From: Apoderus coryli
Taxonomy: Eukaryota; Arthropoda; Insecta; Coleoptera; Attelabidae
Length of the DNA stretch: 64,000 bases
Direction: 5' to 3'
Assembly: GCA_911728435.2 (NCBI GenBank)
Contig: OU452201.1
Location: 5,022,001 to 5,086,000 of the forward strand
In this document: positions 1 to 64,000 of the stretch, one piece after another
How the letters are laid out: each line of letters opens with the position of its first letter
How positions within the stretch are numbered: the stretch's first letter is position 1
Translations under genes and position numbers: made by a program
The notes under the pieces: model-generated
Databases searched by the model: none
What the model was told of the DNA's origin: nothing
Seen by the model: only the letters and a program-made list of their open reading frames with translations

Positions 1-3000
1 CTCAGAGCTTAAAATATTTTTTAATCGTACAAGAAAACAAATAAAATTAATGTTTATAATATAAAAACACGTAAATGATAAGGGTAGAGGGGCACGTACC
101 CCGCCCGCTCTATGTTATTGAATTAAAGATTGACCTCGTAATGTGATAATTCTGAATTGTAATGAATTCAAATAGTGGTCGCCGTGAAATTGGAATTCCT
201 TATAAATTATTTATGTAACAATGTTTCACAGAATTTATAATAGCTTTAAAGAACAAATACTAATAATATGCATAATGACATGAAATTTAAAATAAGCAGT
301 TAGGAAGAAAATGCATGTTGAATATACGAACAAAACTAGGTTATACTGTTTTACTTGCACAGTATCGCCATTTGTATTATATTATTTCAACATTCACGAT
401 CAAGTTATTTTCTATCTCTTTATAGCCTAGTATAAAGCTGTAGGGGTTTCATATGATCACTATCTGTTGTATCCTTGTATATAATAAAAGTTATTCGATC
501 TATTACCATAAATGCTAAGCAAATTTGTATATACGAAAGAAAAAGTGATATTGTTGTTGATATTTCTGATAAAAGTATAGCTATTTGACAAGCATTATTC
601 AAAAAAATCGGTTGTGTGGCCCCAAAACTTTCCCAACAAGATATATTATATCAAAAATATATGACCTGCGTAACGAAAGATTAATAAACTTATAATAAGA
701 GTAGATTTTTTTCCATGTGCGCAAAATAGAATTGAGAATGGACACAGGTTTTCATAATAATTATAATTGACACTCACTAAGTATCACATATCTTTCCTTT
801 AAATATATCTGATATTTAGGCTTGATATTATAGTAGGTATAATACGCTAATAATAAAATAAATAATCCTTGATATTCTTTCTCCATCATTAGTTTTATTC
901 TGTTTTCCATTTCGAAGAAACCGATTTAGATTGAGTATAATGGCTTTAGTAGTGTATAATAATCATTTCGCGTATTGCCTCCGGGCATCTGTGAGCCATT
1001 ATACTTGCGGTTTATAATCGACCAATCGCCATTTTGAATACATATACTTACCATAATAATAATAATCTCTTTTACCTCTTCTATTCTGTACTTCTTTTTA
1101 TACAATTTCACGAACACAGCAATCATTTTTATTTTAATACATCTCTTGCTATTTGATTGATTTATTTTGTCTAACATCCCTCGTAGTAGAGTAAATAACA
1201 AAGTTATAATAGTCATGCCATTTTTGGTGTGTTCGTTTTTTTTTTCGCTACAACATACGTGGTTACCTTTTTAGTTTGCAGTGTAATTGCAATTTATAAG
1301 TGTAATAAAAGTTATGAATAGCGTATTTTATCTAAGACGGGTTTATATTTGAGACACCATAATGTTATTATGGTACATAAAAGGGGGATACAACGGCAAA
1401 AATATGGATTTCATAGCGCAAATGGTTATTTTTTGCTTGGTTCTAGTAAAACTGATTTAATTTATCCATACCAGCGGTCGCCAACCAGTGTTCCGCGAAG
1501 GAATATTGTTCAATTTTTATTGGTTAGTATCAATATGGGAGTGATAACTCAAATAATAACCATGAGCTTAAAAAACTGGTTGCACCTTTATGTAGAGAAG
1601 ACAAGCTGCTTATCTTTTACCCTTTCAGTTTTTCGCTGAGATTAATAGTTTTCGAAAAATTCAACAAAATAGAATTCGGAGTTTTTCACAAATCACCCGG
1701 TATTCCAGAAACTAACACTAACTTTTCTTTATTTAATTTAACCGACGTCTTCCTGCGTATCGGAGATGGCAATAGTGACAAATGCTATTTAAGACACCCT
1801 GTATAACTGGAGAATACTAAGATTCAATGTAAACAGTATTTTAAAATAAGAATTGAAATAATTTATTTATAGAGCAGGAAAGATTTTTAAAAAAAAAGGA
1901 AGACCTTAAGTTAAGAACCAAGTCTGAATTAAATCGCGTTAAAAAAATATATTTTGGTAAAAAATATGCAGACACTCAACTAGATACTAATATGAACTAT
2001 AAACATAATTACTTAGTATCACATTTGTTTTTATTATGAATTTCTCTTAAATAAAAAAAAAACAATCTTTACCAGCCTCTGTTTCAGTAGATACAATGAT
2101 TGCAAACAATTGAAAGCAATTAACTTCAATAAACTCAGTCATAGTAGTTTCATCTATATTTAGACAATATGCTGTTTGATCACCACTGTTAACAGTAGCT
2201 TTTATTGTCTATATGTATTATTTATCTTCTGGTGATTTCACGTCTTTGTTGCAAAATTGAATTGACTATTATAAATGTTTATTAACTTTTATAAACACCT
2301 GATGATTTTTTGTTTGCTTTATCCTATTTCTATAAACATTCCCCTTCTTATATAACAATGAATGAACAAATACGATTACTAGATGACCATGTGAAAATCT
2401 AATATAATAAGTAAAACCACAGTATTTGGAGCGAACTTAAAATATTTTTTATGGCCTAACAAATATAGTAAGTAATATTTTCGTTTAAAGGTATTATTGA
2501 TTAGCTGTCAGTTAAAAGAATGCTATATCATAATAGAACAATAACCTTTAGCTTTGGTGTAAAAGCTATACCGAAATTCTTATATATACAATTATTAGGT
2601 AAACCATGAGAACAAATCAAAAACCTCAACAACGTTTAAATTCAGCAATCCACTTCTCTACCATTTGTCTCGATAGAGCAAAGTTCGGATAATGTTTATC
2701 AAGCTATTGTTTGGTTTCCACTGTATCTTTTTTTTCATCAAAAAGCAATGCAAAACTCGAAATTCACTTTTTAAAATTTTTTTTTTCAATAACCAACATT
2801 GCTTCACACAAAAAGTCAGATTGCTGTCAAATTTATATACGTATCGTTTGAAGATTAGTACTAAATAAAAATCATATGGAAAAAATTATAGTAACGCCAT
2901 CTATGCGTCATCCTACTGACTTATGACTTATAATATATTAATTTAATTTATTTAACCGCATATATCAATTTCTTGGGATATTGGTTCTATATTAAAAATT

Positions 3001-3999
3001 CAATAATTTGGTTTTAAATGTTTTATATCAAAACATGTCGTTTTTTATTTCTCCTGTTGATTGTTACGACGTTTCGGCATTTTTCTTGCCTTCCACAGCT
3101 AGGATATTCTACAAATAACGTTTTTTACATTGTAAAATTATTCATATGGCCTACTAAACTACTCACAGTAATAATCTACGTACAATATATGGCATTTCAA
3201 ACTTTTATTATGGTGATTGATTTGATTTGAATTTATTTTCTTTTAACATTCCACTCGTTCGGTTTAAACGATTTACTATTATATAAATATATAATTGTTT
3301 TTCTTCATTTTCCTTTCTGAATTATGTCAAAATAAAACATAGTATAGTCCTATGTTAAGTAAGTTTTCGTTAGTCCTAAGTCTTGAATCAAATTTTGTAG
3401 TTAATAGAATAGTTTTTATAAATAGGTAGTAGAAACATTGCAGACTTGCTTGCCGACCCACTGCTCAAGTTCTAAACTTTTTTGGGGTTATAGGCATATT
3501 TATTTGCGCTGTTTTGATTAGTTCTTAGGAATATTTTTGTAATATTTACTTTTTTATTGGCAAATAAATTATTATATTATTATATATAACACATACAATA
3601 AAGTCACACTACATAAAATTTAACTAGAATCTAAAACAATTACATATTTCTGCATGAATAACAATTTAAAATCATACACTTTGTTAACAAACAGGAAAAA
3701 ACATGTTTTGATATAAAACATTTAAAACCAATTATTGAATTTTTAATATAGAACCAACACCCCAACGAAATAAAAAAAAATCAAAATATAGACTAAAAAA
3801 TTAACAACACAGAGTTCCAAAACAGTTCCTGAAGTTTAGAGGATGGATCAAAATTGTATATGAAAATGAGAAAAACCATAAACTCATTTATTGTTATATC
3901 TATTTGAAATTATTAGCAAATCTATTTGTATTGTTGTTTTCTATTAATTAATTCATTGATTTGGTTAATTTATACATATATCTTTTTCTATTAATGTTA
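1..3999. other. Intronic DNA, no gene seen
   Basis: AT-rich sequence downstream of the last visible Notch exon, presumably intron. The open frames are short and without recognisable motifs. A sequence ending in acaccctgtata at 1795-1806 looks like an isolated mariner-type terminal repeat, and about 1471-1510 resembles a hAT end. Neither has a partner that I could find. Confidence 0.6.
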
Positions 4000-5687
4000 T
4001 ACAGGGTGGTCCAACTTTTACCTGCATAAATTTCAGAATCGATAGATAATCGACAAATAATGTGAGTTTGGTTAATAAACTATGTACGAAAAATGCTTCG
4101 TTACCAAGTTACAGGGTGTTGAAATTTAAGAAAAAAATTCGAATTTTATTAATATCTTTATAACCAATTGAGATATTTCAATGAAATTTGCCACGTGTGG
4201 AGAGGTAATTTAACTTCATTTTTTCATGTAATAATATACTTTTTATTTCCACCAGTGGCGTGTGTACGGCTACCAATTGCGACATTTTTAATTAAAAAAC
4301 AGATACGCCACTGGTTTATCTCAAAATAAAAATTATATCTGCAATTCTTGTTCAATTTAAAAGAAAAAAGTAGTCTTGGCTTTTTTTCGTATGACGCAAC
4401 ATTTTCGAGTAAAAAAATTCTCAAGTCACTTCATAAAGATGGTAGAAAGGCTTACCATTTTAGGGCTGTGCAAGATTTATTGCCTGAGGACTATGTTAAA
4501 AGGCATACCTATTGCAAATGGTGATTGAATAAAGTTCAAGTAGATAGAGATTTCCTGCATAAGGTTTGCTGGAGTGATGAAGTTTCATTTACAAGAACTG
4601 GTATAAAGAATTACCACAACTTTCATATTTGGTCAAAACACAATCCATACGAAGTGCGAGCGAGAAAGTTTCAACACCAGTTCACTGTGAACGTGTGGCT
4701 AGAAGTAATATCCAATAATCTCCTCGGACCATTATTTTTACCACCTCGGCTCTCAGCACAATTATTTTTAGACTTTTTACAGAATAATTTAAATGATTTA
4801 ATGGATGACGTGCCACTTCATTTACGTGCGAATGGTTGGTTTCAAATGGATGGAGCACCAGCACATTTCGGGCAGAATGTGAGAAACTAGATATCAGAGC
4901 ATTACGGAAATCAATGGATTAGCCGTTTCCCTGGAGAAGTCGAAAATAATCATGAGGGACCTATATCTTGGCCCCCAAGGTCGCTTGACTTGACTCCACT
5001 TGACTTCTTTATTTGCGGCTACCTAAAAGAAAAAGTGTAAACAGTGCCGGTCAGAAAACGCGAAGAATTAGTCTTAAAAATTCAATAAGAAGCTTGTGAT
5101 GAATTGCATCATAACAATCACATTCTATCGGCAGCAATTAATAGCATCACCAGAAGATGCCAATTGTGTATTGACAATGACGATAGTCATTTTGAACAGT
5201 TTCTGTAAAAAAAAACTGTAAAATCTGTTAAAACGTGATTTTCAATACATTTGGTTTAGACGATTTTTATTTTTTTACTCGAAAATGTTGCGTCATACGA
5301 AAAAAAGCCAAGAGTGTTTTTGTCTTTTAAATTGAATAAGAATTGCAGATATAATTTTTATTTTGCGATGAACCAGTAGCGTATCGGTTTTTTCATTAAA
5401 AATATCGCAATCGGTCGCCGTACGCACGCCACTGCTGGAAATAAAAATAATATTATTACATAAAAAAATTAAGCTAGATTACCTCTCCACACTAGCCAAA
5501 TTTCATTGAAATATCTCAATTGGTTATAAAGATATTAATAAAATTCGAATTTGTGTCTTAAATTTCAACACCCTGTAACTTTGTAACGAAGCATTTTTGG
5601 CCCATAGTTTATTAACCAAACTCACATTATTTGTCGATTATCTATCGATTCTGAAATTTATGCAGGTAAAAGTTGGACCACCCTGTA
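4000..5687 (+). mobile_element. Mariner-type transposon with long inverted repeats
   Basis: A 1,688-bp DNA transposon flanked by TA target duplications (3998-3999 and 5688-5689). Both ends start TACAGGGTGGTCC. The inverted repeats are unusually long, about 410 bp (about 4000-4415 and 5275-5687). The outer 80 bp are nearly identical; further in, substitutions and small indels appear. The interior holds only a broken transposase without its DNA-binding part, so the copy cannot move by itself. A diverged relative of the same terminal repeats lies at 33080-33660. Confidence 0.85.
4435..5208 (+). pseudogene. Broken mariner/IS630-type transposase (DDE domain only)
   Basis: One frame encodes the catalytic domain of a Tc1/mariner-superfamily transposase, interrupted by stop codons near 4523, 4888, 5038 and 5085. 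Three catalytic acidic positions are visible: WSDEVSFTRTG, then WFQMDGAPAHFG, then SLDLTPLDFF. The N-terminal helix-turn-helix region is missing and the left TIR abuts the remaining sequence. The order of blocks and the spacing before LDFF fit a D,D,D mariner-like enzyme. It is inactive by inspection. Confidence 0.85.
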
Positions 5688-5820
5688 TATCCTCAACCGA
5701 CTCGAATTCGAAAGTCAAACTCTGGAATCACCTCTAAAGAAAATAAAATTTGAAATAATCAAATATAACTTAGTATATTGTGAGACTCTGTAAAACTAAT
5801 AAATCATGTCAATCACTTAC

Positions 5821-5954
5821 CGCTGGGACAATCGCAGGTGTACGTATGTTTGTCACCAGGTCGACAAATCCCACCATTATGACAAGGACTGGGATCGCAC
5901 GGTATATATTCATTTTCGCAATTCTGACCGGTGTAGCCTTCATTGCAAGTGCAC
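5821..5954 (-). CDS. Notch: Notch exon: end of EGF5 and most of EGF6
   Basis: Internal coding exon of an EGF-repeat receptor. The acceptor (ttgcag) lies at 5955-5960 and the donor (gtaagt) at 5820-5815, both on the minus strand. The 134-nt exon begins with the last base of a codon and ends with the first base of the next. It reads CTCNEGYTGQNCE, closing one EGF repeat, then a repeat with the PCDPSPCHNGGICR core and TYTCDCPS. Its phase matches the exon at 27647-27842 exactly. Repeat order and wording resemble EGF5-EGF6 of insect Notch, the transmembrane receptor for Delta and Serrate. The following exons would lie below position 1. EGF identity is certain; Notch identity rests on recognition of repeat order. 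Confidence 0.85.
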
Positions 5955-6799
5955 CTGCAACATGAAATATATAAATGGAATTAAATTTAAAAAAATGTAT
6001 AATGAATGTAACGACATTAATTTCAATATGTTTCACCCAAATTTGGCTATAGCAAACACATACAACTGTCTCAGTTACTGTTATTTACATGAAGTGTTTT
6101 TGATTCTAGTGATGTATCCAATAAAAAACGGTCACGTTTTAAGAAAAACAGGTTCTTTTTTGCAAAAGAATCATCAAGTTTTTTAAAACACGTTTTTTTT
6201 TTCAATATTAACCCTTTGCTTTAGGGGATAAAAAAATTAAAATAAAAAAAAAGGTTTTTTTGTTTTTTTTCCCAGGTTTTTTATTCGATTAAAAAAAACG
6301 GGTTTTTACATCGTACTATTCAGGATACAATGCTAAGAACGTGTATAAAATGGATTTTTGATTTCCAGCTTTGTATTTAAAGAACCAAATTTATGGCACA
6401 AAATTAAATACTTTAATTACTTTTTTTGAGTTTTAAAAATGTCAAAATAAACTAGATTCTTCATAAATTGAGTTTAATTATGCTTTTTCTTCTTGTTAAT
6501 CATTTAAATTTCGAAAAAGGGTTACACTTAAATAAGAGTGGAGTCGGACGTCTTTAAGGTGTGATAATATTTCAAATTATATAATATCATTCTACTCCAC
6601 TTCAATATGGACTACTTCTCTAAAGCACAACGTTCAAAAGTTTCGTCAAGAGTTGGAAAAAAACACATTTTTTATACAATTTGCAATTTACTGACCTTCA
6701 TTGTTGAAGTAAGCTTTTTCTATAAGCTTATATATCAAAAATATAATCAGTAACAAAGAAGGTCCAGGACATAGTCGTTTGAAAATTATTATTAATTGA

Positions 6800-6935
6800 A
6801 ATAGTATATTGTGCAACGAACATGAAATGGCATATATTTCCTACGAGTATGATCGTTTGCAGCATGAGCCGCAGGCGAGTGCTGCAAATCATACGAGTAG
6901 GAAATGGTCATTTCATGTGAGTTTCACACTATAGT
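6800..6935. repeat. Foldback MITE
   Basis: Imperfect inverted repeat of about 135 bp. The left half reads catgaaatg then ttcctacgagta; the right half mirrors this (tacgagtaggaa, catttcatg), with a GC-richer loop near 6870. The flank contains a tagtcgtag-like motif shared with the hairpin at 10205-10350, suggesting related non-autonomous elements. Confidence 0.6.
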
Positions 6936-7018
6936 TTTTCTACGACTGTTTTAATGCTTTTGAATAAATTAAACATAATTTTTAGGAAAATATTTGTTTT
7001 TCGTAACTTACCCCTGTT

Positions 7019-8995
7019 AGTAATAATAATAATAATAATAATAATACACATTTATTTCAGTAATATGTAAATACATAAAATGAAACAAGTCATCGAACAG
7101 AAAAAAAGAGAGAAAACAAATCAAAATATAATAAAACTAAAGTACTTAAGTAAATCTACTCATACAATATATCATGTATTCCCAATCATGTAAGAATCAT
7201 ACATATACATTACGATTACCATAAATACACACAACAAAACAAAAATTACCACACTGCAAAAAGATAATCATTTATACTATAAGGTTCAATCTCCAGAAGT
7301 AGAGCTTTAACCTCCTTTTTGAAAACATTTAGATTTCTAGTTTCCTTCATTTTCTTTGGCAATTTATTAAAAAGTTTTACACACATAAAATGTGGACACG
7401 TTTCAGTCAGTGTAAGACGATGTATTGGGTATAATATATCAATTGATCTGGTGTTATATGAATGATCCACAGAAGTTTCAAAACTATTTTTATTTTTAAA
7501 AAAGAACATCAGGCACTCATACACATATAGCCCGTAAATTGTCAAAATTGATTCCTTTCTAAAATGATTTCTACAACTCTGTCTATATGTAAGGCCAGTT
7601 ATAATTCTTAAAATTCGTTTCTGAGCAACGAAAATATTTTGAGTTTCTCGGTCTTTTCCCCAAAAAATTATTCCGTAACGAAGCAGTGATTCAAAGTTCG
7701 CATAATAAACAATTTTAAGACAGTGACTATTTAGATATTTGTTAATTACTCGCACAGCAAAACATACAGAATTTAGTTTCTTTAACAGAGATCTTATATG
7801 TTCCGACCACTCTAAAAATTCATTTATTTGGATACCTAAAAGTTTTGCAGTACATTCTATCTTGAAATTATTTCCAGCAATGCACATACTTTCTGGTTTC
7901 TGAACTCTGGAATTCTTAGTTCTAAAGAGAACGACTTTTGTTTTAGATTCATTAAGTAGTAATTTATTTTTAGTGAGCCAATCTGATGTTTTTTCATATA
8001 GTGTCGAACATTCACAAATTACATTTGCCAAGATATTTTCTCGAACTAGCAATGTTGTGTCATCAACATAATTGATGATATGCCACGAGTTTCTGTCCAC
8101 ACTATCGTTAATATCATTAATGTAAATTACAAACATAATTGGTCCCAATATGCTTCCCTGAGCAACCCCATACACTGTAGGCAGCACATTCGAAGAAAAA
8201 CTACCGCCAACATCATTAATATCTACCCGTTGAAATCTACCAGTCAAATAAGATTGGAACCACTCCTTTGCTTGTCCACGCACTCCATATCTATCCATCT
8301 TATCGATAAGCAACGCTCTATCTAAACAATCATATGCCTTAGAGAGATCAAGAAAAATTCCAGCAGCTAAATTTCCGCCCTCCAATCCATTCAAGATTGC
8401 TCGAACAAATTCAAACAATGCAGTGAATGTGTTTTTACCTTTAATATAACCATGTTGATTTTCATTTAATAGCGAATAAATAGTAAAAAAATTTATCAAC
8501 CTATCAGACATGGCCATCTCGAAAAATTTCGAAAAACCGGACAAGATATTGATTGGCCTATAATTGCTGAACTCGCTCGCATCCCCATTTTTAAAAATTG
8601 GCCTTACAACTGCATGTTTTAGCTGGTCCGGAAATATTCCATGTTTAAACGAGTTATTTATAATATAACATAGTACCTTAGCTATATCGGGACTGGATAA
8701 TTTTATTAAACTAGTAGGTATGTTGTCGATGCCACATGAGTGTTTATTCTTAATACGTGACGAATAGTTAAGAATCTCAGAAACGGTTGTAGGGCGAAGA
8801 AACATTGATTTATTATTTATAGGGAACGTCAGTGTATGATTACTAGCCTGAATCTTACCTAAAATGTTGGGAATTATCTCTAATAAGTAAGCCTGAATAT
8901 GATAAGTTAGAAGCATTAAATTGACTAGGTGGTGTTAAACTATATTCACTATCACTGTTTTTGTGTTTTGAAATTAGCGAAATACTTAATTATAA
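7019..8995 (-). mobile_element. 5'-truncated LINE (Jockey/CR1-like)
   Basis: Non-LTR retrotransposon read right to left. Its 3' end has a TTA/TAA microsatellite tail at 7019-7046 and a 3' UTR of about 200 bp. Only the reverse transcriptase and C-terminal part of ORF2 remain; the endonuclease and ORF1 are absent. Just upstream of 8916 another frame continues similar coding sequence, so the 5' part is frameshifted before the truncation near 8995. It lies on the same strand as Notch. Confidence 0.8.
7246..8916 (-). CDS. LINE reverse transcriptase, 5'-truncated ORF2
   Basis: An uninterrupted 556-codon frame starting at an ATG at 8916, though the true protein began further upstream. Reverse transcriptase blocks appear in order: a fingers block NYRPINILSGFSKFFE, a GYIKG thumb-side block, DLSKAYDCLD (first catalytic aspartate), GVAQGSILGP, and the catalytic YVDD within NYVDDTTLLV. 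The long C-terminal part, with WGKD and basic blocks, is typical of CR1/Jockey-group ORF2. No apurinic endonuclease domain precedes it, so the copy is dead on arrival although its RT is intact. Confidence 0.85.
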   Translation of the reverse strand: MLLTYHIQAYLLEIIPNILGKIQASNHTLTFPINNKSMFLRPTTVSEILNYSSRIKNKHSCGIDNIPTSLIKLSSPDIAKVLCYIINNSFKHGIFPDQLKHAVVRPIFKNGDASEFSNYRPINILSGFSKFFEMAMSDRLINFFTIYSLLNENQHGYIKGKNTFTALFEFVRAILNGLEGGNLAAGIFLDLSKAYDCLDRALLIDKMDRYGVRGQAKEWFQSYLTGRFQRVDINDVGGSFSSNVLPTVYGVAQGSILGPIMFVIYINDINDSVDRNSWHIINYVDDTTLLVRENILANVICECSTLYEKTSDWLTKNKLLLNESKTKVVLFRTKNSRVQKPESMCIAGNNFKIECTAKLLGIQINEFLEWSEHIRSLLKKLNSVCFAVRVINKYLNSHCLKIVYYANFESLLRYGIIFWGKDRETQNIFVAQKRILRIITGLTYRQSCRNHFRKESILTIYGLYVYECLMFFFKNKNSFETSVDHSYNTRSIDILYPIHRLTLTETCPHFMCVKLFNKLPKKMKETRNLNVFKKEVKALLLEIEPYSINDYLFAVW

Positions 8996-9097
8996 TTATT
9001 ATTAATTATAAATACCTAAACTGTCAATTTGGTGTGTTTGTATTGTCGGCGTTGCTATGGTGATTTTTCATGCCCGACGCTACTTTTGTCATTACCA

Positions 9098-9178
9098 GGA
9101 AATTTGCCCGTACACAATAAGTATTTCCCACTAGTTGCCTAATAACTAGTACGAAATATTTATTGTGCACGGGTAAAT
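9098..9178. repeat. Short imperfect palindrome
   Basis: Hairpin of about 80 bp: tgcccgtacacaataagta on the left pairs with tatttattgtgcacgggta on the right around a loop between two ctagt/actag motifs. It lies immediately left of the 968-bp element and may be the remains of a foldback MITE. Confidence 0.5.
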
Positions 9179-9203
9179 GAAAAACAACATTACAATGTAC
9201 TAC

Positions 9204-10171
9204 CCCAGTAAACACACATACGTTTATTTAAAGTTTATCATTACAAAACACCTTTCCAATAAAAGGTACATTAAATACGTACATTTTACTTTTATATGTC
9301 GCGCTTTTTCACGTTACAGAACACTAATAACGAAACATTAGTTAAATGCTATATAAAAACGTGTATTGAACGTATTTATGTATATATATTCAACGGTGAA
9401 ATCAAACGTTATTTAAACGGTTCTAAAATACGTTAATAATACGATTACACAAACGTTAATTCTTAGCTTTTAAAAAATGACAAATGCATGTATTAGATAA
9501 CATGCATTTATCGTTTTTTAAGAGCTAATAAAACGAAGTATTTGGAATCGTAATAATCAACGTTTTAAAATTTCCCACTTTAAATATTGCTCATTTTAAG
9601 AATAATTTCACACGTTCTTCTAATTGTAGGTACATTTGGAATTGTGATAACATACTTTATAAACATTATATACACGTTTTGAATTTTCCCATATTAAGCA
9701 ATAAGAATTTTTATGCGATATTTTACACGTTACCTTAACTGTAATTTTAGAATTATCATAAAATACTTAAAAAAACGTCATTTTAACGTTTTCATTGTCG
9801 CCTCTAAAAATTATGCGCTTCTAATGAAAATTTTCTAACGTTATTTTAGGTATAAGTATCGGTTTATTATAAATTACATAAAGAACGTTTTATAAACGTT
9901 TTTAATTTTGACAATGTTTGAAACGTGTTTAAAAAACACCTAAAACAAACGTTTTTATTTTATGGTTTATTTATAATACATATACAACGTTACTTAAACA
10001 TAATAAATGTACGTAGCTGTATTTAGATCATAACAACACGTGTCTATAACATTTAAATTGAACGGTGTAAAATTAAACTTAAAATAAACCATCACTTTTC
10101 TAACGTAAGACCAATTATCAACGATTGACACGTTAAATCAACGTTTAATTTACGTATATGTGTTTACTGGG
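9204..10171. mobile_element. Non-autonomous element with CCCAGTAAACACA ends
   Basis: A 968-bp stretch with inverted ends CCCAGTAAACACA...TGTGTTTACTGGG, and the next bases (atacgt) also paired. No open frame of note lies inside. The interior is unusual: short motifs centred on ACGTT or AACGTT recur every few tens of bases over its whole length, often as small inverted pairs. Target duplication is unclear. The superfamily is not recognised. Confidence 0.6.
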
Positions 10172-10204
10172 ACATTTTCAAATCATGATTGAACATATAA
10201 TAAA

Positions 10205-10350
10205 GGCATTGAAAGACAGTCGTAGGAAAAATAATTTAATGGCAAAGCGGACTACAATATTGGTTTTACCTACATAAGGAATTTTGTTTAATTTAGCAGG
10301 GCTCAGTCTAATTCAATATTTTAGTCCGCTTTGCCATTAAATTATTTTTC
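10205..10350. repeat. Foldback MITE
   Basis: Near-perfect hairpin. The stem sequence aataatttaatggcaaagcg, near 10230, returns inverted as cgctttgccattaaattatt near 10329, with a spacer of about 65 bp. The left edge (gacagtcgtagg) resembles the flank of the 6800-6935 foldback. Confidence 0.6.
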
Positions 10351-13300
10351 ATTTATTATATTCACGGAGATGATATCCTTTTAATTTTTTATTATTATTA
10401 ACATATATTTTGGTTAAAAAAAAAATTATATGTACAATTTCGTAGAAAATAGTAAAACGAGATAAATAGAAATTGATAAGAGAGTCATATACGTTATGTA
10501 CTTGTCAATTTGATAGTATTAGTACTATACATGTTCAAGACCAAGTAACCAAGATGCTGATCATTTGAATAGGCAGTTTAAACATACAAAGTGTTTATCG
10601 GTTTACCTTTACCAGTATTAGTAGCAGCTACCAGCTTGTCCACAATGTGATTGAATATGTTGTTTGTAAATTTGCTAACCTTTAAAAGTACATTTCTGTA
10701 TTTGTATTTCGTATTCCATACAAAATGTACAAAAATATGCAAGACATTGTGACAAGAAAATCTATGTTTGTATTCAAAACTATTTTGCTCATTGTATTTA
10801 AATTTTGCTGCTTCATACACTACCCCCATATGAGTGGGTTGGTGTTCAGGATGTCCTACTAAAAAAAATTCTATATACAGATCGATTTAGTTCCCGGTGC
10901 GTATATATTATCATAATAGCAAAGATTAATCTACACAATAGATAGTCAGCGTATATGGGAAATAAAACAAAAATTGAAACTGTCTCGACACGAGCTACAT
11001 CTATTAGAAAAACATGCAACCATGGAAATTGTAGATGGCGTTATATGTATTGTGTTGAAATAAAATAATCATATGGGCAATGTTAGACAAGGACGAGTAT
11101 ACTTTCCCCTACGAGGTGGGAGTTTGTTTTTATATTATAGGTATCATATATGTACTACTGTGCAGCAGTGTTTTTTGTTTAAAATTATATGGTATACGTA
11201 TACCTATCTACGCAAAGATTAATGTGTATGGACGAAAATAAAAGAAATTACTATAATAGTATAAATATACAGGGCTGGTTTATTAAATGTTTTAGACAAT
11301 AATTTTAAATGACTAAAATAATATTATTTTAGTCATTTAATTTTAAATTTCGGATATAAGGATGCATCAAAAAGTTATATTTAAATTAACGAAATTTGGC
11401 GTTATAGATAGGACTTCCGGTTATTACCTGATTCAGTTTTAAGGATCAAACTCAAACAGCAGATTCAACTTGTCGTTAACATTATGAAAAAATAAATCTC
11501 AGAGGCGGGTAAATTAAAGGGGCATACAGGCGTGAAATGCTACCCTAACTTTTTTATGCACATTTTTTGCGTGTGTTTCAATTCGGAGATGTAAAATCTA
11601 ACAAATTATATACGTAATAAATGTATCCTTCTGTGATATTGATAGAAAGTCATCGTTATCGCGTAATATCGATTTTAAGAAATGTTAATATTAAAAAGGC
11701 TGTGCTTTTTACAAGTTGCTGAAGTAAATAAGGTTTGAAATTTCCAGCATGACAATAATTATTTAAAAAAATACGGTTTCGAAATGCAGGATGTAAAAAA
11801 TTAGAATTTTTAATCTGTTTTTAATGAAAATTTAAATCTATTGAGAAATATGGTTCAGGGTTTTTGTGAAAAGTATTTTACTCCAAAGATTCTACTCATC
11901 GATTATAACCGAATTAATTTACTCAAAAATATCTATACTAGTAAAATAACACAATTATCACAATTAGGTTCAAATTCTGCAACGCCGAATTGAAAAAAAA
12001 CTTACAGTCTCCCTAATATTGGTTTTTGTGCAATGATCATAAAACTTTAAAAAACTAACGATTTATGTAGATTGTATTGTTAACACGTTTCGTAAAAAGC
12101 TTTAAAAACCCACCAACAGGGTGTTAAAAGTATCACGACAATAACTTTTTTCATGTTTTAACAAGTACAATCGTCTGCTTCAGATTGATCCTTAAAAACT
12201 GAATAACAGTTTCTCTATATAAAAAAATAAAACTCGTAAATATCATCCCCAAACATTTAATTTGAATACAATTACATAACACCATATTTGAAAGTTTGAC
12301 AGATTTGCAAATTGCAAATCAAAGTATCTATGTATACAGGGTGTTGCATAAGTACTTGTACAAACTTTAAAGGGTGATTCTTTGACTAATTTTAAGATAC
12401 AAATTTCATATGTACATGGGTCCGCTACGGCTTGGTTTTCGAGATACAGGTAGTTCAAAAAGAATATTATATTTAGGATTATATGCTTGTTCAATAGCAT
12501 CGCAATTTGGTGCAATTCGGGATACAGGTGTATTGATGACACCAGAGCTGTCAAAAGAACTAATAAAAAATACGAAAAATAACAAAATACAAATATCATT
12601 CAAAAGACAACAATGCACATAATAGTCGGTACCAAGCCAAATAGGTAGTAGGTAAATATAGATTTATTTTGTTTCGGGCTTGGGCTTGGCACCGACTTAT
12701 TGTAATCAAAACTACCCACCAAACGGATACATTTAATTTTACGCAGATGCTCAAAATGTTAACTTTCTTTCATTAATAGAGACCTGTGAAGTGAGCTTAC
12801 CTCTTACGCCCACGTATTAAGTACTAAGTTTCAGTTATCAGTTATAATTTTTTATTTTCCAAGAAAGCGAAACGAGATATTTAAAACGGCATTGCGCCGC
12901 CCTCATGTATACCTCCGGGGGCGGCATCGAAAATCGCTAAAGTGGAACTTATACCTGATGAAGAGACAGACTATTATAATAGGTATACCTAATATAATAT
13001 AGGTAGCACTGATAATTTTTTTATTATAGGTATTATAAGATCTACAACAATCTTGTTACATCTTTGCCACATTGTCTACGTGAAATATTTAGTCAAACGT
13101 ATGTTTCTATCTAAAAGCTTTTCATTTAACGATTGTTCGCCACTGATCATGGGACTGGTCTAGTCTTGAAACATGTATGACATGGATTAAATATTATTAT
13201 ATTAAATTTAATTCATAGAGATTAGGCTTTTATTTCAATACTGTACTTGTAATAAATCACCCTGTGTGTTTCTTTTACCGACGAATTGGCAACAGCACGA

Positions 13301-13984
13301 CACACACCACATTCGCTTGTTTTTTTTTCTACCCTCCCTGCGTATCCCCTCCAGATTAATACAGAATTTCATCAATTTCTCTCTCTAACAATACAGCATT
13401 GCCGGTGCATATCTGTTGCAAATGATCTAAATAATTGTTATACGTTGCGTTTTGTTTTTGATATTAATAAACTACAAAACGGTTTCTGGCTGTGACAATA
13501 CTGCTCTATGCTTTACACGCTAGTCTACGCCACGTAGTGGCAGGCATACTTAGAGATGTTCTGATTTTAATGCATTGGGCTGACTATCTATTGTGTAGAT
13601 TAATCTTTGATAATAGCTATAGCTATAGACGCTGTTAATATTTTCGAAAACATAGATAAACAGAGAACAAAAAGTAAACTCTACAGAAAGGATATCTAAC
13701 AAGATAAATTACGCTTAATTACTATTATAGGTATACACGTATAAAATGAAATAACACAAATAAAAGTAAATAGGGAAAAATCTTATACCATGATGATTTT
13801 AGATAATGTTAAGTGCAGCATTACATTTAATAGAAAGCATAAAACTGGAAAGGTTTTTTGTATTAAAATGAGGTAAAAGAAAATCAGATTTGGATTTATT
13901 TAACTATTACATACAATATTATTATCGATACCAGAGAAACTAATCAATTCAATCGAGTAAAAACTAAAACGATTGTTAAAGAGC
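10351..13984. other. Intronic DNA with minor repeats, no gene seen
   Basis: No supported gene. It contains a perfect 36-bp palindrome at 11305-11340 (core aataatattatt) and a mariner-type terminal fragment beginning tacagggtgttgc at about 12337-12460. The remaining open frames are short and motif-free. Confidence 0.55.
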
Positions 13985-14358
13985 ATAATTTTTTTAAATT
14001 ATTTTCTTGGTTTTAGGTCAATTTGCAAATAATACTGCGATTTTACGAAAGACACATTGTATTTTATAAGAAAAGTCGAATAAATCTTGACGTTTCGATC
14101 ATTTTTTTGATCTTTCTCAAAATAGTCTGTATGGCATGAATATTGCTTAAGCACAGATCAACAACACACTATTACACAAAAATCCAACATATATTTTCCA
14201 AAATCATGCCATACAGACTATTTTGATAAAGACCAAAAAAATGATCGAAACGTCAAGATTTATTCGACTTTTCTTATAAAATACAATGTGTCTTTCGTAA
14301 AATCGCAGTATTATTTGCAAATTGACCTAAAATCAAGAAAATAATTTAAAAAAATTAT
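13985..14358. mobile_element. MITE with ~150-bp inverted repeats
   Basis: A 374-bp foldback element. The left arm (about 13985-14138) and the right arm (about 14206-14358) are near-perfect reverse complements, beginning ataatttttttaaattattt and ending with the reverse complement of that sequence. A loop of about 65 bp separates them. The arms carry gatcgaaacgtcaagattta. There is no coding capacity. Transcription would give a long hairpin RNA. Confidence 0.8.
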
Positions 14359-14829
14359 AAAAAAGAGGTCAAAGAAAAAAGAAAGAAAAAAAATTTTTTT
14401 TAAATTGAATAGGGTTGATTACAATCTGCATTCAAAACAAACTAAACATAATACAAAACTTAATTGCAAAATGTATATGCATCCGCAATTTAAAAATAAA
14501 TGTCTATAAGCTGGGTGGTCTGCCAAAAAATTTACATGATTTCCTCTTGCGTTCTTCTGTCTCAGGTTTTAATTTCTGGCTTCTGCATCAATTATTTCTT
14601 GATTGGATAATTATGCTCAATATTTAATTTCATTAGTATAATGTAAAAAATTGCTTTTAAGATACATTTTGATAATATGAAAAAAAACAAGACATTTCTT
14701 ATGTTGCGCCTTGTCGCCAGAAATGAAGCTAATAATTCCTCAACAATTATCGTAAATATCCGGCTTGTTTTTCCACTTTTATTTGCAAATTTTAGTTGAT
14801 ATTGATATACGCAAGTCATTCAGGAACGA

Positions 14830-16745
14830 TTTTTGAGGTATAAACAAACAAAAAAGTAACCGAAGTGCAAAACATTGATCAAATAGGAAAAGCTAGAAAA
14901 AAAATAGAAGCCATTCAATCGTCGGATGGCGTTTATGCGACTCGACCTTTGGAGATTGCATCGGTGTTTGTTGACCACTACTCTAACATTATTGAGAGGA
15001 GGTTGCGTGATCACTTTGGCTGTGCTCTGTCAGGTGCCTGCTCCAGAGAGCTTGTAAATGTTTTTCGCCCCTATCGATGAGTACGAGGTCATGAACGCGG
15101 CGGAGTTTGCTCCTTACTTATGTCATATTTTTAATGCCTCGGTATGCTCAGGTACCTTCCCGTCAAAATTAAAAGAGTCTATTATCGTGCCAATTTATAA
15201 AAAGGGAAGTGAGAGTGACATTGAAAATTATAGACCTATAGCGTTGTTAAGCGTTATTTCAAAGGTGTTTGAGAAGATTGTTTCTGTCAGAATTATGAAT
15301 TTCCTGAGTCAGTGTAACATAATTACTACTTCTCAGCATGGTTTTAGGTCGGGACTTTCTACCGAGACTTGTGTGACTGAATATGTCCAGCACGTGCATG
15401 ATCTCGCTGATGGAGGCAATTACGTTGTTTCGTTGTGTTTTGACCTGTCTAGGGCCTTTGATACTGTCGATGGCGATTTTCTGAGGAGCAAATTGTCCGA
15501 TATGGGAATTCGTGGTGCGGTCAATAGCTGGATTGCGTCATACTTGTCTGATCGGAAGATTAGTGTCAGGGTTGATTCGTCGGTCTCGGAATCTAAAAGT
15601 ATTAATGTGGGGGCACCACAAGGGAGCGTTTTGGGTGCGCTTCTATTTTTACTTTACGTAAACGATCTGCCCCTGCACATTCCATCTGCAAGGGCTTTTA
15701 TGTATGCCGATGATACATCTCTGGTAGTCCACGACAAGGATCCAGAAGTACTGCGGATAAAAATTCTATCCGTTATGCATATATTTAATTCCTGGTGCAC
15801 TCAAAACAAACTGATGATCAATCATGATGTCGTTCTGCAGTTTAGTAGGTATCGTACAGTGCTGAATTACGACTTGGTGTTTGAGGGTCTTCGAGGATTT
15901 TGGGAGTGACCTTCGATCGGCGGCTGCAGTGGGCTGATCATTTGGAGTCCGTCAGTCGTAAACTGAACAGCCAGGCTTACGTGATTTACACTCTCAGAAG
16001 TCACATGAATACTGGCGCTCTACTTAATATTTATTACTCTTTCGTGTATGCTACTATTGCCTACAACATTATCGTCTGGGGACGATCGAGTGACATATCC
16101 AGGGTGTTCATCATCCAAAAAAGAATTTTACGCACTATGTTTCGCCTGCCCTACAATTTCTCGTGTAGGGAGACATTTAGACGATGGCGTTTACTCACAG
16201 TTGCTTGTATATACTTGCTTAAAATACTGACGTATATTTTTAAAAACATCTGCAGGTTTCGGCGTAATGGCTCCTTGCACGACTATGCGACTAGGGGCAG
16301 AGAGAGGATGCTTTTATCTAGGCGTCGACATGAGTTTTTTAAAAAGTCACCAGATTACTCTGGACTACTTTATTTTAATATGTTGCCTGATTCTATTAGG
16401 AATTCGAGAAATATTCATCAATTTAGTAGAAATTTAAAGGAATTCCTTATACTACACTCTTTTTACAGTCTGAGCGAGTATGTTGAGCACTGCTCTTAAT
16501 GATCCTTCTTTATTGTGTTTTGACCTCTTGTGTGGTGACGAACTGTTGTTTTTGTTTGACTGTCTTATTCTGACGTTGTATGTTTATGGTTTAATGTACA
16601 TATACAGGTATTTTTGTGTATAAATTTTAGCTATATGTTGATACCATTGAATTTGTGTTTAGATTTTGTATTGTATTGTTTATGCCTATGTACTATTAGA
16701 TTTTTGTACTAACTCAAGGCTAAAAAAGTTATTAAATATGGCGAA
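14830..16745 (+). pseudogene. Degenerate LINE ORF2 (Jockey/CR1-like reverse transcriptase)
   Basis: Plus-strand LINE remnant spread over three frames (about 14865-15080, 15058-15909, 15900-16499), so at least two frameshifts have occurred. Recognisable blocks are VPIYKKGS and NYRPIALLSVISKVFEKIV (fingers), QHGFRSGLST, DLSRAFDTVD, GAPQGSVLGALLFLLYVNDL, the catalytic YADD in FMYADDTSLVV, and the WGRSSD/QKRILR C-terminal region. The sequence jumps from an early linker block straight to FAPYLCHIFNASV, so part of the fingers appears deleted. A non-coding 3' tail follows the stop at 16497-16499. It is inactive. Confidence 0.82.
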
Positions 16746-17713
16746 AATATAGACAACCATTTTATTAGGTCATTTCGAAACTTATTTTTAAGTGCAGAAC
16801 TCACAATAAACCCAGGAGACTGCAGTGAAACCGGGGACTCATGCCGAACCGACCCTTACAAAAAAAAAGTGAAGAACTCTATTTTTGACTTCTAGAATTT
16901 CGAATTTTTAGCAAATTCAGGTGAGCTTCTTCTAAACATAGCAAATATCCCCTGAAATAAATGTCTTACTGTTTCAGTACTTTTCAACTTTATAAAACAA
17001 GCATTTTTGTATTGCCTATTTTGTAACACATATTATGTTTGTAATAGGAATAAACGTCGATCCTACATGAATAAATTCAATACATTACTCTATCTCCCAA
17101 ACATGTTTCGGGGCTTCTAGCTCCATTATCAGTGGTTACGTAACCGGCCCCCACCCCCAAGGATCGATCCGTGGTTTTACAAAATATTCAACATTTAGAA
17201 AATGACAATGAATTCATCCATAATTTAATATTTAACAGGTCTGACTGCTCTTGGCTCTTCGTCTTATTAATGCTGATTTCTAAGAGCGGCGTCTTATAAA
17301 CTCTCTCCTAAATAACATATTTTATAAAGTGTATAATCTACGTAAAAATTGACCATTTTTTTACAAGCATATTCAATACAGTTTAAGATTTGACCTTTGG
17401 GGGTGCGCAGATTTCCCTCGTGTCTAATTTTACCTACACCCGTTAGGCCAGAGTGATAAATATTGAAATAATCATTAAGTGGTTACAAATGCAAATAAAT
17501 GCATGTAAAACAAACTATCACAATAAAAAGTATAAAGAGTAATTAATTCCATATTTAATGTCCTAGGGCAAGGTTGTTTAATTTTAATATGACTTTATAG
17601 GTACTTGTCACAAACATTATACCCGGATCTGGCTATGCTAATTCAGAATCACATATAAAAAATGCAATTTATGCCTTTTAAATTAGAGCAATTAAATTAA
17701 TATCGATCTTACA
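16746..17713. other. Intronic DNA, no gene seen
   Basis: Nothing recognisable apart from possible LINE 3' tail material near 16750 and a GC-richer patch at 17100-17170. Confidence 0.5.
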
Positions 17714-18377
17714 TACCGCGTGGGCGAAAAAGAACGGAATTTTTTTACTAGTAAACCTATTTTGATGAACTTGGTTTCGTTTGATAGACAATGGAATAGA
17801 CTTTAAAATCCAGATTTCGAAATGGCGTCCAAATCAAAATCCAAGATGGCGGACGTCTTTAAACATACCCCTTATTTCGGGGCAATTTTTGCAAACATTT
17901 TTCTAAACTTAACGTAAAATTGAGATATTTACTACAGAAATTAAAAATATGGTTCCTTACGAACATTTTAAAACATGAATCAAATAAATCGGTCCAGTGG
18001 TTGCAAAGAAATTGGCCATTAAAAAATACTGTTTTTGCAGTTAGTTATTAGTAGCCAGATTTTTAAAAATGTGGTCTTGTTGACTAGGCAATACAATTTC
18101 AATGTCAAAATGGTTGAAAAGGTAATTGAAAGTACTATTTAAAATTGTACAAATCTAGAAAAAAAAAGTTCGAGAAAAAGTAAAGTAGATCTTGCTGCCC
18201 AAAGAGGAACCGTCGGATGGTAAGTCTGAAATAATTATCAGATAGCGGAAAAAGTGACAATGTAAACGTTCAATTTAAAGTCTATTCTATTGTCTATCTA
18301 ACAAGACCAAGTTCATGGAAATCGGTTTACTGGTTACAGGCATTTAAAAAAATTCCGTTTTCTTGGTCCACCCAGTA
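17714..18377. mobile_element. Non-autonomous mariner-like element, long TIRs
   Basis: A 664-bp element. Its ends align as inverted repeats of about 100 bp (left TACCGCGTGGGCG, right complement TACTGGGTGGACC, both continuing into CGGAATTTTTTTA and a shared aacttggt block). It contains no transposase frame. The ends begin with TA and resemble those of Tc1/mariner MITEs. Confidence 0.7.
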
Positions 18378-20868
18378 TATTATTTGTTTTAAGACTGACT
18401 ACAATATTGATAAATAAGACTTTATTTAATTTATCAATAATAATATAATAATTACAAGGGTATACAGAAGAGTTAAATAAAATAAAAATATTTTAAATAA
18501 TATATTATAATATTCATATGATCCAGATGCTGTATGTACATCTAAATTATGTTTTTTGTGGTTAAAAGAATATATGAATACACTTCTGGTACATTTGAAA
18601 AATACGGTAAAATGCTTAAATACTATAATTCACAATTTTACACAGCAGTAGTATACTTGTAAATAGGAAGTAGTCAAATGTATGTCAAACGAAATATATA
18701 CTTTGTAATATACTAATTTCATATATGTATAAATATTGCAACAAAGTAAACAGTTGTGGTAAATTTGATCCGCCGAGGAAAACCATAACAGTTGTGCAAT
18801 AAAAGAAAAAATATCTAGAAATAACCCTAACCCTGTAGCATATTATTATTAACTAAAAGATTTTCTTTAAATAAATTTTAAATTTCTTTTACAAATAACT
18901 TAATAGTCTTTCGTTGGAAGCGTAATCAAAATAGTAGCACAATCTGTTCTATATACTTATTTAGCTCATATATTTTATAATATTTTTAACTATCTGTATA
19001 CTAGGTCCTTTTTGTGTTTTAATTCCTTTGGATATAACATCCTAATAAAGCGTGTTTATTTCTTTAATACGGATCCTGCAATTCTCGTTACATATAAATA
19101 AATAAATATAGGTAATAACTGAGCAAAAACATCAAATAGTTCTACAGAAAAGTGTTTACAATGCTTGCCTGGAATAGGAACTTTGAAAATTTGTACTAAT
19201 TAAAATAATAAAAAAAAATAACTAAAATGCGATCGTTATTGCCTAAACCTTTTGCGTGTTCGTGAGCGGACAGCCGGTATAGCACGCCTAGCAGTACATA
19301 ATATTATGTATTTTTATTTCCTATTGAGAAACCCTCAGAAAAATAAACAAACATAGAAGTGGCATAACAATACAAAAATCACAAAAATGTTTGTATGCTG
19401 CAGAATTTTTTATATTATGTTTTACAATATTTATAATATTTCATTTTGTATTCGGTTTAGCTGAAGATAATATTGGTCAGTAGACTATAATTGAACTTAA
19501 ACTCATCTAATTAAAAAATTAAAGGCCTTTATACTTTATACATACTTGGAAATTAGATGTCATTTTTATGTGACTATTTGATTTTATTTTAAATATGTAT
19601 AAATTTTAATTTTAAATAACTGACTTTATTATATTAAATTTTAGAACAAAATATTTTTGCTAGTGACAAAATTTTAAATTGTAATTCCAGTTTAGTGACG
19701 ATAAATATAATTATTAATTGTATTTTATTATTCATCAATAATTGAATAGAGGAGTCGAACTCTCGTTAGCCCTAATTAGATTTTTTTTAGGCGAAGTGCA
19801 TTTTTAGGCCATCTCAGAACCTAATAAAACTATTTTTTCAATACTAAACAGGTTTTTAAAATAATTAGCATGTTTTTTTTTTAAATTTTTTCCCCGTAAC
19901 GCCTATGAGCAAAGAAACGACTCTGTTACTCGTATAACCGCGTATATGTTGCAATTATAATTTAAAAAATAGTGGATTTATTTATTTAAAAGTATGTTAA
20001 TTAAAAAACATTTTCACCTATATAGGTACTTTAAATTGACATTTAATTTACTATAAAAACCATATTCCCAATTTGGAAAACAACCTCTTTCACTTTCCTA
20101 CTGTTTAAAACAAGTCTGAATAAATACTATTATAAAACTTTAATTATTAAATACTTTTTTTATATTATTTATTTATAATTAAATAAAATAAAAAATAAAT
20201 TTTTACTAAAAATATAAACAAGAAAGTAGGACAACGAAACACCCTGTATATATGAAAATATTGTTTTTACTAAAGCTATTTTGAACCGTTGAACTTTTAC
20301 TTGGGACATGATGAGTGAGTAATGCCTTAATCTTATTAAACTATCTATGGATATACTAAACTAATTAAGAAATTACATTATACAAAATATACTCCAGTTT
20401 CACCAACAGTGTATGTACCTATTATACAACAGTAAAGTACCTTTCATAAAAAGGCATAAACACAATAACTTATTAGTTTATAATATGCCGCAATCATAAA
20501 TTAATTAGTTAATAGACGCAGAAAAAAAAATTCTCACGATACACAGTGTACTCTCTCACACCAAGTGTTTCTTTTTTATAATATATACGATTTTATAATA
20601 AATATTATTCATTATAATAACACATCAGCTTGTTCCTTCCACTTTCCAAATGTGGTTTCAGTTTGTTATTACGAAATTATATGTGTTGATGTATGGCAAT
20701 TAGACCTACTAAATATCATGCAGACGTGTTCATTCATATTAAAAGTTGTTATATCAACGGCAAAAGCGTTTCAAATTCGTTTCCCTGGATCGGGAAAGTC
20801 AAAGTTATAGACACTTGTTATGATAAGATTATTGTGTCTAACGTCATAAGTATATTCTATATATTATA
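18378..20868. other. Intronic DNA, no gene seen
   Basis: Very AT-rich. It includes an isolated mariner-type end (accctgtatata) near 20240. No supported coding sequence. Confidence 0.5.
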
Positions 20869-21200
20869 GTCGCAAAGTTGAAAGCAAAAGTCGCTAAGTT
20901 TTGAAGTTGTGTTGCGCAAGTCACTAGGTTTTGCAGTTGTGTTGCGAAAGTCGCAAAGTTGAAAGCAAAAGTCGCTAAGTTTTGAAGTTGTGTTGCGAAA
21001 GTCGCAAGGTTGAAAGCGAAAGTCGCTAAGTTTTGATGTTGTATTGCGAAAGTCGCAAATTGAAATCGAAAGTCGCTAAGTTTTGAAGTTGTATTGCGAA
21101 AGTCGCAAATTGAAAGCGAAAGTCGCTAAGTTTTAAAGTTGTGTTGCGAAAGTCGCTAAGTTTTGCAGTTGTGTTGCAAAAGTCGCAAAGTTGAAAGTCG
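20869..21200. repeat. 51-bp minisatellite
   Basis: About six and a half head-to-tail copies of a unit near 51 bp: gtcgcaaagttgaaagc, then aaaagtcgctaagttttg, then aagttgtgttgcgaaa. Copies differ by substitutions, and some lack the gttgaaagc part. The unit itself contains a repeated gtcgc(a/t)aagtt half-motif, so it probably grew from a shorter repeat. Confidence 0.9.
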
Positions 21201-22543
21201 AAATCAATGGATCAACCCGAAATCTATTTACACACCCGAGTGAATGAATTTCACGCGGATGATACGAAAAAATTTATACATTGGATCCACCTGATTATAA
21301 GAATATGGAGACAATATTGAGACACAATTTCAGATAGAATGCAGCTAAGATTCAGGTCTTGTAGTATGCAAAAAAAAAAAGAATTTTGCTATAAAGTGAA
21401 AAAAAAATTTCAAACTGTAATGTTCTTTGTTTGTCCTTAATTGAATGATAATGAAACCAAATAAGACTTTCTTTAATTGCCATTTAATTAAGGAGATTTC
21501 TATATATCCAATGCCGTTTTTCTTTATATAGCAAATAACATAAGGATACTCTAGTTAATTGTTTTATATTTTCAACGAAATCGGCACGATACAATGGTAC
21601 ACAATGCCTTGCTGCTTCTGTGGCAAAGGCATACTTGTATTTATTGCGACAGATTCTGTTTTTATTGGCATTTACCAATTTTAATAGCACATGCTATGTT
21701 TTAAATTATTTTTAAACTCATTAGCCAAATCAAACTCTAATCCAAATTACTATAAATATAAGAAAACCAGTTAATTACAAAAAATATAATGTTACGAACA
21801 AATTATATATATGTTTGTCCAGCTAGCTCAGAACACGATACTTACTCAGAGGAGGACTGGCTTCTGTGAACTGTGGTAGGCTCGATAAATAAAATCCGGA
21901 GGTCAAAGTCAAACTATGTTATATTTAAATGAATATGAAATTAAAATAAAATAAACTAGCGGAATATTAAGATCCTGCGTTAATTCTGGGACACACTTTA
22001 TATAGTCTACTACCTGATATTTTAACTTGATAAGGCATTTTTGGAAATGCAAAATTCTATTTATCACGCCTGTTGAAGAAAATCCTTTGTGTATGATCGA
22101 ATTAAATTTGTGTCACCGTGTACATAAGTACAAAATGTTCTCTGCCAAGAAAGATTACACACCCACAGCTATCTGGGTTCTAAAAAGCCATAGAGTCGCT
22201 AAGTTTCGTTTCTTACAGTCGAGAAACAACAAAAAGGGCCCGGGGCAAAGCAGCCTTAAAACAACCAACTGTTTATTTATGTTGTTACTTCTCGCTCTCC
22301 AAAAGCAATAAATTTGATAATATACCTACAACACGGCAGAGCATTGTGGTTTTCTTTGTAAAATATTATAGATTCTATCGCATTCACTCATTCAAAGATG
22401 AGATATTAAAACTAAGTGTTTCCTTTCTTACTATACATACATGGAATATGTTGATAATCTGAAGGCAGATGTTTGGAATAAGACTATTAGCTTTTATTGG
22501 AATGATTATAAATTATTCTAATTATCAAATAAAACTACCAATA
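21201..22543. other. Intronic DNA, no gene seen
   Basis: No supported gene; the open frames near 21484-21690 and 22027-22311 have no recognisable domain. Confidence 0.5.
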
Positions 22544-22875
22544 TATTGGGTGTCCCACCGTGAAGGGTTTCGATTGATTATGGAGAAATTACATTATGGA
22601 ACAATCTGAATATCTGATGTAGTTTACTAACTTTTATTAATTTACGAATCACGCACCACAAAAGATCGCATTTGTGTCAAAACACTTCAATAATACTAGT
22701 AATTCTTAGTTCCAAAATTACTGAAAATCGATAAAGGCTTTCAGAAATTATTTTAGCACCCTGTAGAGGCAAAACGAAGCAACATTGGATATAGGTATAT
22801 TTGCCTTGATCGGCTTATTTTTAGTTGAGGAATTTGTGGTTAAGGGTTGTACAGTAACTTCAGGGACACACTGTA
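22544..22875. mobile_element. Small mariner-type MITE
   Basis: A 332-bp segment with inverted ends TATTGGGTGTCCCA and, at the right as complement, TACAGTGTGTCCCTG. No coding capacity. Confidence 0.55.
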
Positions 22876-25861
22876 TATTTGCCTATAGCGGATGGATTAT
22901 GATTGTAAATCGGGCATGTTATAACATTTCGAGGAGTTCAATTACATAAAAATCTGACAAATATTTACAAATACAATAAAGAAAAAGTACAAATTCCGAA
23001 GAAAATGCATAAAGCAAATAAAAAAAATCCACAAACATAATGAAGAATTTCAGATATTTACAAATGCTTGAAAAATGGAATAAAATTTAGTTCGATTCTC
23101 CACAGAGAGAAATTTATAAGCATTTTTTCCCACAACATTAAAACGAAAATACGTAAGTACATCGATCATAAGAGAAGTATTAGAAATACATTGTTTTAAA
23201 TTTTACAAAGAGAAAAAGGCATCCAGTCGAAGGCTATCTCGAAGATTGATGATTCATTATGCAGGACACAAAAATTGAGTTAGGCAAACCTTCATTTTTT
23301 GTTCAGTATAACGTTAGTGACAACAACAATACTACAAGGATAACAAGACACCAAACTCCTAATTTTAAGGAAAACTTAAAGCTTGATGTAGTTACTCGTA
23401 TGCAAGATAGAACTATAGATGTTTTCTTAGACTCTATAGATCCAACAAAGACATGGATATCAACAAAATCACACTGAATAAATGTAAAAAAAGTTTCGAT
23501 AGTATTTTTGTAATTCACTATAGCATTTGTTAAGCAATTGTATGTCAGACCAATATAATTTGGTCAAACTAGTCTCGGTCCTTTACCCTCACATAATATT
23601 ATTTAAGAGGTCATGTTCATGTCAACTACTAAACTGGTAGTAATTCTAAAAAATAAATGTTTGAGAAAATATTTATTTTAATATACATTGTGTAACATGT
23701 ACCGTATATGTAACAGTTTTAAATTCTTTTTATGTCTACAAAAAAAAAAAATGGTTATAGCTGTCCACTTTTCTAAACATTCCAGGCATTTTGTTTGGAT
23801 TAAATATTATATTTAAAAGTATATGAATGTGGGATTATAATACTAGAGTATACCTACCTAAAGAAATATGATTTTCTTCAAACATTTTTATAGATAAAAG
23901 GCAAGTTTGAAACGAGTTTAAAAAAAAAACAACTCCAGGCATGAATGGAGTCATATATACCTTGGACCCTCAAGAATAAACTGAAATATTGTGATTGTAA
24001 ACTTATTTGTGTTTAGTTATTAGAAACAAATCTCCGACATGTGCATCTATATTGTAGAGTACCTTCTTAAGAAACAAAACAGATATTTTTTAAATATAAT
24101 TCAAGAAAAAGGCAAAACTGAGAGAAAATGTATTTAAATCTTTGGGAAAATTACAAAACTACTCCAGAAAGCTATAGAATGGGCCTACATCAAGCATTCC
24201 TTCCGAAATTTATTATTTAGATGTCAATTATTTTTGTAAAACAAGGTGAGGTAAGTGAAATTTGATGATGTTTGGCATTGAATAAAAGGCCTATTACTAT
24301 ATTGTCATTCAATCATATACAATCATAATATATTATTGGTATTATGGAACACGAAACCAATGTTTGTTTACCAAATAAAAGAATATCTGTATTTGGTCAA
24401 ATATAAGGATGTTTGGTTTGTTGATAGGATAATACATTAACGACATTTTAAAATTACTGGTTTCCTGTTATGTTATTGCAAAAACCACATTATAAAGAAG
24501 AACAAAAAACAGATAATCCTTCAGTAAACATCCACATTCATAAGTTGAAACACAGGTTAAATAATCATTCGTTTTAGTTTGATTTCTAAATTAGATATTG
24601 CTGAGCACTTTTATGATACGATACTTTACATTCACCCTGTATAAACTAAATTATGAGGTACACATGAGCACAAACATAAATTTCTTTCATGCAAGTATTG
24701 AGTGTTTTTAAATACGTTATGAACAAATTCATTATTAATAAGAAGATGAAATAAAACGTCATTATAACCATGTGTGATTAATTAATGACTGTCCCAACTT
24801 GCTACTATAAAAAAAAGCACATAAATTAAGATTACCATTTGATAGCCAGCCGCATTCTAGTAAAAGAGCAACCATAGCTCAATTTCATACAAGTCAAAAC
24901 TTCCTTTATTTTGTCTCAACTCTATTCTTCATATTACCATCACAAAACAACCATAATTGATTCTATCTTTTTCCTTATAAAACCCCGTCCTATGCGCATT
25001 AAGTTATGTTGATGCTCATCTGTGTTTTTTTTTTATTTTCTGTTTTTCTTTTGTTTGCCGAGACAATTAGTGGGCCCCAAACGAAATAACTGGTCCGACT
25101 GGTAGACATTTTGATGCGTCGAAACATAAGAAACTTTCAGGGAAACAACATAAGTAAACACTTATTATAGGGATACCAAACGATACACTTAAGATGGATC
25201 GATATTTTGTATCGATTATATTTGTTACAACAAAACCGAATAATTTACCAACTCTAAGTAGGAAAGTGATTGTTTATTGGTTGTTACACTATCACAATTT
25301 GTCTATTATACTTTCATAAAAAAGGGAATAATAACAAAATTTATGGGGTTTTTTAAAATCAAAGGTTTATGTCGAAAAGTCCACAACCACGCGATCATTA
25401 AAGGAGGAAATTCAACGCTGCATCAACGAAATTCAGCCGTATGTGTATGCGAAGCCATTTGCCCGATGTACTTTATGATTCAATAAAAAACTTACAATCA
25501 AAAGACTAAAAACTGTGTTTTCTATTTAGTTCAAATTTTGCGTTAATTTTTGACACCCTTTATAAAGAACTCTCGATATCTCGATCTTAAGTATCGAATG
25601 CATAAATGTCGATTCTGCAGAAAGTTGTATTGTCTTGGACATACCTAACACACAGCCTCAAGATGTGCTTCTTGTTTTTAACAAATAAAACAAAACTCGC
25701 TATTAAAGAATGTTTAGGTATATGAATGGTTTTAGATTGTTTTGCGTGTCTTTGGTTCTCCTTTTTACGCCAAGGTATTTTGTTCTTTTTTTCGTATGAT
25801 GAGAATGTATTGGCAGCAAATGGGAATAATTTGCTCTGGCAATTATTTTTTTGCACAACAG
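22876..25861. other. Intronic DNA, no gene seen
   Basis: AT-rich sequence with short motif-free open frames, including 23259-23477, which has no recognisable domain. An isolated caccctgtata end lies near 24635. Confidence 0.5.
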
Positions 25862-26484
25862 TATACAGGGTGTCCGGAAAAAGGAGGTCAATTCGTTAAC
25901 CACAGATTCCTTGAGCAAAAATAATATGAGTTTTAAGATGTCATTTTTCATTTTATCCCTCCATGTTCGATATATGAACATTTAAAACCAATATTTTTAA
26001 ATAATTCTAGTATTTATTGAGATATTGGATTGAAATTTAGTGTGTTGCTCCAGCATAAAGAGCTACTTTTTTCCAAAAAACAATTTCTTAATACGGGATG
26101 TTCAGTACCCATTGACCCCCCAAGTATTTATTACGACGCCAATGACTTTTAAACTAAGTTTTTATAGGTTACTATGTATTTTTGATTATTTTTTTCAGAT
26201 ATTTTGAAAAATATTGGCTCTTGTTTGATGCTTCGGCGGCTCTGGCTGATCTTACACACGTTGACTTTAAAGTTTACTTGATGATGGGTCTCTACTACGG
26301 CATGAGGATTTTCTTCTGCGCAGATATGTGTATTATGAATATTTGTGATCCCGTTTCTAGTAAAGGTAGCTTCGTCCGTAAACAAAATATTTTTGATGAA
26401 GTGTATATCTCTGTCATGCATTTCGCATATCCACCTACATAGTCTAGATCTCAGCTCAAGTTCTTGAGGCAGCGGAGAGATCAT
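25862..26484 (-). mobile_element. Mariner/IS630-type transposon remnant
   Basis: Minus-strand remnant. Positions 26484-26250 encode the middle of a transposase: an RLCRWI block, the first catalytic aspartate in FTDEATFTRNG, then ENPHAVVETHHQVNFKVNV. After that the frame diverges, and the second and third catalytic residues are missing. A terminal repeat beginning tacagggtgtccggaaaaag lies at 25863. It is internally deleted and inactive. Confidence 0.75.
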
Positions 26485-27640
26485 ATCATAACTTTTGACG
26501 TAGTGTTAACTCAAGGGATGGGGTTGTAAGAAGTATACAGCATCTACTTAAACTTACCGTAGCCAGAAAGACTATTGACAACTTTAGCGCCTTCATATTT
26601 TTTATTGAATAGTAATATAATATAAAGAAGTTTTTTATTATAATTTTTTTAAATAATAATGTACTTTATGTTTGTTTAAATCTAATTCCCCAAGCGGGAA
26701 CTAATCGCGTAGGTATAATGAACTCAGTGACAAAGTATATTCTCATTCTAACAAAGCATACCTTCATCAACTTTGTGTTTTTCTATTTTTATTCGAGCTG
26801 TGACTTGTTATTTAATGATATTCAAAAACTAACACCTTCATGATTGTTAAACCAATAAGTAGGAATTGATATTTTGTTTACACAGTTGTTTAAACAAAGT
26901 TCATAGAGTAACAAAAAATATTTATAACGAAGGAAGCTCCACGGTATGTTGTTATTGTTATAAGAACACCATGAAAAATTTTATGTTTTACTTTTTCCTA
27001 ATCCGTACTTAATTTAGTGGTGAAAAATACAAACATAAAAAATATACAGTGAGGACCGAAAGTCACACATAAGTTTCCCGTTTTGTGCCGTAATAGAAAA
27101 GTATACAGGGTGGCTCTCTAATATGAATTTTTAGAAAAGATAATATAGAGAATAGCAAGCGATAAGGATTGCTATTACTTAATTATCGGTACCTACTCTA
27201 TAAGCGAATTTTTATAGCCTCGGCAATAGTTCGACAAGTTTCGTCTTTCTCAATCGGACAGAGAAAATACTACTAAGCTTCTCGAAAACATAGACAAATA
27301 ATTTGCTGAAAGCCATGAAAAAATAGGATAAGAAGATATTTAATTGACATTAACCTCACATTTTCTTTGTTTATTTTATTTTGTGTTTAGTGGTTCTTTA
27401 TTTGGTTGTATATTATGTGACTGTTAAAAATGTTGCCACTGCAAAGATTTCTTGTTAACAAGATCGAACATATTGCAAGAATTGTATGCAAAATCATATC
27501 TCTTTAGCATCATTATATGCGACATAACAAAACCTATTATGAAAGTTTTTGAACTGAATTAAGGATATTTATTATATACTTCCTAATAGTTAGTAAAAAA
27601 TTAGAAAACACGGTAAATATAACATAGAAACATAAGATAA
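26485..27640. other. Intronic DNA, no gene seen
   Basis: Upstream part of the large Notch intron on the minus strand. An isolated mariner-type end (tacagggtggctc) lies near 27105. No coding sequence supported. Confidence 0.5.
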
Positions 27641-27646
27641 ACTTAC

Positions 27647-27842
27647 GTATAACTCCCATGAGTATTATGACACTTGCCATGGACGCAGGGTTTCTGTCTA
27701 CATTCGTCCTTGTCCTCTTTGCATGACGCACCAATAAAGCCGGGCGCACACTTGCATTCGTAAGATTCCCCCACCGAAGTGCAGTCAGCTCCATTTCGGC
27801 ACGGTTGTGACGCACAATGATCTTGTTTCTCACAATGTTTAC
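27647..27842 (-). CDS. Notch: Notch exon: end of EGF3, EGF4, most of EGF5
   Basis: Internal exon of 196 nt. The acceptor cttaag is at 27848-27843 and the donor gtaagt at 27646-27641. It completes the glycine codon started by the exon at 28030-28304 and ends two bases into a codon finished by the exon at 5821-5954. It encodes the close of EGF3 (KHCE), all of EGF4 (HCASQPCRNGADC, then CKCAPGFIGASC), and EGF5 beginning DKDEC with NTHGSY, a calcium-binding EGF consensus. Splice sites, phases and cysteine spacing agree, so the call does not depend on one open frame. The intron to the next exon is 21,692 bp (27646-5955) and full of transposons. Confidence 0.87.
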
Positions 27843-28029
27843 CTTAAGCAAACGGAAATTTATTTTAAAAATAAGAAAAACTATTGATGCAAATACGCCC
27901 CAAGTAGGAAAAATGATTTTTTTTGGTTGGTGTAATCGCATAATTATATTTTGAAGCGAATTCATCGCCTGTTAGGGAGAATTATTCCAACATGACTTAA
28001 ATCGACCTCTAATGAAAAGTTACACTTAC

Positions 28030-28304
28030 CGGCATATCCAGGTGCGCACGAACACTGATAGCTCTCCAACGATCGCAACGAACACGTTCCACCGTTTAAA
28101 CATGGCCGACGATCACACGAATTAGCTATGGGAATCTCACAAAGGCTTGCACTAAATCCCAATGGACAGAGACACGTGAAACTCGGAGATCCCCCGGGGG
28201 ATACGCGCACTTGACAACTGCCACCGTTTTGGCAGCGTGGTCCGGGACCCGTGTGACAAGGATTGAGATGTTGGCAATATTCACCGACATACTTTGATGT
28301 ACAA
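28030..28304 (-). CDS. Notch: Notch exon: end of EGF1, EGF2, most of EGF3
   Basis: Most 5' recognisable exon of the gene, 275 nt. The acceptor has a polypyrimidine tract and cag at 28307-28305; the donor gtaagt is at 28029-28024. It encodes the end of one EGF repeat (YVGEYC), a second repeat with CQNGGSC and TCLCPLGFSASLCE, and a third with CDRRPCLNGGTC and YQCSCAPGYAG. The PLGF-S-LCE segment and the short loop after EGF2 are typical of insect Notch EGF2-3. The exon with the signal peptide and start of EGF1 must lie at higher coordinates, and none was recognised up to 64000. The intron below (28029-27843) is only 187 bp. Confidence 0.87.
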
Positions 28305-28307
28305 CTG

Positions 28308-29750
28308 AAAAAAAAAATTAAAGAAATTAGTTAAATTATTTTAAATATATATCTGTGCACGGGAATCGTGATTTTTTAGTTCCAAATTGTCAAAAATATG
28401 TATCTACTTCTATGATTGATTATGAAGAGTACAAATTTCCTTGAATAATAATGGATAATTGTTAAAACATGACACTTACGTGTACATTTGGACATGTTAA
28501 TACAGTGAATAATGTATAATCAGTGTTGTTTGTTCCTTGAGATTTTTTGAGTGTACATTTGTCAACGTTGCAATAGTGCCAGTTTTCCGACAATGGTGCC
28601 AGATTAAAAAAAAATCATTTTAAATTAGAATTGCAAATGAAAAAAATACAATATGTAGGTGTATAACATATTTATTAATTTCTAATAAACCAAACGTTAA
28701 TAATAATAAATATATAAAAAGAAACCTAGAACTATAGTAACAAAAAAACGTAAAACAACTTATTTCTGAACACAAAAAAAATCTCTCTCCTCAAACTCTC
28801 AATTAAAAAATAGCTTTATGTTGAATACACAACTTTCCACCAAAATAACGGAATTTTGACGTAAATTCGATATCGAGTTTAACATAATTTTGGCACGCAG
28901 TTTTTTTTTGTTCGTGTTTTCTTCTGTATGTATTTGCTTCGTTTTTGTTGTAATTGAGTCTGTTTTGTTTGTATTTTTAGTGTAATTTATGAGTTACCAT
29001 AATTTGACGCAAATTTTAGCCAAATTCGATAATGTTAGTTTAGCAATCACATAATTGGAAGTTGTGACAGCATCATCTGATGTTGACACGCACCTAGTCC
29101 AGTGTTGCCGCTTATCAGATTCTGATACTTAGGTATCTGCATCATCATCAAAAGAGTACACTGACGTGTTGTTTCCACTATAATGTGCATTAAAGTTAGT
29201 AAAATGTACGTCCACATCCATGGTTATATTGTGTAACTCGATTTTAAGTTTTGCATGTCCTTTTTATGCTAATATTATAGGCACCTACGTATTACGTATC
29301 TACTTATTAGAATTTTTATACACAACAGCAGCAGAAGTGTCTTTACAACAACCCGAGCAACTCTTTGTGTATGTCTTCATCATTATTGTAGCCACGAAAC
29401 AGAAAAAAAAAAAGAGTGTTCTGCTGGTAGGTTATTCAATAGCGGTGAGAAGCCCTCGTCCGCTGATGTCATTTGAGATCATCTTTCGTTGATATTTTTT
29501 TCTATACGCATCATATTTTTTATTTATTTTTGTTTATTTTTTCAATATGCCCCTGTTGTTGTGTTCCCTTTCTAGCTAGGCACTTCATAGTAATTTATCA
29601 GATTCCGTTTTAATTTTACTGCGGTTTTTCACCATATACCTACTTAGATGACGATCGAATTGTCCATCTACCGCACCTTATTGTGTGCTAAAATTGTGAA
29701 TGAACATTAGGTAGGTATACCTAAATATAAATAAATGGTTTTACACCAAA
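28308..29750. other. Intronic DNA upstream of the first visible Notch exon
   Basis: No gene seen. The polypyrimidine tract of the exon at 28030-28304 lies at its left edge. Open frames such as 29220-29492 carry no recognisable motif. Confidence 0.5.
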
Positions 29751-29753
29751 ATA

Positions 29754-30747
29754 CAGTGCCAACCAAAATGTGGACAAAACGTACATACTAAGAAAGAAGA
29801 CTTCAATTTTATTATTACCTATACCACAGTTTATACCGTACAAAACCAGTTGATCACCTCTCAACGGTCTATGAAGCCACCAATAGGAACGTTTTCATCA
29901 TATTTTGGGCATGCGCATGTTGCTTTTATATCAGCTGTCCACTACATAATAGCTTTCTCTTTTTCAGATCTTTTATGATAGAGAGATAGACTTAATTATC
30001 GAGTTCACGAAAGCGAAATATAGCTGCAATTTTATATACTATGAAGTGTTTACTAAATCTGAACAAAATCCCCAGAGCAAATAATAAAAGAAAAGTGCCG
30101 ACGAGATGTTAAACAACTGCTTCGTCGTATGAATTTTTGGTTAAAATATATCTTTCGACATTTTTTTTTAAATGGGTTGCTGCTGTTGTGGTTTTTCACA
30201 TTTTCAGCCCCAAATCTCGCAAGATTGAGAATTTCTCCTTAGAAAATAGTTTGAGAAAATCATGTCGCTTTCATTGCCTAATCCTAAAGAACATGCAGCT
30301 TGAAGATCACACAAGTTGAACCTGTTAAGGCTTTAAATCAGAAAGAAAAGATTTTTACGTAAAAATCCTGAACTGTAAAACCTCATTTCCAGTTTAGCTG
30401 TGTCTGATGGTCCATATTTATTGAGCAATATAGGGACTTTCTTTTTTGTGATAAAAAATCGTTCTATGCACTTTCCTGCACTCAGCCAAGAAGAAACTTT
30501 TAATAATTATAACTGATGCGGTCTTATTGTAGCTTTAATGTTTTGGATGATGTCTCGTTCAATAATTATTATTGTCATCATCGATTTTCTTTGGTAACTT
30601 TTAGTGATTTGATAGAAATTTTGGAAATCTTTAATTTTTCAAGGTTCTTTTCAATTGAACGAAATTCGTTATCAAGAAACACATCTATAGAAATATTATT
30701 ATTATCAATAATAAAATATAAGACATCCAAACATTTAACTGACACTG
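29754..30747. mobile_element. Tc1-like element remnant
   Basis: The left end is TA followed by CAGTGCCAACCAAAATGTGG; the right end reads as CAGTGTCAGTTAAA on the complement and is followed by TA. Ends starting CAGT with TA duplication are characteristic of Tc1. The interior of about 1 kb is degenerate; basic, helix-rich fragments appear near 30030-30150, but no DDE motif can be identified. Confidence 0.45.
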
Positions 30748-33079
30748 TATACTGAATACATTATTTAATTTGGCTATTTTGAAATTCTAAGCAGTTAAGC
30801 TGAGAGAAAGATATTTAAAATATTATACACATTTACATGTAGGTACCTCAACACACAAAGCTCTGGAATTTTTGTGTCTGATTAACATACCCTCCTAGAT
30901 GCTAAAATTGCATGTTAAAATTTTTCAGAAGCCCACCTCACCGCAATAATTATCTGGCTGAATATTCTGAATGTTTTACAACCAATTTAATGTGGTGTTC
31001 AAATTTTAGAGTAGCCGTAAGTATGTGAATTTTGTAGTTTTGTAACTACCTATTTTTATTTCGGACATAATTTAGTTTGGTTGAAAAATTCTGAACAAAT
31101 TTCTTAGGTATATTTGCAATTTCTAATCTTACACAACTCAAAAAACTTCTATATTATTTTACATTTTTTTATCATTAGTACAAACACCTAGCAAACAGGA
31201 ACAAAGTTTTAAAATACGCTGAAATGGGCGTGTAGTTATTTCTTATAACCTATAATCTTATAAAAACTCTGTTCCCCAGCAAAGATCAATTAAAATACTC
31301 TCTGATAGCCAAGCGGCCCAAAACTCATCAAGAACAATGTAGAATTGCCAAAACATACTCTCGAATACCAAGTCAGACAATAACCGGACTTTGGCGACTC
31401 TGGTTTCAAGAGGAACGAAAAGGCCGAGATGACCCTTTGACACTACTATAACAAAATCATCCAGGTTTGGAATATTCAAAGGACTTCATTAATCCTTTGA
31501 ACTGCATGGTAAACTATAAATAAGTATGAACCACAATAGACCCCCGAGTTATGTCGTAGTAGAGATCTCAAACGTTTATTGCTCACTTGCGAGATGCCAT
31601 ATTAAAATCTGATACATCTCATTAATTTTGTAAGGATTTCGAGGTTGTATATATATATAAATATTCGACTCAATTATTAGCAGAACGGTTTAGAACGAAA
31701 TGAAGTTCCTAGCTCAGTTAATAGGGAATACACCGGACTAGACAGAACACACAATTCGTACCGTACCGCCAGCAGAATGCCAGCAACAATCCATAAGCTT
31801 TGGCTACTTGTTTTGAGTCACAATCCGTTGCAGTTCACACTTTTAAACACACACTTTTTTTCTCAATATATTTACCAACTTAACCTCGTAAATCAATTCA
31901 ATTATGCAGCTGTGGTTGTTGATGTGGGTACATTCTCTCTAAAATATACCACACAACCGCGAATGCATGTGTTTTTTATAGTATCTCCACATATGGTAGA
32001 ATTAATCTGGCTTATACTTATACTAACTACTCTTTATTTGTTTGGTTTTTAATTCAATTCTACCACAACCTTTCTTGGAAGAAACTATTGTACAAAACAC
32101 AAAAAACTCAACACATATAAGCATGCACATCTAGACGCTAATAGCCTATCATCAAATTAACATTTTTCATTGAATGTAAACAGATCATCATAAGAAATAG
32201 ATATAAAACCATGTCGTCTTTTACTTTGTACATAAACATGTAAAACGTTACACGGTAGTCAACTTCCTGTATAATATGAAATGAACAAACACATGTTGAG
32301 TTTTGTGTGACTGTCATCACTGCAACGGCTTTTTATAATTATCTGCTATCACCACATAGTAGGAAAGTACGTACTTATAATGAAATGAACAAATTCAATT
32401 AATAATTATTAATCGAGGGTTTCGTATATGTTGCCCTCTATAAATTGTTCACAATTGATACAAGCGAAAAATGATTAAAAATCAGTGAAACTGCTAAGCC
32501 TTAACACCAAAAAGTTTTTTGACGAACTTGTAACCCATTGATTAGCAAAAACATTTTTTGTGCCTTTAAAAAGTCCTAAAACCCTCACTGGGTAATTAAA
32601 ATTAAAATAAAAAATTTATAACGTAAATTGGTCATAATTTTACTTTAATTACTCAATGAGGGTTTGAGACCTGTGTTTAACAACGATCTTATCATATCAT
32701 ATGAACTCTCGACAATGTTGGCTGAAGATGGACATGAACCGAAATTACTGGCAGGTTGTTGTAATATAAAAATTTGGGAGCAAAGACTCACTTCACTTAT
32801 TTTTCCTTGATTACAAGTACATTTTTATTTTGTTTCCTTTTCAACATCGTTTTCAAATATTCTTTGATTCCTTTTTGTTTTCTATCCAGTAATTTTGTTC
32901 CATACGAATTTTATGTTAATTCTTGCTTTCTATTGGATTTATTTGGATATTTAAACAAGTATATTTTGGATATTTTATTGATACTAAAAAATATATGTAC
33001 ACTGTGGTCCAGTGTGTGCTAGCAGAAACATTAGAAGTAGACAGAAACACGAAATAGTGTCAGAATTTTTATTAAAACC
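30748..33079. other. Intronic/intergenic DNA, no gene seen
   Basis: No supported gene. A small foldback lies at 32579-32669 (aaaccctcactgggtaatta pairing with taattactcaatgagggttt). The frame at 31258-31479 has no recognisable domain. Confidence 0.5.
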
Positions 33080-33660
33080 ACATTTTCGCACAATTTTGAT
33101 GGGAAATATGGCACGCCACTGTTTTTTTTAGAAGCAAAAATTATTTCTAGAATTGTTGTTCAATTTACAACACAAAAAATATCTTGACTTTTTTTCGTTT
33201 GACACACCTTTTGCAAGTAAAAAATTAAAAAACCTACTGGTTTCTGAAAAAAAAAATTAAACAAAGACGAAAAAAAGAAATTTAATTAGAGACTTTCAAA
33301 TGTGGCCTACAAACATTATCATCAATAACGCCCAACCAAACATTTAATAAAAAAATCATTTTGAAATGATTCCAGAAAAAAAAAACAGTGGCGTAACATT
33401 TTTTTCATTAAAATTCCCCGCAGATGTGTCTGTACGCACTCCACTGGTGGAAGTAAAATAATATTTTTTACGTAAAAAGGTGTATCTAAATTATCTATCC
33501 AAATGTGCCAAATTTTATTTAAATATCGAAAATAGTGTTAAAAATATTAATAAATTTGGAATTTAAAAAAAAAATTTGACGCACCCTCTATCTTTGTAAG
33601 GAAGCATTTTTCGAATATAGTTTATAATACAAACTTATATTATTTTATGGTTCTCTGTCT
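33080..33660. mobile_element. Diverged relic of the long-TIR mariner family
   Basis: Two blocks resemble the inverted repeats of the element at 4000-5687. Positions 33100-33235 match the inner left repeat (cgccactg, then tcttgac-tttttttcgt and acac-ttttgcaagtaaaaaat). Positions 33385-33660 match the right repeat (cactggtggaagtaaa, cctct, taaggaagcatttttcg). Only about 150 bp separates them, so this is an old, strongly diverged deletion derivative. Confidence 0.65.
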
Positions 33661-36600
33661 GCATCGAAAGTTTCCGATTTCCGCTTAGGAAAACGCTACG
33701 ATTTATACAGAACAATCGAAAAAGGTAGAAATTTGCTAGAAAGTTAGACCAGTAAAACTGGTGAATTTCTTACATGTCGCAAACGCCCCGTGAATGATAA
33801 ATTTACAATGAAACTCTCGTGTCAAACAGTAGTTTTGCTTCCGTCTTAAAATGCAACGAGGAATGCTAGTTTTAGTTATGACTTCAAAAAGACTAGTAAG
33901 TAGGGACTAAATTTTGAAAAATAAAACTGAACTTCACTAAAATTCATTTTAACCCTCTAGCAGTGCATCAAAGATAGGGGATGTGTTCCGTAGTTTTATA
34001 GATCACAATAAGTTGTTGATTATTTCACGACATTGCGGTCAATGAAGTGCTTTGTATAAAGGATAATTTAAAGCCTATTGTCCCCGCAGATCCACTTTGC
34101 ATTGAATATTCGAAATGTATCATGTACTGAAGTGCCCCTTTCAGTACATTATACTATTATTATTGTAAACTATATAATATGAAATGATTAATTGAATAAA
34201 TATGTGAGGTTAGACCGAAACAAGTGCAAATAATAATCGCACATGGGAGGCAACACATGTTTGATATTTTTTAAAGAGGGAAACAGTATTGTCTACATTT
34301 TTTTATGTTCTATTTGCAAAATAGATTTATTCGCAGTGCAATAATAATAATCATTGTAACATATGGCAACTTTATTTTGTTTAACATGTGCCAGCTTTTT
34401 TTTTCTTCTTTTAACTCGATAAATATTTTCCATCAATGCTCTATCTGCACTTTTCACCATTCCAAGTAATAATTTGAGAAAATATCATCACATATCTGCT
34501 CACGTCCAACAGACAGAGGTTTAACTTGCGTGAGAGATGTCAAACGAGAGCCGTTCTATTTGTTTTCTAAATTCAAGTGATTTAAATCGGTCGAAGCCCT
34601 AAATATTTACAAACAGTTTCGAAATCATACTAAATTTACAGAAAACCCTAAAAGAGTTACGACTACTTTTAAATCGGAAGACGTGATGCGATCAGACTCC
34701 CTCATTTCAGATGTAACAAAAAAAATAACAACCACCTGAAATTTGATATTATGTAGAGATTTTGTTCTAACCTGGTTGAAATTCTTTATATACTTAAATA
34801 TTTAAAAAACAAGAAGAAAACAGAAATAGTTAGTTGGACTATCTTTAACTGCGATCAGAAACAACGAAATGTGTTTTATTCTTTAAAAAATAAAATATAA
34901 TGCAACAATGATAGAGAAATAAAGATAAAAGTTAAGAACTCCGACTTTGAGATTGACAGAAAGATTATAATGACTTACAAATTTAAATTGTAAAGAATGC
35001 ATTTGTGTTTCTGGAAAATAACGTAATATCTGTTATATTATACCAACCCTATACCTACACATGAACTTGAGAAGGAAGTACCTACACAAAAAGTAAACGA
35101 AGTTTTGTTGCCCCTATATACAGAAGCAAGTAATAGCGATATTCTTTGAGTAAAATCATTCACAAATAATCCTTTTTCTCGGTAAGAAAATTTAATGAAG
35201 TTTTTATCTCCAATCACACAGCGCCGATATAAAATGATTATATTTATAAAATCTCAAAGTGTAGCTATAGGTATTACAGTCAGTTACCGCGTATATAACA
35301 GTAAATTTCTTATAAATAGTTTTATATTTTTCATCAGCATATAAGTCGCATTACAACCTTAAATAACATAAAATATTTAAACTCTTTTAAGGTCATAAAC
35401 GTATAATATATTCTTAATTAAAACCAAAGTGTATACATTATTTATAATTTTATATCCGATCAATGGCTTTTGTTTCTAAAATTATGAAATATTTCATTTC
35501 ATTCAGTAAATTATTTTTCAAAACTAATAACTATTAATCTTAAAATTGTTGTCAGTATGTGTAGTGTTTAAAAAACTTGGCAAGATTTATTATGGCTCAC
35601 AACCAAACCATATTCGTACTATTAATTATAAATTGTAGGCCACTTAAAATCATTAGATGACCTTTAGAGAGATCCGTCTAGAAATGTCTGACCTCTTATT
35701 AGCAAATTATATTTCATTCTCTTACACGTAAAATATTCAAACTGCGTTTTTCCATAGTACTTTTAGCAAAGCCACGCCTTCTGTGGCTGTGACAAAGCCT
35801 TCTATATAGTTTCAAGCCACGAAGAATGGGATCTGGCAACGTGGCACGTAGTCCGATTACACCTCAGTATATGCGTCTTTTTACTATTAAATAAATGGTC
35901 TAACACAAGTGATTTTATTTTATTTATTTTTAATTTTAGGGACTGACAAAGATGCTGAACAAAAAGAAGCTCGCAAATATATTTGTAATGAAACTTTGAC
36001 TGATTGATAAGCGCCAATCTGAGAGCGAAAATGAAGCTTACTGTGCCGATTACTGTTTTTTTGCTGATATTCACAAGCCCATACATCTTTATTGTGTAGC
36101 AGACTTTGAAACTAGCTTCTTGGTCCATTGAAATGATAATGAACGACCGATTTTGTGGAAGTCTAAGTCATGGTTTCTCCATGAAGACAACTGAGTTGAG
36201 AAAAATAAAATACTGCATTTGTATTTCTTATAATATCAAAATTAAATTTGTGAATGTCCCTCGTATTTTACATGTATGCCTGCTACCAGTATATGCATAG
36301 AACCAAAGTTTGAAAGTAGATTAAAGAAACCTAACACACTACCTATGTTACCATTCACTATTACAGACTGTCTATCTTACTCATCCACATGTGATTTTCA
36401 AAATATTAGTAATTATGTCTCTGTTGCACTTATGTAACCAAACGGAAATAGCTTGGAAGGGAGTTAACTATACACAAAACAGTCTCGAGACTCCTCTATA
36501 TGACGGTCAACCTCTCTTTCTACCTGTTTCCCACGAAATGAAGCGACCAAGAGATCAGTGGCGCACGCCACTATATCTAACAAATGTTCATCGCTACTCA

Positions 36601-37197
36601 AAATTCGCGTGAATTATAAATTGGTTCGAGCTTTCAACAGAGTTTGGCAATAGAGGCTGCTTGGTTATCCACCTATGATAATTAAGCTTGTTGATACAGA
36701 TTTTTAATATTTTTACCCCAAATCTAAGAACTCAAATCAACTATACGACCCCGGAAACAGTAATGAAGTATCTATCTACTGCTAATCCTTAGATAAGGAA
36801 GAGCCTTGCCAACGTTGTCATCATTTCAAAGTACCTCGGGGTTACAGTTGTTATGTAGCTATTTACGTAATTCCATGAGGTTGTGAGCCCAGAAGGTGTT
36901 CGCTAAGGAGATCATGGAATATCAAAGGATTAAAATAATATTGGCCATGACATATGCCGGGATGAACAATGTTGAAAATTATATCTAAACAAAATTATAT
37001 CTAAATAGATAAAACACACATAATTTTAGAGCTGTAGGGGTCTTACCAGAAACGCTAAAACCAAGTCCCCGCATGTAGGAAAAATGCAAATTTTGATTGA
37101 TTGTACAGAAAATACAATAGAAGAAATTTTTGGTCCACTAATCATTATTTGGAAAACAAAACGTTAACATTTTTAACACAAATCAAAAATCAGTAAT
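33661..37197. other. Intergenic/intronic DNA, no gene seen
   Basis: Short motif-free frames only (for example 35802-36128 and 36391-36612). No RNA gene or repeat array recognised. Confidence 0.5.
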
Positions 37198-37840
37198 AAA
37201 TAAATAAAGCGTTTATTGCCCAACAGTTTCCCATTTAATGGACAATATTACAAACTAAAAAATTAAATGCTTAAATAAACTAAAATACTAATTTATAAAT
37301 CCTAATTAATTCCGCACACATACACACCACACCTAAACCACAAATGTCTCTGCAGCTACCATTTTCAAGTGATTGACTGTAGTTGTAAAAATGTCACACC
37401 TATCAGAAACTCAGGCGAGCTTAACAGTACATTGGTCCTAGCTCTGTGTAAGTGAAATGTTAAATTCGATCTGGTATTTAACCTAGGAACTAACAAATTC
37501 AAGCAAGATAGAAGAAAAGAGCAGTCGATTTTTTCTCTAAGCAATTTATATAAGATGGTTAATGAGCTCTGAATTCTTCGGTACTCCAGACTGTGAACGT
37601 CAAAACGTGATAGTAACAATTCATGATCGAAATCTCTTACTGGATAAGCACCATCGGTTCTAAAAACTAAATATTTCAAAAATCTACGTTGAATTTGCTC
37701 GACCTCTAGTTTATGAATATTATACTGAGGATACCAGATGATGGAAGAATACTCCAATTTTGACCTCACATAGGCATTGAACAAGGTTATTAGGTATTAT
37801 TGAAGCCTTTGCAGTTACGCATTATAAAGCCATACATGCG
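37198..37840 (-). pseudogene. LINE ORF2, 3' part (interrupted by the Polinton)
   Basis: C-terminal part of a Jockey-like LINE ORF2 on the minus strand. It has AYVRSKLEYSSIIWYP and VEQIQRRFLKYL, then a 3' UTR ending near a taaataaataaa run at 37198-37212. A frameshift lies around 37785-37795 and another near the C-terminus. The N-terminal continuation lies 17.8 kb away at 55655-56447; the reading frame across the target-site duplication is continuous, which shows that the Polinton split this LINE. Confidence 0.85.
37835..37840. repeat. Target-site duplication CATGCG (left)
   Basis: Six bases directly outside the left AG terminus, repeated exactly at 55655-55660. Six-bp duplications are diagnostic of Polinton integration. 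Confidence 0.93.
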
Positions 37841-38243
37841 AGTAGAGTGTATTAGCCGATTTTGGAATAGTCCCCCCACTCTTGTTTGTCACGTACGTGA
37901 CAAACAAGAGTGGGGGGACTATTCCAAGATCGGCTTATATGTACATATGTCAAAAGCAACCCTTTCCCCTAATCATTTGAGAAACCCGTCCATTACGTAA
38001 GCCAATGAGTGTATCAAACAAATCATGAATAAAGATGAGAGATCTAGAAACGGCTTATACTAGAATATGTGAAAACTACACAGCATGAATAGAAATTGGG
38101 AGATCTAGAAACGGCTAATATATACAGATGCGTGTGTGTGTGTGTGTGTGTGTCAACTATATAAAGAAGAAAGAGAGGGTTGTAACAAATCATGAATAGA
38201 GATAGGAGATCTAGAAACGGCTTATACTAGCATATGTCAAAAA
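37841..38243 (+). repeat. Polinton left terminal inverted repeat
   Basis: About 403 bp, matching 55262-55654 in reverse orientation. The first 126 bp are identical; substitutions and small indels follow. Inside it, agatctagaaacggct(t/a)at recurs three times (near 38040, 38101 and 38207) as part of an iterated block that also carries a GT run (38131-38152) and ataaagaagaaagagagggt. Confidence 0.92.
37854..37935. repeat. Terminal palindrome in left TIR
   Basis: A perfect 66-bp palindrome (37862-37927) centred on cacgt/acgtg, with arms beginning ttggaatagtcccccc. Allowing one mismatch it extends to 82 bp (agccgat...atcggct). It begins 13 bp from the element tip. The same structure occurs in the right TIR. 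Confidence 0.97.
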
Positions 38244-38287
38244 CTAATCCTTTCCACATCATTTTGAGAAACCCCCACATATTCTTT

Positions 38288-38293
<6 letters not shown>

Positions 38294-38346
<53 letters not shown>
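38294..38346. repeat. (AT)n microsatellite
   Basis: Uninterrupted AT dinucleotide run of about 50 bp between the left TIR and the first gene. Confidence 0.95.
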
Positions 38347-38350
<4 letters not shown>

Positions 38351-38361
38351 ACACTCGGTAT

Positions 38362-38370
38362 TATATAAAA
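38362..38370 (+). promoter_or_regulatory. TATA box candidate for the 137-aa gene
   Basis: TATATAAAA lies 45 bp upstream of the ATG at 38415, leaving room for a short 5' leader. Confidence 0.45.
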
Positions 38371-38414
38371 TGCTCAGCATTTATTCCCTCTAGATCATTC
38401 AATTATTAAAAATC

Positions 38415-38828
38415 ATGTGGATGGTGTATTCATCAGAAAACTGGCCGGCTGCAACAGATCTGCCGTCTGCAGTGAATCGAATGGCAGCGCAATTTCACGA
38501 TCTTGAATTCGATCGTTCACATGCTGCAAATTATGATTATAATGTGTGTTTTGATGATAAGATAATGAATAAAGTGTTACAACAAGCAGAAGACTTCAGT
38601 ACGGGGTGTGATTTATGTCATAAATACCGAGATGGATTTATCACATTGGAAACATTTTGTGTGGAAATTATTCAGTTGGGTTTAGAACGGTATTTAATTG
38701 ATGCGATTCAATATATGCCGACAGATATAGTTGTTAGATATCACCTAGACGATCTTATTGAAGGAAATAAAAATTATGATGAAGATGATGATAACGATGA
38801 AGAAGAAGAAGATAATAATACAGTATAA
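38415..38828 (+). CDS. Polinton acidic 137-aa protein, function unknown
   Basis: First gene inside the left TIR, transcribed inward from its own TATA candidate; ATG start. Not recognised. The protein has a mixed helical body with one CDLC pair (residues about 65-68) followed by YRDGFITLETF, and ends in an almost purely acidic tail (DEDDDNDEEEEDN). No signal peptide or membrane segment. Small acidic proteins beside a terminal repeat could be early regulators or host-factor antagonists, but that is inference from position. The frame is intact and of ordinary codon use, so it is probably a real gene. Confidence 0.7.
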   Translation: MWMVYSSENWPAATDLPSAVNRMAAQFHDLEFDRSHAANYDYNVCFDDKIMNKVLQQAEDFSTGCDLCHKYRDGFITLETFCVEIIQLGLERYLIDAIQYMPTDIVVRYHLDDLIEGNKNYDEDDDNDEEEEDNNTV

Positions 38829-39817
38829 TAATTATTTTATGTATATATAATTTTGCTTTTATTGTGTGTATATAAATATATGCTGGGTTTACTGTGATAA
38901 CTGAAAAAGGTGTTTTTTTTTTTTTTTGTAGTTAGTATTGCAACAATAGGTGTTTATCACCACCCACAAAATTATTTCTATACATTTTATTACACATTCT
39001 ATTGTATTCTATTATACCCAAAAATAATTTTAATCTATTGGATGTATCTGTGAACACCAAATACTACCTACTACTACTATAAAAGCTTGTTTTTTTCCTA
39101 TCTTCTTGACACAGCAATAAAAATAGATATATATGTGAGATGTCATTCTCCAGAATTTAAATTGATTTAATTTACTAAAATTCACATGTATATTATATGC
39201 TTTTCAAAACATAATAGGAAAAAATGAAAAGAGAGGTTTTTTTATGGTTAATATGGGAACAATAGGTAAATTGACTTTATTACCTGTTACAAATTTTTGT
39301 CTAGACTTTTTCCGTAGGAATGTATTAGCACACCAATAAACATAGATATTTTATGTGAGATGTCATTCTCAAGAATTTAAATTGATTTAATTTACTAAAA
39401 TTCACATGTGTATTATATGCTTTTCAAAACATAATAGGAAAACTGAAAAGATAGATTCTTTTATAGATAATATGGGAACAATAGGTAAGCTGTGTGTTTA
39501 TTGCACAGCAGCAAAATAAAGATATACGTTATTTGTTGGGTTTTTGGATGTAAAATGATATATTTTACCTTTATATCTAATCAATTGATAGAATAGAATA
39601 CATTTATTGACTGTTACAAATTTTTGTCTAGACTTTTTTCTTTTTTTTTGGAAATCGATAATAATATGATTATTTTCATATAACACATTTACATTATAAA
39701 TTTTTTTATTCTAATAGATATATAAAAAAAATAAAACAAATCATTTTACTATATAATATATTTTATTTATAATTTTTTAGTGATACAATGCCTACATTCC
39801 ATAATCAAATATTTAAT
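38829..39817. other. Non-coding spacer with tandem duplication
   Basis: Convergent 3' ends of the 137-aa gene and the capsid cluster meet here. Positions 39108-39300 and 39329-39490 are a tandem duplication at about 221 bp spacing (gtgagatgtcattctc, acatgt(a/g)tattatatgc, atgggaacaataggtaa). The block ctgttacaaatttttgtcta occurs at 39284 and again near 39610. A minus-strand AATAAA near 39767-39762 can serve the capsid mRNA. Confidence 0.7.
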
Positions 39818-41053
39818 TTATAAACTTAATTTCGTGTTTACTACACCGTCTGAAATATTATACATCATATAAGAATCATGAATGATAATTGCATATACTT
39901 TTACATTTGCAGGAAACTGCGATTCGCGTGTTTCAAATTCTAATTTGATATCAACGCTAGAATGTTTGATTGCCTCTGGTTGACAAGAACAATCGATAAT
40001 GAAAACCGGGTTGTTTGGAAATTGACCCAAGCTTAATATTGGGTCGGAATGTTCTGTGTTATAATATTTTTGTTGAATATTCTGATATGTATGATATACT
40101 GCTCCGTAAAGTTTTTTAGAGAAATCTAAATTCCATTTCTCATATGGATACACTGTTGAGTTTAAATATGTTCTTATATTGGAAATGTTTGCGTGTATAA
40201 ATTGCGTGGCATCCATATTGATGTTTTCATAATTTGAAATATTTTGAAAGCCAATTATAATATAACGTGGTTTTTCGAGACTAGTAGTTGTTCTAATCGA
40301 CCATATATCTGAGCTAGTTTCACGTAATTTCGGTAGTTCATATAAGTCCCAAGACCGAAATGCAATATTAATTCGAGAATTTAGTCCTCCTTTATTAATT
40401 TTCATCATCAGTTTCAACTTCTGACTATCTTCGGGAACTATGTGATTAATTTTCCATTCAATTTTATTTATTTTTAAAATAGCACTTCCGTCACCAATAT
40501 AACTATTATTATAGTTTCTAGCAATTATTAATATAAGTTCGTGTCGTACATTAATGAAAGCGCCCTTATAGTCTTCAGCAATGCCAAATAAGTATTTCAA
40601 TGGCAATTTACCGCTGAAAACATGACTAATTGGATCCAGGATATCTTGTAAATCTTCGGACAAGCCCCAGCCACTACTACAAAGCCCTCTTTCTTGACTA
40701 TATGGACATAATGCCATAGTTTTCAGGGAAGTTGTAATCCCCGGTTTCCTAATCATAGCGACTTGCTCATTCCCAATCTCATATCTTATTTCTTCGAAAA
40801 GAAACGCTAATGAATTGTTTGATAAATAACAGGATTTCTTATCATCCTCAGCTTGAAATGTTCCTTCAATATAAATATAACTCTCAGAAATGTCTAATAT
40901 TAAGTCTTGGAAATTAACCGGAATTCGAACTTCATCGGAATTATTATATACGGGGCTGCCGTATGGTTTATATGTATATTCTTGAACGTTAGACAATGCA
41001 TTGTCAAACACAGGCTCTCCAAATATGTTTAATTTATTAGATAAGGATGACAT
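39818..41053 (-). CDS. Putative Polinton major capsid protein (411 aa)
   Basis: Largest structural-cluster protein. It opens with an aromatic, proline-containing segment (EYTYKPYGSPVYNNSDEVR), then VNFQDLILDISESYIYIEG and LAFLFEEIRYEIG. These look like strands of a jelly-roll fold and match the style of capsid proteins seen beside ATPase and protease in insect Polintons. Later blocks are PRYIIIGFQ and YPYEKWNLDFSKKLYGAVY. No signal peptide or transmembrane segment. The double jelly-roll assignment is inferred from size, predicted strand richness and position, not from a structure comparison. The ATG is at 41053, two bases after the stop of the upstream 63-aa frame. Last gene of the minus-strand cluster. 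Confidence 0.65.
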   Translation of the reverse strand: MSSLSNKLNIFGEPVFDNALSNVQEYTYKPYGSPVYNNSDEVRIPVNFQDLILDISESYIYIEGTFQAEDDKKSCYLSNNSLAFLFEEIRYEIGNEQVAMIRKPGITTSLKTMALCPYSQERGLCSSGWGLSEDLQDILDPISHVFSGKLPLKYLFGIAEDYKGAFINVRHELILIIARNYNNSYIGDGSAILKINKIEWKINHIVPEDSQKLKLMMKINKGGLNSRINIAFRSWDLYELPKLRETSSDIWSIRTTTSLEKPRYIIIGFQNISNYENINMDATQFIHANISNIRTYLNSTVYPYEKWNLDFSKKLYGAVYHTYQNIQQKYYNTEHSDPILSLGQFPNNPVFIIDCSCQPEAIKHSSVDIKLEFETRESQFPANVKVYAIIIHDSYMMYNISDGVVNTKLSL

Positions 41054-41055
41054 GT

Positions 41056-41247
41056 TTAATATTTTCGAATTTTTAAACCAATGGATTGAAGGAATATTTG
41101 ATTTTTTTTAGTAATAACACAACCGGAACCGTTGCTGTTGTAATTAGTACTGTTGCTTATCATCTCTTTCTTCCTCTTTTTTATATAAACATCATTCTTT
41201 GTAGGTGTATTGTGGTGTTTAATCACATTATTGTAAACAAACCCCAT
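41056..41247 (-). CDS. Small basic 63-aa protein between penton and capsid genes
   Basis: ATG at 41247, 27 bp after the penton-like stop; its stop lies 2 bp before the capsid ATG. Rich in lysine and asparagine (IKKRKKEM), with GSGCVITKK; no domain recognised. The tight fit between two structural genes argues that it is expressed, perhaps as a minor core or cement peptide. It could also be a spacer frame whose translation allows termination-reinitiation at the capsid ATG. Confidence 0.45.
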   Translation of the reverse strand: MGFVYNNVIKHHNTPTKNDVYIKKRKKEMISNSTNYNSNGSGCVITKKNQIFLQSIGLKIRKY

Positions 41248-41274
41248 TGATGTTATTATGTATTATTATTATTG

Positions 41275-42009
41275 TTAATCGAGCACTTTAAGTTCTAATT
41301 TTACAATAATTTTTTCACCACGAAAATTTAATAGCCTGCCTGTATCATCTAAAATTCTTATTGTAATATTTTCAATTGACTGACGTCCCAATGGTTTAAC
41401 TGGCATATATATAATATGTTGCGGTTCCTTTGTTAATCTATATCCTGGTTCGACGTCAATATCAAAATCAAACAGTGCATGTGATTCAATATCGTTAAAA
41501 AATGCACCACTGATTACATTGCAATGTACTGATATGATACGGACTCTCATAATATCAACCGGTAAAGTTGATTCGATCAACGTATTCGATGGTAAAATTG
41601 TTTTTCCAAATCCTAATAGTGAACCAATAGAATTGTCGGATGTGAAATCGATATCGTAAATAGACCATAATTCACATTTCAAAGTGTTTGAATTCGGATA
41701 CAAAAGAAATATTTGTTTATATTCATCCTCGCTGAAATTGTGTAAACCCATTAACATTAACAATTTTTTATATATTTCACCGATCTCATACGTCCCAGGT
41801 GGTATGAATACATTAATATAATCAACATCACTTTTATGCTTCTTATATGTGAATTTATTATTTTTTTCATCCACATTTAAAATAGAGTTATATGAATAAA
41901 AGGCAATTAATCCTAATCCATAACGTCTAGAGGTATCCAATTCAATTGGTGGATAATAATCTGCAGACAACTCACTAGATGTTCCAGACAACAGAAACGT
42001 TCTCGACAT
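41275..42009 (-). CDS. Putative penton-like minor capsid protein (244 aa)
   Basis: Start chosen at the ATG at 42009 (MSRTFLLSG); the frame remains open a little upstream but with no ATG. Recognisable blocks of the insect Polinton minor capsid family are the ELDTSRRYGLGLIAFYSYNS opening, NNKFTYK, FIPPGTYEIGEIYK, SIGSLLGFG, VHCNVISGAFF, EPGYRLTKEPQHIIYMPV and a C-terminal ITIRILDDTGRLLNFRGE. High beta content and single jelly-roll size fit a pentameric vertex protein. Neighbours are the 127-aa protein 33 bp upstream and the 63-aa frame 27 bp downstream. Assignment is by motif recognition and context. Confidence 0.72.
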   Translation of the reverse strand: MSRTFLLSGTSSELSADYYPPIELDTSRRYGLGLIAFYSYNSILNVDEKNNKFTYKKHKSDVDYINVFIPPGTYEIGEIYKKLLMLMGLHNFSEDEYKQIFLLYPNSNTLKCELWSIYDIDFTSDNSIGSLLGFGKTILPSNTLIESTLPVDIMRVRIISVHCNVISGAFFNDIESHALFDFDIDVEPGYRLTKEPQHIIYMPVKPLGRQSIENITIRILDDTGRLLNFRGEKIIVKLELKVLD

Positions 42010-42042
42010 GACTGGGCAATAAATCAAACTGAAATATTGCTT

Positions 42043-42426
42043 TTATTGCGACCAGCAACAGAATAGATGTAGTTTTTTCTTTTTATGTACCACTTTCTCC
42101 AAGTCAATTTCTCTAATATTACAAGAAACACAGAATATTTTTCTAGGAAATGGGCCGTCTATTTCGTCACCGTTTGCATTATTTGTCACATAATGTTCCA
42201 TACAATAAAAATATTTATTAATATCGTTGTCTTCACGTAAATGTTTAGGAAGTTTGTCCCAAACCAATGCGATTTCCTTTGAAGCACATGCAATCAGAAC
42301 CTCTTTAGGCATATCAGCAAGTTGTTTTTCATTCATTTTTATCAAACTACCCAATTGTGAGTAAGCACGTAAAGACTGAGCCATTTTTTTTATGTCATTA
42401 CGACTCATTTCCTGTATAGAATCCAT
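42043..42426 (-). CDS. Polinton 127-aa protein, function unknown
   Basis: ATG at 42426, so its first 29 bp overlap the end of the protease frame. Not recognised. The N-terminal half is helical (EMSRNDIKKMAQSLRAYSQL, then MPKEVLIACASKEIALVWDK). The C-terminal half holds FCVSC and HLFCCW around a lysine run, possibly one metal site. The position inside the structural cluster suggests a virion or assembly role; this is inference only. Confidence 0.6.
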   Translation of the reverse strand: MDSIQEMSRNDIKKMAQSLRAYSQLGSLIKMNEKQLADMPKEVLIACASKEIALVWDKLPKHLREDNDINKYFYCMEHYVTNNANGDEIDGPFPRKIFCVSCNIREIDLEKVVHKKKKLHLFCCWSQ

Positions 42427-42805
42427 CGTGATTGAGAAATTTCAAACATAGGTGTCCACACCACACCGTATTAAAATCTTGATCACAATTGTAATTATAA
42501 TATATTTTAAGAAGAGTATGTGAAATATTTTTTGTAAAATAATGTATTAACTCTTGAGGCGGTGGTAAATTACCAAAACTATCATAATAGTTAACTATAT
42601 TACCGCGTTTTTTATATGCTACCCAATGTGTACCTCTACCACTATTACTATCTAGATTTACAATTGCACATTCTTTATATAGTGGACCTGCTTTATTCAA
42701 ATTATTGCGACTATAAACACCGCGAAAATTTTTTATATTTAATCTATTAACATATTTTATAATGTCAAGATTTGATAGAGGTCTTCGTGGTAGAGGGTTT
42801 ACAAG
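42398..42805 (-). CDS. Adenain-like cysteine protease, no own start codon
   Basis: Maturation protease of the adenovirus type, expected to cleave capsid precursors inside virions. The triad is visible: His in GTHWVAY, Asp in YYDSFG, Cys in WCGHLC, with a Gln seven residues before the Cys (QDFNTVWC) as oxyanion residue. The frame contains no Met codon at all, from its upstream stop near 42915 through to 42398. Conserved-looking sequence extends back to the A_AAA_AAC heptamer at 42811-42805, where the PLA2 gene ends in the 0 frame. A -1 shift there would add 135 residues to a 294-residue PLA2 part. An indel in the A7 run is the alternative explanation. Confidence 0.85.
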   Translation of the reverse strand, partial: LVNPLPRRPLSNLDIIKYVNRLNIKNFRGVYSRNNLNKAGPLYKECAIVNLDSNSGRGTHWVAYKKRGNIVNYYDSFGNLPPPQELIHYFTKNISHTLLKIYYNYNCDQDFNTVWCGHLCLKFLNHDGFYTGNES

Positions 42806-43686
42806 TTTTTTTGATTTTTTAAATATAATCCAAATCCATTGCGGTGTTTTTTGAGTAGTAATCCACTTCCAACGATTGTCGGAGCATTTGATTTATTTCG
42901 ATGTTTGTTGTTTGTTATCTGCTCCTTTGAATTTTTTGTAGCATTCACAGCTCTTACAATTCCTGCAGCACCACCAGCCAAACTACCTAATGCCGACAAT
43001 CCTGCAAAAATGGGGATCAATGGCAAAACACCTCCAATTTTTGGTATAGATATAATGCGTGGTGTCTTAATTTTTTCTTTTCCTCCCATGTCTTTAACAT
43101 ATTTTCGAGCACATTTTAACGCTATTTTTGCAACCGATAAAGCATTATTCTTTTTATTTTTCACACAAGTCGTTTTTTTAATAGATTGTCTAATATTTTT
43201 TAAAACACCACCAACAAATGTTATACGTTTTTTATTATTTTTACGTCTATTACAACGGTTTCTTTTACATCCACTCGTTTTTTTAGGAGTAACACACGGA
43301 GTCCTCATACCTAATCCAAGCTTTCTTTTTGTTTTAATAATGTTTGTTACTAACCACGAATGTGCTCTCTCATTCACAGGTATCTGCTTTGATTTAGTTA
43401 ATTCCCAAGCACCATCTTCCAGGATTTTATCTGCTCTATGACGTTCACTTAAATGATTACTATTTGCATACGCTATGTCGTGTGTTTTACATAGTTTATC
43501 TAGAGAATTAACTCCTGAATCACCTCTTAACAGTCTTTTCCGTAATTTCGTTCCGACTCCACAATATTGATAACCAGGTATATGGAGTTCGATTGGGGTA
43601 TTATTAATTAACGCGTTTATAATACCTGCGCCAGTTTTTCGTTGACTTTGTTTGATAACACGTCTATCTAGCTCCACAGAGGCCAT
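42799..43686 (-). CDS. Phospholipase A2 / basic core / hydrophobic-tail protein (295 aa)
   Basis: ATG at 43686. Residues about 36-75 form a parvovirus/adintovirus-type PLA2 site: calcium loop PGYQYCGVGTKL and catalytic HD in CKTHDIAYAN (residues 66-75). Such domains breach the endosome during entry. A strongly basic stretch (KRNRCNRRKNNKKR, then repeated KK) resembles a DNA-condensing core protein. A Gly/Ala-rich hydrophobic segment at about 216-246 (GLSALGSLAGGAAGIVRAV) recalls the membrane-active or core peptides of adenovirus-like virions. The stop at 42801-42799 follows directly on the slippery site leading into the protease. Transcription diverges from the ATPase gene with only 46 bp between start codons. 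Confidence 0.85.
   Translation of the reverse strand: MASVELDRRVIKQSQRKTGAGIINALINNTPIELHIPGYQYCGVGTKLRKRLLRGDSGVNSLDKLCKTHDIAYANSNHLSERHRADKILEDGAWELTKSKQIPVNERAHSWLVTNIIKTKRKLGLGMRTPCVTPKKTSGCKRNRCNRRKNNKKRITFVGGVLKNIRQSIKKTTCVKNKKNNALSVAKIALKCARKYVKDMGGKEKIKTPRIISIPKIGGVLPLIPIFAGLSALGSLAGGAAGIVRAVNATKNSKEQITNNKHRNKSNAPTIVGSGLLLKKHRNGFGLYLKNQKNL
42805..42811 (-). promoter_or_regulatory. Candidate -1 ribosomal frameshift site A_AAA_AAC
   Basis: In the PLA2 frame the codons are CAA AAA AAC TTG TAA, giving the canonical slippery heptamer A AAA AAC six bases before the stop codon ends. A -1 slip enters the Met-less protease frame directly. I see no obvious strong stem or pseudoknot in the next 60 bases, which is the main weakness. 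Confidence 0.6.
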
Positions 43687-43732
43687 AAAAATAACATAAA
43701 CCAGTTAATAATTTACATTCTTATATGTGATA

Positions 43733-44428
43733 ATGAGGCTCATTAAACAAGATCAAAATTTCAAAGTAGAAAATTTTGATTTTTCAAATAATACTACGGC
43801 AAATGAAATTAAACGCCACGGACCGTTACTACCGAATACAATACGGGGCTTGATCATTGGTAGAAGCAATACTGGGAAAACCGCTGTTATGATTTCTTTA
43901 TTAACACACCCCAACGGTTTACATTTTAAGAATATCTACATATATACGAAAACATTATTCCAGAGCAAATACAGGTATTTGGCTGAAGTCGTTGCACCAA
44001 TAAACGGTCTTGGTTATTACACTTTTAATAATAATGAATCTATAATTCCACCATTAGAAGCAAAAGTAGATTCTGTATTTATATTTGACGATGTTATATG
44101 TGAGAAACAAAATGTAATTAGAGAATACTTTTGTATTTCGCGTCATAAGAATATTGATGTTTTTTTTCTATCCCAAGGCTATTCTAAAGTGTCGAAACAA
44201 TTAATTCGGGAAAATTCCAACTTTCTAATAATCTTCACACAGGATGAAACAAATCTCCGACATATATATAGTGATCACGTCAATCCAGACATGGAATTTA
44301 CACAATTCGCGCAAATATGCAAACTTTGTTGGAATGAAGATTTTGGATTCCTTGTAATCGATAAAGATAGTCCATTAAATCAGGGCCGATATCGAAAAGG
44401 ATTGGATAATTATATATGCCTGCAATAA
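43733..44428 (+). CDS. Genome-packaging ATPase (HerA/FtsK-type, A32-like)
   Basis: Pumps DNA into preformed capsids in this lineage. The Walker A motif GRSNTGKT is at residues 43-50 and Walker B VFIFDDV at 115-121. The block ISRHKNIDVFFLSQGY is typical of the sensor region of A32-like packaging ATPases. 231 aa, a normal size for Polinton ATPases. The ATG at 43733 was chosen; an in-frame GTG two codons earlier is also possible. The stop codon TAA sits inside AATAAA (44425 onward), so stop and polyadenylation signal overlap. First of four plus-strand genes; divergent from the PLA2/protease gene. Confidence 0.88.
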   Translation: MRLIKQDQNFKVENFDFSNNTTANEIKRHGPLLPNTIRGLIIGRSNTGKTAVMISLLTHPNGLHFKNIYIYTKTLFQSKYRYLAEVVAPINGLGYYTFNNNESIIPPLEAKVDSVFIFDDVICEKQNVIREYFCISRHKNIDVFFLSQGYSKVSKQLIRENSNFLIIFTQDETNLRHIYSDHVNPDMEFTQFAQICKLCWNEDFGFLVIDKDSPLNQGRYRKGLDNYICLQ

Positions 44429-44513
44429 ATTCAAAATGTTCATTATTCAATCAACCATCGAATAAAAAACTTTATTATTGTTATATTTACTTATTCATGA
44501 ATGTTGTGTTATA

Positions 44514-45380
44514 ATGTCTGAGGATATTCGAAGTAAGATTGATTTAAAACAGAAATTAATTGATGCTACTGAATCAGTTCGAAAAAAGTATAAATCTTTA
44601 CATAATAATCAAGTGGAGCAGACGAGAATTCTAGAGGAGTTGTATGAGCCAATTACAAAGCCGCTTAATACAATCGGTTCAACGGCACCAAATGCGACAA
44701 CACCCAAAATAAACGTTGAACAAGTTGAACAATCGGATAATAGAATCGGTGAACTATTACCAAAACATTTAAAAAGCGTTATAAGCAACAGTGGGGAATA
44801 TGATTATATATATGGGGTTTATACGGATGATATAAACAAGAAATTCTTCATGGGTAATTGCGAAGTGACATTCCCTCAGATGAAACATATTTCTGTATGG
44901 ATGAATCGTAAAAAAATAGCAACTTTTGACGGTGGTGATGAGTTTTTTAACGTTCTATTTTTAAAATACCCATACCTAGAATTGGGTCAGGGTTTGAATA
45001 ATATAACAAAAAATACTTATCGTGAATTATTAGAATTAACCCAGGCTCCATATAAAGATTATAACCGCGAACTCGGACTGAATATAACGAGGAGTCGAAA
45101 GTTTCGGGAAATTATAGAACCGTTAGTAAGACAAAAAAGAGATGGTCTTCGCAGTAAAAAAATTTTAGAACCAATCACATATACATCTGGTGGTTCACTG
45201 TTGCCATCACAAAAGTGCTTCAATACAAAACGAATAGATTACGTATATTGGAACAACCCAAATGAACTTATTACACGTTTACAATTGCTTTATAGTTCAA
45301 AATTAGCGGGAAACACGGGTTTAGATAATGAAATATTATCAATAATTGAAGAGCTAAGGGAGGATGGTATTATTCATTGA
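44514..45380 (+). CDS. Polinton 288-aa protein, function unknown
   Basis: Start at the ATG at 44514 (MSEDIRSKID); sequence upstream in frame has no ATG. The N-terminal third is a helical, probably coiled-coil region (LKQKLIDATESVRKKYKSL). The middle has YDYIYGVYTDD and MGNCEVTF, and the C-terminus ends RIDYVYWNNPNELITRLQLL with EILSIIEELREDGII. I have the impression that this C-terminal block recurs in insect Polintons, but no function is known to me. Located 85 bp after the ATPase and 55 bp before the fibre-like gene, so probably a virion or assembly protein. Confidence 0.72.
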   Translation: MSEDIRSKIDLKQKLIDATESVRKKYKSLHNNQVEQTRILEELYEPITKPLNTIGSTAPNATTPKINVEQVEQSDNRIGELLPKHLKSVISNSGEYDYIYGVYTDDINKKFFMGNCEVTFPQMKHISVWMNRKKIATFDGGDEFFNVLFLKYPYLELGQGLNNITKNTYRELLELTQAPYKDYNRELGLNITRSRKFREIIEPLVRQKRDGLRSKKILEPITYTSGGSLLPSQKCFNTKRIDYVYWNNPNELITRLQLLYSSKLAGNTGLDNEILSIIEELREDGIIH

Positions 45381-45435
45381 ATTTACGTTAAAAGTGTTCG
45401 TTAAAAAACAATTTAATATATAATTAGTAGTTGTC

Positions 45436-45909
45436 ATGGAGAGAAGTGTTGATAAATTTGGTCGAAAAAAAATAAAAAATTTTACAATACAACGGGGTCG
45501 ACCGGGTGTTGGATTTAAATTGACTAATGATCAACATTTCGATCTTGAAAACAGACGTATATGCAATATTGCCGAACCGTTTAATGATAGTGATGCAGCA
45601 AGTCGAAGATATGTTGACAAGCACATAACAACAGCGATTACTGGTATTTTAAATATATTAAAGACGTCTGAAGATATCACGTTGGATAATACAAAAAAAT
45701 ATGTTGGTGAACACATTCACCAACGTATTGGTGAATTAGTCATTCAAATGAAGACATATATTGATAATGAGATTAAGACAATCAAAGAAATGAATCCGAA
45801 AATATTAGATGAATCCATTATAAATAGATTAGATGCATTGGAAAATTATATTAATTCCGCTCGTGTTAGAGTTGATAAAACAAATAAAAAAAATAAATGT
45901 ATTGAATAA
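45436..45909 (+). CDS. Fibre-like coiled-coil protein (157 aa)
   Basis: ATG at 45436. Residues about 22-60 contain GRPGVGFKLTNDQHFDLENR followed by ICNIAEPFNDSDAASRRYVD. This resembles the repeat before the stalk in phage tail-fibre and collar proteins, where a glycine-proline segment leads into a trimeric shaft. The rest is a long amphipathic helix (KTYIDNEIKTIKEM, then LDALENYINSA), consistent with a trimeric coiled coil. Placed between virion genes and integrase. An attachment-fibre role is inference from motif and shape. Confidence 0.6.
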   Translation: MERSVDKFGRKKIKNFTIQRGRPGVGFKLTNDQHFDLENRRICNIAEPFNDSDAASRRYVDKHITTAITGILNILKTSEDITLDNTKKYVGEHIHQRIGELVIQMKTYIDNEIKTIKEMNPKILDESIINRLDALENYINSARVRVDKTNKKNKCIE

Positions 45910-46072
45910 TAATAAAAAAAAAAATTGTGTTGATTTAGTTAAAAAATAATTGAAAAAAAAAATAAAACATAATTATATATTTAATAAATATTGTTTTGAT
46001 TTATAAATTTAATTGTTTCATTTATTTATTTATTTATTATATCGGTAAAATCATATTATATAGACGCATAGT

Positions 46073-46082
46073 TATATATAAA
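46073..46082 (+). promoter_or_regulatory. TATA box candidate for integrase
   Basis: TATATATAAA about 52 bp upstream of the integrase ATG at 46134, within an otherwise non-coding 224-bp gap. Confidence 0.4.
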
Positions 46083-46133
46083 CAAACAGAATGTATATGG
46101 GCAAGATAGTATTGCAATGATTCTTAATTAGTA

Positions 46134-47057
46134 ATGAGCACCAAATTGAGTATTGTAAATGAAATTCATAGGGGTGCTCGTCGAAATTTTCGACGTAGAA
46201 GAATAAATATTGTTGGTTTTGCAGATCTTTGGCAGCTTGATTTAGCAGACATTCAGCAATACTCTAGTATGAATAATGGATATAGGTATATTCTTGTAGT
46301 TATCAATTGTTTTTCAAAATTTGTGTGGGTGAAAGCATTAAAAAATAAAACAGGTGTTGAAGTAAGCAATAAAATGAGAGAAATTTTAAACGGTGTGCAT
46401 AAGAAGGAATTACCTAAGTACATACAGACAGACAATGGCACAGAATTTTACAATAAATACTTCTCGCAATTAATGAAATCAAATAAAATACATCATTATT
46501 CAGTCTTTAGTACAAAGAAGGCAGCCATTGTTGAACGTGTCATTAGAACATTGAAAAATTGGTTGTATAAACAATTCTCGTTCAGGGGAAAATATGTATG
46601 GACTGATATATTGGATGATATTGTACAAACATATAATAATCGAATACATAGAACAACTGGTTTCGCCCCCGCCTCTGTTCTACCCTCAACGAAAATTCCA
46701 GCTTATATCCAACGACGTGAACGTGTAAAAAAACCAAAATTTAAAACAAATGACATCGTGCGAATTTCGAAATATAAACATATTTTTGAGAAGGGTTATT
46801 TTTTTAATTGGACTGTAGAACTTTTTAAAATTGTAAAAGTGCGGAAGTCTATACCAACCACTTATTATTTACATGATATGAATGGGGTTCCAATACAAGG
46901 TTGTTTTTATGAATATGAACTATTGAAAACAAAAAATCCAGACAATTATTTAATCGAAAAAGTTGTGAGAAAACGTGGTGACAGAATCCTAGTAAAATGG
47001 TTTGGTTTTAATAGCACACACAACAGTTGGATACATAAAAATGACGTGCTCCAATAA
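46134..47057 (+). CDS. Retroviral-type DDE integrase with chromodomain (307 aa)
   Basis: Joins element ends to host DNA and makes the 6-bp duplication. The catalytic core has the first Asp in WQLDLAD (residue 36), the second in QTDNGTEF (residue 100) and the Glu in AAIVERVIRTLK (residue 134). TYNNRIHRTTGFAPASVL follows, as in other Polinton and LTR integrases. The C-terminus (about 270-305) is a chromodomain, with YLIEKVVRKRGDRILVKWFG and then a Trp-containing W-I-H-K end, likely guiding integration to modified histones. No N-terminal HHCC zinc domain is present. Intact. Followed by an AT repeat and a poly-A tract at 47066-47123. Confidence 0.92.
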   Translation: MSTKLSIVNEIHRGARRNFRRRRINIVGFADLWQLDLADIQQYSSMNNGYRYILVVINCFSKFVWVKALKNKTGVEVSNKMREILNGVHKKELPKYIQTDNGTEFYNKYFSQLMKSNKIHHYSVFSTKKAAIVERVIRTLKNWLYKQFSFRGKYVWTDILDDIVQTYNNRIHRTTGFAPASVLPSTKIPAYIQRRERVKKPKFKTNDIVRISKYKHIFEKGYFFNWTVELFKIVKVRKSIPTTYYLHDMNGVPIQGCFYEYELLKTKNPDNYLIEKVVRKRGDRILVKWFGFNSTHNSWIHKNDVLQ

Positions 47058-47086
47058 CTATGTATTTATATATATATATATATATA

Positions 47087-47126
<40 letters not shown>

Positions 47127-47398
47127 ATGTAGTATTCACAAAATATATTTTTAATAAAAATAAAAAAAAAAGAAAACAAATGTTGAACGAATAAATAAAA
47201 ATATTTAAATAAAATTACAAACATTATGTATACAATTTTCTTAAGTTTATTATAATATTTAGTATTTAAATATATTACATTAAAATTAAATAAATACATG
47301 TATTACTATAAAATTTAATCTAATTACTAATCTAACTATTATTCTAAATCTAACTACAAATGCATCATACTATTGCTAATTAAACACTCATTACACAC
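47058..47398. repeat. Spacer with (TA)n and poly-A tract
   Basis: Convergent 3' ends of integrase and the 182-aa gene. A TA run at about 47068-47090 passes directly into about 33 adenines up to 47123; the remainder is AT-rich with no gene. Confidence 0.8.
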
Positions 47399-48071
47399 TC
47401 AGCTATTATGTTTTGGTGTGCAAGTTAAACAAATGTTTATATCACGAGAAGTCCACAATCTCGAATCACAAACGTCACAAAAAGCCCTATGTCTAAGCGG
47501 ATACTGCTCGATATGCATGTCGTAGTGAATATGTTTTGCATACCGCCGCCACATCCCAGCAGGATCATCTGTATCAGTATATTCTGCTAGATACACCTGA
47601 TAACATTCGTAACACATGTTGAAAGATCTAATTGGAGGATATGTAGCTTCATTAAATCCATTTTTCGTAAATATTTTTGTGTAGGAATAGCTCCTACAAC
47701 TTCGAAGATTGTTCGTACTAGGTGTCAGAACTTTCTCACGACACTCCAACACTACATTATGCTCGTCTACAATACCCTCGTCAGTGTCACTATCCACGAC
47801 TTCTTCATCAACAGGGTTGGGGTTATTTTCAATACCACCCTCCTGAGGATTGACATCATCATCATCACTATCGCTTGTTTCGGACTATAACAACAAAATT
47901 TTCAAACTTATTAGTGATATGATAATTATTACTAGACAAAAACAAAAAAAAAAAAAAAAACACACATTTGAGAACCGTAATGTGCGAAAATAAATTGTAT
48001 TTACTTACATGTAAAAGCATTGTTTCCCATGCACAAATTCTAGTCAATCTGCGAATATGTTTCGAATTCAT
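47399..48071 (-). CDS. Spliced zinc-binding-type protein (182 aa), unknown function
   Basis: Two-exon gene. Exon 1 (48071-48009) encodes 21 residues from an ATG (MNSKHIRRLTRICAW...). Donor gtaagt (48008-48003) and acceptor ttatag (47890-47885) bound a 124-bp phase-0 intron. Exon 2 (47884-47399) encodes 161 residues. Without splicing exon 2 has no ATG before the conserved part. The protein has a Ser/Asp-rich acidic stretch (SETSDSDDDD) and then MCYEC, CDVC and CLTC pairs with several histidines between, suggesting one or two treble-clef or ribbon zinc sites. A transcription or DNA-replication factor is plausible but unproven. Divergent from the coiled-coil gene across 529 bp. Confidence 0.65.
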
Positions 48072-48600
48072 TTCAAATTATTTTTTTTTTAATTCTATAC
48101 ACACTGTGCTAAACTTAAGTTGAAATTTTCAAGTTGTTAATATTAGCAAAAACATGTAACTGACCACAAATATATTTGAAATACGACACTAGAATTGTAA
48201 AAAATACGCCCACATATCGACATAAAGAGCCTAGAAAAACATGAAAGAAAAAAATGAAGGAGCAGAAACACGTCATTGGTTGGATGTAGAATATAATAAA
48301 ATAAATGTAAATATCCCTACCATCGTGTTGTCGGAATTATCGAATTCGGGGAAAGAGATTGGTTGTGAGAAATGACAAAGCTTTTAAGATTCTAAAAAAC
48401 AAAAACCCACCCCCCTGTGGCTTTGAAAATCGTATTTATATCAACACAAAGACCTACTATTCAACATAATATTGAGTCTATTGTTTAAGTAAACCATATT
48501 TTACATTATTAGTTATTCAGTATTAAAAACGTATCTATTTTAATAGATATATTTTCCAATTTTTTTTTTTCAAAAGTTTTGCAACTACAGAAATTAAATT
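48072..48600. promoter_or_regulatory. Divergent intergenic region
   Basis: 529 bp between the start codons of the minus-strand 182-aa gene and the plus-strand 229-aa gene, so it should hold both promoters. A TATTTATAT-like box lies near 48430. An ATG-led frame of 44 codons at 48241 has no features and was not called. Confidence 0.45.
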
Positions 48601-49290
48601 ATGTATTGTGAATTGAGTGATTTAGAAATAAACGCGGTGTTAGATGATATTCTGAAAGATACACCTACGACTTCATCTTCATCAGTCGACATTGAGCTAA
48701 TACAACCTCAAGTTGTTGAAAAGAAAAAAGTCAGTGTAAATCGTAAAATTGCTCCAAGACCGTCAAGCAGTCGCCAAAAGAAACACAATACAACACAGAA
48801 TCCCCCGAATCTACGAATATTGCAGGATGTGCAAGTAATAGCACCAATACCGATCCCTCATCCGCTGAGTCATTCGAACCCCATTCAGCACACACAACAA
48901 TCATATGGGAAAAAAATGAAATTGTTGGAGCCCATTGAAGTAGAGGATACGTGTTCACAAAGTTTTCGCAATAACATGGGTATGTTTAAAAAAATGATTA
49001 TAGACCTAAACAAAAAGCACTCAGATGCAATGATGGAGCTAGTTGAGGAAGAAAACAAAATATCTTCAATAACAACGGAATTGGAGGCATTAAACAAGGA
49101 GTCAGCAGCTTTAGAGGCCCAATTTCGAGCTAGTCAGCAAAAAGTGCGTTCTAAATCAGAGCTGTTGGAGGATGTGCGGGGTAATGTTGAAAAACTGCGT
49201 TATAATGCACATCAATTGGAGCTTCGCGATTTGGAAATGGTTGCTGTTTGGGATACTCGCACCATTGCATCGAGGGGGGTCAATAATTAG
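48601..49290 (+). CDS. Coiled-coil protein (229 aa), function unknown
   Basis: ATG at 48601. Three parts: an acidic start (LSDLEINAVLDDILKD), a low-complexity Ser/Pro/Gln-rich middle with basic clusters that could be nuclear signals (KKKVSVNRK, SSSRQKKH), and a long heptad coiled coil at about residues 130-205 (EEENKISSITTELEAL, LEAQFRASQQKVRSKSELLE). No catalytic motif. The layout resembles a dimeric DNA-associated or scaffold protein. It sits upstream of PolB on the same strand and may be an early gene. Confidence 0.65.
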   Translation: MYCELSDLEINAVLDDILKDTPTTSSSSVDIELIQPQVVEKKKVSVNRKIAPRPSSSRQKKHNTTQNPPNLRILQDVQVIAPIPIPHPLSHSNPIQHTQQSYGKKMKLLEPIEVEDTCSQSFRNNMGMFKKMIIDLNKKHSDAMMELVEEENKISSITTELEALNKESAALEAQFRASQQKVRSKSELLEDVRGNVEKLRYNAHQLELRDLEMVAVWDTRTIASRGVNN

Positions 49291-49751
49291 ATTATTTCAA
49301 GTTTTTATTTTTTTTATTTTTTATGTATTCTTTTTATTTTTATTTTGAATAAATATAATGTGTACACGTTTATATAGTTAAATAATTCGTTTTTTTCTTT
49401 AAAATAAATTATCGATATTAATTGGTAGTATCTTTTCAATATTATCTATTACATGTGTGGAACTATACATTATTTAGAGCAATCAATAAAAAAACTATAT
49501 ATTGCATAATACAGCACAAAAAAAAAAATCAATAAAGTCAGTCTGTATGTTCGAGTGTGTTCTTTCACGAGTTCCACACATAGATAAAATTTATTACTAC
49601 AAATATATTTTTGTTTTTTTTTTTTTTTGAATTCCCCACCACAAACATTATTCCACTATATTAATGAGGAATACTTTTGAAAATTCATTATTTTTACTCA
49701 AAAGTTCATAGCGTGCGTTGTAGAACAACTGTTTTAATTTCGAAAAAAAAA
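49291..49751. promoter_or_regulatory. Non-coding gap upstream of PolB
   Basis: 461 bp, AT-rich, presumably containing the 3' end of the coiled-coil gene (aataaatataatg at about 49347) and the PolB promoter. No clear TATA box close to the PolB ATG. Confidence 0.4.
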
Positions 49752-52700
49752 ATGTATTTATGCAACGGTTGCAATATGGAATTCACTCATATGTCGAATT
49801 TAAATAGGCATATGAGACAATCATGTAAACACACATTAAATATTGAAAATAGTGTGAAAAGACAAAAGCTTAATAGTGAAAAAGATGTAAAAATTATGTG
49901 TTCGTCATGTGAAATCGAAATAGATTCAAATAAAATTAGCGGGCATTATAGAAGTATGTTGCATAAAAGAAATGCGGATTGTACAACAGTATCGGACAAT
50001 GTTAAAATTGTGTATACAGCCTTTAAAGATAGAATTACAACTTTTCGAGTGACACCGCTAAATAAATATGGGGACTATAGCGCGTTTTTTAGTGAATTAA
50101 AACCCATAATTTTAAAGTTAATTTCCGATTCGTTAAACACACACACAGTCGTTAAAGTTAATTTAGAAGTTTTTAGTATATATAGTCTGTCAATTCAAGA
50201 AACTATTGAAACTAAATCATTTATTACACATAATAAAATTATTGATTTTGGAAGTGATGTTAGTGAAATATATGATTCTTTTATTGAAACTCTTAAAACT
50301 AAATCCGAGGAGTTTTTAGAAAGAGACTCTGGTAAGTTTTCATTGATTATATCTAAGTCACGTTTTATTTATTTTATTTTTTTTTCCACATATTTCCAGG
50401 ATGGACGCTCGTGGAAAATCTGTTTATTGAAGCAAACATTAATAAATACAAACCAATTCGAGGGTCGTCATTTATTAAATTACCGAAATATATTCAAAAT
50501 AAAAAAGCTGTGATTAACGTACAAAATGACGATCAGCATTGCTTCATATGGTCAATTTTAGCCGCATTGTACCCCACATCACAAAATTCTCAATACACGA
50601 CATCATATCCACATTACAGCGGAGTTCTTAATTTATTAGGTTTAGATTTCCCCATGAAATTAAAGGACATTACTAAATTCGAAAATCTTAATAATATTTC
50701 AATAAATGTTTATGGTTTAGAGAGAGTAATCAACAATAATAAAATGGAATACGATATTGTCGGCCCATTGAGGTTTGCTTCTAGGAGATTTTTCCACCAT
50801 ATTAATTTGTTACTTATTAGTGATGATGCTAATGAACGTTATCATTACTGTTGGATAAAAAATCTTTCGAGATTGATATCGAAACAAGTATCATCTCATC
50901 AACACGGAATTAATTTATGTGACGGATGTTTATCATTTTTTAGCTCAAATGAATTATTAAAATCGCATCAAATGTATGATTGCAATCATATTAGTGTATG
51001 CACACCGTCGAAAAATTTGAAAATCGATAAGTTTGGTAAAAGCGTACCGGAAAATATATTAAAATTCGAAAATTTTGAGAAGCAATTACCCGTACCATTC
51101 ATAGTTTATGCCGATTTCGAATCAATATTAAAACCAATCACAACGTGTGAACCTAATCCAAAAAAGTCATATATGCAGCAGACTTTCAAACATGAGCCAT
51201 ACGCCTTTTCATACTACATTAAATGTCGTCATGATGATTCCAAATCTAAATTGGTATTATATCGCGGAGAAAATGCTGCTGAAGAATTTGTAAATAGATT
51301 GGAGACCGATTTAAAAGTAATTTATAATCGCTATTTAAGCGTAGTTGTACCAATGTTACCTTTGAATGGCGATGAAATGTTGGAATTCCAGAATGCTAAG
51401 ATATGTGCCATATGTAATAGAGAATTTGTAGATACTGATATAAAAGTAATGGATCATGATCATATCACAGGGGTTAAACGATCTGGAGCCGCACATTCAA
51501 TTTGTAATTTAAATTTTAAAATACAGCATTATATTCCAATAGTCTTTCATAATATGTCATATGATAGTCATCTTTTCATTAAACAATTGGTCGATAACGA
51601 TAGTAAATTAGATGTTATCGCACAGACTAAGGAGAAGTATATGTTGATAACAAAACGAGTTCCTATGAATTCATACATTGATAAAAATGGACATTGTAAA
51701 ACAAGATACATGCAAATGCGATTTATTGATAGTTTTAATTTCCTACAATCATCATTACAAAACCTTAGTGATAGTTTACACACTGATCAGTTTAATGCCA
51801 CACGTAAATATTTTGGGAGAACTGAAAAATTTAAATTAATGAGACAAAAAGGTGTGTTCCCATATAATTTTTTAGATGATTTGCAAAAATTAAACACCCC
51901 ATATTTACCAACAAAAGACGATTTTTTTGATAAGTTAAATGATGAAGCGGTTAGCGAAGTTGATTATAATAGAGCGCAAGAAGTGTGGAAAATATTTGAA
52001 TGTGAAACCCTAGGACAATATGCAGATATATATTTACAATCTGATGTACTCTTACTATGTGACGTATTTGAAAGCTTTAGAGACAAAAGCTTAGAGACAT
52101 ATCAATTAGATCCTGGTCACTATATAAGTTTACCATCATTAAGCTGGGACAGTATGCTCCGTTTAACTAAAATTGAACTTGAATTATTGACCGACATAGA
52201 CATGATACATTTTTTCAAGGCAGGTATTCGCGGCGGAATTAGCCAGTGTTCTGATAGAATGCATGTGGCAAATAATCCATTAATACCTGGTTTTGATGAA
52301 AGCAAACCAGAGAGTTATATTATGTATTTGGATGCAACCAATTTGTATGGTCATTCGATGTCACAATCACTACCTGAAAACGACTTTTCTTGGCTATCGA
52401 AAGAGGAAATTAGCGAATTAGAGTTGTTAAATATAGCCGAACATAATCGACGCGGTTTCATATACGAGGTTGACGTTGAATATCCCACATATCTCCACGA
52501 CGAACATTCGGATTTGCCGTTCCTAGTTGAAAGTCTAATACCACCTCTTTCTAAAAGCGTTACGCCCAAGTTAATCCCAAATTTACTCAATAAAGAGAAA
52601 TATGTTGTGCATTATCGTACGTTGCAACAGGCTGTGAGACATGGTTTAATAATAAAAAATATTCACAGAGTTTTGGGTTTTAATCAATCTCGCTGGTTGA

Positions 52701-53617
52701 AAAAATATATTGATTTAAATACATCGTTGCGTAATAAAACATCTAATAAATTTGAAAAATCGTTTTATAAAATTTTAAATAATTCGATTTACGGAAAATC
52801 CGTCGAGAATGTAGATAATAGAAAAGATATTAAATTAGTAACGAGTTGGGAAAATAAAGGGAAACATTTAGGAGCTCGCGCATTGATTGCGAAACCACAT
52901 TACAAAACATCTTCGATTTTTACGGAAAACCTGGTAGCAATTCACATGGGCAAATTAAAGATTTTATATGATAAACCAATATATCTAGGATTTTCTATAT
53001 TAGATCTATCCAAAACGGTTGTGTATGGTTTCTTCTACGACGTCTTAAAAAAAAATTTTGGTGAGAAAATTAATTTATTATATACCGACACAGACTCTCT
53101 TGTATTCAAAGCGGAAGAAAACTTTTACGATTTCATGAAAGAGAATACACACCATTTCGATACATCCAATTATAATACACAAAACTCTTTAAATATGCCA
53201 GTCACAGAATCAATCATAGGGAGATTTAAAGACGAATATCCCAATGACCCAATCCTATCTTTTTTCGGAACTGGGGCTAAAGCATACTGTATTAAAACTC
53301 AGAACACGGAATTGAAACGAGCGAAAGGGGTTAAAAAATCTATTGTAAATAAAACATTGTCTATTGAAGACTATAATAAAATAGTCACCACAGGTGGGTA
53401 TATATTTCGCAAAATGAATTCATTTAAGAGTACGTTACACGATGTATATACCGAAACAATTAATAAAATTGCTCTGTCACACAAAGATGATAAAAGATTT
53501 TTAATTCCGAATAGCACAAAATCAATTCCGTGGGGGCATAAAGATATAGCTTTTTATAGTATAAATCCAGAAGAGAGATTAAAAATATTATTAAATATGG
53601 TGGAAGAAATGTCTTGA
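49752..53617 (+). CDS. PolB: Protein-primed-type DNA polymerase B (spliced, 1265 aa)
   Basis: Replicates the element. Exon 1 is 49752-50331, a 68-bp intron is 50332-50399 (gtaagt...ttccag), and exon 2 is 50400-53617; phases agree. N-terminus: zinc finger CNGCNMEF-x-NRHMRQSC and a CSSC...H pair. Around 230-250 lies DDQHCFIWSILAAL, then CDGC-type finger near 380. Exonuclease: YADFESI (~431), FHNMSYDSHLF (~576), YLQSDVLLL (~738). Between Exo I and II is a His-Me finger insertion, CAIC with DHDHITG and HSICN (~529-570). Polymerase: LDATNLYG (~836), KILNNSIYG (~984), YTDTDSL (~1088) and AKGVKK. All catalytic residues present. ATG at 49752 precedes the first finger. The N-terminal region is where a terminal protein would be expected. 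Confidence 0.92.
50332..50399 (+). other. Short intron in the PolB gene
   Basis: 68 bp with donor GTAAGT, a T-rich tract and acceptor TTCCAG. Reading through gives a frame that ends about 180 bp later and separates the zinc-finger part from the polymerase; removal restores one frame. Confidence 0.85.
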
Positions 53618-54648
53618 TTAGTTCATAATTAGTTTTATTTTTCAATTCTAATTTAATTATATGTGTATGTATGTATATATTGTAAATTAAACCATTTTAA
53701 CACATTTACTATTTAGTTTAAAGTAATTTTAAGAGATGTTTGAATAATCAATATTTATGTCTACTAATTTGTATGTGTATTTATTAACAATATCTGACGT
53801 TGTGTTTTATACTTAACTAATATTGTGTTATTTCATTTTTTTTTTCATTAATGTTTTCATAATAAATTTTAATAATGAATTTTAGATAAAATAGTGTCTG
53901 TTAGTAACTATATATATTTATTAGCATTTAGCAATAGTTGATTGTTTTTTTTTTTTTTAATTTATGTTTTCGATTTCAATTATGTGAATAAATTGTTTCA
54001 TTTTATTTGAATTTGCCTCTCATTATTTGTGTCATAATACAAACAAAAATCAATAAATCCGACGTATATTACCCACTAGGTACCTATATCTCTATACAAA
54101 AAAACGATTTCTTCAAACATTCACCCAACAGATGGCTCTAAAAATAATTTCCAAGAAAAAAACGGGTTCTTCTAATACTTTACAACACATCTGATATAAT
54201 CTAGGTAGATGGCGTATAAAAATAAATTTATTGATTTGTTTTGTGAATATTTTTTTTTTGTTGAATGAAGGAAACATTTTAAGGATACATTAACCCCAAC
54301 AGATGGCTCTAAAAATGTTTATTAAAATGATATAGGTACTAACATGAAGATGGGGATATATATTCTATTCGATAATTGGTAATTTTGCTAGCATTAAATA
54401 AATACAAGTTCAATTATTTTTCATTATATGTGTTTTTATTTTTGTTATATATTTTTACTTAATACAATTAAATCATAATTATGATTTATTTATTATAATT
54501 AATTATTATTATCCATTTGCAAAAATACAATAAGCAATACATACACGATAATATGACACATGCGAGGAGTCATGTATACCTAAATACATTAAAAAAAGAC
54601 TAAATTAAAACTAAAACTATTCAATTATAGTTATGATTAAATATTCCA
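53618..54648. other. Non-coding spacer with short repeats
   Basis: AT-rich 3' region of PolB (AATAAA near 53862). The block caacagatggctctaaaaat occurs at about 54126 and again at about 54298, each within a longer similar context. No gene seen. Confidence 0.6.
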
Positions 54649-54990
54649 CTATACATTTATATCAAACATAAATAATGATTGTAGTCTATTGCCAGCACAA
54701 TTTCGTTGTCCTAAGTAACTCAAAATATACTTTTCTGATTGACACATCTCCTCCAGAATATGATCACTCAATTGTTCCACACAACGTTTTGGTAGCCATA
54801 CTTTTACCCAAGAATTCTCAATATCGTCAAAAATAATCGCTGAGATCGCCTGACCGTATTTTGTTTGCGACTTTGAAATTTTCTTCATTGGGTATCGTTT
54901 ATTTATCTCCAACGATGTCAACATTTTCACAGGAGTTTGGTTATTTAGTAATGCATTTATACTATCCAAATCAGATCTTGCTAGCGCCAT
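54649..54990 (-). CDS. Small OB-fold-like protein (113 aa), possible ssDNA-binding
   Basis: ATG at 54990, transcribed from a TATA candidate near the right TIR toward PolB. Blocks: a helix (DLDSINALLNNQ), then KRYPMKKISKSQTKYGQAIS, AIIFDDIENSWVKVWLPKRC and a C-terminal ILSYLGQRN. The alternation of short beta strands with TKYG and a LPKR end gives the impression of a small OB-type nucleic-acid-binding fold common in insect Polintons. A replication accessory role is inference. Intact frame. Confidence 0.6.
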   Translation of the reverse strand: MALARSDLDSINALLNNQTPVKMLTSLEINKRYPMKKISKSQTKYGQAISAIIFDDIENSWVKVWLPKRCVEQLSDHILEEMCQSEKYILSYLGQRNCAGNRLQSLFMFDINV

Positions 54991-55261
54991 TTTAATTGTG
55001 TGAACAAAAAATTTATATCACTTAATATTATTAAACAAATTAAAATAGTTGATAATCTAAGATTTGCTTCTAACTTGAGAATAATCAAGAGAAATCCACA
55101 CACTCTTTTATATACCAACGTATTCATTCACTTGTGTTATTAAAAAAGAAGGAATCACATTAGCAACCCTCTCTTTCTTCTTTATATAGTTGACACACAC
55201 ACACACGCATATGTATATATTAGCCGTTTCTAGATCTCCCCATCTATATTCATGGTGTGTA
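54991..55261. promoter_or_regulatory. Promoter region of the 113-aa gene and extra TIR repeat copy
   Basis: TATATAAAAG on the minus strand (55114-55105) lies about 115 bp before the ATG. From about 55165 the sequence repeats the ataaagaagaaagagagggt / agatctagaaacggct block once more than the left side does. Confidence 0.5.
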
Positions 55262-55654
55262 TTTTTGACATATGCTAGTATAAGCCGTTTCTAGATCTCC
55301 TATCTCTATTCATGATTTGTTACAACCCTCTCTTTCTTCTTTATATAGTTGACTCACACACACACGCATAAGTATATATTAGCCGTTTCTAGATCTCCCC
55401 ATCTATATTCATGCTGTGTAGTTTTGACATATAGTATAAACCGTTTCTAGATCTCTCATCTTTATTCATGATTTGTTCGATACACCCATTGGCTTGCGTA
55501 ATGGATGGGGTTTCTCAAATGATTAGGAGAAAGGGTTGCTTTTGACATATGTACATATAAGCCGATCTTGGAATAGTCCCCCCACTCTTGTTTGTCACGT
55601 ACGTGACAAACAAGAGTGGGGGGACTATTCCAAAATCGGCTAATACACTCTACT
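55262..55654 (-). repeat. Polinton right terminal inverted repeat
   Basis: Reverse complement of the left TIR; 126 outer bp identical, then scattered differences. The motif agccgtttctagatct (or its one-base variant) occurs near 55281, 55381 and 55440, with a further copy inside the TIR boundary at 55223. Confidence 0.92.
55560..55641. repeat. Terminal palindrome in right TIR
   Basis: Same 66-bp perfect palindrome as on the left (55568-55633, centre between 55600 and 55601), extending to 82 bp with one mismatch. The open frame that appears here is produced by the palindrome and flanking LINE. Confidence 0.97.
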
Positions 55655-55660
55655 CATGCG
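55655..55660. repeat. Target-site duplication CATGCG (right)
   Basis: Exact copy of 37835-37840, immediately after the CT terminus of the Polinton. Confidence 0.93.
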
Positions 55661-56447
55661 AGATGCCTCATCAACCATTCTTTCCATATGCTCCAAAAAC
55701 TGGAACCTCTGATCGAAGGTAACACCAAGATCCGTGAATACCCGATATCGTTCAAGTTTATTTGTAGAGATTGCATACGGATAGTCAATAAACGTTGTTT
55801 TAATTGTAAAACTCAGACATGTTCATTTACGAATGTTAAGAGACAATTTGTTACTGTCGCACCACCTTTCTAGAGCACACAGATCATGCTGCAGGTTTAT
55901 GCAATCTGCTACTGACTCTATGGAGGCGAAGATTTTTCAGTCATCTGCGAAAAATAGAGTACGCTGAAGTAAACACGGGTCCAGGTCATTGATGAAAAGA
56001 AGGAACAACAATGGACCCCTGGGGTACTCCTGACGTGGCCGAGTAAAAACAAGATTTAAAGCCGTTGTAAAAGACATATTGTTTCCGATCATGCAAGTAT
56101 GAGTTGCATAAAGATATCAAGCCGGCAGTTTACTCAGCAATATGCCATGGTCTAGCCTATATCAAAGGCTTTGGTGAAATTAGTATAGATTACATCCAGT
56201 TGACCGCCGTGATCAAGAGTTTCAGAGATACAGTGGGTAATAACTGACAGATTGGTGACAGTGGACCGGCCACACATAAAACCATGCTGGTTAGGTGAAA
56301 TCTGACGTCTCACAGCTGTATAGATCCGGTCATATAAAATTGATTCAAATAATTTAGAAAAATTGCACAATAGAGAAATTGGTCGATAATTATTAATATG
56401 AGACTTATAATAATGAATATTCTTGCTTTTGTTCTAATAGAGATAAA
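55655..56447 (-). pseudogene. LINE ORF2, 5' part (interrupted by the Polinton)
   Basis: Reverse transcriptase of a Jockey-like LINE, degenerate. From high to low coordinate: NYRPISLLCNFSKLFESIL, NQHGFMCGRST, TKAFD (first catalytic Asp block), a decayed PQGS region, then the catalytic FADD near 55945-55960 followed directly by a stop, then NKLSLNIRK and GVTFDQRFQFLEHMERMV. At least three frameshifts or stops. The right end meets a MITE at 56448. Its continuation is 37198-37840. Confidence 0.85.
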
Positions 56448-56836
56448 CAGTGAGCGCCAAAATAATAGAATAAATTCATTAGTTTCATGTATCATGTACA
56501 ACCCCGTATGAAATGTCTACAAAAACTATTTGTATTTAAATTAAACAACAATGGAGTAAATTAATCACTAACTTTGTCCAATATTAAAACGCATTGATAA
56601 CATTTTAAAATAATTTTACTAGGTACTATTTTTGTGCCAAATTATTACATAGGTACTTCTTGTTGTGTAAATTAATTTAATTTACTGTCCCTTATTCCAA
56701 TTAAAAAAAAAATCGATTGCGTCATCATTTCCATGTTGATAACGTAACTGATATGATATAGTCAAAAATGATAAATTTAAAAATACAAGTCGACCATTCA
56801 AATAATGAATTTATTCCATAATTTTGGGGCTGACAG
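56448..56836. mobile_element. Tc1-type MITE
   Basis: A 389-bp element with ends CAGTGAGCGCCAAAATAATA and, on the complement, CTGTCAGCCCCAAAATTATG, both continuing gaataaattcatta. No coding capacity. It abuts the LINE fragment and may have inserted into it. Confidence 0.7.
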
Positions 56837-58701
56837 TATTTACAAAATAAAACACATCAGTTCTTATTATAGTTGTAATTTGTCATTGTTATTACATACT
56901 ATACCTAATAAGTTGAGTCAGAAATAAAAAGCGCAATGCATTGCACAAAGAAAATGGAAAATAATGTCAACTAAAAGTGAGTAAATACCGCTGATATTAA
57001 TGTTTTTATGAATGAACCCATTCATAGTCAATTCAAGGTGATTTTTGATAAATGCAATAAAAATGTATTATACAAAGAATAACTTATACAAAAACAGCTA
57101 CACATATGTTATTAACTTTCATTTAATGCACATATAATATACATAAATATATTGTAAATTATAAATATTAATATTTTTTTTTAATAATTTTCTCATGATT
57201 AATAATGTCAACTATTCATTCATAAACCATCAATAGTGAGTGTGATCACTGATCACATAGGTATAAGTTAAACAGTAATAACTGTAGCGTTAGTTTTGGT
57301 TGACTCTATATAAGTCATTATATGGAACAACTTTAAATCAATTTGAACTTTGTGCGCCCTTTAATTATTGTAATAAATGCCTTTACATAATCAACATGTC
57401 ACAATAAATATTTAATGGTCCTTGAACACAAATTAGATGTTTCTGTTTTAAAACTCTTTGTCTTCTTTTTGTATTTATATTATTAAAACATTTTTCTATA
57501 TACGACACAAAGCGTGCGTTCTTTAGAAAACAAACGGGCCTTTGTTTCAACCTGTATATACCTATAATAAACTACCTAAATGTCAATTTCAAGCGAACAA
57601 TCGGTAATCCATATTAAGTATACTAAAAAAAGGTTTTGTTGACTGCCTGAAGCTTTATTATAACATATTAAACTTTTCAAAAGGTGGTGTTCGTCCATGA
57701 CTCATGCCAGACTTGAAATCTTTTGTATTTCCTTGAAAAAAGAACTAGAATTTTACGGCTAGGCAATTTTATAATAGTTCCCAAATCGTCGATTTTTTTC
57801 ATTAAAGTAAATTGTGTGTTATTCTTATGGAACCTACTCGCTTAATTAAATCATATTCTAACACTGTTGGTCTATGTGTTAACGTGAAGTCTTCGTCATG
57901 GTAAAGTTGCGAGTTCAAATCTGGGCCATAGAACTTTTTTTTTTTAATTTTATTATTGAAATTGTAGTTAATATGAAAAGCCTCAAAACATGCCATTCTA
58001 TATTTTTCATACCATTCAACGATGGAAATCTTTGCCTTATGCAATTCTCTGTTTATTATATTGCTGCTAAACTCCAATGCTCTGCAGAGGCAACACCTAC
58101 GACCAAGGTCGATTTTGAACTTCACTCTACAAAGTAGGGTGTAAATGTACCTCTAGTTTAAACACTTTCAATAATTTCACTGTACATATTCTAATATCAT
58201 TGTCATTTTTGTGGAACTATACAACCCTTCTGAAATAAAATAATTAAAATAACAATCCAACCCAAGCGATGCGCGAAAAAAGGGGTGTGACACATGAACA
58301 ATTCTTAACAAAACAATAACCAAAAATGGTTAACAGTTGTTGCTACGAGGGCAACTGTAGTTTTTTTTTTTTTTTGTGCATGAGTGGTGTGCACGTCGAG
58401 TCTAAGGATGCAATTTATTGTTAAACTGACCTTGACTGTGTATTAGTTATTTTATTCGCATTCAAGTTACCTACTCAAAATTTATTTTTATAAAAATAAC
58501 TATGGAAAACTAAAAAAATGTCTATGGCCACCAAATTTGTTTTTTTTTTAAATGACATTTTTCATTTTAAGACTTGCCATGGAAAACATTGTAGCTTTCA
58601 AATAAAAATACTATTTGTCAGTTGCTTGTGTTCAGTTAGTTTTACTAAACTAAACAAAAATTGAAAAACTCAAATTTAACACACACTCATTATTGATTGA
58701 T
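56837..58701. other. Intergenic/intronic DNA, no gene seen
   Basis: Low-complexity AT-rich DNA. The frames at 57802-58125 carry no recognisable domain. Confidence 0.5.
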
Positions 58702-59560
58702 ATGGCAGAATTAATTTAAACACAAAGAGTTGAAATTTTGATAATGGTGGGCTACGGTGACAGAAAACGCCATTATGAAGAAGTGTACAGACTTTTTCAT
58801 TGTATCCTAACCGGCCAAAAATTCAGAAAGGGTATGATCTAAATTATATCAGAAATTTTACGAAACTGGTAGTGTAAGAAACAAACTAAAAACGGGAAGG
58901 CCAAAAACAGATACAGACGGTAGCATTACATGTCATTTTGTCGTTGCAAGAAATCCCGCAATTATCGGCAAGGAAAATCAGTCGACAACACGATATTTCT
59001 CAAAGATCTGTGCTGAAATTATTAAAAAAAGAACATTTCCATCCATACAAAATACAGCTGGTTCAAGAGCTTGAAGATGGAGATTTTCAGAGGCGTCTTG
59101 AATCCAAACTTTGTAAGAAACATCATTTTCACTAATGAAGCTACTTTTACTTTGCCTGGATTCATAAATAAACAAAACGTTCTATATTGGTCTTCCGAAA
59201 ATCCACGCTGGATCATGGAGGGACGAACTCAGCGACCACCAAAAATTAATGTATGGTTGGATTGTAATATTATTGGGCCATTCTTCATTGATATCAATCT
59301 TAGAGCTGAAAAATATTTAAATGTGCTAAGAGAAGAAATTGTGCCCGCGATATATTAATGAAGTTTGGTTACAGCAGGAAGGTGCTCCTAGTAATTTTGG
59401 GCAATATTTGGATGAAGTTTTTGAAGAAAGATGGATTGGTCGTCGAGGAGCTATCGAAAGGCCCCCCTGTTCTCCAGATTTGACCCCTGTGATTTCTTTT
59501 TTTCAAAATAACGACTATTTTCGGAAATATAAAGGGGTTTCCACAGTTTATACCCGCTCT
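58702..59560 (+). pseudogene. Mariner/IS630-type transposase, inactive
   Basis: Begins at an ATG (MAELI) and carries a nearly complete transposase through several frameshifts and stops. N-terminal helix-turn-helix: QRVEILIMVGYGDRKRHYEE, a KTGRPKTDTD linker, and SARKISRQHDISQRSVLKLL. The catalytic domain has TNEATFTLPGF, where the first catalytic Asp is Asn; QQEGAPSNFG, where the second Asp is Glu; and CSPDLTP with the third Asp kept. It ends abruptly after FFQNNDYF. Clearly dead. Confidence 0.82.
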
Positions 59561-59599
59561 GTATATACTAACAATAATGTCTTCATCATCCCACTAACA

Positions 59600-62500
59600 T
59601 AAACTGCAGACTCGCTCAAAGAAACTTCAAAAACCATCTAAATAACGGAACTTTCACAATATCTGGAAATACAACTAACTAGCACTATAATAGGTTACCG
59701 ATGTTTTGTCCAATCTTGCAGTTATAAAGTTGTAGTTGTAATGTTAAACCAATCTCTATAATATAATGTCTCTGCCTACAATTCCAAGAAGTTAAAATTG
59801 GTTATAAACACGCAAACGTTGTTTTTTATTGTTGATATTAAATATTATAAATGTCAGAATAAAAAAAAAAAAAGATTAAAAATGGCCACACAGCATCTGT
59901 TTAATATTAAGTCCATGTAAAATAGCAGGAAATAACGTAAGATTCTGTTTGTGTCGTGGTTTTTATTACAGACTTAAACAAGTGTCACACACATGTGGTT
60001 AATTTTGTAAATGTATTATAGCCTGGTAATACGGATTTTTCTTTTTAATTTATACAACGAACTTTTAATTAATTTTCTTCCTAAACTACACAGCACATCT
60101 CAAGTATGTACTCGTACGTTGATAATAAAAATATACAAATTTTAATAAGGTACCACATGTACTGCATCAATTTTTATATAACAAATAGACTGAGAGCTAG
60201 AATACAATTTTTAATAAAATCCAATACCGACGAAATTCGAACATCTGGCCCCAGTCCAAAGCAGTCACATCTAATCTACCAATACGTGCCGGTCCAAATT
60301 TTTTTCACCGTTATTATTGGAACATTAGCGATCGTGTAAGATTGTTATGCGTATTTTGACTGTAGGTTTACACAAAATATTATTTCAAAACAAAATATCT
60401 GCCATCGGAGAAGTAAAAACTAACCTGGCGAAAATTGTTTAATAAATTCGTGAAATAGAACTTAAATCTCGAAAGTGAAATAATTATAAATAAATAAAAG
60501 TCACGATTTTTTACAAAAACCATTTTTTGAAATCTAGGGTAGCAAAACATATAAACCAAATTTCAATTTTACGACCTTCAACCACATCTTTGAAATGTAC
60601 CGATTGATACCATTAATTTATTTGTGTCATTTTCAGCCAATCACAATGTCTCATTGCTATATATTTTTAATAGACAACCAACATTATCATACTACCCACG
60701 GCTGTCAAGTTTTCAAAAGTTAGTCAAATGACGTCAGTTACATCGAATAATCCTTGCACTTTGCGGTTGGATTACTTAATCTGTCAAATTGACACTTTTT
60801 GTGATTATGCAACAGGTGATCGATGTATAACCGATAATTTTTTAGTATCAGGTTTAGCATTATAGCAACAACTATAAGAAACACTGTGTATATCTTTTTG
60901 TTTGCCAATAACAGGTAAAAACTAGTTCCAAACTGGTTGAGAGGGTGGTATCTTGAATAAATAGTGACCTAAAAATAGTCGACAAGTGAAAATAGTTCTA
61001 CCATAAAATTTTTTGTCAATTCGCTCTACTGAGTCTAATGTAAACTAGGCTAACAGATATTTTCGGATACTGGATTGAAATTGGATGAAACCTTTAGGAA
61101 AGTAATCTAATTCAAGTTTGATTTGGAAGCATTATTTAACAAATAACAAATGTCACCATAGAACTGCACAATTTGCAACATCATTTAGTTACCAAGTCTA
61201 CAAGAATTGTTATAATAACAAAGTTCAACTTGGCTTGTTGTAACGATTTTGCAATAAAGTGATCATTACTATTATTTTCCAAAAATAATTGGACAATTTT
61301 TAATAACCAGTTGCAAAATTTTAAACGATACAGATAGCAAAAGTATCATATTTACAAGTAGTTATCAAATATGCTTCGTATGCGGCGCTTAGCACGATAC
61401 TCGTCAGTTGATATTTTAACTAAATTCATTTATTCTGAACACAAGCAATTGTTTCGAGTTGAAAAGTTAATTCAAGTCACGAGCAATTAACATACGTATA
61501 AACACAGCAGGCAATGGGCAACGTCTTTCTACTCCTACCTATATAGGTACTTCTTCTGTTGAAAACCTATTTTGGTCATAGATATTCCAAAACTGTCACA
61601 GCTAATTCAAAAAATATTGTACATAAAGTTAATGATTTGAAGTTATTATTAGTACCAAGAGACATGTCTAAACCCGTAACTACCATATTAGCATTGCGCT
61701 GTTAAATTTGTTTTGTGTGTTCTATGAAAGAAGGACCAAATAGTAACTGAAATATTCTACCTGTTCGAATAAGAGCTTTTATTACATTATTTACTTTGTA
61801 CCTAGTCAAGGTGCAACTTTTAGTATTTACATAAAGAATTTTAGGCCTTAAGTGCTTATGGTTTGTGACTATGTATCATTTCGTGCTACATGGTGTCCAA
61901 AAAAAAACAACGTTGGTTTCAAATAAGTGAATATTGGTGTTAAACCCGATATACAATACTAAAGATCACAAGGGTACTAATTATTCTAAATGATGATTTA
62001 GTCTATCAATCAACATACTTGTTGGGAAAGTTTCGGGACGACACAACCGATTTTTTTTATATGCACCCATCATATTTAAGACTATTTTTTATTAGTTTTA
62101 TCATCTATAGATTCAAAATAGTGTCAAGTGATAAACAAATAGGTATCCAAACAGAAGCATTTAATACCTATACGTATATATTATAGATACGATAGTAAAA
62201 TCCTTTCCTCTTATACACATTTTTTGTTCTTTTGGTTTTTGTATAAGTAAAACATATCGTCTAGCGTAGGCTTAAATTATTTGTCTACTACTTATTTATA
62301 TCCAGCTTAATATTATAACAGGTTTAAAGATGAAGAAAAAAGTATATCTTGAAATTTATGAAATGTAACTATCAATAACAGAAAAGATTATGATTACCCC
62401 GGTCGAGCACATTATAAGAAGCTTTAGATAATGTATGGCTATCAGTCCCAAAGCTCTATTACAATTTATTAAATAAATATATACAGAGAAAACCAAGTTT

Positions 62501-64000
62501 TTAGTTTCAATTCATGCACGTTGTATCCAGGGTCCATCGAAAAATATGTAAGTATAAGATTATCTAAAATTAATAATATAAATATTGTTTAAATCTATTT
62601 TAGCATATTAGGTCTTGCTTCTGCACTCAACTATAATCCGTAGGCGAAGATCTTCTATGAGTAAATGGGGTGAACTGACAGGCCATTCAATTGGGTTGCG
62701 TTCATAATTTCACATTATGACCTATTATTTCTGTTATCAAATGATCAATACATCTTGCTGGTACGTAAACGTAAAAGCCTTTTTGGAATTGTTTTTGAAT
62801 AAAATTTTTGTCTCCTTAATAAGAAAATCTTATCCATTGTAAGCTGAGGTAAATAATAAGTTTTTATGACTACATTTATTAAGGTTTGTTAAAGCAAATG
62901 TGGTTTTCTTTAACGATTTTATGCTCTGCGAAACTTTAAATAGATCAGGTTACATTTGGCCTTGCAGCTCATAAATACTAAGTTACTTGGTTGCGGACCA
63001 ACAACGACCAAAGCACTGAATATATAAAACCAAGTAGGCTAAAGCAAAACTTAAAAATGAAAAAGAAATCAATCATTTTACATCACGAAAAAGTTGAAGT
63101 TCCATAAGCGACTCGAAAGTTTCACATGAACTTCTAAAATATCGCAGTTTTGCAGATAATAGTAAATAATTAAAATTGACCCTTCTAACACCGAAGTTAG
63201 TCTCATTCTGCGTCAGAAAATTAAGGGTTAATAGCTGTTGAACTAGAGGCATTTACATGTACAATGTACATGTTTAAGAAAATTGGGAAATTTAAATTGC
63301 AAAACTTCATGCATCGACCTTAATTTAATTTATGCAACATGTTTTGGAGCCTACACTGGTACCGTTTATATACATGTAACTGGGCGGTGCCATGTTGAGT
63401 GTATATATATGTATATAGTATCATACATCGAGCACTCGTTCATTGGGAGACCCATAAGAAGAATAATAAGAAAAAGATAATAGATAACCCCTTTTGCAGC
63501 CCACGCGAGCACGTTAACGACCGAGAACGGTTGGGCACCTTTCTTCTCTTCTACCTGAGATACGGAACTCAGTGGCGGCCAGAATATGCTGTTTTGGGCA
63601 TTACAAAAAAGCAGCGTTGCCACTACTGATAAAATGCAATTAAGAAAATTAAATTCGTTTACCACACATTGGCAACACTGGATTTTTTGCGTGCATCAAA
63701 TTTTTCAATTATATGTTCCGAGGTGTATATAAAAAGTAATGAAACAATATATTTGAGAGACGTTATAGTAAAAACTTCAATATTGGTGAGTACATAAATA
63801 AATTAAATTTCTTTCACAGAATTTGCCGATTTTATGTTTTAAGTCAAAATAATAGCGAAAATCGACATAATTTTTGCTATACTTTTGCCTACGATGAAAT
63901 ATTTTGTACGCCACTGTAAAAGAGGTAAGGTGAGTCTCTATCAGCAAAAGAAAAAGGAACAAATAGCACGTTTAGTATATATACGGAATTATTATTGTTG
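59600..64000. other. Intergenic/intronic DNA, no gene seen
   Basis: AT-rich sequence without supported genes. The frames at 60106-60339 and 63283-63665 have no recognisable domain or splice context. No EGF-type exon was found here. Confidence 0.5.

Follow-up and report, generated by a model that had tools for sequence, protein, structure and literature searches.

Retroviral proteases are aspartic enzymes, and retroviral slip sites usually come with a stimulatory structure; in MMTV the slip site is A_AAA_AAC. The MMTV protease lies in the -1 frame relative to gag, and the first of its shifts is about 23% efficient according to extracts of a review (PMC8310308; compared, together with extracts of PMC7297798, for frameshifting in general). 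The same extracts describe the eukaryotic DNA viruses known to frameshift as relatively few. For adintoviruses, extracts of a 2024 preprint (PMC11071296) give KnotInFrame predictions that suggest a -1 shift close to the 3′ end in certain Penton ORFs and propose "a similar relationship" for Hexon-Adenain ("Hexain") fusions; in the extracted text, the frameshift section does not mention a PLA2 core gene. Sf Mavericks carry PLA2-domain CAP and adenain-like PRO ORFs (extracts of PMC5803895). In the main text of that paper, "frameshift" occurs twice, both times in connection with errantiviruses, "start codon" and "overlap" are absent, and no CAP-PRO frameshift is described. No core-protease frameshift was reported in extracts of PMC8363768, PMC8097293, PMC6431247, PMC8547959, PMC10120064, and PMC12721341, and none was found by title or abstract start in full-text searches of an open-access library.

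The locus described here resembles the gag-pro arrangement of MMTV and its relatives in that a protease lies behind a structural gene and in the -1 frame relative to it. It differs in having a cysteine protease of the adenain type, in belonging to an integrating double-stranded DNA element, and in having no common structure that we could find; the proposed core-protease slip works like retroviral gag-pro without belonging to that family. With the adintovirus proposals (extracts of PMC11071296) it shares a related virus group, the same protease, and a proposed -1 frameshift, whereas those proposals concern Hexon or Penton as the upstream gene and rest on a short prediction. Like the Sf Mavericks (PMC5803895, in extracts), it is an insect element with a PLA2 core and an adenain-like protease. 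The slip proposed here leaves from the PLA2 core gene and is backed by comparative tests. Conserved -1 ribosomal frameshifting that leads from the core into the protease explains the junction best, and we consider it highly likely.

The Polinton and its core-protease junction

The window, the whole 64,000-nucleotide stretch of Apoderus coryli DNA that was analyzed, contains a Polinton with inverted repeats, an rve integrase, a double jelly-roll (DJR) capsid protein, an A32 ATPase, and an adenain-like protease. Its left (37840..38243, plus strand) and right (55193..55655, minus strand) terminal inverted repeats have arms that are 91 to 99% complementary to each other. On the minus strand lie the double jelly-roll major capsid protein (39818..41107; Pfam DJR-like_dom, 5.7e-79), a 255-aa ORF in the penton position (41275..42042), identified by position only and without a match in the Pfam search, an ORF downstream of the protease (42043..42426) whose own ATG falls within the last part of the protease, the protease frame, and the 295-aa PLA2-domain core protein gene (42799..43686; Pfam Phospholip_A2_4, 6e-9). 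The plus strand carries the A32-like packaging ATPase (43712..44428; Pfam Pox_A32, 5.5e-5) and the rve integrase (46128..47057; Pfam rve, 5e-10) with a chromodomain-like tail (Chromo, 0.011, below the cutoff). A 1,086-aa ORF (50357..53617, plus strand) matched Pfam Endonuclease_7 at 1.6e-4, just below the cutoff, along with weak others, and no PolB family at E 0.1; from its position and a motif, it is a candidate for the protein-primed DNA polymerase B (PolB).

On the minus strand, the core frame ends CAA (42813-42811) AAA (42810-42808) AAC (42807-42805) TTG TAA (42801-42799), placing the heptamer A_AAA_AAC at 42805..42811 in the core (0) frame. C42805 opens a codon of the protease frame, and the register of the heptamer is right for a -1 slip. 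The protease frame has no stop between 42892 and 42398, a span that includes 91 nt ahead of the core stop, and the part beyond the slip (42398..42805, minus strand, -1 relative to the core) would encode 135 residues. The overlap holds no ATG, and the 135 residues hold no Met; CTG, GTG, TTG, and ACG are also absent from the stretch of this frame that begins at the upstream stop and reaches 45 nt beyond the slip (window copy, L002). The first-pass annotation had placed a slippery site at the core end and had called the protease frame Met-less. Read directly on the minus strand, both statements were correct, including the coordinates and frames of the site. Its downstream limit for the protease frame (42398) was also right; the upstream stop, which it put near 42915, is actually at 42895-42893, about 20 nt away.

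The window contains 80 copies of AAAAAAC, compared to 58 expected, and about 0.06 in-register sites are expected by chance in the 91-nt overlap. AAAAAAC is thus common in the window, and one heptamer taken alone is only suggestive of frameshifting; conservation, and not the single site, carries the case.

A possible long-range stem-loop lies directly 3′ of the heptamer (42711..42804, minus strand) in the window's subfamily, with an MFE of -17.7 and a z score of -2.91 (0 of 200 shuffles as good). In this subfamily the z scores against shuffles were -2.9 and -2.5 over 100 to 110 nt and -1.2 over 140 nt. Over 110 nt they fell between -0.8 and +0.6 in subfamilies B, B2, C, D, E, and F, and lower values elsewhere were -2.05 for E2 (110 nt) and -2.85 for B2 (60 nt); all of these come from folding programs that are blind to pseudoknots. 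No fold was common to the family (alifold on 11 representatives, 0.0 kcal/mol). The earlier impression that no obvious structure follows the site describes the family as a whole, in which no fold is shared; the window's subfamily alone folds better than shuffles over 100 to 110 nt, though not clearly over 140 nt.

The protease is predicted to have the adenain (peptidase C5) fold, with a putative catalytic set of His-Asp/Glu-Gln-Cys. A profile of 58 protease sequences matched the adenovirus protease structure 1avp at E 1.3e-4, and with an E cutoff of 1, Peptidase_C5 was matched by 33 of the 58 sequences (best, 5.2e-5); the window protease alone (P0001) gave no match in a Pfam search. All four catalytic residues named in the first-pass annotation are present in the window copy, as His60, Asp75, Gln109, and Cys116, and across the 58 sequences H60, Q109, and C116 are invariant and D75 is nearly so. 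With a dN/dS of 0.19 between subfamilies A and B, codon comparison places the protease under purifying selection.

Conservation in the host genome and among database relatives

The 428-Mb host assembly holds 104 protease-matched stretches, from which loci were collected by protease match. The analysis covered 90 loci; another 9 stretches are additional pieces of these loci, and 5 short fragments were left out. By identity, 23 stretches match at 100%, a second subfamily matches at about 92%, and long diverged stretches match mostly at 46 to 53%. The window Polinton has probably spread recently in the host genome, because an identical protease is encoded at 23 places (L001 to L023); contigs C1 and C16 hold many diverged copies.

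The heptamer is in register at 76 of the 90 loci (61 from the window's own group of A, B, and variants, 4 from C, 4 from E, and 7 from F), and the distance from its C to one fixed domain residue is 24 nt, or 27 nt in subfamily C. Alignment of the junction across copies, a check proposed in the first-pass annotation, came out in favor of the slip, with both heptamer and offset kept within the host's own genome. An ATG ahead of the domain in the protease frame was seen in 3 of the 76 loci (L031, L060, and L065). The remaining 14 loci lack a placed in-register heptamer: 4 belong to subfamily D (L043, L044, L045, and L053, the last with a match that starts late), and 10 are degraded, truncated, or unplaced. 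Among the latter, L048 and L050 have CCAAATAAC, L085 has AAAAATAC, L087 has a deletion, L056, L059, and L062 are off register, L057 has no N terminus, and L058 and L089 have a visible AAAAAAC with an unplaced domain.

The junction reads CAA AAA AAC TTG TAA in subfamily A, CAA AAA AAC TAG in B, TCA AAA AAC TTC TAA in C, TCA AAA AAC TTC CAA TAA in E, and AAA AAA AAC TTC CAG TGA in F, so that the flanking codons vary and the heptamer is constant. The A run is usually 7 long in A and B, 6 in C and E, and 8 in F, with lone copies of 6, 7, and 9 in A and F. The first-pass annotation had counted the A7 run as an indel-prone weak point, a concern that the copies do not bear out: A7 precedes CTTGTAA 42 times in the 90 loci and A6 once, and with these counts and the 23 places encoding an identical protease, a base-calling error is unlikely. 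Base-calling error, chance, and decay at the junction were all considered and are countered by the many copies and several lineages.

In the protease tree, heptamer lineages occupy three branches (A/B, E, and C+F), with weak deeper forks; A/B is separated from the other lineages by a protease dS of 1.27 or more. The heptamer may have had a single common origin and then been retained, and related copies are not independent samples. Asn at the junction is AAC in every subfamily read, although AAC makes up 50 of the 223 Asn codons of these A-rich genes; of their 302 Lys codons, 253 are AAA. Given Lys-Asn, we estimate a chance near 0.01 that AAC would occur in all three lineages, the required preceding A not being counted. 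Subfamily D, which lacks the heptamer, has a core ending in CTC AAA TGA and ATG repeats in the protease frame that overlap the core stop (L043, L044, and L045; L053 shares this junction but carries an additional repeat). Judging from these junctions, D represents a natural swap, with its own start in place of the slip.

Database searches found 1,246 cores and 563 proteases, the latter being all matched proteins of 74 to 236 residues; counts were taken from the best 120 of each. These relatives are proteins only, and the AAC codon itself was observed in the host's own genome only. Among the best 120 cores, 116 carry Lys-Asn 0 to 2 residues before the C terminus (the exceptions are P0025, P0054, P0076, and P0110), compared to a mean of 6.5 and a maximum of 17 when the last 25 residues were shuffled (2,000 rounds). 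In these 116 cores, Lys-Asn follows S, Q, P, T, K, A, or E; the eight residues without any A-ending codon, with a background of 24%, never occur there (0 of 116). The codon after Lys-Asn is a stop or encodes Y, F, S, or C in 114 of the 116. Named relatives in this Polinton group are insects; those among the listed cores include Molorchus, Leptinotarsa, Exocentrus, Ignelater, and Trypoxylus, which we take to be beetles. DNA relatives beyond the host genome were not found in viral contigs (queried with the protease, the core alignment, and the capsid protein), in genome contigs (core alignment), or in phages (protease).

One-frame fusion occurs and is evidently tolerated but does not appear to be the usual arrangement among the proteins listed. 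Of 18 long protease proteins (212 to 676 residues searched), 6 have an in-frame PLA2 family (P0076, P0243, P0244, P0245, P0247, and P0248), four of which (P0076, P0243, P0244, and P0247) are NCBI gene models that may hide introns or corrections. P0246 joins a core-like tail without PLA2 to the protease, and a core tail stands in the protease's own frame in 4 of the 120 listed protease proteins (P0140, P0237, P0238, and P0241). A fused ORF in most copies, which the first-pass annotation had proposed to look for, was thus not seen. The 563 proteases and the 18 long proteins come from separate searches with different size ranges and words, so that their ratio is no measured frequency. As in dnaX-type and in-frame fusions, some relatives join core and protease with KKN at the junction, and there the long product is the 0-frame one. 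KKN is still at the junction in the one-frame proteins P0237, P0241, P0244, and P0247, where a slip could shorten the product; it is also found in the protease frame of P0137 and P0163.

Other routes to the protease

The protease might be translated separately, either from a codon other than AUG or by ribosomes that reinitiate once they have passed the core stop. The ATGs that overlap the core stop in subfamily D fit such a route, as does an M at or before the domain in 82 of the 120 protease relatives listed (best 120 of 563); of the others, 2 begin there with L or V, 15 begin within the first helix, and 21 begin later. Some or many relatives may use their own start besides the slip, or predictors may have printed M for GTG or TTG. 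Two codons past the slip there is a GTG in F copies and an ATG in L060, and a little further on there is a CTG in B2 and a TTG and a CTG in E. However, in the window copy no Met follows the slip and the scanned stretch is free of CTG, GTG, TTG, and ACG, and such codons are also missing from the representatives of B (L033) and C (L039 and L042). Separate translation also leaves unexplained why Lys-Asn is kept beside the stop after an A-compatible codon, and we regard it as unlikely. Slippage of RNA polymerase on the A run, joining the frames in some mRNAs, would suit the runs of 7 in A/B and 8 in F. It is less well suited to lineages C and E, which have only six As, and by our reasoning it needs no C in the tandem-slip register after the run; we consider it very unlikely.

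A small intron could also join the frames. Right-phase GT-AG pairs are found in all 11 representatives (11 to 37 candidates each), and a pair at -192/+23 recurs within 6 nt in 4 of 7 (A, B, B2, and E2), but no pair is common to all 7, the best donors match 5 to 7 of 9 consensus positions, and splicing predicts no Lys-Asn beside the stop. Extracts of PMC8097293 describe the ORFs of intact vertebrate Mavericks as intronless. Splicing is, in our judgment, extremely improbable. We think just as poorly of the idea that Lys-Asn is kept as a protein motif, e.g., a C-terminal signal or cleavage site, with the heptamer as a by-product. It gains something from the prevalence of AAA among Lys codons in these A-rich genes, but it does not account for Asn being AAC in each subfamily, far above its overall share and with an A ahead, and it leaves the -1 protease of the window copy without an expression route. 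Moreover, subfamily D lacks Lys-Asn exactly where an ATG occurs. Conserved -1 frameshifting remains the reading that we favor.

A proposed core-protease fusion

We propose that ribosomes translating the PLA2 core gene would meet A_AAA_AAC with zero to two codons left ahead of the stop, and that most would continue to the stop and release core protein. A minority would slip back one base, with the Lys- and Asn-tRNAs re-pairing on AAA AAA, and would read on with CTN into the protease to yield a core-protease fusion, the protease domain starting about eight residues past the slip. The rate of slipping would fix the ratio of the two products. The fusion would then be packaged and processed. In this way the assembling particle would take up protease in a fixed proportion, and the protease could mature the capsid, as with retroviral Gag-Pro; we think this dosing role somewhat more probable than otherwise.

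More broadly, Polintons of this large group may have evolved gag-pro logic independently of retroviruses, with a membrane-active PLA2 core that delivers the maturation protease to the particle in cis by conserved -1 frameshifting, in the place of adenovirus's separate protease and cofactor peptide, and with a lineage occasionally turning to an ATG start or an in-frame fusion instead; we regard the arguments for and against this larger picture as evenly balanced. A pVIc-like cofactor role for the core tail is offered as an idea only. Conservation of such a site across many virus-like transposons, which form a large group, would account for the production of a protease that lacks a start codon. 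If the frameshift is real, the protease and core are predicted to be incorporated together, the case for particle formation by Polintons gains added evidence, and annotators are warned that a frame break at the core-protease junction is not decay.

Two further features of the relatives were observed. A protease match occurs together with the rve integrase family in P0249, P0250, P0253, and P0256, and in P0249 the protease is followed by the integrase in a single frame. The core tails (P0003 to P0122; P0245) repeat a motif of the G-x-G-[LVI]-[YF]-[LMI] type, several times over in P0245.
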